From NCBI GenBank assembly GCA_017521195.1, contig JAFXGP010000014.1, positions 1 to 43,228 of the forward strand: DNA of 43,228 nt, in the 5' to 3' direction. The notes below the pieces were generated by a model, which ran no database searches, was not told where the DNA came from, and worked only from the letters and a program-made list of their open reading frames with translations. The position numbers and the translations under genes are program-made. Each line of letters begins with the position of its first letter. Position 1 is the stretch's first letter. This document shows, piece after piece, positions 1 to 43,228 of this stretch. The stretch comes from Lachnospiraceae bacterium. GTDB lineage: Bacteria; Bacillota; Clostridia; Lachnospirales; Lachnospiraceae.

Positions 1-1164
1 GTTATCTAATTCACTAAGTCTGTCGAAGAAGAATGCTTCATCTACTTCTACCTGAACTTCTAAGGTGTCGAGGTTATTGATACGGTCAACAATTAACATG
101 TAGTGTGGAGATGTTTCACCCATTTCTAATAATGCTGCTTCTACCTGAGATGGGAATACGTTTACACCACGGATGATTAACATGTCATCGGAACGTCCTT
201 TGAATCTGCTAAGTCTTGCAGTAGTTCTTCCACATTCACATTTAGCATAACTAATGCTGGTAAGGTCTCTTGTACGGTAACGGATTAACGGAATACCTTC
301 TTTGGTAAGTGTAGTAAATGCCAATTCTCCGGTTTCATCCTCTGCACAAGGTGCTAAAGTATCAGGATTCAAAATTTCCGGGAAGAAGTGGTCTTCGTTT
401 ACATGTAAACCTTTGTGATAAATACAGTCACATGCTACACCCGGTCCCATGATTTCGGAAAGACCATAGATATCAAATGCGTTAATATGAAGTTTTTCTT
501 CAATCTGCTTTCTCATCTGTTCGGTCCATGGTTCCGCACCACAGATAGCTGCTTTTAATTTAATGTTTTTAATATCATCTTCTGCTTCCAGTGTTTCCGC
601 AATATGTAACAAATAAGATGGTGTACAGGCAATGGCTGTAGCTCCAAAGTCTTTCATCATAGTTGTTAATTTCTTGGTATTACCTGTAGACATAGGAACT
701 ACGGTTGCTCCTAGTTTTTCTGCTCCGTAATGAGCACCAAGTCCACCGGTAAAAAGTCCATATCCATAAGCTACCTGAATAATATCATCACGGTTCAACC
801 CTGCCTGAGCAAAAGCTCTGGCAACACATTCAGACCATACATCAATATCTTTTCTGGTATAACCTACTACGGTTGCCTTTCCTGTGGTACCGCTGGATGC
901 ATGCACACGTACAATCTGAGATTGTGGTACTGCAAATAATCCAAATGGGTAATTGTCTCTTAAATCAGCTTTGGTGGTAAAAGGAAGCTTGTTAATGTCT
1001 TCGATTCCTTTGATATCGCCCGGCTCAATTCCTAACTGCTGCATTTTTTTACGGTAAAATTCTACATTGTGGTATACTCTGTCTACCAATTTTACCAGTC
1101 GCGCGCTCTGTAAATTCTGCAGTTCGTCACGGCTCATACATTCTTTCGCTTCATTCCAAATCAT
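1..1164 (-). CDS. paaK: Phenylacetate-CoA ligase (PaaK family), 3' end cut by the window edge
   Basis: AMP-forming ligase that joins CoA to phenylacetate or other arylacetates; it could also run in reverse on arylacetyl-CoA. The frame reads [20 protein letters not shown], then the adenylate-forming core [29 protein letters not shown], and a C-terminal RYRTRDLT...[32 protein letters not shown], all diagnostic of PaaK rather than of long-chain acyl-CoA ligases. About 388 residues are present and no stop is reached before position 1, so only a few tens of C-terminal residues are missing. The ATG overlaps the iorB stop as ATGA (1161-1164), implying translational coupling. It is the last gene seen in the arylpyruvate operon. 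Substrate preference among phenyl-, hydroxyphenyl- and indoleacetate cannot be read from sequence. Confidence 0.93.
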
Positions 1165-1748
1165 TTTTCATAACCTCCTTCAAAACCTAACAGGAATGCT
1201 TTTTTATTGATTTCCACTGTTTTCGGTGGCACTGTTTTTTCAATCACTTTTAACCAGTCTTCTTTGGAGAAGTCCATATGTTTTGCTGCCATACCAAGAA
1301 CAATGATATTAAATACTTTGGAATTTCCTAATTTCAATGCTTCTTCCATCGCATTGATTTTGTATACAGTATATTCTTTTTCCAGCTCTTCTACGATTCC
1401 TTTCGGATAAGATGCCACACCGGTAACCACAGTAATTGGGTCAATTCTCTGTTCATTGACAATCAAAACTCCATCTTTTTTCAGGAAATGTGCATAACGT
1501 TTTGCTTCCAAAGTTTCAAAAGCAATTAATAAATCTGCCTGACCTTCTTCCACAATAGGCTCCGCAACTTTTTCACCGTAACGGACAAAGGTTACTACAC
1601 TACCTCCACGCTGTGCCATACCATGCACTTCGGAAAGCTTTACATCATATCCGGCATCCACTGTGATACCGCCTAAAATTCGGCTGGTGAGCAGGGTTCC
1701 CTGTCCGCCAACACCAACAATCATAATATTTTTTGTATTGTTTGCCAT
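1161..1748 (-). CDS. iorB: Indolepyruvate:ferredoxin oxidoreductase, beta subunit
   Basis: Gamma-type (POR_N) subunit of the two-subunit IOR, which with IorA oxidatively decarboxylates aryl pyruvates to arylacetyl-CoA and reduces ferredoxin in the cytoplasm. The N terminus [20 protein letters not shown] carries the glycine-rich GxGGQG motif of the family, followed by [19 protein letters not shown], also typical. I start at the ATG at 1748 (MANNTKN, 195 aa), 13 bp after the iorA stop and preceded by a G-rich Shine-Dalgarno; an upstream extension to 1787 would run back into iorA. The stop overlaps the paaK start by 4 bp. Confidence 0.94.
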
Positions 1749-1761
1749 AACATTTTCCCCC

Positions 1762-3501
1762 TTACACTTCCACAGTTTCGATTGCACCTAATTTACAAAG
1801 GTTCTTACAAAGTCCGCAGCCGTTACACATAGTCTGGTCAATGGAAATGGTTCCGTCTGCATTTTTAGTAAGTGCAGGACAGCCCGGTCTCAAACACATA
1901 CCGCATTTCACACATTTTTCTGGAACAGGTACGCATTTGGTTGTAAATTTATTGCCCTTTAAAAGTACGCAAGGAGATTTTGTAATAATAACTGATACTT
2001 CGTCTTTTGCTACTTCTTCTTTTACGATTCTTTCAAGTTCCACGATATCAAAAGCATTTACTTCCACAACATTTTTAATACCTAAGGATTTGCAAAGGTG
2101 GAAAATATTAATCGCCGGAACTTCTTCACCCATAAGAGTTTTTCCGGTTGCCGCATGATCCTGATGACCTGTCATACCTGTGGTAGAGTTATCCAAAATC
2201 ATAACTGTTCCGGTACCCTGATTGTAAACCATATTCATAAGGGAGTTGATACCGGTATGCATAAAGGTGGAATCACCGATTACCGCTACCCAGTTTTTGA
2301 TATAATCTTTGCCTTTTGCTTTTTCCATACCATGAAGGGTAGAAATACTGGCACCCATACATACGGTAGTATCTACAACACTGAGAGGAGCAACTGCACC
2401 TAAAGTGTAGCATCCGATGTCACCGGCTGCATGGATTTTTAATTTATTCAATACGGAATATACACTTCTGTGCGGACATCCCGGACAAAGAATCGGAGGA
2501 CGGGCAGGCACCTGTGCTGCCGGTTTTAATTCTAAGTCTTCTTTTAATACCGCTTTACGGATCATATTAGCGCTGTATTCACCCTGAACCGTAAAGATTT
2601 CTTTACCGATACATTTGATGCCCCAGGATTTAATCTGTTCTTCAAATACCGGTTCCAATTCTTCAAATATGTATAAGGTTTCTACCTTAGATGCAAAATC
2701 TTCGATTAATTTTCTTGGCAATGGATGAACTAATCCTAATTTTAATACACTGGCATCAGGACATGCTTCTTTTACATACTGGTAAGCAATACCGCTGGTG
2801 ATGAAACCGATTTTAGTGTCGTTCATTTCCACTTTGTTAATTGGCATTTCGCAGGCATCTGCTGCCATATCTTTTAATCTTTTTTCTACATATACGTGAC
2901 GAAGCTTAGCGTTCCCCGGCATCATAACGTATTTTGCAGGATTTCTTTCGTATACCACATCTATCGGTTCACATCTTTCTTCCAATGTTACCGGTCCCTG
3001 AGAGTGGGAAAGTCTTGTAGTGGTTCTCAAAATAATTGGTGTATCGTATTTTTCGGATAAGTCAAAAGCATACTTCATAAAATCTTTTGCTTCCTGAGAA
3101 TCCGATGGTTCTAATACAGGAACCATGGCTGCTCTTGCCACACATCTGGTATCCTGTTCGTTCTGGGAGGAATAGAGTCCCGGATCGTCTGCCGCAACTA
3201 ATACCAAACCTCCATTTACACCACTATAGGAAATGGTATAAAGAGGGTCGCTGGCGACATTTACACCTACGTGCTTCATGGAAGCCATAGCTCTTACTCC
3301 GCTAATAGATGCTCCAATAGCAACTTCCATTGCTACCTTTTCGTTTGGTGACCATTCTGCATATATTTCAGGGTATTTTACAATGTTTTCACTAATTTCT
3401 GTACTTGGAGTTCCGGGATATGCTGCAGATACCTTCACTCCTGCTTCAAATGCTCCTCTGGCAATGGCTTCATTACCAAGCATGATTTTTACTTCGCTCA
3501 T
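1762..3501 (-). CDS. iorA: Indolepyruvate:ferredoxin oxidoreductase, alpha subunit
   Basis: TPP- and 4Fe-4S-containing catalytic subunit (579 aa) of IOR. Visible landmarks are the N-terminal pyruvate-binding domain (YPGTPSTEI), the TPP domain with CPGCPHRS, GDIGCYTLG and GDSTFMHTGINSL...LDNSTTGMTGHQ, and a C-terminal 2x[4Fe-4S] ferredoxin domain with CVKCGMCLRPGC and CNGCGLCKNLC in the last 50 residues. Length and domain order match IorA from archaea and clostridia. The gene follows the acyl-CoA ligase after 14 bp and has an AAAGGAA ribosome binding site. Electron output to ferredoxin makes this a fermentation-linked aromatic amino acid catabolic step. Confidence 0.96.
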   Translation of the reverse strand: MSEVKIMLGNEAIARGAFEAGVKVSAAYPGTPSTEISENIVKYPEIYAEWSPNEKVAMEVAIGASISGVRAMASMKHVGVNVASDPLYTISYSGVNGGLVLVAADDPGLYSSQNEQDTRCVARAAMVPVLEPSDSQEAKDFMKYAFDLSEKYDTPIILRTTTRLSHSQGPVTLEERCEPIDVVYERNPAKYVMMPGNAKLRHVYVEKRLKDMAADACEMPINKVEMNDTKIGFITSGIAYQYVKEACPDASVLKLGLVHPLPRKLIEDFASKVETLYIFEELEPVFEEQIKSWGIKCIGKEIFTVQGEYSANMIRKAVLKEDLELKPAAQVPARPPILCPGCPHRSVYSVLNKLKIHAAGDIGCYTLGAVAPLSVVDTTVCMGASISTLHGMEKAKGKDYIKNWVAVIGDSTFMHTGINSLMNMVYNQGTGTVMILDNSTTGMTGHQDHAATGKTLMGEEVPAINIFHLCKSLGIKNVVEVNAFDIVELERIVKEEVAKDEVSVIITKSPCVLLKGNKFTTKCVPVPEKCVKCGMCLRPGCPALTKNADGTISIDQTMCNGCGLCKNLCKLGAIETVEV

Positions 3502-3515
3502 ATCTATGTTCCTTT

Positions 3516-5150
3516 CTACGCTAAGTTTTGTTCTGCAATCAGGCGGTTTGCCCCATACATTTCACGAAGCTTCGGTTTCTCGATTTTTCCGGTAGGGTTA
3601 CGAGGAATGTCTGCAAAAATAACTTCGTGGGGACGTTTATACCTTGGAAGATTAAGACAGAATTTATCCACTTCTTCTTTGGTTAATGTTTCGCCTTCTT
3701 TTACTTCGATAATAGCTGCTGCAATTTCTCCAAGTCTCTTATCTTTGAGACCGATAACTGCAACGTCATGTACTTTATTGTTGGTACGGATAAAGTCCTC
3801 AATCTGTACCGGATAGAGGTTTTCACCACCGCTGATGATAACATCTTTTTTACGGTCTACTAAGAAAATAAATCCATCTTCATCTTCCTGTGCCATATCT
3901 CCGGTAAATAACCAGCCGTCTGCCAATACCTCATTGGTTGCTTTTTCATCTCTGTAGTAACAGGTCATTACGCCGGGACCTTTTACGGCAAGTTCCCCAA
4001 CTTCACCTTTGGCCACAGTGTTTCTGTTTTCATCTACGATACGAACTTCCCATCCATATCCCGGTTTTCCGATGGCACCTACTTTATGGATATTTTCTAC
4101 ACCTAAGTGAACACAGCCCGGTCCGATAGATTCGGAAAGACCATAGTTAGTGTCATATAAGTGATTTGGGAATATTTCTTTCCATCTCTTAATCAAACTT
4201 TGCGGAACCGGCTGAGCACCGATGTGCATTAATCTCCACTGTTTTAATTCATAATCATCCAAATTAACTTTTCCGCTTTCAATAGCTTCTAAAATATCCT
4301 GTGCCCACGGAACTAATAACCAGACAATAGTACATTTTTCTTTGGATGCTGTTTCTAAAATAAATTCCGGTCTGGTTCCTTTTAAAAGAACTGCTTTTCC
4401 TCCGGTTAACAAACTTCCGAACCAATGCATTTTCGCACCTGTATGATATAACGGCGGAATACATAAAAATACGTCATTTCTGTTCTGTCCATGATGGTTC
4501 TGCTCTACTTTACATGCATGTACCAAACTTCTGTGTTTATGTAAAATTGCTTTTGGGAAACCTGTAGTTCCTGATGAGAAATAAATCGCTGCATCATCAT
4601 CATCAGAAAGAATCATCATTGGTGTCTGGCTGGAACAGTTGGCTGCCAGTGAGTAATAATCATCCGCAAAACTCGGACACCCCTCTCCAACATACATCAA
4701 GAGTCTTCCTTTACTGATTCTGTCTGCAATTTCTTCCACACGGCCGATAAACTCATTGCCAAAAACTAAAATATGTACTTCTGCCAAATTTACACAGTAT
4801 TCAATTTCTTCTGCTGAATAACGGAAGTTAAGAGGCACTGCCAAAGCACCTGTTTTCAAGATACCAAAATAGATTGGAAGCCATTCCAAACCATTCATCA
4901 TTAAGATGGCTACTTTATCACCTTTCTGGATTCCTCTCTGAATCAAAAGGTTTGCAAATCGATTGGCTTTTTCATTAAATACACTCCAGGTAATCTCTCT
5001 ACGGTAACTGGTCTTTGGACTTGGTTCAATAAGTTCATATTCCTTCCAGGTTACTCTTCTGTCTTCTTTAATCTCAGGGTTAATTTCCACTAAGCATACA
5101 TCATTTGGAAATTCTCTGGCATTTCTCTCTAAAAATTCTGTAATAGGCAT
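3516..5150 (-). CDS. AMP-dependent acyl-CoA synthetase/ligase
   Basis: ANL-superfamily ligase (544 aa) predicted to activate a carboxylic acid via an acyl-adenylate. Motifs: YFSSGTTGFPKAILHKHRS (P-loop-like A3), TNYGLSESIGPG (A5), LFTGDMAQEDEDGFIFLVDRKKD (A7/A8 hinge) and a C-terminal PTGKIEKPKLRE with the catalytic lysine. The frame is open from a GTG at 5171, but the strong AGGAG lies inside that extension and 13 nt ahead of the ATG at 5150 (MPITEFLERN), so 5150 is preferred. It is the first gene of the operon with iorA, iorB and paaK. Its position suggests an aryl or branched acid substrate, perhaps an arylacetate or arylpropionate; this is inference. Confidence 0.9.
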   Translation of the reverse strand: MPITEFLERNAREFPNDVCLVEINPEIKEDRRVTWKEYELIEPSPKTSYRREITWSVFNEKANRFANLLIQRGIQKGDKVAILMMNGLEWLPIYFGILKTGALAVPLNFRYSAEEIEYCVNLAEVHILVFGNEFIGRVEEIADRISKGRLLMYVGEGCPSFADDYYSLAANCSSQTPMMILSDDDDAAIYFSSGTTGFPKAILHKHRSLVHACKVEQNHHGQNRNDVFLCIPPLYHTGAKMHWFGSLLTGGKAVLLKGTRPEFILETASKEKCTIVWLLVPWAQDILEAIESGKVNLDDYELKQWRLMHIGAQPVPQSLIKRWKEIFPNHLYDTNYGLSESIGPGCVHLGVENIHKVGAIGKPGYGWEVRIVDENRNTVAKGEVGELAVKGPGVMTCYYRDEKATNEVLADGWLFTGDMAQEDEDGFIFLVDRKKDVIISGGENLYPVQIEDFIRTNNKVHDVAVIGLKDKRLGEIAAAIIEVKEGETLTKEEVDKFCLNLPRYKRPHEVIFADIPRNPTGKIEKPKLREMYGANRLIAEQNLA

Positions 5151-5205
5151 GATTTTTTCACTTCTCCTCACTTTTGCACTTTAACGCTTTTACTCATTAA
5201 ACTGC

Positions 5206-5234
5206 ATTATAGCAAAACTTATCACCGCGGTCAA
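5206..5234 (-). promoter_or_regulatory. Sigma-A promoter of the acyl-CoA ligase-iorAB-paaK operon
   Basis: On the minus strand TTGACC (5234-5229) is followed after exactly 17 bp by TATAAT (5211-5206), about 55 bp upstream of the first start codon. It is close to the consensus, so basal transcription should be strong. Confidence 0.75.
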
Positions 5235-5281
5235 CTAAAAACATGTATTTTCAGCTATTTCATACCATTTTTAAACACGAA

Positions 5282-5313
5282 AACAGCCGCAAAGTTTACC
5301 TCTTGCGGCTGTT
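5282..5313 (-). terminator. Rho-independent terminator overlapping the end of the OLD-family gene
   Basis: A perfect 11-bp stem (AACAGCCGCAA at 5282-5292 with its complement at 5303-5313, 10-nt loop) is followed on the minus strand by a T-rich tail. The upstream arm on that strand is the coding sequence for the last residues (NSRK), and the stop codon lies in the loop. Confidence 0.8.
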
Positions 5314-7146
5314 AAAATAAACAATAGAATCAATGGTATCTAAAATATCTTTGAAATCTTCCCTTGGAGCAATCTCTAAATACTGTTTTAGAAGCTCGTT
5401 TTCACGGTCGCGGTATCTTCCATAGAAAATGTCATATAAATTATGACCTCTCATATAAATCTTAAATTCTTCAAAATGTTCTTTAATATCTTCTATGGTT
5501 TCTACCTGTTTCCCAATCTTTTCCTCAAATATTCTTCCACTTTTAATCTTATAAAGATATTTCTTCCATTTTGAAAAAAGTATTCTCCAAAAATGTTCTT
5601 CACTCTTTACAATCCTCAGTTCCGTCATAACCTTGGGATTCAAAAAATAATTTTCAAAAGAGTAATATTTTAATATAAGGACATTCTCTCTGCGAACCCT
5701 TGGCAATTTATCTATATCCTGCAGATTGCGTTCGCTGTAATAGCGGCACAACTGCCCTGCTAATTCTTCTCTGTCTTTTCCGTCTCCGTCACGAATCATC
5801 AGGAATTGATCTCTTAGATATAGTTGATTCATATATTTCAAATTGGCATAGGTTTTAATGTTGGTACAGCTATTGGTGGTAATAATGGAAATTCTGGATA
5901 ACTCCCCATTTTCATTATGGATATCCGAATAGTATTTTTCCAACAATAACGGTAATCGGTTTTTATCCTGCTTCCCTTCTACAATAAACACAAAGTCTAC
6001 ATTCAAAAAATCATTAGCACTATATCCCAAGTCATTTAAAATATCATCAATATCCGCATTCTGCCTTGCTGCAGAATGTCCTTCTTTGTCCAAAACTACC
6101 TGACACACCTGCCCTCTGGTAAAATTAGACACCATATTTGGAGAATGGGTTGTAAATACAACCTGATTTTTTTTCGATAGCTTATATAATATCTTACTGG
6201 CAGATTTTTGTAAAGACGGATGTAAGAACAATTCCGGATATTCTACAATAATAATACTTGGAATTTTTTGCTCTTCTTCAATGTAAGTTTCCAAAAGAGA
6301 CAGCATGTAAATACTTCTCATACCATTCCCCAACTGTTCCACAGGACTGCCATGGCCTGTTTCCTTATGATTGGCCTCTACTTTTACGGAAAGCATCTGT
6401 TCCCAATTACAATTCATCTTATAGGAAATTTCTTCTACTCCACCATTCTTTTTGTAATTATAATTTACCTTTTTAGAAAGTTCTTCCAAATCCATCTGGT
6501 ACATTTTATACTCCAAAAGGAGCGCTGTTTCTCTAAGTGTCATTGCCTCCGGTGTTTTTTGATTAATTAATCCAATGCACTGAAAACACTGATTACACTT
6601 TCTGGACGAATCAAACATACAAATATTGGAACGCAAATGCGACAATTCCTCTGCCTGTCTTAACAAAAAGAAATCTTCTTGAAAGGATTTCAATTTTCGC
6701 GCCGTATCTATGAAATGTACTTTAGGTAATACCTGTAAAATATAATCGTTGTTTTTGCTTTTCCCGTCATCATAACGTATGGTTCCGTTTTGATTAATTG
6801 AACAGGTAAAGGTCAATTTCCCATTTTGAAAACAAGGAAGTTTCTTTTGAAAATCCCGAATCCACGATTCATATTTTTTATAATTACTGACTCTTCCGTA
6901 ATTATGAAACAGACGCAAATCTTCCTCTGTAATCTGCAATGTCATGGTAATTTCAATATTCTGTCTGCGCTCATTAAAATCCGTTTCTCTCACTTTATAA
7001 TTACCCGTTACAGCACGGATTGCATCCAACACAACGGTTTTACCTGTGTTATTTTTCCCCACCAGAATCAGACAGTTCTCTACATCCCTAATTTCCAGTT
7101 CCCTTATAGATTTAAAGTTTTTAATATTAAGGAATTTAATCTGCAT
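5296..7146 (-). CDS. OLD-family AAA ATPase with C-terminal TOPRIM nuclease-like domain
   Basis: 616 aa. An ABC-type ATPase head is split around an insertion: Walker A GKNNTGKT (30-37), signature-like QLGNGMRS (271-278), Walker B SIIIVEYPELFLHP (297-310) and the H-loop TTHSPNMVS. It is followed by a TOPRIM domain with FIVEGKQDK (E390) and RDGDGKDRE (D453, D455), the acidic residues expected for metal-dependent DNA cleavage. Such proteins (OLD, GajA) act on DNA in repair or phage defence. Unusual is a CNQCFQC triplet (C184, C187, C190) in the ATPase insertion, suggesting a bound metal. No UvrD-like helicase or reverse transcriptase lies next to it, so it is not a Gabija or retron operon as seen here. 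The ATG at 7146 has an AGAAGGTG site. Confidence 0.85.
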   Translation of the reverse strand: MQIKFLNIKNFKSIRELEIRDVENCLILVGKNNTGKTVVLDAIRAVTGNYKVRETDFNERRQNIEITMTLQITEEDLRLFHNYGRVSNYKKYESWIRDFQKKLPCFQNGKLTFTCSINQNGTIRYDDGKSKNNDYILQVLPKVHFIDTARKLKSFQEDFFLLRQAEELSHLRSNICMFDSSRKCNQCFQCIGLINQKTPEAMTLRETALLLEYKMYQMDLEELSKKVNYNYKKNGGVEEISYKMNCNWEQMLSVKVEANHKETGHGSPVEQLGNGMRSIYMLSLLETYIEEEQKIPSIIIVEYPELFLHPSLQKSASKILYKLSKKNQVVFTTHSPNMVSNFTRGQVCQVVLDKEGHSAARQNADIDDILNDLGYSANDFLNVDFVFIVEGKQDKNRLPLLLEKYYSDIHNENGELSRISIITTNSCTNIKTYANLKYMNQLYLRDQFLMIRDGDGKDREELAGQLCRYYSERNLQDIDKLPRVRRENVLILKYYSFENYFLNPKVMTELRIVKSEEHFWRILFSKWKKYLYKIKSGRIFEEKIGKQVETIEDIKEHFEEFKIYMRGHNLYDIFYGRYRDRENELLKQYLEIAPREDFKDILDTIDSIVYFNSRKR

Positions 7147-7241
7147 ATTTCACCTTCTCATCTTAATCCATCATGATAACACGATTGTTTCTTTACATTT
7201 TTATATAATTACTATGTACTATTCTTATCATCCTTTTCCAT

Positions 7242-7859
7242 TTATACCCCTACACTGCAGGCAATCATATAGGCTCCTACAAAATAAAAGAGCATCTTAG
7301 CAATCTTTAAAATCTCCCTATAGTCTGTCTTATAAAAATACTGAAACATTAACAAAAAATCCGAAATAAAGTAAAACGCCATCCCCACCGTCAAAATTAA
7401 GTAACTACGTGTTTCATACATTAAATAACATCCCATGCTGTTAGATACTGCCAATGCCAAAACAAATCCATATCCATACATGGGTCTCCTATAATGTCCT
7501 AAATGCATTTTAGGATGTTTGCTGATTACTGTTACAAAAATAATTACCAAAAGGGACAATATAAAATCATAAATAACAACCGACTTTAATTGGTACAATA
7601 CATATGTCAGCCATATATCTGCCAGAAAAAATCCGCCCATTCCATAAAGGAAATTTCTGCGTAGTTTGCTTGCCAACATAATGTCTCCTATTAAAAATCC
7701 TATCAAGGCAGGTATTAAAATATAATTCTGATTACAATATCCATGATAAATTCCGTTTAATACAAATGTAGCACTTGTTAATGTCTTAAAATAAATATAT
7801 GTACTTTTATTTCTGTGATACAATGCCAAACTCATAAACACTATATAAATTATTATCAT
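7242..7859 (-). CDS. YhhN/TMEM86-family integral membrane protein
   Basis: About 205 aa with some seven or eight predicted membrane helices. The block LIGFLIGDIMLASKLRRNFLYGMGGFFLADIWLTYVLY resembles the YhhN signature (GD...L..F..G...F...H..Y), although the usual histidine is replaced here. Animal TMEM86 members are lysoplasmalogenases; bacterial function is mostly untested. There are two in-frame ATGs (7865 and 7859); GAGGAG ends directly at the first and 6 nt before the second, so 7859 is chosen. It follows the 7892-8677 gene after about 30 bp and is probably cotranscribed. Confidence 0.65.
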   Translation of the reverse strand: MIIIYIVFMSLALYHRNKSTYIYFKTLTSATFVLNGIYHGYCNQNYILIPALIGFLIGDIMLASKLRRNFLYGMGGFFLADIWLTYVLYQLKSVVIYDFILSLLVIIFVTVISKHPKMHLGHYRRPMYGYGFVLALAVSNSMGCYLMYETRSYLILTVGMAFYFISDFLLMFQYFYKTDYREILKIAKMLFYFVGAYMIACSVGV

Positions 7860-7891
7860 GTCCATCTCCTCAAGTGCCTTATTTTTGCTTT

Positions 7892-8677
7892 CTACTTATT
7901 CCCACCAAGTTTTCGTTTAATCTGGCATGTACGTTCTTTACAATTTTTACACTGTAACGTTTTATTAGATCCTTCCCAGAAACGTTCCGGATGCTTTGCA
8001 TAGGAAATCTCCCAATGAATCAATACCACTAAAGATGTAAAAAATAAACTCCAACTGTAAAAATTCTTAATAAACAGCATTGGTGTAAACATCATAAAAT
8101 GTCCCCAGTCATAGATGCGGCAATTAATACAGCATTTGTTTTTCATAAACACCTTTTGAAAAGGGCAGAAAAGCAAAATACAAATATAATCGCACAAAAA
8201 ATAAAATACAGTTAACATCAATAAATCACTGGAGGTTAAAACTCCAAACAAATATAAAGCTCCCCAAACAGCATTAAAACAAAGCCAGATTAACATTACT
8301 TTCCAGGCTGCTACATTTTGCTTTTGGATGAATTTCAACAACTCCAATTCATCATAATTTTCTACCGGCCGATATTCTGTTTCTTTGGCTTTTTTCCATG
8401 CCATAGACAAACGATTATTGGGTATTAAATGTAAAAGCATGATTCCCATAAAAACAAACCATATAAGATGTATTAGGGTAAATTCCTTCGAGAAAGGTTT
8501 TGTCATAAGACTTCCCATTAAATCCCTATCCTTGATGTAAAAAAACAGGACACACAAAAATATTGCGATTCTAAACGCAAATTTCAAAAGATAGAATTTC
8601 AGTTCCCTGGTTTTTTGAATTCCTTTAACAATGTGTTTACCGGTTGTTTTCTTTAGTTTATTTACTGTATTTCCCAT
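7892..8677 (-). CDS. Conserved membrane protein with two cysteine motifs, function unknown
   Basis: 261 aa. A basic N terminus is followed by membrane segments around residues 30-48, 66-86, 125-147, 150-170 and 195-225. Cysteine groups occur at KCCINCRIYDWGHFMMFTP and, near the C terminus, LQCKNCKERTCQIK, spaced like metal-binding knuckles. I do not recognise the family with certainty; it resembles uncharacterised clostridial membrane proteins. The start at 8677 has AGAGGAA 6 nt upstream. It is probably cotranscribed with the YhhN-like gene downstream. Confidence 0.7.
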   Translation of the reverse strand: MGNTVNKLKKTTGKHIVKGIQKTRELKFYLLKFAFRIAIFLCVLFFYIKDRDLMGSLMTKPFSKEFTLIHLIWFVFMGIMLLHLIPNNRLSMAWKKAKETEYRPVENYDELELLKFIQKQNVAAWKVMLIWLCFNAVWGALYLFGVLTSSDLLMLTVFYFLCDYICILLFCPFQKVFMKNKCCINCRIYDWGHFMMFTPMLFIKNFYSWSLFFTSLVVLIHWEISYAKHPERFWEGSNKTLQCKNCKERTCQIKRKLGGNK

Positions 8678-8768
8678 ACCGTTTCCTCTTTTATATATTC
8701 CATTATCTATGCATCCTTATGTATTTTTCTTACCAACGACTCTTGCTTTCTCCCCATCATTTCCATAA

Positions 8769-8813
8769 AAAAAGTTTGGTGAATACTTTCTTTTATGATA
8801 CACCAAACTTTTT
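8769..8813 (-). terminator. Terminator downstream of the 294-residue membrane protein
   Basis: Arms AAAAAGTTTGGTG (8769-8781) and CACCAAACTTTTT (8801-8813) form a 13-bp stem with a 19-nt loop. The minus-strand transcript ends in a run of T. The A/T symmetry means it could also work on the plus strand. Confidence 0.8.
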
Positions 8814-8846
8814 ATTTATACTATTTAATTTTCATATTCTTTGAAC

Positions 8847-9731
8847 TTACTCTCCCGTATTTTCCAATTCCTGACTTGTTTTTATAATCATATATGCTGA
8901 CATTCCGATCACTGCCATACTGATCCCTGCTCCTGTCAATGCAATCATCAATCTCCTGCTTGCAGGATTCATGTCCTGCCCAAACTGGAAAAACATTGCT
9001 GTTTCCAGAGACAACATGGATACCAGTGCTGACGACAACGTAATAATCTTCGTTGTCGTCATAATCGGACTTTTATATTTACGATATCTTATCAAGTCCA
9101 CCACGGCACGGATTGTACTGTAAAAAGTGTATGCTGCCATAGCATAAATTAAAATGCCCTGATATTTAAATCCTTTGTTTTGATATAAAATCATTAGCAC
9201 CGCACCGGATAAAACAAAGTTCAAATTCAGTAGAATAATAGCACACACTCTTGCTCTTCTAAGTTCCCCCTGACGCTCTGTTCCAATCCCTTTTTGGATT
9301 GCATATTTCAAAAGCAGAAATTGCATCACTGCCAGAATTAAATAATATCCTGCCAAAATTCCAAACCATCTGGTTTTATTCATAAAAGCAAGTACAACAT
9401 TCATTCCTACATAAAGCAAATGAATGGCCAATGACATATGTAACGATATCTTGGTACGAAATGCTGCATTAGTCATATAACGATTTCCCCAAGGGTTATC
9501 GTACACCTTTTGCTTTATATTACGATATTGCTTTGGCAATACCATGCATAAATATATCACTAAAACAGTTAATCCATAAAAAGAAATCAAATAACTGACA
9601 TAAGCAATAGCCGCCGTCTCCAATCCGTTCACAAATACATAGACAAGCAATGCCGCACTGATTATTGTTAACAACAAAATAATTAAAACATTGGGAAATA
9701 GTAATTTCTTTCCTATTTTCTTCCAATCCAT
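8847..9731 (-). CDS. Polytopic membrane protein, function unknown
   Basis: 294 aa with about seven to eight hydrophobic helices beginning at residue 11 (LFPNVLIILLLTIISAALLV) and ending at GAGISMAVIGMSAYMIIKTS. Loops are rich in R/K, for example RNIKQKVYDNPWGNRYMTN. No catalytic motif is visible and I do not recognise a characterised family. It starts 15 bp after the stop of the coiled-coil gene at 9747 with a weak AAAGAGA site, so the two are probably one operon, controlled from the repeat operator at 10494-10532. Confidence 0.72.
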   Translation of the reverse strand: MDWKKIGKKLLFPNVLIILLLTIISAALLVYVFVNGLETAAIAYVSYLISFYGLTVLVIYLCMVLPKQYRNIKQKVYDNPWGNRYMTNAAFRTKISLHMSLAIHLLYVGMNVVLAFMNKTRWFGILAGYYLILAVMQFLLLKYAIQKGIGTERQGELRRARVCAIILLNLNFVLSGAVLMILYQNKGFKYQGILIYAMAAYTFYSTIRAVVDLIRYRKYKSPIMTTTKIITLSSALVSMLSLETAMFFQFGQDMNPASRRLMIALTGAGISMAVIGMSAYMIIKTSQELENTGE

Positions 9732-9746
9732 TATTGCAGTCTCTTT

Positions 9747-10385
9747 CTATTTTTTTCTTCCTTTGTAACCATAGCTTTTGGATTTTTCCAATCTTTTTTC
9801 CTGCTCTTTTGCAAGTCTTTCTCTCGCTTCTTCAACAGTTTCTCCGTCTTTTTTCAGGAATTTGTCAACAAATCCATCCGCGATTTTGTTAAAACCGCCT
9901 ACAACTCCCTCTTCTACTTTCTTGTAGCTGTCTACTACTCCTGTTTCTACTTTTTTATAATCCTCTGCAATTTCCTGCCCTGCCATATGTACCACTTCAC
10001 CAATACCGGTTTCTTCTCCATGTACAAGTGCACTTACAGTATCTTTAGCAGTTTCCAAATCCTTAGCAAAACTTTCTTCTTTCTGCTCCATCTTTTCAGC
10101 CATGCGATCAACTAAGGCGTCAAAAGCATCATCGATAGCATTCGTAATTTTTTCTTTTACTTCCTTTTTCTTCTCAGCTCTTTCATCTGCGTTCTTTTTT
10201 TCACCATTAAACGGCTCTACAAAACGTCCGATGGCTGCGTCATATACCTCATCTACAATATCTGTAAGTTTGCCTCTGATTTCACTTTTAACCTCTTTAT
10301 CTTTTTCTTTCCGAATTTCTTTCTCTTCTTGTTTTTCCAATACACGCTCTGCTACTACACCATGATTTTTATTTGTGTTTTCCAT
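9747..10385 (-). CDS. Charged amphipathic coiled-coil protein with YKKVE-type repeats
   Basis: 212 aa, very rich in E and K, with no signal peptide or membrane helix. The C-terminal half contains imperfect repeats of the type DYKKVETGVVDSYKKVEEGVVGGFNKIADGFVDKF, seen in small Firmicutes proteins that form long amphipathic helices. Function is unknown; interaction with membranes or phosphate/envelope stress is only a guess. The frame is open to 10448, but the ATG at 10385 (MENTNKNHG) follows AAAGGAGAAG and is preferred. The next gene encodes a membrane protein and follows after 15 bp. Confidence 0.7.
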   Translation of the reverse strand: MENTNKNHGVVAERVLEKQEEKEIRKEKDKEVKSEIRGKLTDIVDEVYDAAIGRFVEPFNGEKKNADERAEKKKEVKEKITNAIDDAFDALVDRMAEKMEQKEESFAKDLETAKDTVSALVHGEETGIGEVVHMAGQEIAEDYKKVETGVVDSYKKVEEGVVGGFNKIADGFVDKFLKKDGETVEEARERLAKEQEKRLEKSKSYGYKGRKK

Positions 10386-10467
10386 AAATATATCTTCTCC
10401 TTTAATATGATGCACATTTCCACCTGATTCATTCTGCCTCTGAGACATGAACTCACCAAGTGTTCCT

Positions 10468-10532
10468 ATTATACATCATAACTCGCTTTTAATTGTTTGC
10501 GTTTTGTTTATGTTTTGTTAAGTTTTTGTTAA
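10468..10532 (-). promoter_or_regulatory. Four-repeat Pho-box/WalR-type operator and promoter of the 9747-8847 operon
   Basis: On the plus strand TGTTTG (10494), TGTTTA (10505), TGTTAA (10516) and TGTTAA (10527) recur with an exact 11-bp period; read in the gene direction these are TTAACA-type repeats. A TATAAT -10 hexamer lies at 10473-10468, 20 bp downstream of the array. Direct TTAACA-type repeats spaced 11 bp are the architecture of PhoP/PhoB boxes; the complement TGTWAH-N5-TGTWAH is the WalR consensus. Confidence 0.6.
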
Positions 10533-10570
10533 ATCCTTTCTTTTTTAGGCAAAAAATGCGCATGCTATAA

Positions 10571-10603
10571 CAAAAGCGAGATACTTTGGATATCTCGCTT
10601 TTG
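10571..10603 (-). terminator. Terminator of the 10621-10992 gene
   Basis: Perfect 13-bp stem CAAAAGCGAGATA (10571-10583) with its complement at 10591-10603 and a 7-nt loop. The minus-strand transcript ends GCTTTTGTT. It separates the two transcription units that carry the same operator. Confidence 0.75.
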
Positions 10604-10620
10604 TATGCCTTGTATTAATC

Positions 10621-10992
10621 TTATTTATTGTTACTCATAATATTATCACTGAGCTTAATGATTTCATCTGCATATTTCTTTTTTCGTGAATTTAAAATCT
10701 TCTTGTACATTGGATATGTAACAATTACCATTAACAAACCTATAACTCCGGTGATAATACCCGGTATCATTGGACTGGCAATCCCAAGGATGGAACCGAT
10801 ATCTGTCATTACAAGACTCATACCACTTCCCATGATAATTACACTAATGCTTCCAAATATAATTGCAAATACATTAGCCGGTTTTTTCACCTTTTTGTCC
10901 AATGCTTTTAATGCATCAATCTGAGTATGTTCTTTATCCGTATACTGTGTGCGGATTTTCTGTACAATAAATTCTTTTTCTTTCTGGTTCAT
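10621..10992 (-). CDS. Small two-helix membrane protein (often mislabelled dihydropteridine reductase)
   Basis: 123 aa. A charged N-terminal stretch (KEKEFIVQKIRTQYTDKEHTQ, ALKALDKKVKKPANVF) precedes two membrane helices, about residues 43-63 and 73-95, and a lysine-rich tail. I recognise the pattern of small clostridial proteins sometimes labelled dihydropteridine reductase in databases, but nothing in the sequence supports a nucleotide-binding enzyme. The start at MNQKEKEF (10992) follows GAGAGAAGAGAAG; an in-frame ATG at 11019 is less likely. It is monocistronic, with its own operator (11065-11103) and terminator. Confidence 0.72.
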   Translation of the reverse strand: MNQKEKEFIVQKIRTQYTDKEHTQIDALKALDKKVKKPANVFAIIFGSISVIIMGSGMSLVMTDIGSILGIASPMIPGIITGVIGLLMVIVTYPMYKKILNSRKKKYADEIIKLSDNIMSNNK

Positions 10993-11064
10993 GCTTCTCT
11001 TCTCTCTTTCTTTATGCAATATTTTTTAATTGTTTCATCTGATGTTTGTATCTTATAGTATCTA

Positions 11065-11103
11065 TGTTTTTGTTTTGTTTATGAAATGTTAAGTTTTTGT
11101 TAA
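11065..11103 (-). promoter_or_regulatory. Second four-repeat Pho-box/WalR-type operator
   Basis: TGTTTT (11065), TGTTTA (11076), TGTTAA (11087) and TGTTAA (11098) on the plus strand have an exact 11-bp period. This matches the operator at 10494-10532 in unit order, spacing and most bases. It lies 73-111 bp upstream of the 10992 start, with TACTAT/TATAAG as a possible -10 just downstream. Confidence 0.6.
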
Positions 11104-11187
11104 TTGTAAAAAAAGAAAGACTTCCACGATAGTTTTTATGCTTCGAATTTATACTCCGTTGCAGTGCCCAGTCACCAATGTATTATT

Positions 11188-12561
11188 CTACACACCCCAG
11201 GATTTTTTCATTTTTCTTCTTACCAGAATATAGCAAGTCGTATGGATCAAGAATGTAATAGTCCATGTAATAGGATACGCATAGTAAATAGTTCCTACCG
11301 TGTGGTACTGTTCAATTTGGAAAAATACAAAAATCCACACCATACGTAATACACAAACTCCAAGTAAAGACACAATCATAGGCATTACAGAACAGCCCAG
11401 ACCTCGTAATGCACCAACCATACAATCCATCATGCCGCACAACGCATAAGTTACTGATATAATTGCCAAACGATTTAATCCTGCTTCTATTACCATTGCA
11501 TTGTCCGAATACAAATGTAACAATGGCTCTCCCAAAAGGTACGCACCTACTCCCAAAATCAATCCTACTGCCGATACACATAATTGGGAAGTAAACACAA
11601 CCTTATTGATACGTTCAAATTTACCGGCTCCTAAATTCTGGCTTACAAAAGCAACTACTGCCTGCGAGAAAGCATTCATTGCCACATATACAAATCCCTC
11701 TATGTTTTGTGCTGCCGAGTTTCCGGCAACTACAATAGCTCCAAAACTATTCACAGATGACTGAATTACCACATTAGAAAGTGAGAACAATGACCCCTGT
11801 ATTCCTGCCGGAAGACCAATCCTAATAATCCTAAGCAATATAGCTTTGTCGATTCCCAGATACTGTTTTTCCAGACGAATACCGCTTTCCTCGTTCATAA
11901 GACAATTCACTACCAAAAATGCGGAGATATATTGGGAAATAATAGTTGCTAAGGCTACTCCCGCCACACTCATATGAAATACAATTACGAAAATCAAGTT
12001 CAAAACTACGTTTACAACACCGGAAAAAGACAAATAATACAATGGTCGTTTGGTATCTCCTACCCCACGTAAAATTGCTGCCCCAAAGTTATATGCCATC
12101 ATTGCAGGCATTCCCAGAAAATAAATTCTCAAATACAAAGTTGATAAACCAATTACTTCCGGAGGACTTTGCATCAGAGTCAAAACCTGCTTCGCAGCCA
12201 AAGCACCTGCTATCGCCAAAAACGAACCGCACAATACACTTACTGTCATAGCTGTATGAACCGTCTTTCGCAAATCCTTTTCCTGTTTGGCTGCAAAATA
12301 ACGTGCTACCAGTACATTAGCTCCTACAGATAACCCCATAAATACATTTGTCAGCAAGTTAATAATGGAACCATTAGAACCTACTGCTGCCAGTGCATGA
12401 TCCCCTGCAAATTTACCAACCACAATTACATCCGCTGCATTAAAAAACAACTGTAAAATACTGGATGCAATTAAGGGAAGGGCAAACAATAATAATTTTT
12501 TTAATATGGAACCTTCACACATATCTATCGTATAATTTTTTGTTTTCCTTTGTGTCGGCAT
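11188..12561 (-). CDS. MATE-family multidrug/Na+ antiporter
   Basis: 457 aa, the usual length, with 12 predicted helices in two MatE repeats. The N terminus MCEGSILKKLLLFALPLIASSILQ is followed by NAADVIVVGKFAGDHALAAVGSNGSIINLL, the classic MATE start, and the second repeat contains FGAIVVAGNSAAQNIEGFVYVAMNAFSQAVVAFVSQNLGAGK. It is predicted to export cationic drugs or metabolites with Na+ or H+ at the cytoplasmic membrane; substrate is unknown. AGGAGATAAAAAA precedes the ATG. It is divergent from the aminotransferase gene. Confidence 0.93.
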   Translation of the reverse strand: MPTQRKTKNYTIDMCEGSILKKLLLFALPLIASSILQLFFNAADVIVVGKFAGDHALAAVGSNGSIINLLTNVFMGLSVGANVLVARYFAAKQEKDLRKTVHTAMTVSVLCGSFLAIAGALAAKQVLTLMQSPPEVIGLSTLYLRIYFLGMPAMMAYNFGAAILRGVGDTKRPLYYLSFSGVVNVVLNLIFVIVFHMSVAGVALATIISQYISAFLVVNCLMNEESGIRLEKQYLGIDKAILLRIIRIGLPAGIQGSLFSLSNVVIQSSVNSFGAIVVAGNSAAQNIEGFVYVAMNAFSQAVVAFVSQNLGAGKFERINKVVFTSQLCVSAVGLILGVGAYLLGEPLLHLYSDNAMVIEAGLNRLAIISVTYALCGMMDCMVGALRGLGCSVMPMIVSLLGVCVLRMVWIFVFFQIEQYHTVGTIYYAYPITWTITFLIHTTCYILVRRKMKKSWGV

Positions 12562-12598
12562 TTTTTTATCTCCTGAATTTACATAAATAACTGTCTTT

Positions 12599-12627
12599 AT
12601 TTTACCCCTTTATAACATACCGGGCAA
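12599..12627 (-). promoter_or_regulatory. Promoter of the MATE gene
   Basis: Minus strand TTGCCC (12627-12622), 17-bp spacer, TAAAAT (12604-12599), about 40 bp upstream of the start codon. Confidence 0.55.
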
Positions 12628-12744
12628 TAGCACAGTACCGCAATTCTTAATAAAGATTCCTTTATATACAAAAAATTGAATTATCTTAAAAAATACAATT
12701 GCCAAACTACATATTTTCAAGTAAAATAGGGAATATTAATTGTA

Positions 12745-12819
12745 TTGTATACAAATATACCGCAATACACAACGACTTGGCTTATTACAAATTGCCGACA
12801 AAGTACATACATATAAAAT
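12745..12819 (+). promoter_or_regulatory. Putative operator and promoter ahead of the aminotransferase gene
   Basis: TTGTATACAA, a 10-bp perfect palindrome (12745-12754), lies about 35 bp upstream of TTGCCG (12792-12797)-N16-TAAAAT (12814-12819). The palindrome has the look of a GntR-type half-site pair. The rest of the divergent intergenic region (12562-12843) holds only AT-rich sequence and the MATE promoter. Confidence 0.4.
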
Positions 12820-12843
12820 AATCAGATGAAAGGTGATTACAAA

Positions 12844-14136
12844 ATGAAACCTTATAAAGAGCTTACCAAAAACGAATTGCTAACTGTAAAAGCAGCCTTG
12901 GAAGAAGAATACAAAACTTATGAATCCATGGGATTAAAACTTAATATGGCACGTGGAAAACCGGGTTTCACCCAGTTAGATCTTTGTGAACCAATGTTAG
13001 ATATTATTAACAGTGCCTCTGACATGAAAACCATGATGGGTAACGATACCCGTAACTATGGTGACCTGGATGGTATCGGTGAATGCCGCCGCCTCATGGC
13101 TGATATGATGTCCGTAGAAAAAGACAACGTTATTGTATGCGGTAATTCCAGTTTAAATGTAATGTACGATACAATTTCCCGTTCTTTTACTTTTGGTGTA
13201 AATGGTTCTACTCCTTGGTATAAATTAGACAAAGTTAAATTCTTATGTCCTGTTCCCGGGTATGACAGACATTTCAAAATCACAGAAACCTTCGGCATTG
13301 AAATGATTAATATTCCACTATATGACGATGGTCCTGATATGGATATGGTAGAAGAATATGTAAATAATGATCCTGCTGTAAAAGGTATTTGGTGTGTGCC
13401 AAAATATTCCAATCCGACAGGTATTTCTTACTCTGATGATGTAGTAAAACGTTTTTCTGCATTAAAACCTGCCGCTGAAGATTTTCGTATTTACTGGGAT
13501 AATGCTTACTGCATTCACCATTTATATGAAGATACTCAAGATGAAATTTTAAATATTTTAGATGAATGTGAAAAAGCCGGCAATCCAAACCTGGTTTATA
13601 TTTTCTCTTCTACATCTAAAATCAGTTTCCCGGGGTCCGGTGTATCTGCTATTGCATCCTCCCGTGAAAACATCGACTACATCTTAAGCCTTATGACTGT
13701 ACAGACTATCGGACATGATAAAATCAATCAGCTGCGTCATGCAAGATTCTTCAAAGATATTAACGGCTTAAATGCACATATGAAAAAACATGCGGAATTG
13801 TTAAGACCTAAATTCGCTGCTGTTTTAGATGCTTTGGAATCTGAAATCGCAGGTCTCGAAATCGGTACATGGATCAAACCTCGCGGTGGTTACTTCATTT
13901 CCTTCAACTCAATGCCGGGTTGTGCAAAAGCAATCGTCGCTATGTGTAAAGATTTGGGAGTTGTTATGACCGGTGCCGGTGCTACCTTCCCATACGGAAA
14001 AGATCCTAAAGATTCCAATATCCGTATTGCTCCAACATTTCCATCTGTGGAAGAAATGACAGTGGCTGCGAAAGTATTTGTACTTTGCGTAAAACTTGTA
14101 AGTGTTAACAAACTTTTAGCAGATATGGAAAACTAA
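12844..14136 (+). CDS. PLP-dependent aminotransferase, PF12897 (MocR-like/AspT) class
   Basis: 430 aa. It belongs to the class I-fold subgroup that includes the Corynebacterium-type aspartate aminotransferase. Visible residues: ARGKPG (37-42), SNPTG (189-193), YWDNAYCIHH with the PLP-binding Asp219, and SSTSKISFPGSG with Schiff-base Lys259; SNIRIAPTFPS near the end carries the carboxylate-binding arginine. It probably transaminates aspartate or aromatic amino acids. In this window it could supply aryl pyruvates to IorAB, but it is 7.7 kb away and separately transcribed, so this link is only inference. The start at 12844 is chosen because AAAGGTGATT overlaps the earlier ATG at 12826. Confidence 0.88.
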   Translation: MKPYKELTKNELLTVKAALEEEYKTYESMGLKLNMARGKPGFTQLDLCEPMLDIINSASDMKTMMGNDTRNYGDLDGIGECRRLMADMMSVEKDNVIVCGNSSLNVMYDTISRSFTFGVNGSTPWYKLDKVKFLCPVPGYDRHFKITETFGIEMINIPLYDDGPDMDMVEEYVNNDPAVKGIWCVPKYSNPTGISYSDDVVKRFSALKPAAEDFRIYWDNAYCIHHLYEDTQDEILNILDECEKAGNPNLVYIFSSTSKISFPGSGVSAIASSRENIDYILSLMTVQTIGHDKINQLRHARFFKDINGLNAHMKKHAELLRPKFAAVLDALESEIAGLEIGTWIKPRGGYFISFNSMPGCAKAIVAMCKDLGVVMTGAGATFPYGKDPKDSNIRIAPTFPSVEEMTVAAKVFVLCVKLVSVNKLLADMEN

Positions 14137-14154
14137 ATTATGAATCTCATTTAA

Positions 14155-14183
14155 GGGTATATGCAAAAGCATATACCCCTTTT
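14155..14183 (+). terminator. Terminator of the aminotransferase gene
   Basis: Perfect 10-bp stem GGGTATATGC/GCATATACCC (14155-14164, 14169-14178) with an AAAA loop, followed by CTTTTA. Confidence 0.85.
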
Positions 14184-14287
14184 ATATGCTTCGCTTTCTA
14201 TTTTATAAATTTTTTATAATTGAATTCTTACTGTATAAACTTCCATTTCTTTACACAAACTAAAAGAAAAGAAATCAGGAGGTTCTT

Positions 14288-14722
14288 ATGGAAAATAAAG
14301 ATACCATTCATTTATTAAAAGAATGTGATGCAGGAAGTAAAATGGCAGTTACATCCCTGGATGAAGTTATGGAAAGTGTACAAGATGAAAAATTGAAAGA
14401 GCTTTTAAAAAAGAGTAAAGACCATCATGAAAAACTTGGAAATGAAATTCACTCTATGTTAATCCAATTTCACAGTGAAGAAAAGGATCCAAATCCTATG
14501 GCAAAAAGCATGTCCTGGCTGAAAACAAATATGAAAATGACCATGGATAAAAGTGACGCAACCGTTGCAGATTTACTTACTGACGGCTGTAATATGGGAA
14601 TCAAATCCCTCTACAAATATATGAATCAATATCCCAATGCGGAATCAAAAGTGAAGAATCTTTGTAATAACCTTATTGATATTGAAAGAGAACTTCGTAA
14701 AGATTTGAGAAGTTACTTGTAA
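14288..14722 (+). CDS. Ferritin-like four-helix protein (DUF2383-like)
   Basis: 144 aa, all-helical, with no signal peptide. The N-terminal LLKECDAGSKMAVTSLDEVMESVQDEKLKELLKKS and DHHEKLGNEIHSMLIQFHSEEKDPNPMAKSM fit the ferritin-like helical-bundle family of small proteins annotated DUF2383 or PA2169-type, with E and H residues spaced as possible metal ligands (DHHEKLGNEIH). Biochemical role is unknown. An AGGAGG lies 6 nt before the ATG. It is a single-gene unit between the aminotransferase terminator and the Lon-like protease. Confidence 0.65.
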   Translation: MENKDTIHLLKECDAGSKMAVTSLDEVMESVQDEKLKELLKKSKDHHEKLGNEIHSMLIQFHSEEKDPNPMAKSMSWLKTNMKMTMDKSDATVADLLTDGCNMGIKSLYKYMNQYPNAESKVKNLCNNLIDIERELRKDLRSYL

Positions 14723-14773
14723 TACTCCTGTCCTCCCTCAAATATCTTACTTTGAATTAATCACTAAAAATTA

Positions 14774-14800
14774 TCAGGCGTCGGTACTTCCGGCGCCTGA
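14774..14800. repeat. GC-rich inverted repeat just upstream of the Lon-like promoter
   Basis: The arms CAGGCGTCGG (14775-14784) and CCGGCGCCTG (14790-14799) pair through 10 bp with one G-T, extended by T14774-A14800; the loop is TACTT. No T tract follows, and the -35 begins 8 bp downstream. It could terminate the upstream gene weakly or act as an operator. Confidence 0.55.
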
Positions 14801-14808
14801 GTACTGCA

Positions 14809-14837
14809 TTGACTCATACTTTTAAGAGAGGTAAAAT
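14809..14837 (+). promoter_or_regulatory. Promoter of the Lon-like protease gene
   Basis: TTGACT (14809-14814), exactly 17 bp, TAAAAT (14832-14837), then AAAGGAGG ahead of the ATG at 14866. Confidence 0.65.
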
Positions 14838-14865
14838 ATTATATATAGAGAAAGGAGGGCACACT

Positions 14866-17265
14866 ATGAAACCTACCTATGAATTAGATTATACCCAAAT
14901 AAAAAATACCTGTTCTCGCGAAAATTTCACTTTTACGACCACCGCAGAGCTGGATGTTTTCGAAGGCATTATTGGTCAGGAACGTGCTGTAAAAGCTCTT
15001 GATTTCGGACTTGATATAAAAATGAAAGGTTATAACATTTATATGTCCGGCCCCTCTGGTACCGGGAAAACAACCTATGCCCGTAACAGTGCGGAAAAGA
15101 AAGCCATAGATGAACCGGTTCCTTGTGACTGGTGCTATGTTTACAACTTCCAAAACCCCAAAAATCCAATTGCCCTTTCCTTCAAGCCGGGTATTGGAAA
15201 ACAGTTTAAGGAAGACATGGCAAAACTAGTTACCTTTATCAAAAAGGAACTGCAAAAAGTATTCCAATCGGAAGATTTTGAGAAACAAAAATTATCTATC
15301 ATACATAATTTTGAAAAAGGGCAAAATGAGTTAGTAGATAAAATGAATTCCATTGCCATGGAATATGATTTTTATGTAAAACGCAGTGATACCAGCCTTT
15401 ATTTTCTTCCTCTGGTAAACGGAGAACCACTGGAAGATGATGCTCTGGAGTCTCTGTCTCCGGAAGACCATGAAATCATTGATAACAACTCCCAAATCAT
15501 TCAAGAAAAAACTGCCCCTATTTTACGGGAAATTCAAAATTTAGAAAAAGAATGTGATCAAAAATTAGAAAATCTGGAACACAAACTAGGGCTGGCAGCT
15601 ATTGAAGATTCTATCAAAGAACTAATTAATACTTATGGCTCCTATGAACATGTTACCTCCTATTTGGAAGCTGTTCAAAAAGATATTTTGGAACATTTGA
15701 ATCAATTTATGGATTCAGAAGAGGCTCAACCGGATGTATTGTCTTCTTTATTACCAATACTCAACAAAAAACCGGAAGATGAAGACAACACTTTAAAATA
15801 CAGAGTCAACTTGATTGTAAATCACTCCGAAACTAAAGGTGCTCCTGTTGTTGTAACCTTTAATCCCACCTATACCAATTTGATGGGAGATATGGAATAT
15901 GATAGTGAACTGGGAAATCTTACTACTGATTTTATGAAAATCAAAGGTGGACTTTTTCATCAGGCAAACGGCGGTTATCTGATTGTTCAGGCACAGGATA
16001 TTTTTTCCACCCCTCATGCCTGGGAAGCTCTGCGTCGTGTAATTAAAACCAAAGAAATCAATATGGATTCTATCCGTGAATTAGTCAGTCCTACACCGGC
16101 ACCTATCTTAAAGCCGGAACCAATTCCTGCGGAACTTAAAGTAATTATGATTGGAAGCGATTATTTCTACGAAGTTCTAAGCGAATGTGATGAAGAATTT
16201 GACAAGTTTTTCAAAATCCGTGCTGAATTTGATTATGAAATGTCCCGAACTGAAGAGAATATAAATAAAATTGCTAAGTTTATCAAAGGCTTTGTAGAAC
16301 GGGAACATTCTCTGGAATTTGATGTAGATGCTGTTTGTGCCATCATTGAATATTCCTCCCGTTCTGCTGCCCGCCAGGATAAATTATCAACCAGATTTAA
16401 CTATCTTTCTGAAATTTTAGGAGAAGCATATACTTGGGCAAAATTAGAAGATGCAGAAATTATAACTGCAAAACATATTCAAAAAGCTATTTATGAAAAA
16501 GAACAGCGCCGCTCTTTTTATAAAGAAAAACTAAATGAAATGCTGGACGAAGGTGTAATTATGATTGACACCTCCGGCAATGAAATCGGTCAGATCAATG
16601 GTCTTGCCGTACTGGATATGGGGAACTTCGCTTTTGGAACTCCATCCCGTATTACCGCTACCACTTACGTAGGTAAATCCGGAATTGTAAATATTGAAAA
16701 AGAAGCCCGCATGAGTGGGCAGACCCACGACAAAGGAATTCAGATTATCACCGGTTTCTTAGGGCAGACTTATGCACAAAACTTCCCAATGTCTCTCTCC
16801 TGCCGTGTATGTTTCGAACAAAATTACAATGGCATTGATGGGGACAGTGCTTCCAGTACAGAATTGTATTGTATTATTTCTTCTCTTTCGGATCTTCCTA
16901 TCCGTCAGGATCTGGCAGTCACAGGTTCCGTAAATCAAAAAGGAGAAATTCAAGCCATCGGCGGTGTAACACATAAGATTGAAGGTTTCTTTGATTTATG
17001 TAAAAAACGCGGTCTTACAGGAACTCAGGGCGTTCTTATACCGGTTTCCAACATTAAAGATCTGGTATTAAACGATGAAGTTGTAAATGCTGTAAAAGAA
17101 GGCATTTTCCATATCTATCCAATCGCCCATATCAACGAAGGAATCGAACTTCTCATGCAGTATCCCGCAGGTGAAAAAGATTCCCACGGAGAATTTCCAA
17201 AGGATAGTGTTCACGGAAAAGTATATGAAAAATTAAAGACTTTTGCCAAGGCATCACAAACCTAA
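14866..17265 (+). CDS. Lon-like ATP-dependent protease (AAA_32/YcbZ-LonB type)
   Basis: 799 aa. An N-terminal AAA+ module with Walker A GPSGTGKT (62-69), a long helical insertion (about 110-290), then ATPase core elements (GGLFHQANGGYLIVQAQDIF, EYSSRSAARQDKLSTRF) lead to a C-terminal Lon (S16) protease domain: DGDSASSTELY with catalytic Ser661 and GGVTHKIEGF with Lys704. There is no N-terminal LonA substrate domain and no membrane segment, matching the E. coli YcbZ-like class. It is predicted to degrade damaged or regulatory proteins. The start at 14866 has a perfect AAAGGAGG; the frame is open to 14809 but that start lacks a site. Confidence 0.9.
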   Translation: MKPTYELDYTQIKNTCSRENFTFTTTAELDVFEGIIGQERAVKALDFGLDIKMKGYNIYMSGPSGTGKTTYARNSAEKKAIDEPVPCDWCYVYNFQNPKNPIALSFKPGIGKQFKEDMAKLVTFIKKELQKVFQSEDFEKQKLSIIHNFEKGQNELVDKMNSIAMEYDFYVKRSDTSLYFLPLVNGEPLEDDALESLSPEDHEIIDNNSQIIQEKTAPILREIQNLEKECDQKLENLEHKLGLAAIEDSIKELINTYGSYEHVTSYLEAVQKDILEHLNQFMDSEEAQPDVLSSLLPILNKKPEDEDNTLKYRVNLIVNHSETKGAPVVVTFNPTYTNLMGDMEYDSELGNLTTDFMKIKGGLFHQANGGYLIVQAQDIFSTPHAWEALRRVIKTKEINMDSIRELVSPTPAPILKPEPIPAELKVIMIGSDYFYEVLSECDEEFDKFFKIRAEFDYEMSRTEENINKIAKFIKGFVEREHSLEFDVDAVCAIIEYSSRSAARQDKLSTRFNYLSEILGEAYTWAKLEDAEIITAKHIQKAIYEKEQRRSFYKEKLNEMLDEGVIMIDTSGNEIGQINGLAVLDMGNFAFGTPSRITATTYVGKSGIVNIEKEARMSGQTHDKGIQIITGFLGQTYAQNFPMSLSCRVCFEQNYNGIDGDSASSTELYCIISSLSDLPIRQDLAVTGSVNQKGEIQAIGGVTHKIEGFFDLCKKRGLTGTQGVLIPVSNIKDLVLNDEVVNAVKEGIFHIYPIAHINEGIELLMQYPAGEKDSHGEFPKDSVHGKVYEKLKTFAKASQT

Positions 17266-17276
17266 AAAACAACAAA

Positions 17277-17313
17277 GGACTTATGAAGTGTTTCCCTTCA
17301 TAAGTCCTCTTTT
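17277..17313. terminator. Bidirectional terminator between convergent genes
   Basis: Perfect 12-bp stem GGACTTATGAAG (17277-17288) with its complement at 17296-17307. A T-run follows on the plus strand and an equivalent TTTGTTGTTTTT on the minus strand, so it serves both the Lon-like gene and the 17336-18727 gene. Confidence 0.88.
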
Positions 17314-17335
17314 TTATCATCAGACTAACTTTACT

Positions 17336-18727
17336 CTAAAACAAGCTGCCGCCATTTACCTTATAATATCCTATCATAGCTACAAACGTACTATATAATA
17401 AACAAAATGTTAAAAATGCATATACAGCATGATACATAAAAGCACAACTCATAGCTTGCATTTTAGGATTCTTTTTTCCTACTATATCACTTAATAAAGT
17501 AACCAACTTTTCAAAGCCAATAGTAAGGAAATACATAAACGGAATTACCATAGGAAGATAATAACGTCCCTGTGGCTGGAAATCATAAGTATAGGAATAA
17601 TACAATGCCAAAATCACCGGAATTACAATAGCAATCACCATAGTCACATTCACACATATCTTCTGGTAACGGTTCATCCAGGTAAGTACCTGTGCTTTCT
17701 TTGGAATCAATAATCCTATCACACAAAGGAAAAATGCTCCCGCAAATGCCCAATATATATAATGATGTGTCGGAATACGCATCGGTCCGAACATAGCTAT
17801 GAAACTTCTCCAAACAAGTGTAAAATAATCTGTTCCAAACACCATTTCTATCAATGGGATTCCAAGACGTTGGTATGTATCTCGAGTATATGGATTAAAA
17901 GGCTCTGTACAAGTTTGGGCAGCACATATCTGACGTGCCTCTAATGCCAAGATATCACCATCATAGAGAATTCCATTGCGGATAAACCACCAGGAAATCC
18001 CCAGTAATACAATAACACTAATTAGGATACCTTTTTTCAACAGATTCTGATAATCATAAGAAACCTTGTTTGATTTAATTTTTACAAAATATGCCCCAAA
18101 TAACAAAATCGCACAAAGTACAATTCCATAACAATTATAATAAGACAATGCACATAAAATAATACCTATCGCTAACTCTACACAACTCTTTTTTGAAAAT
18201 TCTTCTTTCATACCAAGAATTGATGCATGCAACACAATAGCAATGGATAACAGTCCCATGGAGTCCGTATTCACATAGGTATGTACGAACATATTTTGAG
18301 GAAGAAACGCAACTGCCAGTGTGAAAAACCAAACAGTTTTCTTATTATCGAAAAGCAGGTCACCCAGTTTCTTCACATAAAGTGCTGTAATCAATCCCAT
18401 GAATACATCTACCAGACGTGATATGAAAACTCGCATTTCCAAGGTTGGTTCAAATACAGAAACTGCACGGAGCAAATAACCGTCAATCATATAGGTAAGC
18501 ATAGGCTGAAACGCATAAGATGCTCCAAAACCATCTATAAGTACTTCCGGATCATCCCCCACCGGAAGGGTTCCGTGTTTATATATATATTCTACAATCT
18601 TAAAACGATTAATCTCATCCGGACCGTCACCAAAAGGCTGAATGGTTGCAAATGTCATCATACATGCCACCAAAACTAATATCATACAAAGCACACGAAA
18701 GGATTCCGAATGTAGTTTTTTGCTCAT
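17336..18727 (-). CDS. DUF2142/GT-C-type polytopic membrane protein, probable glycosyltransferase
   Basis: 463 aa with about 11-12 membrane helices. The first extracytoplasmic loop carries FGDGPDEINRFKIVEYIYKHG, resembling the acidic PDE..H motif of GT-C glycosyltransferases in DUF2142 proteins. The large loop around NGILYDGDILALEARQICAAQTCTEPFNPYTRDTYQRLG and the C-terminal YDFQPQGRYYLPMVIPFMYF (QGRY motif) also fit. The likely role is transfer of a sugar from a lipid-linked donor to a cell-surface glycan or protein. The start is the ATG at 18727 after AAGGAGGG; an extension to 18748 would include the site itself. No other glycan genes are adjacent. Confidence 0.75.
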   Translation of the reverse strand: MSKKLHSESFRVLCMILVLVACMMTFATIQPFGDGPDEINRFKIVEYIYKHGTLPVGDDPEVLIDGFGASYAFQPMLTYMIDGYLLRAVSVFEPTLEMRVFISRLVDVFMGLITALYVKKLGDLLFDNKKTVWFFTLAVAFLPQNMFVHTYVNTDSMGLLSIAIVLHASILGMKEEFSKKSCVELAIGIILCALSYYNCYGIVLCAILLFGAYFVKIKSNKVSYDYQNLLKKGILISVIVLLGISWWFIRNGILYDGDILALEARQICAAQTCTEPFNPYTRDTYQRLGIPLIEMVFGTDYFTLVWRSFIAMFGPMRIPTHHYIYWAFAGAFFLCVIGLLIPKKAQVLTWMNRYQKICVNVTMVIAIVIPVILALYYSYTYDFQPQGRYYLPMVIPFMYFLTIGFEKLVTLLSDIVGKKNPKMQAMSCAFMYHAVYAFLTFCLLYSTFVAMIGYYKVNGGSLF

Positions 18728-18775
18728 AAAAATTTCCCTCCTTATCACAATGAAATTATTATAACAAAAAAATAA

Positions 18776-18813
18776 GTTATTTACAGTATAATTTTATTTA
18801 TACTGTAAATAAC
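18776..18813 (-). terminator. Terminator of the 18837-19430 gene
   Basis: Perfect 15-bp stem GTTATTTACAGTATA (18776-18790) with its complement at 18799-18813. The minus-strand transcript continues TTATTTTTTTG. The same T-rich stretch leads into TATAAT (18763-18758), a likely -10 for the gene downstream. Confidence 0.85.
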
Positions 18814-18836
18814 CTTTTACTACAAGTCCTCACTTC

Positions 18837-19430
18837 TTATATTGTTCCGGTGTCCGAAACACTTGCCATAGTATCCGCTACTTCTACAATAGCCGGTCCG
18901 TCAGCAAAGGCTTCTGTCCCATCTGCAATTTCTGTCGGATCATCAGGAGCCTGTTTGTCTTCTTCCTCTTCCCACAAAGATTCATATTCTTCCTTTTCCT
19001 TTTTGGTTAAGGCTCCAATATTTTTAGCTGCCTGATATAACTCCATACTATAATCCATCAGCTTCTTCTCATCTGTTGGTGGCACAATTCCGCCATTCAT
19101 AATCCGTCTTGCAACTTCCATAATTTTTCCAAGGTCCACCATACCCTCTTCCATGGCTTCTCCCTGTTGTTTTGCTGATTCCATATTAGAAATAGCGGAC
19201 CATTGTTGCATCAACTTGTCCATATATTCCTGATACTGATTCTTTTGTTCTTCCACAGCTTTTATACTCAACTCCAAAGTTGCCGCTTCATTGGCATAGG
19301 TCACTGTCCCGTTTTCTTCGGACTTCATCTTTTCTTCCAACTCTTTCTTTTGCTTGTAAAGAGCTGTGTGCTGCTCGTGATAAGCTTTTATCTGTGTACT
19401 GTAAAGTTGTCTCGCTTCTGCTATCTTCAT
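18837..19430 (-). CDS. Coiled-coil protein of unknown function
   Basis: 197 aa, soluble, no signal peptide. Residues 1-95 form heptad-like helices rich in E, K and Q (HEQHTALYKQKKELEEKMKS, IKAVEEQKNQYQEYMDKLMQQW). A middle section has VDLGKIMEVARRIMNGGIVPPTDEKKLMDYSMELYQAAKN and the tail is very acidic (YESLWEEEEDKQAPDDPTE). I recognise it only as a conserved type in Lachnospiraceae. AAGGAATGTGATGAT precedes the ATG. It is monocistronic, with a strong terminator. Confidence 0.7.
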   Translation of the reverse strand: MKIAEARQLYSTQIKAYHEQHTALYKQKKELEEKMKSEENGTVTYANEAATLELSIKAVEEQKNQYQEYMDKLMQQWSAISNMESAKQQGEAMEEGMVDLGKIMEVARRIMNGGIVPPTDEKKLMDYSMELYQAAKNIGALTKKEKEEYESLWEEEEDKQAPDDPTEIADGTEAFADGPAIVEVADTMASVSDTGTI

Positions 19431-19571
19431 ATCATCACATTCCTTTGTCTGTAGCTACATCCGTGTTAAAATCTTTTTCGAATAAACAATTAATGTCCTT
19501 CTATTGTTATATCGACATACACTATAGCTTTCTGAACAAACAACTTATTTCTTTTTATTATAATATATGGA

Positions 19572-19687
19572 GACATACTCCTTTACGCCTGTAATAAATA
19601 TTAAAATGGCATCTTCTGCCTTAATGCTTTGGCAGTTTCAATACCATTCATGCCATCCATTTGTATATCAAGAAATACTAATCCTAA
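19572..19687 (-). pseudogene. Remnant of a LytTR/AgrA-type response regulator receiver domain
   Basis: The minus strand reads LGLVFLDIQMDGMNGIETAK, continuing ALRQKMP, then after a frameshift DAILIFITGVKEYV. This is the phosphoacceptor Asp loop (VFLDIQMDGMNG) and following strand of a receiver domain. A stop lies two codons upstream of LGLVF, a frameshift splits the remnant and stops follow, so no functional protein is possible. It sits beside a matching sensor-kinase remnant (19933-20204). No DNA-binding domain remains. Confidence 0.7.
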
Positions 19688-19735
19688 TCAAAACTTCACC
19701 TTCTTTTTGCTTTTCGTTACCTATATCGGCACCTT

Positions 19736-19767
19736 TTTTAATTCCCCCGAATTCGGGGGAATTAAAA
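19736..19767. repeat. 32-bp perfect palindrome
   Basis: The arms TTTTAATTCCCCC (19736-19748) and GGGGGAATTAAAA (19755-19767) flank GAATTC; the whole 32 bp is self-complementary. It lies between the two halves of the decayed two-component system. It could be a small mobile palindromic repeat, a terminator or an operator. Confidence 0.7.
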
Positions 19768-19932
19768 CTATTTCAAATACAAATATTCTTTCTGTTCTTC
19801 TAAAACTAACATCTGCTGAATAAGCGTAAGGCAATTTATAATTGTTTTCAACAAAATTATTCAATAAATAAGAAAGAAAAGGACAAAGAATCTATCCTTC
19901 TTTCCCCATTCTAATTTTACTCTTGCTAATCA

Positions 19933-20204
19933 TTAATTCACTATTAACATCACTGTTAACGTAAAACTTTTCTTCTCCTGTCTGATATCAATATCCCCGT
20001 AATATTTCTGGGATACCTTTCGGATGTTAGTAAGTCCAAATCCATGATTTTCTTTATCTTTCTTTGTGGTTTCCGCAAACCGGTTTCCATTTCTATTTCT
20101 ACTTTTTTGCAAATGCAATTACTTATTTCCAACATATATGCATTTTGGGGGCGATAGGATAATATTGCTATCCAAGGCCTCTCACATCCCCTCGTCCCAT
20201 GCAT
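19933..20204 (-). pseudogene. Remnant of a GHKL sensor histidine kinase (AgrC-like), frameshifted
   Basis: Two overlapping minus-strand frames each give half of a GHKL ATPase domain: NAYMLEISNCICKKVEIEME in one, then TTKKDKENHGFGLTNIRKVS, continuing QKYYGDIDIRQEKKSFTLTVML, in the next. The HGFGLTNIRK block is the G-box of AgrC/LytS-type kinases. Neither the dimerisation region nor the sensor membrane domain is present. Outside the two remnants and the palindrome, the 858-bp gap 19431-20288 shows only AT-rich filler, an ATGTTGTGAA direct repeat near 20213/20236 and the next terminator. Confidence 0.7.
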
Positions 20205-20250
20205 GTAGCCAAATGTTGTGAACCAACCTTTTTATGTTGTGAAATAAAAA

Positions 20251-20282
20251 GACAGCATCTATGAACTATCATAAATACTGTC
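20251..20282 (-). terminator. Terminator of the DUF3990 module
   Basis: A 14-bp stem with two G-U pairs (20251-20264 with 20269-20282, 4-nt loop) lies 7 bp after the stop at 20289 and is followed on the minus strand by TTTTTATTTC. Confidence 0.78.
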
Positions 20283-20288
20283 ATTCCT

Positions 20289-20771
20289 CTATCCTTTTTC
20301 ACTTCGTATTCTCTTTAATATCTCCACACCTCTTTGAATATAGTCCTGTTCCATAATTCCCTTTGATTCCTTTATTCTTTCAACCACCTGCATAGGGTCC
20401 AGCGAGTGGTAGGGAAAATATAGTTTTCTTAATTCCTCCGGCTTTATTATTCGATATACTGACTTACTGCTTACTTCATGGGTATACGCCCAATAACGAT
20501 AAATATATCCCATCCAATATAATTCTTCACCTGCATATTTTATTTTTCCATATTTGCTTTTTCCATATTCATTTTCAATCTCTTCAATCGCATCAGATAC
20601 AGAAAATGCTTCAAATAGGAAACCCTCTTTATCCATTCTCTCTGCCGTTTGAGAATACATGAATCTTCTCAAAAAAATAGGAGAACTACATTGTGTTTTT
20701 ATCAATGATTGTTCAAATAATTCTCCTTGATATTTACTCAACCTTAATCCACTTTCATCAAACTCTCTCAT
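20289..20771 (-). CDS. Partner protein of the HTH-DUF3990 gene (putative toxin-antitoxin component)
   Basis: 160 aa, soluble. Notable stretches are SSPIFLRRFMYSQTAERMDKEGF, EEIENEYGKSKYGKIKYAGEELYWMGYIYRYWAYTHEVSSKSVYRIIKPEELRKLYFPYHSLDP and the end MEQDYIQRGVEILKRIR. I do not know a catalytic motif here. Its ATG overlaps the stop of the upstream gene as ATGA (20768-20771), so the two are translationally coupled, as is usual for toxin-antitoxin pairs. Which of the two is the antitoxin cannot be told from sequence. Confidence 0.7.
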   Translation of the reverse strand: MREFDESGLRLSKYQGELFEQSLIKTQCSSPIFLRRFMYSQTAERMDKEGFLFEAFSVSDAIEEIENEYGKSKYGKIKYAGEELYWMGYIYRYWAYTHEVSSKSVYRIIKPEELRKLYFPYHSLDPMQVVERIKESKGIMEQDYIQRGVEILKRIRSEKG

Positions 20772-21622
20772 TGCAAAATTTCCTCAATATATTTTCCTTT
20801 TCCACGATATTGTCTTCTGGCAATTTTTACTTTATCACGGTTTATTTCTACAAATTCTTTTCGCGATTTTAAATAATATTCTTTTTCTTCCTGCGCTAAA
20901 AAACAATGTTCAAGCACCCTTATCTGATTAATAGCTTTCTGCGATACAAAAACATACTGATTCCCCAAATTGGTTGCAGACAAACAATGCTGACATTGAA
21001 CATCTGTAATCTCACCTTCAATAAAACTATCAATAATTTCAAACATTCTATTATCTGCAATGGGCGCAATAAAATAATCAATATCTTTATTTTTTCCAAT
21101 TAATTCAGCTATTATTTCTGAATTTGCAAATTCTTCCAAACGATCTCTATAATATGCAATCGTCAGCATCCATTCTCGATCCACATTATATTTTTTATAA
21201 TTTAATCCTTCTCTATTAAAATCCAACATATACAAAGATGAATTTGAAAATGCTGAAACAAACATTGCAGATTGTTCTAAACTTTCGCCACAATAAAATC
21301 CCTGTCCGAAATCATTGTTTTTTCTCGACTTTTCCACACTAATTGGTCCTTCAATTATGTTTTTTGCTCCATGGAATAATAAAACATGTTGTTTTTCAGA
21401 TAATTCTTCTTTATATAACTGTTCTTTAATCTTATTTAGACGAATTCCTGATCGAAATGCAAAATTATAAAATACCTCTAAATTTAATTCACTTATTTTT
21501 CTCTTACCCGTAAGCCAATTATTCAAAGTTATTCTTGAGACACCTATTTCCTTCGCCATTTCTTCTGTTGTCAATTCAAGAAGTTCACGTACAATTTCTA
21601 TATCTTGCGCAAGTTGATACAA
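20768..21622 (-). CDS. XRE-type HTH fused to DUF3990 (ADP-ribosyltransferase-like) domain
   Basis: 284 aa. Residues 6-70 form a helix-turn-helix (ELTTEEMAKEIGVSRITLNNWLTGKRKISELNLE). Residues 78-235 match DUF3990: LLFHGAKNIIEGPISVEKSR and NDFGQGFYCGESLEQSAMF, where H84 and Y110 recall the H and Y of H-Y-E ADP-ribosyltransferases. These domains occur in toxin-antitoxin-like loci of Firmicutes, usually with the HTH separate. The start is a TTG at 21622, 7 nt after AGAGGGG; the first internal ATG would destroy the HTH. A pair of near-identical operators (21640-21709) lies directly upstream, suggesting autorepression by the HTH. Confidence 0.82.
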   Translation of the reverse strand: MYQLAQDIEIVRELLELTTEEMAKEIGVSRITLNNWLTGKRKISELNLEVFYNFAFRSGIRLNKIKEQLYKEELSEKQHVLLFHGAKNIIEGPISVEKSRKNNDFGQGFYCGESLEQSAMFVSAFSNSSLYMLDFNREGLNYKKYNVDREWMLTIAYYRDRLEEFANSEIIAELIGKNKDIDYFIAPIADNRMFEIIDSFIEGEITDVQCQHCLSATNLGNQYVFVSQKAINQIRVLEHCFLAQEEKEYYLKSRKEFVEINRDKVKIARRQYRGKGKYIEEILQ

Positions 21623-21639
21623 TATAATCCCCTCTTTTC

Positions 21640-21709
21640 AAACTTGTTTGTAAACAAGTTTACAACATTATTTTCCTATTTGTCAACAAACTTGTTTGTA
21701 AACAAATTT
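21640..21709 (-). promoter_or_regulatory. Duplicated operator of the HTH-DUF3990 operon
   Basis: Two 22-bp inverted repeats: AAACTTGTTT-GT-AAACAAGTTT at 21640-21661 (perfect) and the same with one arm base changed at 21688-21709. Centres are 48 bp apart. The first ends 18 bp before the start codon, so bound protein should block transcription. Confidence 0.75.
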
Positions 21710-21747
21710 ACAATTATGTTTAAAATATTCCTAATTTTATCAAAAAT

Positions 21748-21783
21748 GCACCTCCAAATGCATATACCGACATTTGGAGGTGC
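21748..21783 (-). terminator. Terminator of the VOC-family gene
   Basis: Perfect 13-bp stem GCACCTCCAAATG (21748-21760) with its complement at 21771-21783, followed on the minus strand by ATTTTTG. Confidence 0.85.
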
Positions 21784-21831
21784 TTCTCATTAAAATTTAC
21801 TATTTGATTTTATTTTTAAACTAACAAACTT

Positions 21832-22218
21832 TTAGAGTATCTGGCAGAATTCAACAGGTTCTCCGGAAGGACTCATGATTTTAAAATATTTAACACCATG
21901 TTCCCAAACAGTTGGAAGTGACTGAATACCTTCTTCTTCAAACGTATATCCCTGTTCTAAGCAATACTGATAATCTGCTTCGATATCATCTGATGAAAAA
22001 CAAAAATGATCAATTTTGCCCGGTGCAGCAACACCTCCGATAGGTTGGAATATTTCATAAATGATATCACCACTTTGAACAAATTTAATTGGTTCTCCCG
22101 CAGGACTTTTAAATTCACCAATTAATTTGAATCCCAACACATCTATGTACCAGTTTACTGTTGCTTCAATGTCGTTAGTTCCTAAACCAATATGACCTAA
22201 AGTTCTGTTTTTAATCAT
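21832..22218 (-). CDS. VOC (glyoxalase/bleomycin-resistance) family protein
   Basis: 128 aa in two beta-alpha-beta-beta-beta repeats. The first begins LGHIGLGTNDIEATVNWYIDVLGF and the second KIDHFCFSSDDIEADYQYCLEQGY. Putative metal ligands H9, H71 and the glutamate in GEPVEFCQIL near the end fit glyoxalase I-type proteins. The substrate is unknown; lactoylglutathione-type, methylmalonyl-CoA epimerase-like and dioxygenase-like members all share these features. GGAGGT lies 9 nt before the ATG. It is a single-gene unit with its own promoter and terminator. Confidence 0.85.
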   Translation of the reverse strand: MIKNRTLGHIGLGTNDIEATVNWYIDVLGFKLIGEFKSPAGEPIKFVQSGDIIYEIFQPIGGVAAPGKIDHFCFSSDDIEADYQYCLEQGYTFEEEGIQSLPTVWEHGVKYFKIMSPSGEPVEFCQIL

Positions 22219-22268
22219 AAAATTTGACCTCCATTTTTTTCGTTAAAAAGGTAATTGTTTATAGAAAA

Positions 22269-22297
22269 ATTATACAAGTTTAACCCTATTAATACAA
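22269..22297 (-). promoter_or_regulatory. Promoter of the VOC-family gene
   Basis: Minus strand TTGTAT (22297-22292), 17-bp spacer, TATAAT (22274-22269). Confidence 0.65.
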
Positions 22298-22319
22298 GAT
22301 TAAATAATCATGTATTACC

Positions 22320-23657
22320 TTAATATGTTTTGTACGGAACTTCCTCTTCTATTGCATATTGTTCTGCATAAGAGCCTGCCCGTACGGAAAGTGTGAGGTT
22401 TTTGCATCCACCGAAGGCATTACGTCCTATCTGATTTACACCGGATGGTATTTCCATTGCTTTCAGATTATCACAATAGCCAAATGCTGATTCGCCGATT
22501 TCTGTTACACTGGATGGGATTCTTACTTCCTCTATGGAATCACATTCGTTAAACAGATAAGCAGGCAATACACTGATTCCTTCTTCAAAGCTTACTTGAT
22601 TAATGTTCGCTCCTCTAAAAGTATAATACCTATCCACTACCAGACTTTCACTGATTTCCACTTCTCCTATACTTACTCCGCTAAATGCACTGTTTTCTAT
22701 GGTTCGGCCTGTGGTGGTTAATTTCTCCAGTTTCAGATTTGTACTTCCGTTAAAGGCTGCACGTCTTATTATCTTCACACTGTCCGGGATTTCAACCTTC
22801 TTTAAATTATCACAGTACGCAAATGCTGAGTCTCCGATCTCCGTTACACTATCCGGAATTCTTATTTCCTCTATGGAATCACATTCGTTAAACAGATATG
22901 CAGGCAGCACTCTGATTCCTTCTTCAAAGCTTACCTGATTAATGTTTGCTCCTCTAAAAGTATAGTATCTATCCACTACCAGACTTTCACTAATTTCTAC
23001 TTCTTCTATGCTTACTCCACTGAACGCATTGTTTTTAATGGTTCGGCCCGTCGTAGTCAGTTTTTCCAGCTTAAGATTCTTACAACCTCTAAAGGCCGCG
23101 TTTCCTATTATCTTCACACTATCCGGGATTTCCACTCTTACCAATTCATCATAATGCGCAAATGCAGAATCACCTATTGCCGTGATACCTTCTTCAATAA
23201 CAACTCTAAAGTTACCATCCAGTTCGTATCCTGACAGTTTTTCTTCAACATCTTCCTTCGTCAGTTCCCCATTACCATCAAACACTATGGTAACGCCTGC
23301 AATGCTTTCTTTTTGCTCAGACACTATCTGAGACAGATAACTTCCACTGACAAATTTGTCCGGTTCTGCAGTCTGTGTAAGTACTGCAACAGTGGCAACA
23401 GAAGCAACGGTATATACCATATTTTGAAGCATTTTTCTATGCTGTTTCTTCTTTTTTTGCTCTTTTTCATTGGTCTTGTTTGAATTTTCGACCACTATTT
23501 CGGGTTCAATACTGTCAACATATTCTTTTCCATTATCAGTATATTCCCCCAACTCTTTAAAGTACTCTGAAGTTGCCCCGTCCAGTTGTTCTTTGGGTTC
23601 TATGTAGTTTGGAACCTCTGAATACTCTATATAAGTGCTAGCATATTCTTTGTTCAT
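22320..23657 (-). CDS. BspA-like leucine-rich repeat protein with one transmembrane segment
   Basis: 445 aa. An acidic, tyrosine-rich N-terminal 75 residues and a KKKKQHRK stop-transfer-like cluster precede one hydrophobic helix (about 76-94). The remaining 340 residues are LRR_5 units with the pattern IPDSVKIIGNAAFRGCKNLK. The polarity suggests a cytoplasmic tail and an extracytoplasmic LRR. A 113-residue block is present twice almost identically (339-bp tandem duplication, see the repeat entry). The ATG at 23657 is 15 bp after the mscS stop, so the two are cotranscribed. Function is unknown; adhesion or surface recognition is common in this family. Confidence 0.85.
   Translation of the reverse strand: MNKEYASTYIEYSEVPNYIEPKEQLDGATSEYFKELGEYTDNGKEYVDSIEPEIVVENSNKTNEKEQKKKKQHRKMLQNMVYTVASVATVAVLTQTAEPDKFVSGSYLSQIVSEQKESIAGVTIVFDGNGELTKEDVEEKLSGYELDGNFRVVIEEGITAIGDSAFAHYDELVRVEIPDSVKIIGNAAFRGCKNLKLEKLTTTGRTIKNNAFSGVSIEEVEISESLVVDRYYTFRGANINQVSFEEGIRVLPAYLFNECDSIEEIRIPDSVTEIGDSAFAYCDNLKKVEIPDSVKIIRRAAFNGSTNLKLEKLTTTGRTIENSAFSGVSIGEVEISESLVVDRYYTFRGANINQVSFEEGISVLPAYLFNECDSIEEVRIPSSVTEIGESAFGYCDNLKAMEIPSGVNQIGRNAFGGCKNLTLSVRAGSYAEQYAIEEEVPYKTY
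22500..23177 (-). repeat. 339-bp tandem duplication inside the LRR gene
   Basis: Copy one (22839-23177) and copy two (22500-22838) encode 113 residues each; both contain LTTTGRTI, SGVSI-EVEISESLVVDRYY, TFRGANINQVSFEEGI and VLPAYLFNECDSIEE. A third, partial unit follows. The offset was measured from matching DNA at 22591 and 22930. Confidence 0.85.
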
Positions 23658-23672
23658 AACTATCACCACATC

Positions 23673-24566
23673 TTATTTACTATGTACATCAACTTGTGGA
23701 TAAGGAATATTAATTCCTGCTTTATCAAAAGCAATTTTCAATTCTTTATTTAAAATACGTTTGCCTTTAAAAATATTTTCTTCATTAACATCAGCAAGGA
23801 AACGTAATACTACACTGGAATCCGCCAAATTTTCCACACCCGCACATTCTACTTTCCCTACAAAGATATCAGGATGTTTTTCTTTGATTGCCGGCAATAT
23901 TTTCTCTAACTTTTTATCCAATTCTTCTAAATCAATATCATAAGACACACCTACATCGGTAACAGCAACAGAACGGTAATTAGAACGGTTAATAATGTTT
24001 TTCAATTCAGAATTGCTGATAATCTTAACATTCCCTCCTGCATCCTCTAAACTTAATGTTCTGATACCAATTTCTTTTACTTTTCCTCTAAATCCGTCAA
24101 TCTCGACAATATCACCTACATTGTACTGATTTTCAAAAAGAATAAACACACCGGTTACCAAGTCTGCCACGAGACTTTCTGCACCAAAACCTAAAATCAA
24201 AGCTACAATCCCGACACTGGCAAAGATTGTGCTTACATTCACTCCGATGATGGATAACACCCAACAGAATGCTACCAATACAGCCCCATACTTAATAAGG
24301 CTGGAAGCTACTGTTGCAATAGTTCCTGTTCTTCCTTTCATCTTTCGGAAAATATTCAGAATTACCAATAAAATATTACTTACAAGTACTACTAAGACAA
24401 CTGCAACCACTGCATTGATTACCATGTCAATACTTAAATCGATACCTTTCTCCATACCACCTACGGATGCAAATAACTGACTGTTCTTAAAAAGTAATGA
24501 CATCACTACCAATAGCACACATGAAACAGCCAAACTAATAATATTTTTTACAACACCTTTCTTCAT
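23673..24566 (-). CDS. mscS: MscS-family small-conductance mechanosensitive channel
   Basis: 297 aa with membrane helices near 8-26, 45-75 and 85-105, and the pore helix TIFASVGIVALILGFGAESLVADLVTGVFILFENQYNVGDIVEIDGFRGKVKEIGIRTLSLEDAGGNVKIISNSEL, the MscS signature. A cytoplasmic beta and alpha/beta domain completes the protein. It releases solutes on hypo-osmotic shock. AAAGGAGAAAAGAAG precedes the ATG, and an extended -10 promoter lies upstream. The LRR gene follows in the same unit. Confidence 0.93.
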   Translation of the reverse strand: MKKGVVKNIISLAVSCVLLVVMSLLFKNSQLFASVGGMEKGIDLSIDMVINAVVAVVLVVLVSNILLVILNIFRKMKGRTGTIATVASSLIKYGAVLVAFCWVLSIIGVNVSTIFASVGIVALILGFGAESLVADLVTGVFILFENQYNVGDIVEIDGFRGKVKEIGIRTLSLEDAGGNVKIISNSELKNIINRSNYRSVAVTDVGVSYDIDLEELDKKLEKILPAIKEKHPDIFVGKVECAGVENLADSSVVLRFLADVNEENIFKGKRILNKELKIAFDKAGINIPYPQVDVHSK

Positions 24567-24604
24567 CTTCTTTTCTCCTTTGTATTTTAATAAAACGATA
24601 ATTA

Positions 24605-24613
24605 ATTATACCA
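24605..24613 (-). promoter_or_regulatory. Extended -10 promoter of the mscS-LRR operon
   Basis: TGGTATAAT on the minus strand (24613-24605) is a TGn-extended -10, about 40 bp upstream of the start codon. No good -35 is visible. Confidence 0.5.
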
Positions 24614-24665
24614 TTTTTATACTGCAATTCGATGCATAATGCCCGCACTTTTCCGTTTTCGATTA

Positions 24666-25583
24666 CTACTTTCCATTCCTTCTTTCTTCATAGCTTTCAT
24701 GAAAAATATTTTTTTGGATAATGTAAATATCCTGTATATCATCTTTTCGAATCGCCAAGTAATCTCCGTTTCGCCCTAAGAAATATTCTCCGTTATTATA
24801 CGGATTAAATACTTTTGTTCTACATTCTAAAGGAATTGCATAGATGCCTTCAGATGTTTTAGGATAGCATAAATGTGCAAGATCATCTAATGAAACAAAT
24901 TCGCCATCTTCATATCTTTGAATTTCCGGCATATAACTAAGCATCTGCTCAAATATATCCAGATATTCTTCTGATGCTTCATATGTTTTTTCAAACTTTT
25001 CCCTGTCAATATGATATATTTCGCCACGCTGTCCTATCATAATATAAATATCCTCAGAAGCTTCCAATAATATCCGCGATTGATTCTCTATAGATTTTAA
25101 ATAAAACTTTTCTCCTGTTTGCATAAAGTCCGTTGTCTTCACATAGGACCAGGGAATTTTTTTCTTCGTATAGTCTGGCATTTTTAAAATCAAATCTTTG
25201 TTCTTCTCTGCAAATTCTACCGCATAGATGCAACCGCAATTTGCAAAATAGTTTTCTGTGATTTTTTTCAAAAGTCCTTCTATCGTATTCTCTTCGAATT
25301 CTAAGAGCATTGTTTGTAAGAATACTCCATCCAGCACAACCTGTGCTTTATGTGCATTTCCCTGTACTATGGCATAATCATGCACCAGATAATCCATAAA
25401 TTCCAACGCTTGAATTTCTTTTATATTACTGTAAAAAGAAAGGCTAATATCTTTATTCTGTTCTGCCCAAAACAGATTACAAACACGAATCTCTTTTTCC
25501 ATGCCATCTGTTTTGTCAAATTTTTCTACCGGCATTTCCTCAATCTTTATGCCATACATTCTATTTTTTTCATATATTATCAT
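24666..25583 (-). CDS. Unrecognised protein, last gene of the cyclase-TIR-GGDEF operon
   Basis: 305 aa, soluble, acidic, with no membrane helix or signal peptide. The N-terminal half alternates strands and helices (AEQNKDISLSFYSNIKEIQALEFMDYLVHDYAIVQGNAHKAQVV); the centre reads TEDIYIMIGQRGEIYHIDREKF-like beta stretches; the C terminus has EYFLGRNGDYLAIRKDDIQDIYIIQKNIF. I do not recognise the family. The ATG at 25583 lies inside the cyclase gene (14-bp overlap) with AAAGGAATT 7 nt before it, so it is translationally coupled to the cyclase. Its place suggests an effector, regulator or cyclic-nucleotide-responsive partner; this is inference. Confidence 0.75.
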   Translation of the reverse strand: MIIYEKNRMYGIKIEEMPVEKFDKTDGMEKEIRVCNLFWAEQNKDISLSFYSNIKEIQALEFMDYLVHDYAIVQGNAHKAQVVLDGVFLQTMLLEFEENTIEGLLKKITENYFANCGCIYAVEFAEKNKDLILKMPDYTKKKIPWSYVKTTDFMQTGEKFYLKSIENQSRILLEASEDIYIMIGQRGEIYHIDREKFEKTYEASEEYLDIFEQMLSYMPEIQRYEDGEFVSLDDLAHLCYPKTSEGIYAIPLECRTKVFNPYNNGEYFLGRNGDYLAIRKDDIQDIYIIQKNIFHESYEERRNGK

Positions 25584-27081
25584 AGGCAATTCCTTTTTCT
25601 AAATTTAGTCGTTTAATGAATTCTTCGAACTCCTTATTTAAATGTGTAAATCGCAATCGGACTTCCTTTCCGTTTATTTGAATCACCTTAGCATATACAC
25701 CGGAAAATTGCGTTTCATCTCCACATTTCGTCCGCACTTCCACATCAGAATAAACAGGGAGTTCCCATATCAATTCCTCTGCAAGTTCCACAATACCGCT
25801 GTGTGTATTTATAGATTTCAATACAGTCGCTACAGGAATCGTGCTAAGCATTTTATCCTTAATCAGATATAAATCTAAACCGATATTTTCAGCCAACAGA
25901 TATAAAATCTCTTCTGCTTTTTCTAACGAACACTGATACTCTCCACCGATACCACTAACCTCATAAATCTGCAATGGATGTCTGATTCCTTTTGCTTCTA
26001 CTGACAAACGATTTTCTATTGTTACGTCACATGAGAGTTGATTTAAAATATTTTTTGAAACCAGAACCTGTCCTCCTATGCTACAACTTTCAATCCTTGA
26101 ACATTCATTCACGACTCTTCCAATGACATTATATCGCATCATTTTCTCTGTACCGACATTTCCCACAAAGGCTTCTCCGCAGTGAACACCAACACCCATT
26201 TCCAGTTCAAATATCCCTCTCTCCTTACCGAAAACATTGATTTCCTTCATTGCATTCTGCATAGAAATTGCTGCTGCAACTGCTGACTCCACATACTGTT
26301 CATTTGGCATAGGTGCACCGAAAATTGCTAAAATAGCATCGCCCATAAATTCAATTACTGTCCCGTTATATCCGGCAATCACTTCTACCATTGCTCCAAA
26401 AAAACGGTTTAATACCAACATCAATTCGTCCGGTTTTAATTCTTCTGATTTGGCTGAGAAACCACGTAAATCACACATCAGAACAGCAACCTGACTTCTA
26501 TCTCCTATAGGAAATTCTTCCGAATCCGCCAAAATAACTTCCAACACATCATCAGAAAAGTATTTTCCGAATACTCTGCACAAAAATTTATTTCTGTTCT
26601 CTAATTGTACATTTAAACTTTGGATTTTTTTTGCTACTGCCAATTCACTTGCTTGTTTCTGAAAAATCCGTTCATAGCTTCTTGTCATCTCATACTGTTC
26701 TGCTGCCTGGCGAATTCTTAAGATACCATTTTGATTGACCGGCTTTTCCAGCACAATCATCGCTCCTTGGGAATAATAATCCTCTTTGTCTGTATCCTCT
26801 CCATTATGTACCATAAAAAACAGCGGAACCCCTGCCAACTTAGGCTGACTTTTCAACATGTCAAGTATGGTTTTGTCTGTTTCCACCATATGGTAGCTGA
26901 TAAGAATTAGAGACGGATAACTAAGAACATCTTCTCTTAAAAGACGCTCTTCTATTATTTTCTGAAGTGCAGCCGTCGAAACAATACTCATAGAACAAAT
27001 ACCACCTAATGCATTGATTTTTCGCTGTATACCGATTAAATCTTTTTTATTATCATCAATTACCCATATTATTTTTTCCAT
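25570..27081 (-). CDS. Pseudo-receiver fused to class III nucleotidyl cyclase
   Basis: About 503 aa (numbering here from an upstream in-frame GTG at 27096). Residues 7-130 are a receiver-like domain: VIDDN and EKPV with K118 are kept, but the phosphoacceptor position is serine (LILISYHM, S67). A coiled-coil linker (140-172) leads to a class III cyclase: metal Asp209 (MCDLRGFS) and Asp253 (EFMGDAI), catalytic N330 and R334 (VVNECSRIES). The two purine-selecting positions are E249 and N323, not the Lys and Asp/Thr of adenylate cyclases. Residues 380-508 form a helical-beta tail, possibly PilZ-like. It overlaps both neighbours. Product may be cGMP, a cyclic pyrimidine nucleotide or cAMP. Confidence 0.85.
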   Translation of the reverse strand: MEKIIWVIDDNKKDLIGIQRKINALGGICSMSIVSTAALQKIIEERLLREDVLSYPSLILISYHMVETDKTILDMLKSQPKLAGVPLFFMVHNGEDTDKEDYYSQGAMIVLEKPVNQNGILRIRQAAEQYEMTRSYERIFQKQASELAVAKKIQSLNVQLENRNKFLCRVFGKYFSDDVLEVILADSEEFPIGDRSQVAVLMCDLRGFSAKSEELKPDELMLVLNRFFGAMVEVIAGYNGTVIEFMGDAILAIFGAPMPNEQYVESAVAAAISMQNAMKEINVFGKERGIFELEMGVGVHCGEAFVGNVGTEKMMRYNVIGRVVNECSRIESCSIGGQVLVSKNILNQLSCDVTIENRLSVEAKGIRHPLQIYEVSGIGGEYQCSLEKAEEILYLLAENIGLDLYLIKDKMLSTIPVATVLKSINTHSGIVELAEELIWELPVYSDVEVRTKCGDETQFSGVYAKVIQINGKEVRLRFTHLNKEFEEFIKRLNLEKGIAYDNI

Positions 27082-27965
27082 ACATTTGAACGCCACTTAC
27101 CTTCAATATCTTGAGTTAATCGTCTTTCTGTTTTTGTCACACGTGTTTGTACAAAATCCCTATCTACCGGAGATATTGTTACATCATCTCTAAAATAATA
27201 CTCTATGGCCTGCTTAGATACACCCGTTCCGCGCGCAATCGTTATTGCCGGTGCCGGACCATTATCCCTGATAAAATTTTTTATCTTCATAAAATCATCA
27301 TAATATTCTATATTACAAACAGGACATTTGTATGTACCGGCACTCACACACTCTAATTTCATACCACACTTGTCGCAAAAAACAGGTATTTTATTAATGC
27401 GGAATGCATTGGTTCTTTTATCTAACCTACGTCTTTCCATTTCCTCTTGAACATTTATTTTTTCTATAATACCACTATTTCCTGTGTTATCGTTGGACGG
27501 ATGTACTTTTGTACTTTCCAGTGTTGTCTCACTTATGATACTTTTTTTCGGAATACTCTCTTTAAATTTCGTATGTAGTATTTCCAAACTGTCTTTTTGT
27601 ATTTTTCCATCCGATTGCACTTGAACATTCACCATCTGAATATTATTCAGATAAAAAGTGTACATATCATTTAATGGTATATCATCAATCCTCACGGGAA
27701 TAATATTTTTTCTTGCATTAACAGCACTATCCAATTCTTTTTCTACCCAAATAGAATTTTGTGATGCTTCAGACACAATAAACAAAAAAACACTACAATT
27801 TTTTAATGCCTTTGGAATCTCTTTTGCATAATTAGATCCCGCCGGAATCATTTCAGGTGCTTTCCAATACGAAATGCCGCAGTCTTTTAAAACGTTCACT
27901 ATTTGCTCTACAATTTTAATATCTTTTGAGCAATGACTGACAAACCAATAGCCTCTCTCATCCAT
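27069..27965 (-). CDS. TIR domain protein with zinc ribbon and helix-turn-helix
   Basis: 298 aa. Residues 5-135 form a TIR domain: YWFVSHCSKD, YWKAPEMIPAGSNYAKEIPKALKNCSVFLFIVSEASQNSIWVEKELDSAV, with E77 at the position of the NADase glutamate of active TIRs. A flexible linker (140-190) leads to a zinc ribbon (C197, C200, C214, C217) and a YvyF/MerR-like helix-turn-helix (DDFMKIKNFIRDNGPAPAITIARGTGVSKQAIEYYFRD). It has no cyclic-nucleotide-binding fold that I can see. It lies 34 bp after the GGDEF gene and overlaps the cyclase gene by 13 bp. It is probably an NAD+-cleaving effector or a nucleotide-signal enzyme. Confidence 0.85.
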   Translation of the reverse strand: MDERGYWFVSHCSKDIKIVEQIVNVLKDCGISYWKAPEMIPAGSNYAKEIPKALKNCSVFLFIVSEASQNSIWVEKELDSAVNARKNIIPVRIDDIPLNDMYTFYLNNIQMVNVQVQSDGKIQKDSLEILHTKFKESIPKKSIISETTLESTKVHPSNDNTGNSGIIEKINVQEEMERRRLDKRTNAFRINKIPVFCDKCGMKLECVSAGTYKCPVCNIEYYDDFMKIKNFIRDNGPAPAITIARGTGVSKQAIEYYFRDDVTISPVDRDFVQTRVTKTERRLTQDIEGKWRSNVWKK

Positions 27966-27999
27966 TAGTCCTATATTCCTTTCATTTTTAACAATATGT

Positions 28000-29775
28000 T
28001 TATCCTATTACCGTATTTCTTCCTGTTTTCTTCGCTTCATATAAATTCTCGTCTGCAGCTTTTATATTCTCTTCCAATGTCAGCTCATCTTCTATCTGTT
28101 TAATACCAAATGACATTGTAATCGGGATATTATTATTCTCTACTACACATGTGGATTGTTCAATCGTAATTCGAATCTTCTCTGCCAATTCTCTTGTCTG
28201 TCGCAAATCATATCCCGGTAATAAAACAATCATTTCTTCTCCACCCCAACGGAATACTTCACCTGCATCATGGACACACTCCCGGATAATATTTGAAACA
28301 TGCTGTAATACCTTATCTCCTGCATTATGTCCATAAGTGTCATTTACACGTTTAAAGTAATCAATATCTCCTATTATAATGCTTTTTTCTTGTTCTTTTT
28401 TCGGCAATAATATGTAGTTTTCATAATATTCATAAAATCCACGACGATTCTGTAATCCGGTAAGGGCATCCATTCTGCTTTGAACACGTAATAAGTGCGC
28501 TTCCAAAAGTTTTCCGCTATATACAGCAGCCAATGCGAGACGATTTTTATCCTGCTCGCAAAAACTACTTTCACCAAAACTTCCTATCTTGTTAATTGCC
28601 TGATATGCCCCTATCACGTCACCACAACTATTGGTTACAGGCATGCATAAAATTGACTTTGTTATATAACCGGTTTCTTTATCTACCTGCGGATTAAATC
28701 TTGTATCCTGATAAGGATTATTAATTAAAATTGTCTCATTATTTTCAATAGATGAACCAACAATTCCCTGTCCCTTTGGTACAACAATACGCCCGGTCCC
28801 GGATGCTCCCATTGTCCAGTAAGAATTATTTTTTACATCACGGTACCAAAAAGAGGTTCTGTCTGCATTTACTAAAGTACGCCCCAACTCTGTCAACAGC
28901 AGAACTGATTCAGAAAAATCTTTCTCTATTGTTAATTCATTCATATAATAAAATATTTTTTCCAATAATTCTTCTGCTTTAGAATTGTATAACCTTGTAT
29001 CTTTTCCCTGAAGCAAATCTTTTAAATATTCTAATGATTCCCGCTGGTGTTGTGGATCGTTCGTTTCAATTAAAACACTGGAATCTTTGAAATATTTATA
29101 ATAATATTCCATGAATTCATCCCAATCTATTTTTCCCTTCCCCAGCGGAAGATGAACATCTGCAGTATGGTCATTATCATTAATATGAATGTGTTTTACA
29201 TATGGATAAAGACTTTTTCCCCATTCATCATGCAATCCACCATATACATTTACATGCGCCCAATCCAGACATACTCCATAATTAGGATATTCTTGCAATT
29301 GCTTTGAAATCTTTTCTAACACCTCCGGCGTTTTATCAAACATATTTTCCATGTAAATATCAATGTTGGGATATTGTTTCAATAACTTTGCCAAATAGCT
29401 GACTAAGGTATCTATCAATTGCTGCTTATACATTTCTCCCGGAATATCCGGATTATAATTGGTATGAAAAATTACACCTTTTACTCCCAACCGGCTTGCA
29501 ATTTCCATGCTTTGTGCCATTCGGAATTCAGAAATTTCACGGATTTTTGCATCACTACTATTAATCGCCAAATCAAAAAATGCCCCATGCATGGTACTAT
29601 TCTTTGGAATACCAAATTTTTTGTACATGGTTATCACATTTTCGATTTCTTTTTCATCATCTAAAAGCTTTGCATTAAAGAAATCATTTATCTCAAATGA
29701 AACATGATATTCTTTTGCAATCTGTAAATATTCCTCTAATTTTTCTGCCTTTGATACAATTAGAACATGTTTCAT
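28000..29775 (-). CDS. Xylose-isomerase-like TIM barrel fused to GAF and GGDEF domains
   Basis: 591 aa. Residues 1-255 match AP_endonuc_2-type TIM barrels with metal-site residues E143 (YMENMF), D171 and H174 (LDWAHVN), H197 (HIHINDND) and E237 (LIETND). Residues 280-425 form a GAF domain (VVPKGQGIVGSSIENNETILINNPYQDTRFN). Residues 432-591 form a diguanylate cyclase: DALTGLQNRRGF, DIDYFKRVNDTYGHNAGDKVL and GGEEM at the GGDEF site (511-515), so probably active. The RxxD inhibitory site is not seen. Barrels of this kind usually isomerise sugars; fused to GGDEF it may act as a ligand sensor. First gene of the operon, with its own promoter. Confidence 0.9.
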   Translation of the reverse strand: MKHVLIVSKAEKLEEYLQIAKEYHVSFEINDFFNAKLLDDEKEIENVITMYKKFGIPKNSTMHGAFFDLAINSSDAKIREISEFRMAQSMEIASRLGVKGVIFHTNYNPDIPGEMYKQQLIDTLVSYLAKLLKQYPNIDIYMENMFDKTPEVLEKISKQLQEYPNYGVCLDWAHVNVYGGLHDEWGKSLYPYVKHIHINDNDHTADVHLPLGKGKIDWDEFMEYYYKYFKDSSVLIETNDPQHQRESLEYLKDLLQGKDTRLYNSKAEELLEKIFYYMNELTIEKDFSESVLLLTELGRTLVNADRTSFWYRDVKNNSYWTMGASGTGRIVVPKGQGIVGSSIENNETILINNPYQDTRFNPQVDKETGYITKSILCMPVTNSCGDVIGAYQAINKIGSFGESSFCEQDKNRLALAAVYSGKLLEAHLLRVQSRMDALTGLQNRRGFYEYYENYILLPKKEQEKSIIIGDIDYFKRVNDTYGHNAGDKVLQHVSNIIRECVHDAGEVFRWGGEEMIVLLPGYDLRQTRELAEKIRITIEQSTCVVENNNIPITMSFGIKQIEDELTLEENIKAADENLYEAKKTGRNTVIG

Positions 29776-29798
29776 ATTTCTTCCCCCAAATTAATCTA

Positions 29799-29827
29799 TT
29801 AATAATACTATACTAAATAATTCTCAA
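29799..29827 (-). promoter_or_regulatory. Promoter of the GGDEF-TIR-cyclase operon
   Basis: TTGAGA (29827-29822), 17 bp, TATTAA (29804-29799) on the minus strand, about 25 bp before the start codon; GGGGGAAG is the ribosome binding site. Confidence 0.55.
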
Positions 29828-29865
29828 AAGTTCCATGACTAATCATCGGTCTTGGTACAAAAAAA

Positions 29866-29891
29866 GCGACTCAGCAAACTTGCTGAATCGC
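29866..29891 (-). terminator. Terminator upstream of the cyclase operon
   Basis: GCGA-TCAGCAA pairs with TTGCTGA-TCGC around one mismatch (29866-29877 with 29880-29891). The minus-strand product ends in a run of seven T. It insulates the cyclase operon from the gene ending at 30112. Confidence 0.78.
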
Positions 29892-30111
29892 CTTTGATTT
29901 TATTTGGATTATTTATTGTGTTCGGGATTATTCGAACTCGTTTCTTGCAAGAATATTTGGGGGTATTCTATTGGGATATTCCTACTTTTCGTTGCACTAT
30001 TTGCTGATTTTGCAAGAGTTATTTTGAGTCGCATTATTTTTGTACTCAGGGTGTACTCATACTATTATTGCATTTATGTTACAATCCATTGCCATAGTTA
30101 TACCAAACTCG
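29892..30111. other. 220-bp non-coding stretch at the island edge
   Basis: No convincing frame on either strand. A TTCGAAT box near 29930 looks like a T-arm loop on the minus strand but its flanks do not pair, so it is not a tRNA. This is where an island or element end might lie, since gene content changes here, but I see no direct repeat matching the 38-kb side. Confidence 0.4.
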
Positions 30112-30720
30112 CTAATTCTTCTTACTTTTATTCACTATCGCAATCAATAAAATAATTTGCATAATAGGTATCCCTATATAGTTAAACATAGGCGTAACTA
30201 TTATTGGTATTATTGAAAAAATCCACCCTGCTAAAAATGATATAATTATCATTAAAACAAATGCTAGTACTTTATCACTTCGCTTTTTAAATGTATTCAT
30301 AAACGGAATACAGACCGTTACAATTATAAACCAAATAGCGCCAGTAAAGAATTTAACCCATCTATTCCCCTGTTCTTTACCAGTTTCCATCAAATTATTT
30401 ATGTAATTAGACACTCTATTCATAACAGAATTAATTGTTCTCTCACTCTGTTGTTCCATCTCTTTCAGTATACTTTGGTATTCATTTTGATATGCTTGAT
30501 TACTATTAATTTTTTCTTGATCTAACTCCATCACTCTTTCTAAAATACTTATTCTCTTTTCCATTCTTGAAAAATACAAGAAATTTGAATCAATGTATGG
30601 AAATAAAAGAACAAAGCAAAAAATAATTAATCCTAAGCATATCCACAATCTCGGTCTCTTGTAATTCTTTTTAAATACTTCTAATAATTCCTCTATAAGT
30701 TTTCCTACTGTATTGCTCAT
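30112..30720 (-). CDS. Membrane protein with cytoplasmic or external coiled coil
   Basis: 202 aa. A membrane helix at about 26-45 (LWICLGLIIFCFVLLFPYI), a helical, Q/E-rich stretch (50-120: LERVMELDQEKINSNQAYQNEYQSILKEMEQQSE) and three C-terminal helices (124-197). No catalytic motif and no family that I recognise. TGAGGAATAAACA precedes the ATG. The upstream region holds an array of GAGACTAA repeats. It is the last gene of the accessory block; a membrane-disrupting effector role is possible but unsupported. Confidence 0.65.
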   Translation of the reverse strand: MSNTVGKLIEELLEVFKKNYKRPRLWICLGLIIFCFVLLFPYIDSNFLYFSRMEKRISILERVMELDQEKINSNQAYQNEYQSILKEMEQQSERTINSVMNRVSNYINNLMETGKEQGNRWVKFFTGAIWFIIVTVCIPFMNTFKKRSDKVLAFVLMIIISFLAGWIFSIIPIIVTPMFNYIGIPIMQIILLIAIVNKSKKN

Positions 30721-30764
30721 TGTTTATTCCTCATTTTCGCCATTAAACGGTATGATAATTTTAT

Positions 30765-30920
30765 CAGTCTCATCTTAGTCTCATAATCTTCTCTCACCAA
30801 ATGAGACTAATTTTCTCTTATTATTTCGAAAATGTCGATTTTACTACATTTCTGCCTCTTTATTCAGTCTCATTCAGTATCAAATCTCATGAGACTAACT
30901 TGAGACTAAATGAGACTAAG
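30765..30920. repeat. Array of GAGACTAA operator-like repeats
   Basis: TGAGACTAA occurs on the plus strand at 30802-30810, 30890-30898, 30901-30909 and 30911-30919 (the last three 11 and 10 bp apart). The inverse AGTCTCA occurs at 30766-30772, 30777-30783 and 30866-30872, with a near match at 30876. It fills the gap between the AlbA_2 regulator and the membrane-protein gene, and so probably binds a regulator. Confidence 0.75.
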
Positions 30921-30931
30921 TCAATCTTTAA

Positions 30932-32314
30932 TTACAAAGTCCAAGTTGATGTCTTTTTATCGTACATTACACCTGTCACTTTTTTGATTTTAGCATAGTC
31001 TCTGAATACCGTTGCTCTTGATATGTCAAGTTCTGCCATTACCTGTTCAACTGATAAGTGAATATTTTCGCAAATCATATTATAGATTTTTTGTTCTCTT
31101 TCAGATAAAGTTTGCTGCTCTCTTGCCTCTTCAACAGCCACCTTGTCCAAAGGAATTATTATTCTAAACACATCATCTTCAATCAATTCCGGTTTGCCAC
31201 CATCTGAATATATTGGTGTATATTTATATAAGTTTCTCACACCGGAACCAATGGTATCTGTCCTACCAATATTTGCAAAAAATTGTTGAATCAATGGATT
31301 CTTCGGGTATGGTGTAAATTCATCACTCATAATATTCCCATGACGTCTTGGTATACACCAGTTCTCTGTTTTTAACCAGTCTTTTTCAATAATTACCTTT
31401 GCCGGGAATGCACTGGAATAGTCTCTATGCACAAGAATATTTGCAATAACTTCTCTGGAAATAATACCTCTAATACTTGTATTTACATTATCAATCAGGC
31501 AAAATTTATCTGAAGTATGCTTTGCTACAAACTCCATCAGAAGTTCATATGCTTCTATCAGATTTGTTGTCACCTGCAATCTGTCATCATATCTATCAAG
31601 ATTATCCACTCTATATATTGCATCCGTAATATATCCAGGACAGCAAGAACGTATTACTTCATCCTTTCCAAATAACAGAACCCCTGCCAGATTGTAACCT
31701 TGGATTCCTGATGAAAAATCTTTTTCCCATAAACCTGCACTCTTCAATATTTCTTCATCAGACATCTTCAGCCAAAGATGATCTGGATTTTTACTCTTTG
31801 CAAGATTTCTTACTTTATCCATTAAATCCATGCGCAAATCTTCCGTTGTAACATATGGGAATATCTTATGCTCCGCATATGTATTACTCTTTCTGTTATA
31901 CATATTTTGCAGCTGAATAGGCGAATCCGTAATATCCATATCACCATCTTCATTTCTGTCATAGATTCTATTTGCACACTTTTCTACAGTAGATGACGGC
32001 GGAACATACACCCATAAAAGAGTCTTTCCTTCATATTCGATATCCTCTATTGATAGATATAATGTTGGTGACATCTTATCCGGATTATTAAGCTGATTCA
32101 CGAAATTTATCTTCATATCCTTAACCATATTTCGATTAATACCTATTGGAGTACCATCATCCTCTACCCCCATGATAATATATCCACCGTATCTGTTCGA
32201 AAATGAACACACCGTTTCATACACATCTTCCTGCACACCATGCTGACAAGATTTATATTCTACTGTTATTTTTTCATCTTTTGTAAGCAAATCTCTCATA
32301 AATTCACTTGTCAT
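30932..32314 (-). CDS. AlbA_2/Schlafen-type ATP-binding transcriptional regulator
   Basis: 460 aa. The N-terminal AlbA_2 domain has EYKSCQHGVQEDVYETVCSFSNRYGGYIIMGVEDDG. A central helical region is followed by a GHKL-like C-terminal ATPase domain (HATPase_c_4): REVIANILVHRDYS, and IGRTDTIGSGVRNLYKYT. A winged helix closes the protein (LSVEQVMAELDISRATVFRDYAKIKK). Such proteins are often regulators or helicase-like defence components and are frequent on mobile elements. The start ATG at 32314 lies directly after GGAGGTGAT; an extension to 32338 would swallow that site. It follows the HEPN-like gene after 24 bp. The C-terminal HTH may read the adjacent GAGACTAA array. Confidence 0.87.
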   Translation of the reverse strand: MTSEFMRDLLTKDEKITVEYKSCQHGVQEDVYETVCSFSNRYGGYIIMGVEDDGTPIGINRNMVKDMKINFVNQLNNPDKMSPTLYLSIEDIEYEGKTLLWVYVPPSSTVEKCANRIYDRNEDGDMDITDSPIQLQNMYNRKSNTYAEHKIFPYVTTEDLRMDLMDKVRNLAKSKNPDHLWLKMSDEEILKSAGLWEKDFSSGIQGYNLAGVLLFGKDEVIRSCCPGYITDAIYRVDNLDRYDDRLQVTTNLIEAYELLMEFVAKHTSDKFCLIDNVNTSIRGIISREVIANILVHRDYSSAFPAKVIIEKDWLKTENWCIPRRHGNIMSDEFTPYPKNPLIQQFFANIGRTDTIGSGVRNLYKYTPIYSDGGKPELIEDDVFRIIIPLDKVAVEEAREQQTLSEREQKIYNMICENIHLSVEQVMAELDISRATVFRDYAKIKKVTGVMYDKKTSTWTL

Positions 32315-32338
32315 TGTATCACCTCCAATTTTCATCAA

Positions 32339-33262
32339 TTACCTATTATAATACTCTGCTAAGAACTGCATTCCATGTCCTTCATTTTCTTGAATATATC
32401 GCAACAGTCCTTTATCAAATCTGTCATTCATATATTCTACTATTACTGGACACACCCAATATTGACTGCCTTCCAATGGTTCCATGTCCATTTCTAATGC
32501 ATCCAAATAATCAGATGAATGAAATTTAATACTATCAATTATTGCTAACAGGCTCAAGAAAATATCCGTAATATTCTGCAAAGTTTCTACCAATTCTTTA
32601 TCTTTCTTTTGCTTTTCGTATTGATAAACATAATTGTCCATTAGATACTTTATACCATTGGTATGAACATAATTATTTAACTTTCTATCTTCTCGTTTCC
32701 ATTTATCTACAAGAAAATTTTCAAAAACATATTTAACCTTTTCATTATTACTTACAAGATATGTTCTATACTTTGATGTATCAAAAAATTCTCTTCTATA
32801 CTTTGCATTTTCTGAATTTCCCAATATATTGTATATCCATTTTTCCATAGCATATTCTGCTTCTGTTTTTCTTTCTCCTGAGATTAATATTGAAATATCT
32901 AATCCTATCAATTTCATCATCGTTTCCGGTTCTAACCGAAATCCTTTACATTCTTCATCTGTTAAACCATGTTTATTCTGTATGACATTCAACACAAATA
33001 AATACTGCATCAAGTCGTCTCTGATTTTCCGGATTAAAGTATATGCATCTAAATAAGCATTCCTATCGCAACAAAAATCAATAGTTTCAAGCGTTTTACA
33101 AATTGACATCATTGTTTCACATGACAATACGTATGCTCCACTTTTTCCATAAGATAATTCTATTGATGAAAATGTCGTATCAGATAAGCAGAAAAAGATA
33201 TGCCATATATTCTCAATATCGTGATTATGAAATTTATAATTCATCTCCGCTATGTTATTCAT
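32339..33262 (-). CDS. HEPN-like protein of unknown function
   Basis: 307 aa, largely helical, soluble. The motif REDRKLNNYVHTNG contains R-x6-H, the pattern of HEPN ribonucleases and their relatives, flanked by helices (VFENFLVDKWK before it, LMDNYVYQYEKQKKDKELVETLQNITDIFLSLLAIIDS after it). A helical N-terminal half has SCETMMSICKTLETIDFCCDRNAYLDAYTLIRKIRDDLMQYLF. The family itself I do not recognise. The start at MNNIAEMN (33262) has AAAGGAGAGTGT. It is coupled with the AlbA_2 gene downstream, which suggests a two-gene defence or abortive-infection unit; that is inference. Confidence 0.65.
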   Translation of the reverse strand: MNNIAEMNYKFHNHDIENIWHIFFCLSDTTFSSIELSYGKSGAYVLSCETMMSICKTLETIDFCCDRNAYLDAYTLIRKIRDDLMQYLFVLNVIQNKHGLTDEECKGFRLEPETMMKLIGLDISILISGERKTEAEYAMEKWIYNILGNSENAKYRREFFDTSKYRTYLVSNNEKVKYVFENFLVDKWKREDRKLNNYVHTNGIKYLMDNYVYQYEKQKKDKELVETLQNITDIFLSLLAIIDSIKFHSSDYLDALEMDMEPLEGSQYWVCPVIVEYMNDRFDKGLLRYIQENEGHGMQFLAEYYNR

Positions 33263-33378
33263 ACACTCTCCTTTCACACAACTCTAATACATATGTTGGA
33301 ATTCGTGTTCTGTACGAATTTTTCTTATTTTTATTCAAGATTGCGAACAGCCTTAGAAGACTTCCGAGTTAAATTACA

Positions 33379-34317
33379 TTAAAGTTTTTCGTTTATTGCT
33401 TTTTCAATATCTTGTGCCATCAACATATATTCGGCTACATCATCTATTTTTTGTATTCCAAATCCCGTAAGCACTTTTATCTCAGCAATAGTCATTCCTT
33501 TTTCTAATAATTTTTGTACGCCTGTAAGTGCTGTAGCCATAGCGCTAAATCCTTCAACATTAAAGTTTTCTTTTGCTCGTTTTCTTAATTCGTCCATTAT
33601 GTAAGGAGAAGATATCTTCTTTCCATTCGAATTAGTAAATAGCCATTTCCTATCCTTCTTGCAATTCATTTCACAATACCTTTTTACCATATTTCCTAAT
33701 TCTTCTTCTAAAAACAGTTTAAAGTGAGTATCTTCAGCATATTCTAAATTAAATGATAATGTTTCCTCATCAAACTGTTCCAATCTCAAATCCAAAAGAA
33801 CTTCACTTTTAAATCCATATTCAAGCATAAGTCTATACCTTACAATTTGACCATATTGACAGTGCCTTTCATAATTCAAAGTTTTAATAACTTCTTCCAT
33901 CGCTTCTATCTCGTCGGATTTCATAGGTACAGTTATTCTTCTACTACCCAACTTTTCATTCATAGAATTAGCTACATCATTTATAACTTCTTTCCTATGA
34001 CATCCCGCTTCAAGCTCATCACATATGATCCCCTGCTTCTTTATGTAGTTTACGTAAAATTTATCAATTGCAATCAAGTATCTATTAATGGCTTGCATAG
34101 TTTTTGTCTTCTTACTTCCTTCAACATAGGTCCTACAAGCTTCTACTATACTATGCATACTAATATATTCCGCAAACAATTTTTTCAGAGGATACTTTGA
34201 TAATCCCTCTTCCTCACAATATTTAAAGAAGCTGTCATAACAAGCAGCATCCCCTTTTCTATTAGCATCCATATTTTTCTTGTAATTATTTAATGCTCTT
34301 TCTAATTCGTTTGCCAT
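33379..34317 (-). CDS. Tyrosine-recombinase-fold protein lacking the usual catalytic residues
   Basis: 312 aa. An N-terminal SAM-like helical domain (ALNNYKKNMDANRK..YDSFFKYCEEEGL) is followed by a catalytic-domain-like region: RYRLMLEYGFKSEVLLDLRLEQFDEETLSFNLEY aligns with integrase box I, but the expected arginine is Lys (GFK). SPYIMDELRKRAKENFNVEGFSAMATALTGVQKLLEKGMTIAEIKVLTGFG aligns with box II, but lacks the HxxR and GH residues. It is probably inactive as a recombinase and may act as a DNA-binding regulator. A 7-bp inverted repeat (34345-34369) lies just upstream. Confidence 0.6.
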   Translation of the reverse strand: MANELERALNNYKKNMDANRKGDAACYDSFFKYCEEEGLSKYPLKKLFAEYISMHSIVEACRTYVEGSKKTKTMQAINRYLIAIDKFYVNYIKKQGIICDELEAGCHRKEVINDVANSMNEKLGSRRITVPMKSDEIEAMEEVIKTLNYERHCQYGQIVRYRLMLEYGFKSEVLLDLRLEQFDEETLSFNLEYAEDTHFKLFLEEELGNMVKRYCEMNCKKDRKWLFTNSNGKKISSPYIMDELRKRAKENFNVEGFSAMATALTGVQKLLEKGMTIAEIKVLTGFGIQKIDDVAEYMLMAQDIEKAINEKL

Positions 34318-34344
34318 TTCGTAGCACCCTTTCCATCCATATGA

Positions 34345-34369
34345 ATTGTACTATAAACAAATGTACAAT
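34345..34369 (-). promoter_or_regulatory. Inverted repeat upstream of the recombinase-like gene
   Basis: ATTGTAC (34345-34351) and GTACAAT (34363-34369) with an 11-bp spacer, 28 bp before the start codon; a plausible autoregulatory site. Confidence 0.4.
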
Positions 34370-34425
34370 AATCTATGCTAAATATCATTGCTTTTATCTA
34401 TCGTCTGCTTTCTCCTGAGTAAATA

Positions 34426-35142
34426 TTACATTTCCGTAAACATCGTTTCCGTAAAGAAGTATTCCAATGTCTCCACAAACAACTTATGTTCAAACAGTTC
34501 CTCAATTTGCTCCCTATTCATCCAAGCAACCTGCGCCACTTCATCTGTTGTGGCATTGGCTAAATCAACTTCTCCATCATATTCAAACAACCAAACATCC
34601 ATAATATCATTAAAGATTTTACCATCTATGATTTTTCGTGTTTTTGTAAAAAGAATTTGTCCATTTTCCGGATTCAAATCAACGCCAACTTCTTCTTTTG
34701 CTTCTCTGATTGCTCCTAACAGGCTATCCTCACCTTTCACAACCGAACCACCTACACATTCCCACATCAGAGGATATGTTGGTCTATTTGCAGAACGCTG
34801 TGAAATCAGATACTCACCCTTGGAATTTCGAATCCACACATGTACCACAAGATGATATCCATCTATCGGTAACTGCTCACCTCTGACATGATCCCTTCCG
34901 ATAAGTTCCCTATTTTCATCATACAAATCCCAAATTTCCGCATCTGGTACATACTCCACAATATCACCAAAATCTGCATTTAGAGTCTTGCATATCTTAC
35001 TTAGAATTGTAAGACTTACTTCCTCATCACGGCGCAATTTGGTCATTGTGTTAGGAGCAATTTCTGCCTTTTTACGCAAATCTGATTTGCTCATCTTTTT
35101 ATCTACTAACAGTTTCCATAATTTGTTATATGATACAGCCAT
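34426..35142 (-). CDS. XRE-type HTH fused to a NUDIX hydrolase
   Basis: 238 aa. Residues 1-65 form a YozG/Cro-type helix-turn-helix (MSKSDLRKKAEIAPNTMTKLRRDEEVSLTILSKICKTLNADFGDIVEY). Residues 95-225 form a NUDIX domain with a perfect box, G132 to V154 (GSVVKGED...AIREAKEEVGV), resembling isopentenyl-diphosphate isomerase-like and 8-oxo-dGTPase members. An HTH joined to a NUDIX domain suggests a regulator that senses or hydrolyses a nucleotide-like ligand. GGGAGTGAT precedes the ATG. It lies 31 bp after the helicase gene and may be cotranscribed. Confidence 0.85.
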   Translation of the reverse strand: MAVSYNKLWKLLVDKKMSKSDLRKKAEIAPNTMTKLRRDEEVSLTILSKICKTLNADFGDIVEYVPDAEIWDLYDENRELIGRDHVRGEQLPIDGYHLVVHVWIRNSKGEYLISQRSANRPTYPLMWECVGGSVVKGEDSLLGAIREAKEEVGVDLNPENGQILFTKTRKIIDGKIFNDIMDVWLFEYDGEVDLANATTDEVAQVAWMNREQIEELFEHKLFVETLEYFFTETMFTEM

Positions 35143-35173
35143 AATATCACTCCCATTTCATTTCTTATTTCGG

Positions 35174-37903
35174 TTATCCTACCAACTTGTCCAGCATTTC
35201 TACGATCTTTTCTCTTTCACCGCTGCCATTTGTTTTAAATCTCAGCAATGGAATTTCATACAGCTCCATTATATGATTTTTTAAGAAATCTCTTGAAGCC
35301 TGTACAGTATTCTCTTTATGGTATTCATATCCGTCAACTTCAATCGCCAGCACAGGCTTTTTACCAATTCTGTTATAAATCAGAAAATCCAAATGTGTTG
35401 CCGTATTCATTGCATACTGGCATTCCTGTTCGTTTAATAATTCTGGATTTTTAATTAACATATTCAACGGAAAATGGCAAACAACATCCAAGCTTGAATA
35501 CTTGTTATCGGCGATTATTTCCTCGATCAAAGAATACATCAGATTCTCTGAATCATATTCTGATATCTTTTTATGCTTCTGCAAATATGCTATTCTTTCC
35601 TCGGTATACTGCTTGTAAAGATAATCAAAAATAGAATATATTTTACTCTCTGCCACCTCAAAATTGTTATATTGAATGTAGTCTATCAAATCTGTTATAT
35701 TATGCTCTTTTGATTGCTCATTTCCAGTTACAACCAGCATCAATTTCTTCTTTGCTCTTGATACAGCAACATTGATTAAATACGAATCATCTGCAAAATC
35801 AGATATCTCATCATCCACAGTAGATATAATAATATTCTCTTTTTCCTTGCCTTGGAACTTATGCACTGTAGCCGCATCAATATCTGTTATCTCTTTGCTT
35901 AATGCTTCTACCTGATTTTTGTACGGTGCAATAATTCCGGTTTCTTCCGGATTGCAAACATATTTTGGTATAATCTCACTTTTAATAACATCTATCTGGC
36001 GTTGACTATAATGATTACGCTCGTGATTTCCTGCAACTGTTTTTACCACAGACAACACATCTTCCTCGCCTTTATCCGTTGTCATTATAATCAATTCACC
36101 ACGATAAAATTTCTGATTGCAGAAATTAATTATTTTAGGATGGCATCGATAATGCTCTCGCAATAATGTTTGTGTTACATTTGGCATGACATCCAAAATG
36201 GATTGGAGAAAGCTCTTCGTATACTGATATCCTTCATTCACATTAAATGTATCAAATATAGCTTTTGCTTTGGTCTTTACATCATCTATAACAACATTAG
36301 GAAGCTGCTTTGTATCCCCTACAATAACAACATTCCTTGCACAAGAAAGTGCCAATGCACCGGTTGCAATATCTACCTGTGATGCCTCATCCATTATAAG
36401 ATAATCGTACACTACATCTGAATTCAGGCTGTTTCTTGATGAAAATGTTGTACTTAAAATAACAGGATATTCATCAAGAACATCATATGGTTCTTTCCAC
36501 AAATTATCTTCGCTAAATATCTTTCTACTGCTCTTACCTTCATATTTTCTTGCCAGTTTGTCTTTCAGTACAACCATTGACTGATTGCATAAATCATCAA
36601 GCAAATTCTTATTAACATTATTCAAATACTTTTCAATATCTGCAATTTCTGCAAACAATTCCGCCTGCTTTGCACGATAATACATAGCCTGAAAAGTTGT
36701 AATTATCTTCGAAATATCCTGTTTATAAAAATTCCAATCTATTACTCCATACTTAAAAAAGCCCTTTATCTTAAACCAAAATCCTATTGCCTTTTTCTCT
36801 TCCGAAATCAACTTGCACTCCTGCCACAATACCATCCAATGTTTTGATGACAGTTTTTTCTTAAATTTTATATTGTCTGTATCAACATCTGATTCTTCGA
36901 CATATTGATTGAAATATTCCTGTTCTGTAACCAACTGTGAAAGTTCCTGCCTTAAACACGCAAGTTTCTCCTGCTTATCAAAAACAGTTTTTAACTGACT
37001 GGATTGCTCTGCTATTCTCTTCTGCAAATCATAAGAATTTTCATTTATTTTCCAAAGCGAAAAGTCTGGATAATTTATATCCTGATGCTCAACAAATATT
37101 TTCTTGTTCTTAGAACTTCCTAATGTTGCAGCAACAAAACCCAAATTGTACTTGAGCGATGATAATTTTTCATATACATTTTCTGTTGCTGAATTATTGT
37201 TGGATACTATCTGTACCGTTTTTCCTTGCATCAATATATTGGCAATTATATTTAATATCGTCTGCGTCTTACCTGTTCCGGGAGGTCCCTGTATAACACT
37301 AATCTGATTCTCCATGGCATTTTTCACAGCCTTGTACTGACTGTTATTGCATCCAAATGGAAAAATAGGAATATATTCGCGCGCTATTCTTTTTCCTTGC
37401 AATGATGATGGATTCAAATACTTTGCTAAAGCCACATCACTACCCACAAAAGAAATCTTATCAAACCTCTTAGACAATAGTTTTTCACCGGTCCCTTCAT
37501 TCCTAATATTACTCAAACCTGCAATTTGCTTTATATATTCAAATACATTTGATGACTGGCTTTGATTAAGACAAGACTCTATAATATGCAAGTCGCTTCG
37601 ACGATAATCTCTTTCACTACCATCGCCAAAACAAATATGCCAATAGGACTCATATGTACTTCTAAATACATATATTGCTTTAATATCAAAGAACTCCCGT
37701 CCATCTCTGCTAATACGATACATATTAGGATTTAAAACATCTGGTTCAGTTAATTTTTCCACATTCAAATATGCATAAGAGTATGTTTTTCCAGTATTGA
37801 ATTTTACATCCCATTTTTGGGTATTTCTATTGTACACACATGACATTATTTCGGATGTCTTTATTTCACCTTTAATAATGACCATATAATATCTTGTATT
37901 CAT
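35174..37903 (-). CDS. SF1 (DNA2/NAM7-like) helicase with C-terminal PD-(D/E)XK-like nuclease domain
   Basis: 909 aa. Walker A GPPGTGKT (206-213), Walker B DYLIMDEASQVD, motif III GDTKQLPNV, motif IV-VI elements REHYRCHP, ATVHKFQGKEKENIIISTV and NVAVSRAKKKLML. A roughly 270-residue insertion lies between motifs I and II. The C-terminal domain (about 780-909) has PVLAIEVDGYEYH, SRDFLKNHIMELYEIPLLRFKT, a DUF2726/Vsr-like restriction-endonuclease pattern. It probably unwinds and cuts nucleic acid; such fusions are common in defence islands. The ATG at 37903 follows AGAGAGG by 7 nt; an extension to 37957 is unlikely. Confidence 0.88.
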   Translation of the reverse strand: MNTRYYMVIIKGEIKTSEIMSCVYNRNTQKWDVKFNTGKTYSYAYLNVEKLTEPDVLNPNMYRISRDGREFFDIKAIYVFRSTYESYWHICFGDGSERDYRRSDLHIIESCLNQSQSSNVFEYIKQIAGLSNIRNEGTGEKLLSKRFDKISFVGSDVALAKYLNPSSLQGKRIAREYIPIFPFGCNNSQYKAVKNAMENQISVIQGPPGTGKTQTILNIIANILMQGKTVQIVSNNNSATENVYEKLSSLKYNLGFVAATLGSSKNKKIFVEHQDINYPDFSLWKINENSYDLQKRIAEQSSQLKTVFDKQEKLACLRQELSQLVTEQEYFNQYVEESDVDTDNIKFKKKLSSKHWMVLWQECKLISEEKKAIGFWFKIKGFFKYGVIDWNFYKQDISKIITTFQAMYYRAKQAELFAEIADIEKYLNNVNKNLLDDLCNQSMVVLKDKLARKYEGKSSRKIFSEDNLWKEPYDVLDEYPVILSTTFSSRNSLNSDVVYDYLIMDEASQVDIATGALALSCARNVVIVGDTKQLPNVVIDDVKTKAKAIFDTFNVNEGYQYTKSFLQSILDVMPNVTQTLLREHYRCHPKIINFCNQKFYRGELIIMTTDKGEEDVLSVVKTVAGNHERNHYSQRQIDVIKSEIIPKYVCNPEETGIIAPYKNQVEALSKEITDIDAATVHKFQGKEKENIIISTVDDEISDFADDSYLINVAVSRAKKKLMLVVTGNEQSKEHNITDLIDYIQYNNFEVAESKIYSIFDYLYKQYTEERIAYLQKHKKISEYDSENLMYSLIEEIIADNKYSSLDVVCHFPLNMLIKNPELLNEQECQYAMNTATHLDFLIYNRIGKKPVLAIEVDGYEYHKENTVQASRDFLKNHIMELYEIPLLRFKTNGSGEREKIVEMLDKLVG

Positions 37904-38053
37904 CCATTTACCTCTCTTTATATTAATCAAGATATCACTTTGCAAGCAATTATTCAAGATACTCTCGCAAGATATTGCGATTTTTGCTCAGGCTTATATA
38001 TGGTTTCTCGATAATTGATAATTGTTTTGTTTTGTTAATTTTCTCCACAAAAA

Positions 38054-38088
38054 AGAGAGCAAGTTATCACAAATGTGATTTGCTCTCT
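38054..38088 (-). terminator. Terminator of the sigma-ABC-vanY operon
   Basis: AGAGAGCAA (38054-38062) pairs with TTGCTCTCT (38080-38088), with an inner ATCAC/GTGAT pair and a 3-nt bulge. The minus-strand transcript ends TCTTTTTTG, 13 bp after the last stop codon. Confidence 0.85.
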
Positions 38089-38100
38089 CAACTAAATAAA

Positions 38101-38469
38101 TCAACTTTTTAAAATAGCATTAAACCTATATCCCACACCCCAAACCGTCTGTATATAAACAGGTTTACTTGGATTATCTTCTATCTTTTTTCTAGTATTT
38201 CTAATATGGCTCATCACGATATTATAATCGCCAGAATAAGGTTCTTTCCACACAATGTCATAAATCTGTTCCTTACTAAATACTCTGCCCGGATTTCTTG
38301 CCAATAAATGCAGAATTTCAAACTCGACAAACGTAGTCTTAATCTCTCTCTTTCCTCGATATATCAATCTTCTTGAAACATCTATTTCCATTCCTTCAAA
38401 AACTAATTTTGTGCAAAAATTCTCTTTTGTCATATGCGTTTTATTTTCAAAACCATCCAAAACTGACAT
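38101..38469 (-). CDS. Stand-alone OmpR/PhoB winged-helix regulator (no receiver domain)
   Basis: 122 aa from the first ATG. The entire Trans_reg_C fold is present (LVFEGMEIDVSRRLIYRGKREIKTTFVEFEILHLLARNPGRVFSKEQIYDIVWKE, then SHIRNTRKKIEDNPSKPVYIQTVWGVGYRF), but no receiver domain precedes it. The frame continues upstream of this ATG through 21 codons (IIAKLLLLSLEENEDELLNAV) to a point just after a strong GAGGAGGGAGG site, with no ATG/GTG/TTG/CTG in between, so the true start may be the ATT at 38532 or ATA at 38529. Last gene of the operon, 17 bp behind vanY. It probably regulates this or a related envelope-stress operon, without phosphorylation control. Confidence 0.82.
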   Translation of the reverse strand: MSVLDGFENKTHMTKENFCTKLVFEGMEIDVSRRLIYRGKREIKTTFVEFEILHLLARNPGRVFSKEQIYDIVWKEPYSGDYNIVMSHIRNTRKKIEDNPSKPVYIQTVWGVGYRFNAILKS

Positions 38470-38532
38470 AACCGCATTTAATAGTTCGTCCTCATTTTCC
38501 TCAAGGGAAAGTAATAATAACTTAGCTATAAT

Positions 38533-38543
38533 CCTCCCTCCTC
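38533..38543 (-). promoter_or_regulatory. Ribosome binding site lacking a canonical start codon
   Basis: GAGGAGGGAGG (38543-38533), 6 bp after the vanY stop, is followed by ATT ATA GCT AAG in frame with the winged-helix protein. No ATG is within range. Confidence 0.6.
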
Positions 38544-38549
38544 AATCAA

Positions 38550-39230
38550 TTACTCATAATATTCTTCTAGGCATATTCCCTGTTCATAAATTTCCAGTGC
38601 AGCTTCTTCTCCTACATAACGATAATGCCACGGCTCATAGCTTGTCCCGGTAATTTCCTGTTTCCCCATAGGATACCTTAAAACGAACCCATACTTATAA
38701 GCATTCTCAGCAAGCCATGCATAAACCTCTTCATTACTACACTTTGATTTGTCTGCGTTAATATCTACAGCAATCCCTAATTGATGCTCACTAGTCCCCG
38801 GCAATGCCACCCATTCTTTCGCTGTTCTTTCTGCTCTCGACTGTGAATATCCCTGATTTATGTAGATTTGTATCTTCTCATCCAGTATCTCCTGCTGTTC
38901 TTCTTCTGTTCTATATCCTTCCCGAACAACAGGGTATACTCCTTCTGCTCTTGCTGCATCAAACATTTCCTGTAAGTAAGGATAGATTCTGCTGTCTACC
39001 TTCTGACCATTTGATAATTCTGTCAATTCTACACTATAATCTTCCGGCAATTCATTCCAACGATTCACAATAATTAAATTCCATTCCTCTGAAACCAGAA
39101 TATTATGTGTAACGCTCAATCTTGAATAAACATCGCCAATCAACTGGCATAAAATCAACAACAGATACGCTATCACTACTACTTTCAGTAGTTTTACAAT
39201 CCATTTTCCTTTTTTCTTTTTTATAGCCAT
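38550..39230 (-). CDS. VanY-type D,D- or L,D-carboxypeptidase
   Basis: 226 aa. An N-terminal signal anchor (residues 11-32) places the peptidase outside the membrane. The peptidase M15B zinc site is complete: R107 (REGYRT), H149 and D156 (SEHQLGIAVDI), E199 and H202 (EPWHYRYV). It is predicted to trim the terminal D-Ala from peptidoglycan stem peptides, as VanY does in glycopeptide resistance. It lies 7 bp after the ABC permease, in an operon led by an ECF sigma factor, which suggests antibiotic- or bacteriocin-induced wall remodelling. No vanHAX ligase genes are present, so vancomycin resistance should not be inferred. Confidence 0.92.
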   Translation of the reverse strand: MAIKKKKGKWIVKLLKVVVIAYLLLILCQLIGDVYSRLSVTHNILVSEEWNLIIVNRWNELPEDYSVELTELSNGQKVDSRIYPYLQEMFDAARAEGVYPVVREGYRTEEEQQEILDEKIQIYINQGYSQSRAERTAKEWVALPGTSEHQLGIAVDINADKSKCSNEEVYAWLAENAYKYGFVLRYPMGKQEITGTSYEPWHYRYVGEEAALEIYEQGICLEEYYE

Positions 39231-39237
39231 ATTCCTT

Positions 39238-40461
39238 CTATGCTTTCAATCTTCTTGACCAATTTTTAATTGCAAACGGCATACAACAGATACCAATCAA
39301 AACCGGAATTGTAATCAACAGATATGGAGACCATATATATGTTCCGAAGACATGAAAAGTATTTGTCCTAAAAACATCCGCACCGCTTCCAACTAACGGT
39401 AACAAATCCAATGCTTTTTGCATTTCATAGGGAAGATACTGTGCAACCATCATTGGCCCATATGCTGCTGTTAAACTAAGCAACAATGCCAACACATTAT
39501 TTTTTACTTTGGCTGAAATATACATTACAATACCTGCGTATCCGATTACACCAAATAACGCAAAAGCATACTCATATATTTCAGCCTGTAACATATTCAT
39601 GGGTGCAACTGCAAGAGGTTTAATATTCTGAATCGGCATATCCCATCCGGATGTCCCCATAAAAAACAGCTGCGATAGGATGCTTGGAATTACCAATATT
39701 GCATAAAATTCCAAAGTGAACACTAATCCCGTTAAAATTTTTGCAAATGCAACTTTCTCCCACCCGTTTTTCGTTGTCAGCAACAATGAGCTTGTATTGG
39801 AGTGCCACTCTTCTGCGAATAACGGCGATAATGTAATTGCCATAAATAATGCCATTACAATACCCAAATCAGCAATCATACTTCCAAGGAGTTGCGACCA
39901 TCCTTCTACCCATTCATATCGAAATGGAGTCTCTACTTTCTGTGCCATATTTAGCAGATATTCTTTTTCCTCTCCTACCTGCCCATTACTTTCCAAAAAG
40001 TCATTAATTGCCAGTTCTCTTCTCTCATAAAATCCTGTCAGTTCATCCGGATTGACATAAGTAATCATCGAACTGTAGGCTGGCGGATTTATTCCCGGGT
40101 CCTTTAATTCAGGATACAACATACTTAGCCAGCTATTAACAGTTTTCCATTCTGTATTTCCTAATTCCTCATCTGTCCCGACTGCATATATTCTCTGATA
40201 ATCTCTCACTATCTGCTGTAATGTTTCATCCGTTAATTCCTCGTCAAAAGTAAGTGCATATTCCTGACTCTTCCTTATCATCTGATAGCCATCAAAATTG
40301 TTACCAAAAGCACTTGTATAATCATCTAAACTTCCAAATGTAAACCACTGAAATGACAAAATGCTTCCAAAAACCACAATATAGACAAAGCATAACAGTA
40401 CGCATATCTTCACCACTTGCTTTCTCCATAGTTTCTTATGCTCTAGTAAGAATAATTCCAT
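39238..40461 (-). CDS. ABC-2-type transporter permease
   Basis: 407 aa. One N-terminal helix (residues 18-40) is followed by a large extracytoplasmic region (about 45-180: DYTSAFGNNFDGYQMIRK...), then five further helices (from IADLGIVMALFMAITLSPLF to YLLITIPVLIGICCMPFAI). This is a common layout of ABC-2 permeases. With the ATPase gene it forms a heterodimeric or half transporter. The ATG at 40461 overlaps the upstream region by sitting 2 bp after the ATPase stop at 40463, with GGGGGACAG before it; the longer frame to 40590 lies inside the ATPase gene and is not used. Confidence 0.85.
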   Translation of the reverse strand: MELFLLEHKKLWRKQVVKICVLLCFVYIVVFGSILSFQWFTFGSLDDYTSAFGNNFDGYQMIRKSQEYALTFDEELTDETLQQIVRDYQRIYAVGTDEELGNTEWKTVNSWLSMLYPELKDPGINPPAYSSMITYVNPDELTGFYERRELAINDFLESNGQVGEEKEYLLNMAQKVETPFRYEWVEGWSQLLGSMIADLGIVMALFMAITLSPLFAEEWHSNTSSLLLTTKNGWEKVAFAKILTGLVFTLEFYAILVIPSILSQLFFMGTSGWDMPIQNIKPLAVAPMNMLQAEIYEYAFALFGVIGYAGIVMYISAKVKNNVLALLLSLTAAYGPMMVAQYLPYEMQKALDLLPLVGSGADVFRTNTFHVFGTYIWSPYLLITIPVLIGICCMPFAIKNWSRRLKA

Positions 40462-40462
40462 T

Positions 40463-41338
40463 TTACTGTCCCCCTTCTTCTGTCGGGAAATAATACAAAT
40501 AAAGGTCTTCCAATGTAGCTTCACACGGCACTGCTTGTTCGCTGGGCATATTGTCTGAAATAATACGAAGTACAATGTCTTTTCCCTCATGTCTTAAATT
40601 CGCAACAGTTGTTCTTGTCTGCCACTTTCTTGCTTCTGCCGGAGAAACAGTGAGTTCCCAAACTTTACCATTTGCTTTTTCTGTTAATTCCTGAACGGTT
40701 CCCTGTAGCACAAATTTACCTTTTTTCATCAGTAACACTTCATCCGCAATTGCCTCAATGTCCGAAACAATATGAGTGGACAGAATCACTATTTTATCTC
40801 CTGCATATTCCGAAAGTAAATTACGGAATCGTACACGCTCTTTCGGATCAAGTCCCGCTGTAGGTTCATCCAAAATCAAAATCTGCGGATTATTCAGTAA
40901 TGCCTGGGCAATACCTACTCTCTGCTTCATACCGCCGGAGAAGGTTTTTATCTTCTTATTTGCCACATTACTTAACCCCACTACTTCCAGCAGTTCCTCC
41001 GTTCTTTTCTTAGCAATATCCTTTGGTATTCCTTTCAGTGCTGCAACATACATCAAAAACTCCTTTGCTGAATAATTTGGATAGTACCCAAAATCCTGTG
41101 GCAAATATCCCAGTACATTCCTGTAATCAGCCCCCATTGAAGCTACTTCTTTTCCATCAAGCAGCACCTCGCCGGAAGTAGACTCCAAAATAGCACACAA
41201 CATTCGCATCAAAGTAGTTTTTCCTGCACCGTTTGCTCCCAAAAGACCATATACTCCCGGTCTTAAAGTAGCACTGACACAATCTACTGCTATTTTATTT
41301 CCATAATGCTTCGTTAATCGGTCAAGCGATAATTCCAT
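40463..41338 (-). CDS. ABC transporter ATP-binding protein
   Basis: 291 aa. Walker A GANGAGKT, Q-loop LPQDFG, signature FSGGMKQRVGIAQ, Walker B ILILDEPTAGLDP, H-loop STHIVSD. A C-terminal extension (about 210-291) of the type found in drug- and lantibiotic-export ATPases follows. It energises the permease encoded directly downstream. AAGGAAGG precedes the ATG, which lies 17 bp inside the end of the upstream membrane-protein gene. Confidence 0.95.
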   Translation of the reverse strand: MELSLDRLTKHYGNKIAVDCVSATLRPGVYGLLGANGAGKTTLMRMLCAILESTSGEVLLDGKEVASMGADYRNVLGYLPQDFGYYPNYSAKEFLMYVAALKGIPKDIAKKRTEELLEVVGLSNVANKKIKTFSGGMKQRVGIAQALLNNPQILILDEPTAGLDPKERVRFRNLLSEYAGDKIVILSTHIVSDIEAIADEVLLMKKGKFVLQGTVQELTEKANGKVWELTVSPAEARKWQTRTTVANLRHEGKDIVLRIISDNMPSEQAVPCEATLEDLYLYYFPTEEGGQ

Positions 41339-42089
41339 ACATTTTTCCTTCCTTTCTCATCTCTACAATAAATAAAACTTCCTTTGCAAAAAATATCCCG
41401 AATACTACGAATGCAATTAGCCAGAACCCAACCGCGGATGTAACATACAGCCACGGTATTATTCTTGTTGAAAGCGCAAATCCAACACTGGAACCAAGCA
41501 TTATAACTACACCTTTCCATACATTCTCTTTTCTTTGTAACCGTACCAATCTAAGCATTCCAGTCATACAAAACAAATATGGAACCAGTCCGAACAACAC
41601 CATTTGTCCCAGACCAATATTGCTATTGTTGTTGGGCATCGATACTTCCAAACATAGAACAACAGTAATGCATATCAAATTAGCAGCTCCTGCCAAGACT
41701 AATTTTGCCAACATAATCTGAGCGCCTGATGCTCTCGTCACTGCCTCAATTTCACTCATTCCATATATCTGACTCTTGAATAATACAGGCACGGCTGCTA
41801 ACACAAAAAACGGCATATATACCGGTATATTCTCCGGAATATCCGCCACACCAGCAATCGTGATACAAACCAAAAATAAGGTTACTGCCTGCAGAATAAA
41901 AATGGGGATTCCTTCATATCGGAACACATCCGATAAATACCGAAAGAAACTTGTTCGTGGTTCCTCCTTGCAAATCATTTGCTTCTGCATTATTTTTTTA
42001 CAACATATTATGGTTTCTTCCAGCCTCTTCGGTTGTCCTTCCTGTCCTAGAGAATGATACAAGTTGCTTTTTAAGTTTCTATTTTTCAT
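41322..42089 (-). CDS. Six-helix membrane protein paired with the ECF sigma factor
   Basis: 255 aa. A charged cytoplasmic N-terminal region of about 55 residues (LYHSLGQEGQPKRLEETIICCKKIMQKQ) precedes some six membrane helices (60-80, 86-105, 125-150, 160-180, 195-215, 220-242). No zinc-finger anti-sigma motif (HxxxCxxC) is present. It could be the sigma factor's regulator or a transporter subunit; ABC-2-like membrane folds look similar. It overlaps the sigma gene by 11 bp and the ATPase gene by 17 bp. Confidence 0.75.
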   Translation of the reverse strand: MKNRNLKSNLYHSLGQEGQPKRLEETIICCKKIMQKQMICKEEPRTSFFRYLSDVFRYEGIPIFILQAVTLFLVCITIAGVADIPENIPVYMPFFVLAAVPVLFKSQIYGMSEIEAVTRASGAQIMLAKLVLAGAANLICITVVLCLEVSMPNNNSNIGLGQMVLFGLVPYLFCMTGMLRLVRLQRKENVWKGVVIMLGSSVGFALSTRIIPWLYVTSAVGFWLIAFVVFGIFFAKEVLFIVEMRKEGKMYGIIA

Positions 42090-42597
42090 TTGCCTGCTCC
42101 TTCCTCATGATTTTTAATCCATTACGAACTCTGCTTTGTGCAGTTCTCATGTTACACCCCATTACTTTTGCTATTTCATGAAATTCAAGCTGCTCTCCGA
42201 AGCGTAATATAATTGCTTCCCTTTGTTCGGGGGATAAAGTACTTAAAAGATAATTTACCTCCTCCTTATCCTCCAGCCTGAGTATTTCATTACATTCATC
42301 AACTATACTTTCTTCATCCTCTAACGGATAAGAAGGGGACTTTCTGCTTTCATCAATACACAGTCTGTTTGCAATGGTATATAAATAGGCTTTAAATTTT
42401 CTTTTTCCTTTATAGCCGGATATATTTTTGAACAACTTGTAGAATGTTTCCTGCGTCAAATCTTCGGCTTTTTCCACGCTGGAGCAATGCCATCTGCAAT
42501 AACGCAGTATGGATGCATAATAGCGTGTAATCAGTTCTTCTGCCGCCTGTTCATCGCCAGCCTTAATCTGTTCTATTAATTTATCATCACTTAACAC
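42079..42597 (-). CDS. ECF-type sigma-70 factor
   Basis: 172 aa. Region 2 has LTQETFYKLFKNISGYKGKRKFKAYLYTIANRLCIDESRK. Region 4 has LSTLSPEQREAIILRFGEQLEFHEIAKVMGCNMRTAQSRVRNGLKIMRK. Region 3 is absent, as expected for group 4 sigma factors. The start is a GTG at 42597, 7 nt after AAAGGAGG. It leads a six-gene operon of membrane protein, ABC ATPase, permease, VanY and winged-helix regulator, with every junction overlapping or under 20 bp. A weak TTTAGC-N17-TATATA promoter lies upstream. Likely signal: cell-wall-active antibiotics or bacteriocins, by analogy with such operons. Confidence 0.95.
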   Translation of the reverse strand: MLSDDKLIEQIKAGDEQAAEELITRYYASILRYCRWHCSSVEKAEDLTQETFYKLFKNISGYKGKRKFKAYLYTIANRLCIDESRKSPSYPLEDEESIVDECNEILRLEDKEEVNYLLSTLSPEQREAIILRFGEQLEFHEIAKVMGCNMRTAQSRVRNGLKIMRKEQANEK

Positions 42598-42718
42598 GCT
42601 CCAGCCTCCTTTCTTGTGACTCTCTATATATAATAACGGGATATGTTGCTAAAATGATTAAAGAGTCTCTCAATTTTTTCTGTTTATTTTCTTAATTTTG
42701 TTACTTAGCAAGCACTGC

Positions 42719-42799
42719 CTGTGTCATGACACAGACAAAATTTGTCCGGACAAATCTGACGATTACTCTGACCAAATTTTAGACAAGGGAAGTTTCCCT
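42719..42799. repeat. Three adjacent perfect or near-perfect palindromes
   Basis: CTGTGTCATGACACAG (42719-42734), ATTTGTCCGGACAAAT (42740-42755) and AGGGAA-GT-TTCCCT (42786-42799). They lie in the 306-bp gap upstream of the ECF operon, which otherwise holds a terminator and a weak promoter. Confidence 0.7.
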
Positions 42800-42830
42800 A
42801 ACCCTCTTATTATTTCCTTACAAGCAAAAG

Positions 42831-42876
42831 TCACCCTGACATTTCTCTGCACGTTCTGCAAAGATTATCAGGGTGA
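42831..42876 (-). terminator. Terminator of the last gene
   Basis: TCACCCTGA (42831-42839) pairs with TCAGGGTGA (42868-42876), with an imperfect inner stem. The minus-strand product is followed by CTTTTGC. Confidence 0.65.
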
Positions 42877-42903
42877 TTACTCTAAAATTCTTTATACTTT
42901 ATT

Positions 42904-43194
42904 CTATTTTCCAACCACTACATTATCTGTTTCCACAAGAAATCCTTGCTCTAAAATTTCTTGTGGTACTTCCGGAATTTTCTTTATCAAACGATTACAG
43001 GTCACTAAGTAAAAGTACTGCAAAGTCTCATCATACGTTCCCCATTTCTGAATCTCTCTCCTCAGTTCCTTCTCACTTTCCACATGATATTTTTCTAACA
43101 AACGTTTTCTATAATCGACTGCCAATTCACGAATCATTACAAGTTCACATGGTTCCAATTCTATACTTTCAAATTTCTTTTTATATCCTTCCAT
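42904..43194 (-). CDS. Small protein of unknown function
   Basis: 96 aa, soluble, helical and charged: ELEPCELVMIRELAVDYRKRLLEKYHVESEKELRREIQKWGTYDETLQYFYLVTCNRLIKK, ending EILEQGFLVETDNVVVGK. I do not recognise it. AGGAAAG lies 6 nt before the ATG. It ends 28 bp before a terminator and its upstream neighbours lie outside the window. Confidence 0.65.
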   Translation of the reverse strand: MEGYKKKFESIELEPCELVMIRELAVDYRKRLLEKYHVESEKELRREIQKWGTYDETLQYFYLVTCNRLIKKIPEVPQEILEQGFLVETDNVVVGK

Positions 43195-43228
43195 CTTATC
43201 TTTCCTCCTTAGGTCTTAACATATTGAA

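Follow-up and report, generated by a model that had tools for sequence, protein, structure and literature searches.

A conserved Lachnospiraceae operon combining a TIR protein with a predicted guanylyl-type cyclase as a candidate new system of cell signalling or, less probably, antiviral defence

A four-gene operon encoding a GGDEF enzyme, a TIR protein, a receiver-cyclase and a protein termed ORF4 was found in a contig of a Lachnospiraceae bacterium. Its gene set, which dozens of related gut bacterial species share, points to a cell-signalling system that has not been described before, or possibly to one acting against viruses. On the basis of the gene order, its conservation, the intact motifs, the separate Glu-type group of the cyclases and the interchange of the upstream modules, we read the operon as a modular second-messenger (guanine-nucleotide/TIR) signalling unit, to which we give about an even chance; between defence and signalling, the balance leans to signalling. 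Searches of a literature library found no description of the gene set, in agreement with the preliminary description of this DNA, whose authors knew of none. The window, i.e., the whole stretch of 43,228 nucleotides that was analysed, carries the following features.

28000-29775, minus strand: gene 1 (DGC), 591 aa; EndoIV/CbiR-like TIM barrel, GAF and GGDEF
about 28981-29775, minus strand: TIM barrel of gene 1 (Pfam AP_endonuc_2, 9.7e-27)
about 28576-28896, minus strand: GAF of gene 1 (Pfam GAF, 4.5e-8)
about 28015-28476, minus strand: GGDEF of gene 1 (Pfam GGDEF, 1e-41)
27069-27965, minus strand: gene 2 (TIR), 298 aa; TIR, zinc ribbon and HTH, YvyF-like
about 27621-27944, minus strand: TIR domain of gene 2 (Pfam TIR_2, 6.3e-21)
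about 27183-27377, minus strand: zinc ribbon and HTH tail of gene 2, YvyF-like (TIGR03826)
25570-27081, minus strand: gene 3 (cyclase), 503 aa from ATG; receiver, class III cyclase and C-terminal part of about 120 aa
about 26719-27066, minus strand: receiver domain of gene 3 (Response_reg family; window match below cut-off)
about 25957-26496, minus strand: class III cyclase domain of gene 3 (Pfam Guanylate_cyc, 6e-26)
24666-25583, minus strand: gene 4 (ORF4), 305 aa from ATG; N-terminal region and two PGDYG-like stretches
about 24966-25190 and about 24669-24854, minus strand: PGDYG-like stretches of ORF4, possibly repeated
29866-29891 (hairpin) and 29859-29865 (T-run), minus strand: terminator-like element, fold of -22.2 kcal/mol (29840-29910)

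The four ORFs bear out the same-strand operon of the preliminary description, Pfam supporting the three domains of gene 1, the TIR domain of gene 2 and the cyclase domain of gene 3, and the ORF ends give the spacing reported there, namely a gap of 34 bp between genes 1 and 2 and overlaps of 13 bp (genes 2 and 3) and 14 bp (genes 3 and 4). The single promoter proposed for the operon found no backing, since 25 sigma-70 promoter-like sites were counted against 27.1 expected by chance and the gap directly upstream of gene 1 holds none on the minus strand. Folding of 29840-29910 revealed a terminator-like hairpin that parts the operon from the upstream gene, although it is absent from the pattern-scan list of the window. 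An Rfam search of the window for riboswitches gave no match; among nine loci examined, one c-di-GMP-I riboswitch was observed, far upstream in L125.

With the TIR alignment, 58 loci were collected, 45 of them labelled Lachnospiraceae or its genera; L123, L125, L138, L141, L148, L153, L164 and L166 are not independent of, in matching order, L109, L111, L112, L107, L106, L108, L110 and L056. The cyclase is the next gene after TIR in 52 of the 58 loci, and the order TIR-cyclase-ORF4 is kept in 49, above chance, with a small ORF between cyclase and ORF4 in two further loci (L143 and L144), so that, for these genes, the co-occurrence asked for in the preliminary description was observed. These three genes are the core of the unit, while GGDEF (directly upstream of TIR in 34/58) and the TIM barrel (at most two genes away in 31/58) are accessory; both accompany the core in 29 loci, as separate genes in 23 of these and fused in six, and cyclase and ORF4 are fused in eight of the 58. 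When the distances of the five proteins are compared, correlations of rho 0.56-0.83 result, a level reached in 0/500 permutations (L119, L124, L159 and L173-L175 left out), as would also be expected from common descent alone. Residue counts and the TIR alignment A5 cover 54 of 57 TIR rows (L173-L175 left out; L176 gave no row), while alignments A4 and A3 hold 42 of 51 cyclase rows and 50 of 54 ORF4 rows, respectively, each with the window copy.

It might be argued that the genes are merely co-transcribed neighbours, or that the window copy is decaying, without any joint function, given that the receiver Asp is missing from this copy and its GGDEF motif reads GGEEM, and that GGDEF and TIM barrel are absent beside the core in many loci. 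This reading is highly improbable, because the order is kept while the surroundings vary from locus to locus (no neighbour group occurs in more than 13 of 54 loci), and because fusions in two places, correlated distances and intact active sites are found. The scattered genes and dead enzymes that the preliminary description had named as decisive against it were, at the sequence level, not seen, the order being kept and the catalytic residues being near-invariant.

In the cyclase domain, the residues that we take to be the two metal Asp and the transition-state Asn and Arg are kept, together with Glu244, in 51 of the 52 other rows, and the exception, L119, is clipped by the contig end. The base-selecting position is Glu in all 43 operon cyclases and in 6/6 of the sister group, whereas it is Lys in 15/15 other class III cyclases from the family, namely those with loci L091-L105 out of many class III matches; the second base-selecting position varies (R, Q, K, S and others) and is Ala in Cya2. 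Judged by these columns, the operon cyclases are a separate Glu-type group among class III cyclases, and their metal Asp, Asn and Arg, with Glu replacing the adenine-selecting Lys, are what is expected of a class III guanylyl cyclase. The nearest PDB sequences are 6fht (2.8e-50), with Lys in the Glu244 column, and 2w01 (9.4e-48), the Synechocystis guanylyl cyclase Cya2, with Glu. The latter is labelled adenylate cyclase in the PDB and guanylate cyclase in PMC5995499, which also reports that Cya2 E488K gains adenylate cyclase activity. Since the guanylyl cyclase Cya2 is taken as the nearest solved relative and shares this Glu, cGMP is the likely product, another base being possible as substrate; set against the Pycsar parallel drawn initially, the cyclase looks guanylyl-type rather than pyrimidine-type. 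Cya2 differs in having, according to the same paper, a CHASE2 membrane sensor, in place of which the operon cyclase has a receiver and a TIR operon.

Response_reg was matched by 32 of 43 cyclase rows in Pfam (best 9.3e-9), and the receiver Asp is present in 50 of the 52 other rows, the acidic pair being degenerate in most. The pseudo-receiver of the preliminary description is thus a member of a receiver family; in the window copy, the Asp is Ser and the match falls below the cut-off. A link to c-di-GMP by way of PilZ at the C-terminal end of the cyclase was considered and discarded, as just 1/43 rows matched, at E 0.03.

The TIM barrel of gene 1 resembles CbiR (1.5e-12) and nfo (5.4e-12) in NCBIfam, both below the family cut-offs, and, among nine positions that are presumably EndoIV-type metal ligands, eight are kept in 31/31 other rows and the ninth is D in 23 and N in 8. 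The last place of the GGDEF motif is F in all 34 true GGDEF rows (GGEEF-type), one odd row of the set being the L165 kinase, and M in the window (GGEEM). With this motif and the metal and substrate residues, the family is predicted to be of the diguanylate cyclase type, the window copy deviating in its GGEEM. In six loci, GGDEF is replaced by hybrid kinases. Those in L128, L130, L136 and L138 lie directly upstream and are 65-77% identical to the L138 kinase, whose domains were read by Pfam on its copy L112. The other two, in L165 (Pfam) and L171 (75% identical), are GAF-kinases with a response regulator, their GAF being homologous to that of the DGC (5.9e-33 and 1.7e-33), and in both loci an MBL gene overlaps ORF4 by 1 bp.

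In the TIR protein, Glu77, which we take to be the catalytic, NADase-type Glu, is kept in 54/54 other rows, so that NAD+ cleavage is predicted, and each of four Cys is kept in 53 of the 54. The TIR-zinc ribbon-HTH architecture given earlier thus stands, and the tail is now read as YvyF-like: TIGR03826, a flagellar-region protein with zinc ribbon and HTH, is matched by 54 of 55 TIR rows (best 5.7e-20), the window tail scoring 22.5 bits against a family cut-off of 124 bits. In contrast to this module, which is fused to TIR, YvyF-like matches of the relatives lie in short ORFs, mostly of 80-200 aa. The TIR-YvyF protein might, together with c-di-GMP, act on flagellar expression, as these matches and the presence of FlhA in 9/9 operon genomes against 211/397 (p 0.003) would allow. 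However, FlhA is nearly as frequent in further genomes in which class III cyclases were matched (48/58, p 0.21), so the excess is not specific and the flagellar association was rejected; moreover, the sole motility-type gene among the Pfam-scanned neighbours is a chemotaxis-receptor-like ORF in L158, and motility control is accordingly held to be improbable.

TIR proteins with this Glu are known mostly from immunity, which counts against a signalling role, and the nearest solved TIR by profile is the CRISPR-associated Cat1 (1.9e-8). In a PADLOC run covering ten proteins, PycC models matched the cyclase domain and ThsB models the TIR domain, while a SAVED_TIR match spans the TIR part only. An anti-phage system could thus be envisaged, in which infection turns on a cyclase and the cyclic nucleotide, via ORF4, activates TIR to deplete NAD+ and stop growth, like Pycsar or CBASS with another receptor. 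The invariant catalytic Glu with an adjoining cyclase would suit this scheme, and so would the patchy presence of the operon (9 of 397 family genomes, spread over nine genera; ORF4 in 0/6 same-genus relatives, 72-89% complete), a pattern that an accessory or a defence unit could equally show. Same-genus matches of the neighbouring MscS gene share just 27-29% identity, so they are unlikely to be orthologues and an empty-site test through this gene is uninformative. Defence genes nearby, another point raised in the preliminary description, gave a mixed picture: among the neighbours in L109, L110, L111 and L140 are helicases, a gene with a PIN domain or a further TIR gene, and PADLOC marks OLD-like and Mko-like genes outside the operon but within the window, but the other scanned neighbours are of the kind CPSase, class II tRNA ligase, AsnA, MATE, Spo0A-type, GH31 and similar. 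In addition, input is by way of GAF, histidine-kinase and receiver modules, the TIR alignment matched no viral contig, and ORF4 matched no plasmid and gave two weak matches in unannotated 'Bacteriophage sp.' contigs. With the domain searches described next, this makes an anti-phage system rather unlikely, although it is the strongest alternative to signalling.

Pycsar is resembled in that a class III-type cyclase lies beside a TIR protein with catalytic Glu, yet its effector contains a CNBD, which Pfam does not find in the four operon proteins; in 9/9 operon genomes no PF00027 match falls inside the operon, although 7/9 have such matches elsewhere. The two nucleotide cyclases without a cyclic-nucleotide-binding domain noted at the outset are thereby upheld, also across the conserved unit. 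The operon differs further in its Cya2-like cyclase with the conserved Glu and a receiver in front, and in adding GGDEF, TIM barrel, ORF4 and the YvyF-like tail; the cyclase residues would point to a guanylyl rather than a cUMP- or cCMP-forming type. Pycsar membership was ruled out by the missing CNBD and this residue, consistent with the distinct architecture first proposed. CBASS TIR-STING likewise relies on a TIR effector, possibly connected with c-di-GMP, whereas Pfam finds neither a STING domain nor a CD-NTase family in the four operon proteins, which offer a GGDEF enzyme instead; SAVED and STING are absent from the Pfam lists of the four proteins, 51 ORF4 rows and 43 cyclase rows. Thoeris and CRISPR Cat1 share a similar TIR domain, but no ThsA-, CARF- or SLOG-type domain was found by Pfam in the four proteins.

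ORF4 was initially called unrecognised, which holds for the window copy (nothing above the Pfam cut-off); in the family, PGDYG (PF14083) is weakly matched by 26 of 51 ORF4 rows (best 3e-4), the window copy not being among them. In single scans of seven rows, two matched PGDYG, both below cut-off; similarity between the two stretches of ORF4 is confined to 18 columns (hhalign probability 80, E 1.4e-5), and profile A1 found no PDB relatives up to E 10. ORF4-related domains also form the ends of DHH phosphoesterases, 7/19 of which lie near TIR genes. Tentatively, this may be a bacterial TIR system of a new type, in which an ORF4-type (PGDYG-like) adaptor or receptor would wire TIR proteins to exchangeable nucleotide enzymes, with a guanylyl cyclase and a c-di-GMP synthase or hybrid kinase as partners in one branch and, in the other, a DHH phosphoesterase that accompanies a TIR-membrane-repeat protein, so that combined cGMP and c-di-GMP, or their breakdown, would set TIR activity in signalling or immunity; we regard this as possible, though doubtful.

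For the signalling operon, we infer the products, the direction of the signal, the role of ORF4, NAD+ cleavage and the output target as follows. The input protein (GAF-GGDEF, or the hybrid histidine kinase of six relatives, twice with homologous GAF) would sense a signal and either make c-di-GMP or hand on phosphate, and the receiver-cyclase would produce a cyclic nucleotide, for which cGMP is the likeliest candidate. The receptor or coupling factor may be ORF4, which is fused to the cyclase in eight relatives, and the output may be the TIR protein, as an NAD+-cleaving or NAD+-sensing enzyme whose YvyF-like zinc ribbon and HTH could make contact with the transcription machinery or with DNA. 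Clearing the signal would fall to the TIM-barrel protein, which is like a metal phosphodiesterase, or, in a few relatives, to an RNase Z-like MBL. On the other side stand the missing receiver Asp and GGEEM of the window copy and the cyclase distances, which correlate with RpoB distances at rho 0.07 (just 28 pairs from 8 genomes, with no RpoB found for the window itself).

Some carriers are not labelled MAG (Kineothrix sp. MSJ-39 and Lachnospiraceae bacteria MC2017 and MA2020), so the operon is probably testable in culture. If the signalling operon is real, a major gut family would have a conserved gene set that unites two guanine-nucleotide cyclases with a TIR protein, cGMP making would be predicted in Bacillota, and a first handle on ORF4-type proteins would be gained. 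The operon would also serve as a test case for a role of bacterial TIR enzymes in regulation outside immunity.

Four minus-strand genes were located at the positions reported in the preliminary description, and Pfam searches recognised an AP-endonuclease-2-type TIM barrel with GAF and GGDEF domains in the first product, a TIR domain in the second and a class III cyclase domain in the third, while the fourth protein (ORF4), previously called unrecognised, indeed matched no Pfam family above the cut-off. A terminator-like hairpin lies immediately 5' of the first gene, and the single promoter proposed earlier was not borne out, with no promoter-like site in a scan exceeding chance level. Judged by its sequence, the gene set is a predicted nucleotide second-messenger operon with TIR. 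As had been stated, no described system with this gene set was found in the open-access literature, although subscription papers or preprints might describe one; PMC7159879 and PMC12657218 concern systems other than this gene set. The operon and other features of the window are as follows.

24666-29775, minus strand: the four-gene operon
20289-21622: HTH-DUF3990 protein and an overlapping 160-aa gene, possibly a toxin-antitoxin-like pair
33379-34317: 312-aa protein, a degenerate tyrosine recombinase-like protein by eye, without a Pfam hit at E 0.01 or better
5296-7146: protein resembling OLD-family ATPases (PADLOC Old, 1.3e-39), some 17 kb away from the operon
35174-37957: AAA_11/AAA_12 helicase with DUF2726 (PADLOC MkoA, 1.1e-43), a relative of which occurs with a TIR-DUF6273 gene near the operon in another family genome (G256, locus L109, 1796-4792)

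Full-length relatives of the 503-aa cyclase were detected in 8 of 397 sampled same-family genomes besides the window's own (42-49% identity, E 3.7e-112 or better), nine genera in all, and in all eight the cyclase has the TIR gene directly in front of it and an ORF4 homologue behind, once as a cyclase-ORF4 fusion. The TIR alignment was scanned against 84,980 species, one genome per species, which gave 58 loci; since the scan patterns derive from nine family members, distant relatives may be missed. For 45 loci the title names Lachnospiraceae or a genus within it; the rest carry mainly other Clostridia-type names, the non-Clostridia titles being one 'Bacteroidales' MAG (L141) and one Rufibacter, whose TIR is distant. 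Conserved co-occurrence, proposed earlier as a check, was recovered, the cyclase being the gene next to TIR in 52/58 loci and the full TIR-cyclase-ORF4 order being kept in 49/58; two more loci, L143 and L144, have a small ORF interposed. No adjoining cyclase was present at six loci (L130, L159, L173-L176), among which the L159 contig stops at the TIR gene, the place beside TIR is taken by other genes in L130, and L174-L176 encode distant TIR proteins. GGDEF stands immediately upstream in 34/58 loci and TIM within two genes in 31/58; both occur in 29, fused in six of these as well as in the window. The remaining neighbours vary (commonest group, 13/54 loci). Pairwise distances of the five proteins are correlated (rho 0.56-0.83), which would fit joint inheritance, and common descent alone gives the same pattern. 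Cyclase and RpoB distances showed no correlation (28 pairs, 8 genomes), so that transfer or repeated loss is possible. ORF4 was absent from 6/6 same-genus genomes, these being 72-89% complete. At L131 (11280-13465), a cyclase-ORF4 fusion has a second ORF4-like gene (428 aa) behind it.

The aligned operon proteins look intact as enzymes. Besides the window, 54 TIR, 52 cyclase, 35 GGDEF and 31 TIM rows were checked: the TIR Glu is present in 54/54, the cyclase metal Asp pair, Asn and Arg each in 51/52 (the exception, L119, is cut by a contig end), the GGDEF motif in 34/35 (the exception, from L165, is a kinase lacking a GGDEF domain), and eight of nine TIM metal ligands in 31/31, the ninth being D or N; we presume that these residues play their usual roles here. 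The window copy deviates twice, with Ser for the receiver Asp (Asp in 50/52 other rows) and the motif GGEEM, and the receiver acidic pair is degenerate in most rows.

Among solved sequences, 6fht (2.8e-50) and 2w01 (9.4e-48) come closest to the operon cyclase, and the PDB labels each of them an adenylate cyclase. According to PMC5995499, 2W01 is the guanylate cyclase Cya2, whose E488K variant has adenylate cyclase activity, and we infer that 6fht is the phytochrome chimera of that paper carrying the exchange. Glu244 of the window aligns with Glu of 2w01 and Lys of 6fht. Glu occupies this column in 43/43 operon and 6/6 sister-group rows, and Lys in 15/15 further class III cyclases from the family, 13 of them with the matching Asp; the operon cyclases are split off as a group by a branch whose support is 86/96. 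On account of the Glu column shared with Cya2 and this separation from Lys-type cyclases, cGMP is the best guess for the product. The second base-selecting position is variable in the operon cyclases and Ala in 2w01. For Pycsar cyclases, PMC11224242 names other residues, Y50/D94/R97 and F100/R142/Q144. At two of six sister-group loci (L115, 7570-9776; L116, 8287-10412), the Glu-type cyclase, PAS-like by eye in its N-terminal region, adjoins an EndoIV-like TIM protein without TIR.

The reported lack of a cyclic-nucleotide-binding domain held: a PF00027 search of nine operon genomes gave matches in seven and none inside the operon. In three of them (G169:C51, G256:C31, G244:C24), cNMP-binding-domain proteins of ~395-400 aa are encoded within ~4 kb of a class III cyclase other than that of the operon and on a different contig from it, possibly as a separate cAMP-type circuit.

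A role in signalling has about an even chance. That the operon is instead a defence system, as the TIR-cyclase pairing, patchy presence across the family, PADLOC matches to its domains and helicase, PIN or TIR genes among some neighbours would allow, appears less likely: it has no known receptor domain, its input modules are of environmental-sensing type, the other scanned neighbours are of housekeeping type, and neither viral contigs with the TIR alignment nor plasmids with ORF4 were found. Weak ORF4-like stretches occur in two unannotated 'Bacteriophage sp.' contigs. A flagellar association specific to the operon was dropped; FlhA is present in 9/9 carriers versus 211/397 genomes, an unspecific excess since 48 of the 58 non-carrier genomes in which a class III cyclase was matched also have it. 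A c-di-GMP-I riboswitch far upstream of the operon in Kineothrix sp. MSJ-39 (L125, 1250-1325) indicates that this strain probably uses c-di-GMP.

The TIR tail matches the flagellar-region family YvyF (TIGR03826) in 54/55 rows (best 5.7e-20). ORF4 has two stretches alike over 18 columns and matches PGDYG weakly in 26/51 rows. Searching 98 relatives with ORF4 gave matches in 22 genomes: the window's own, G020 (the cyclase fusion), G034 (short, inside an AAT enzyme, probably by chance) and 19 with longer proteins (~490-580 aa). All seven long proteins examined by Pfam, six from these 19 genomes and one from G169, have a DHH-DHHA1 architecture. At 7/19 such loci compared by gene order, a long TIR protein (~930-1040 aa; split in one) is encoded within two genes:

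L060, L064, L067: DHH-DHHA1-ORF4-like gene near long TIR, downstream
L057, L059, L062: the same, upstream
L065: the same, one gene apart

Pfam recognised TIR in two of the long proteins, the others matching one of those over the TIR part (3.2e-39 or better), and by eye their remainder looks like a membrane segment plus a propeller-like repeat region. An eighth locus, L061, has two TIR-type genes nearby on the opposite strand; L176 holds a further such pair beyond the seven. The DHH-DHHA1-ORF4-like gene and the long TIR-membrane-repeat gene constitute a second recurring, putative TIR pair, and two separate gene settings thus join ORF4-like domains with TIR.

Around the operon, a hybrid kinase replaces the upstream GGDEF at six loci. 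It is directly upstream at L128, L130, L136 and L138 (65-77% identity to the L138 protein, whose copy, L112, was run through Pfam), and accompanied by a second receiver protein at L165 (Pfam) and L171 (75% identical); at L171 one more ORF precedes TIR. The GAF of the L165 and L171 kinases matches that of the diguanylate cyclase; no TIM gene was seen at either locus, and a metallo-beta-lactamase-like gene shares 1 bp with the end of ORF4 (nearest PDB relative of the L171 protein, RNase Z, 5.5e-10). This gene recurs 15 bp beyond ORF4 at L172 and, at L170, past an operon-type GAF-GGDEF gene (5206-6291, minus strand) lying after ORF4 on the opposite strand. Other loci have unrelated upstream genes (SNF2 helicase, GH31, ion channel, EamA). 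These replacements suggest a TIR-cyclase-ORF4 core, around which both the inputs and the signal-removing enzymes would vary.
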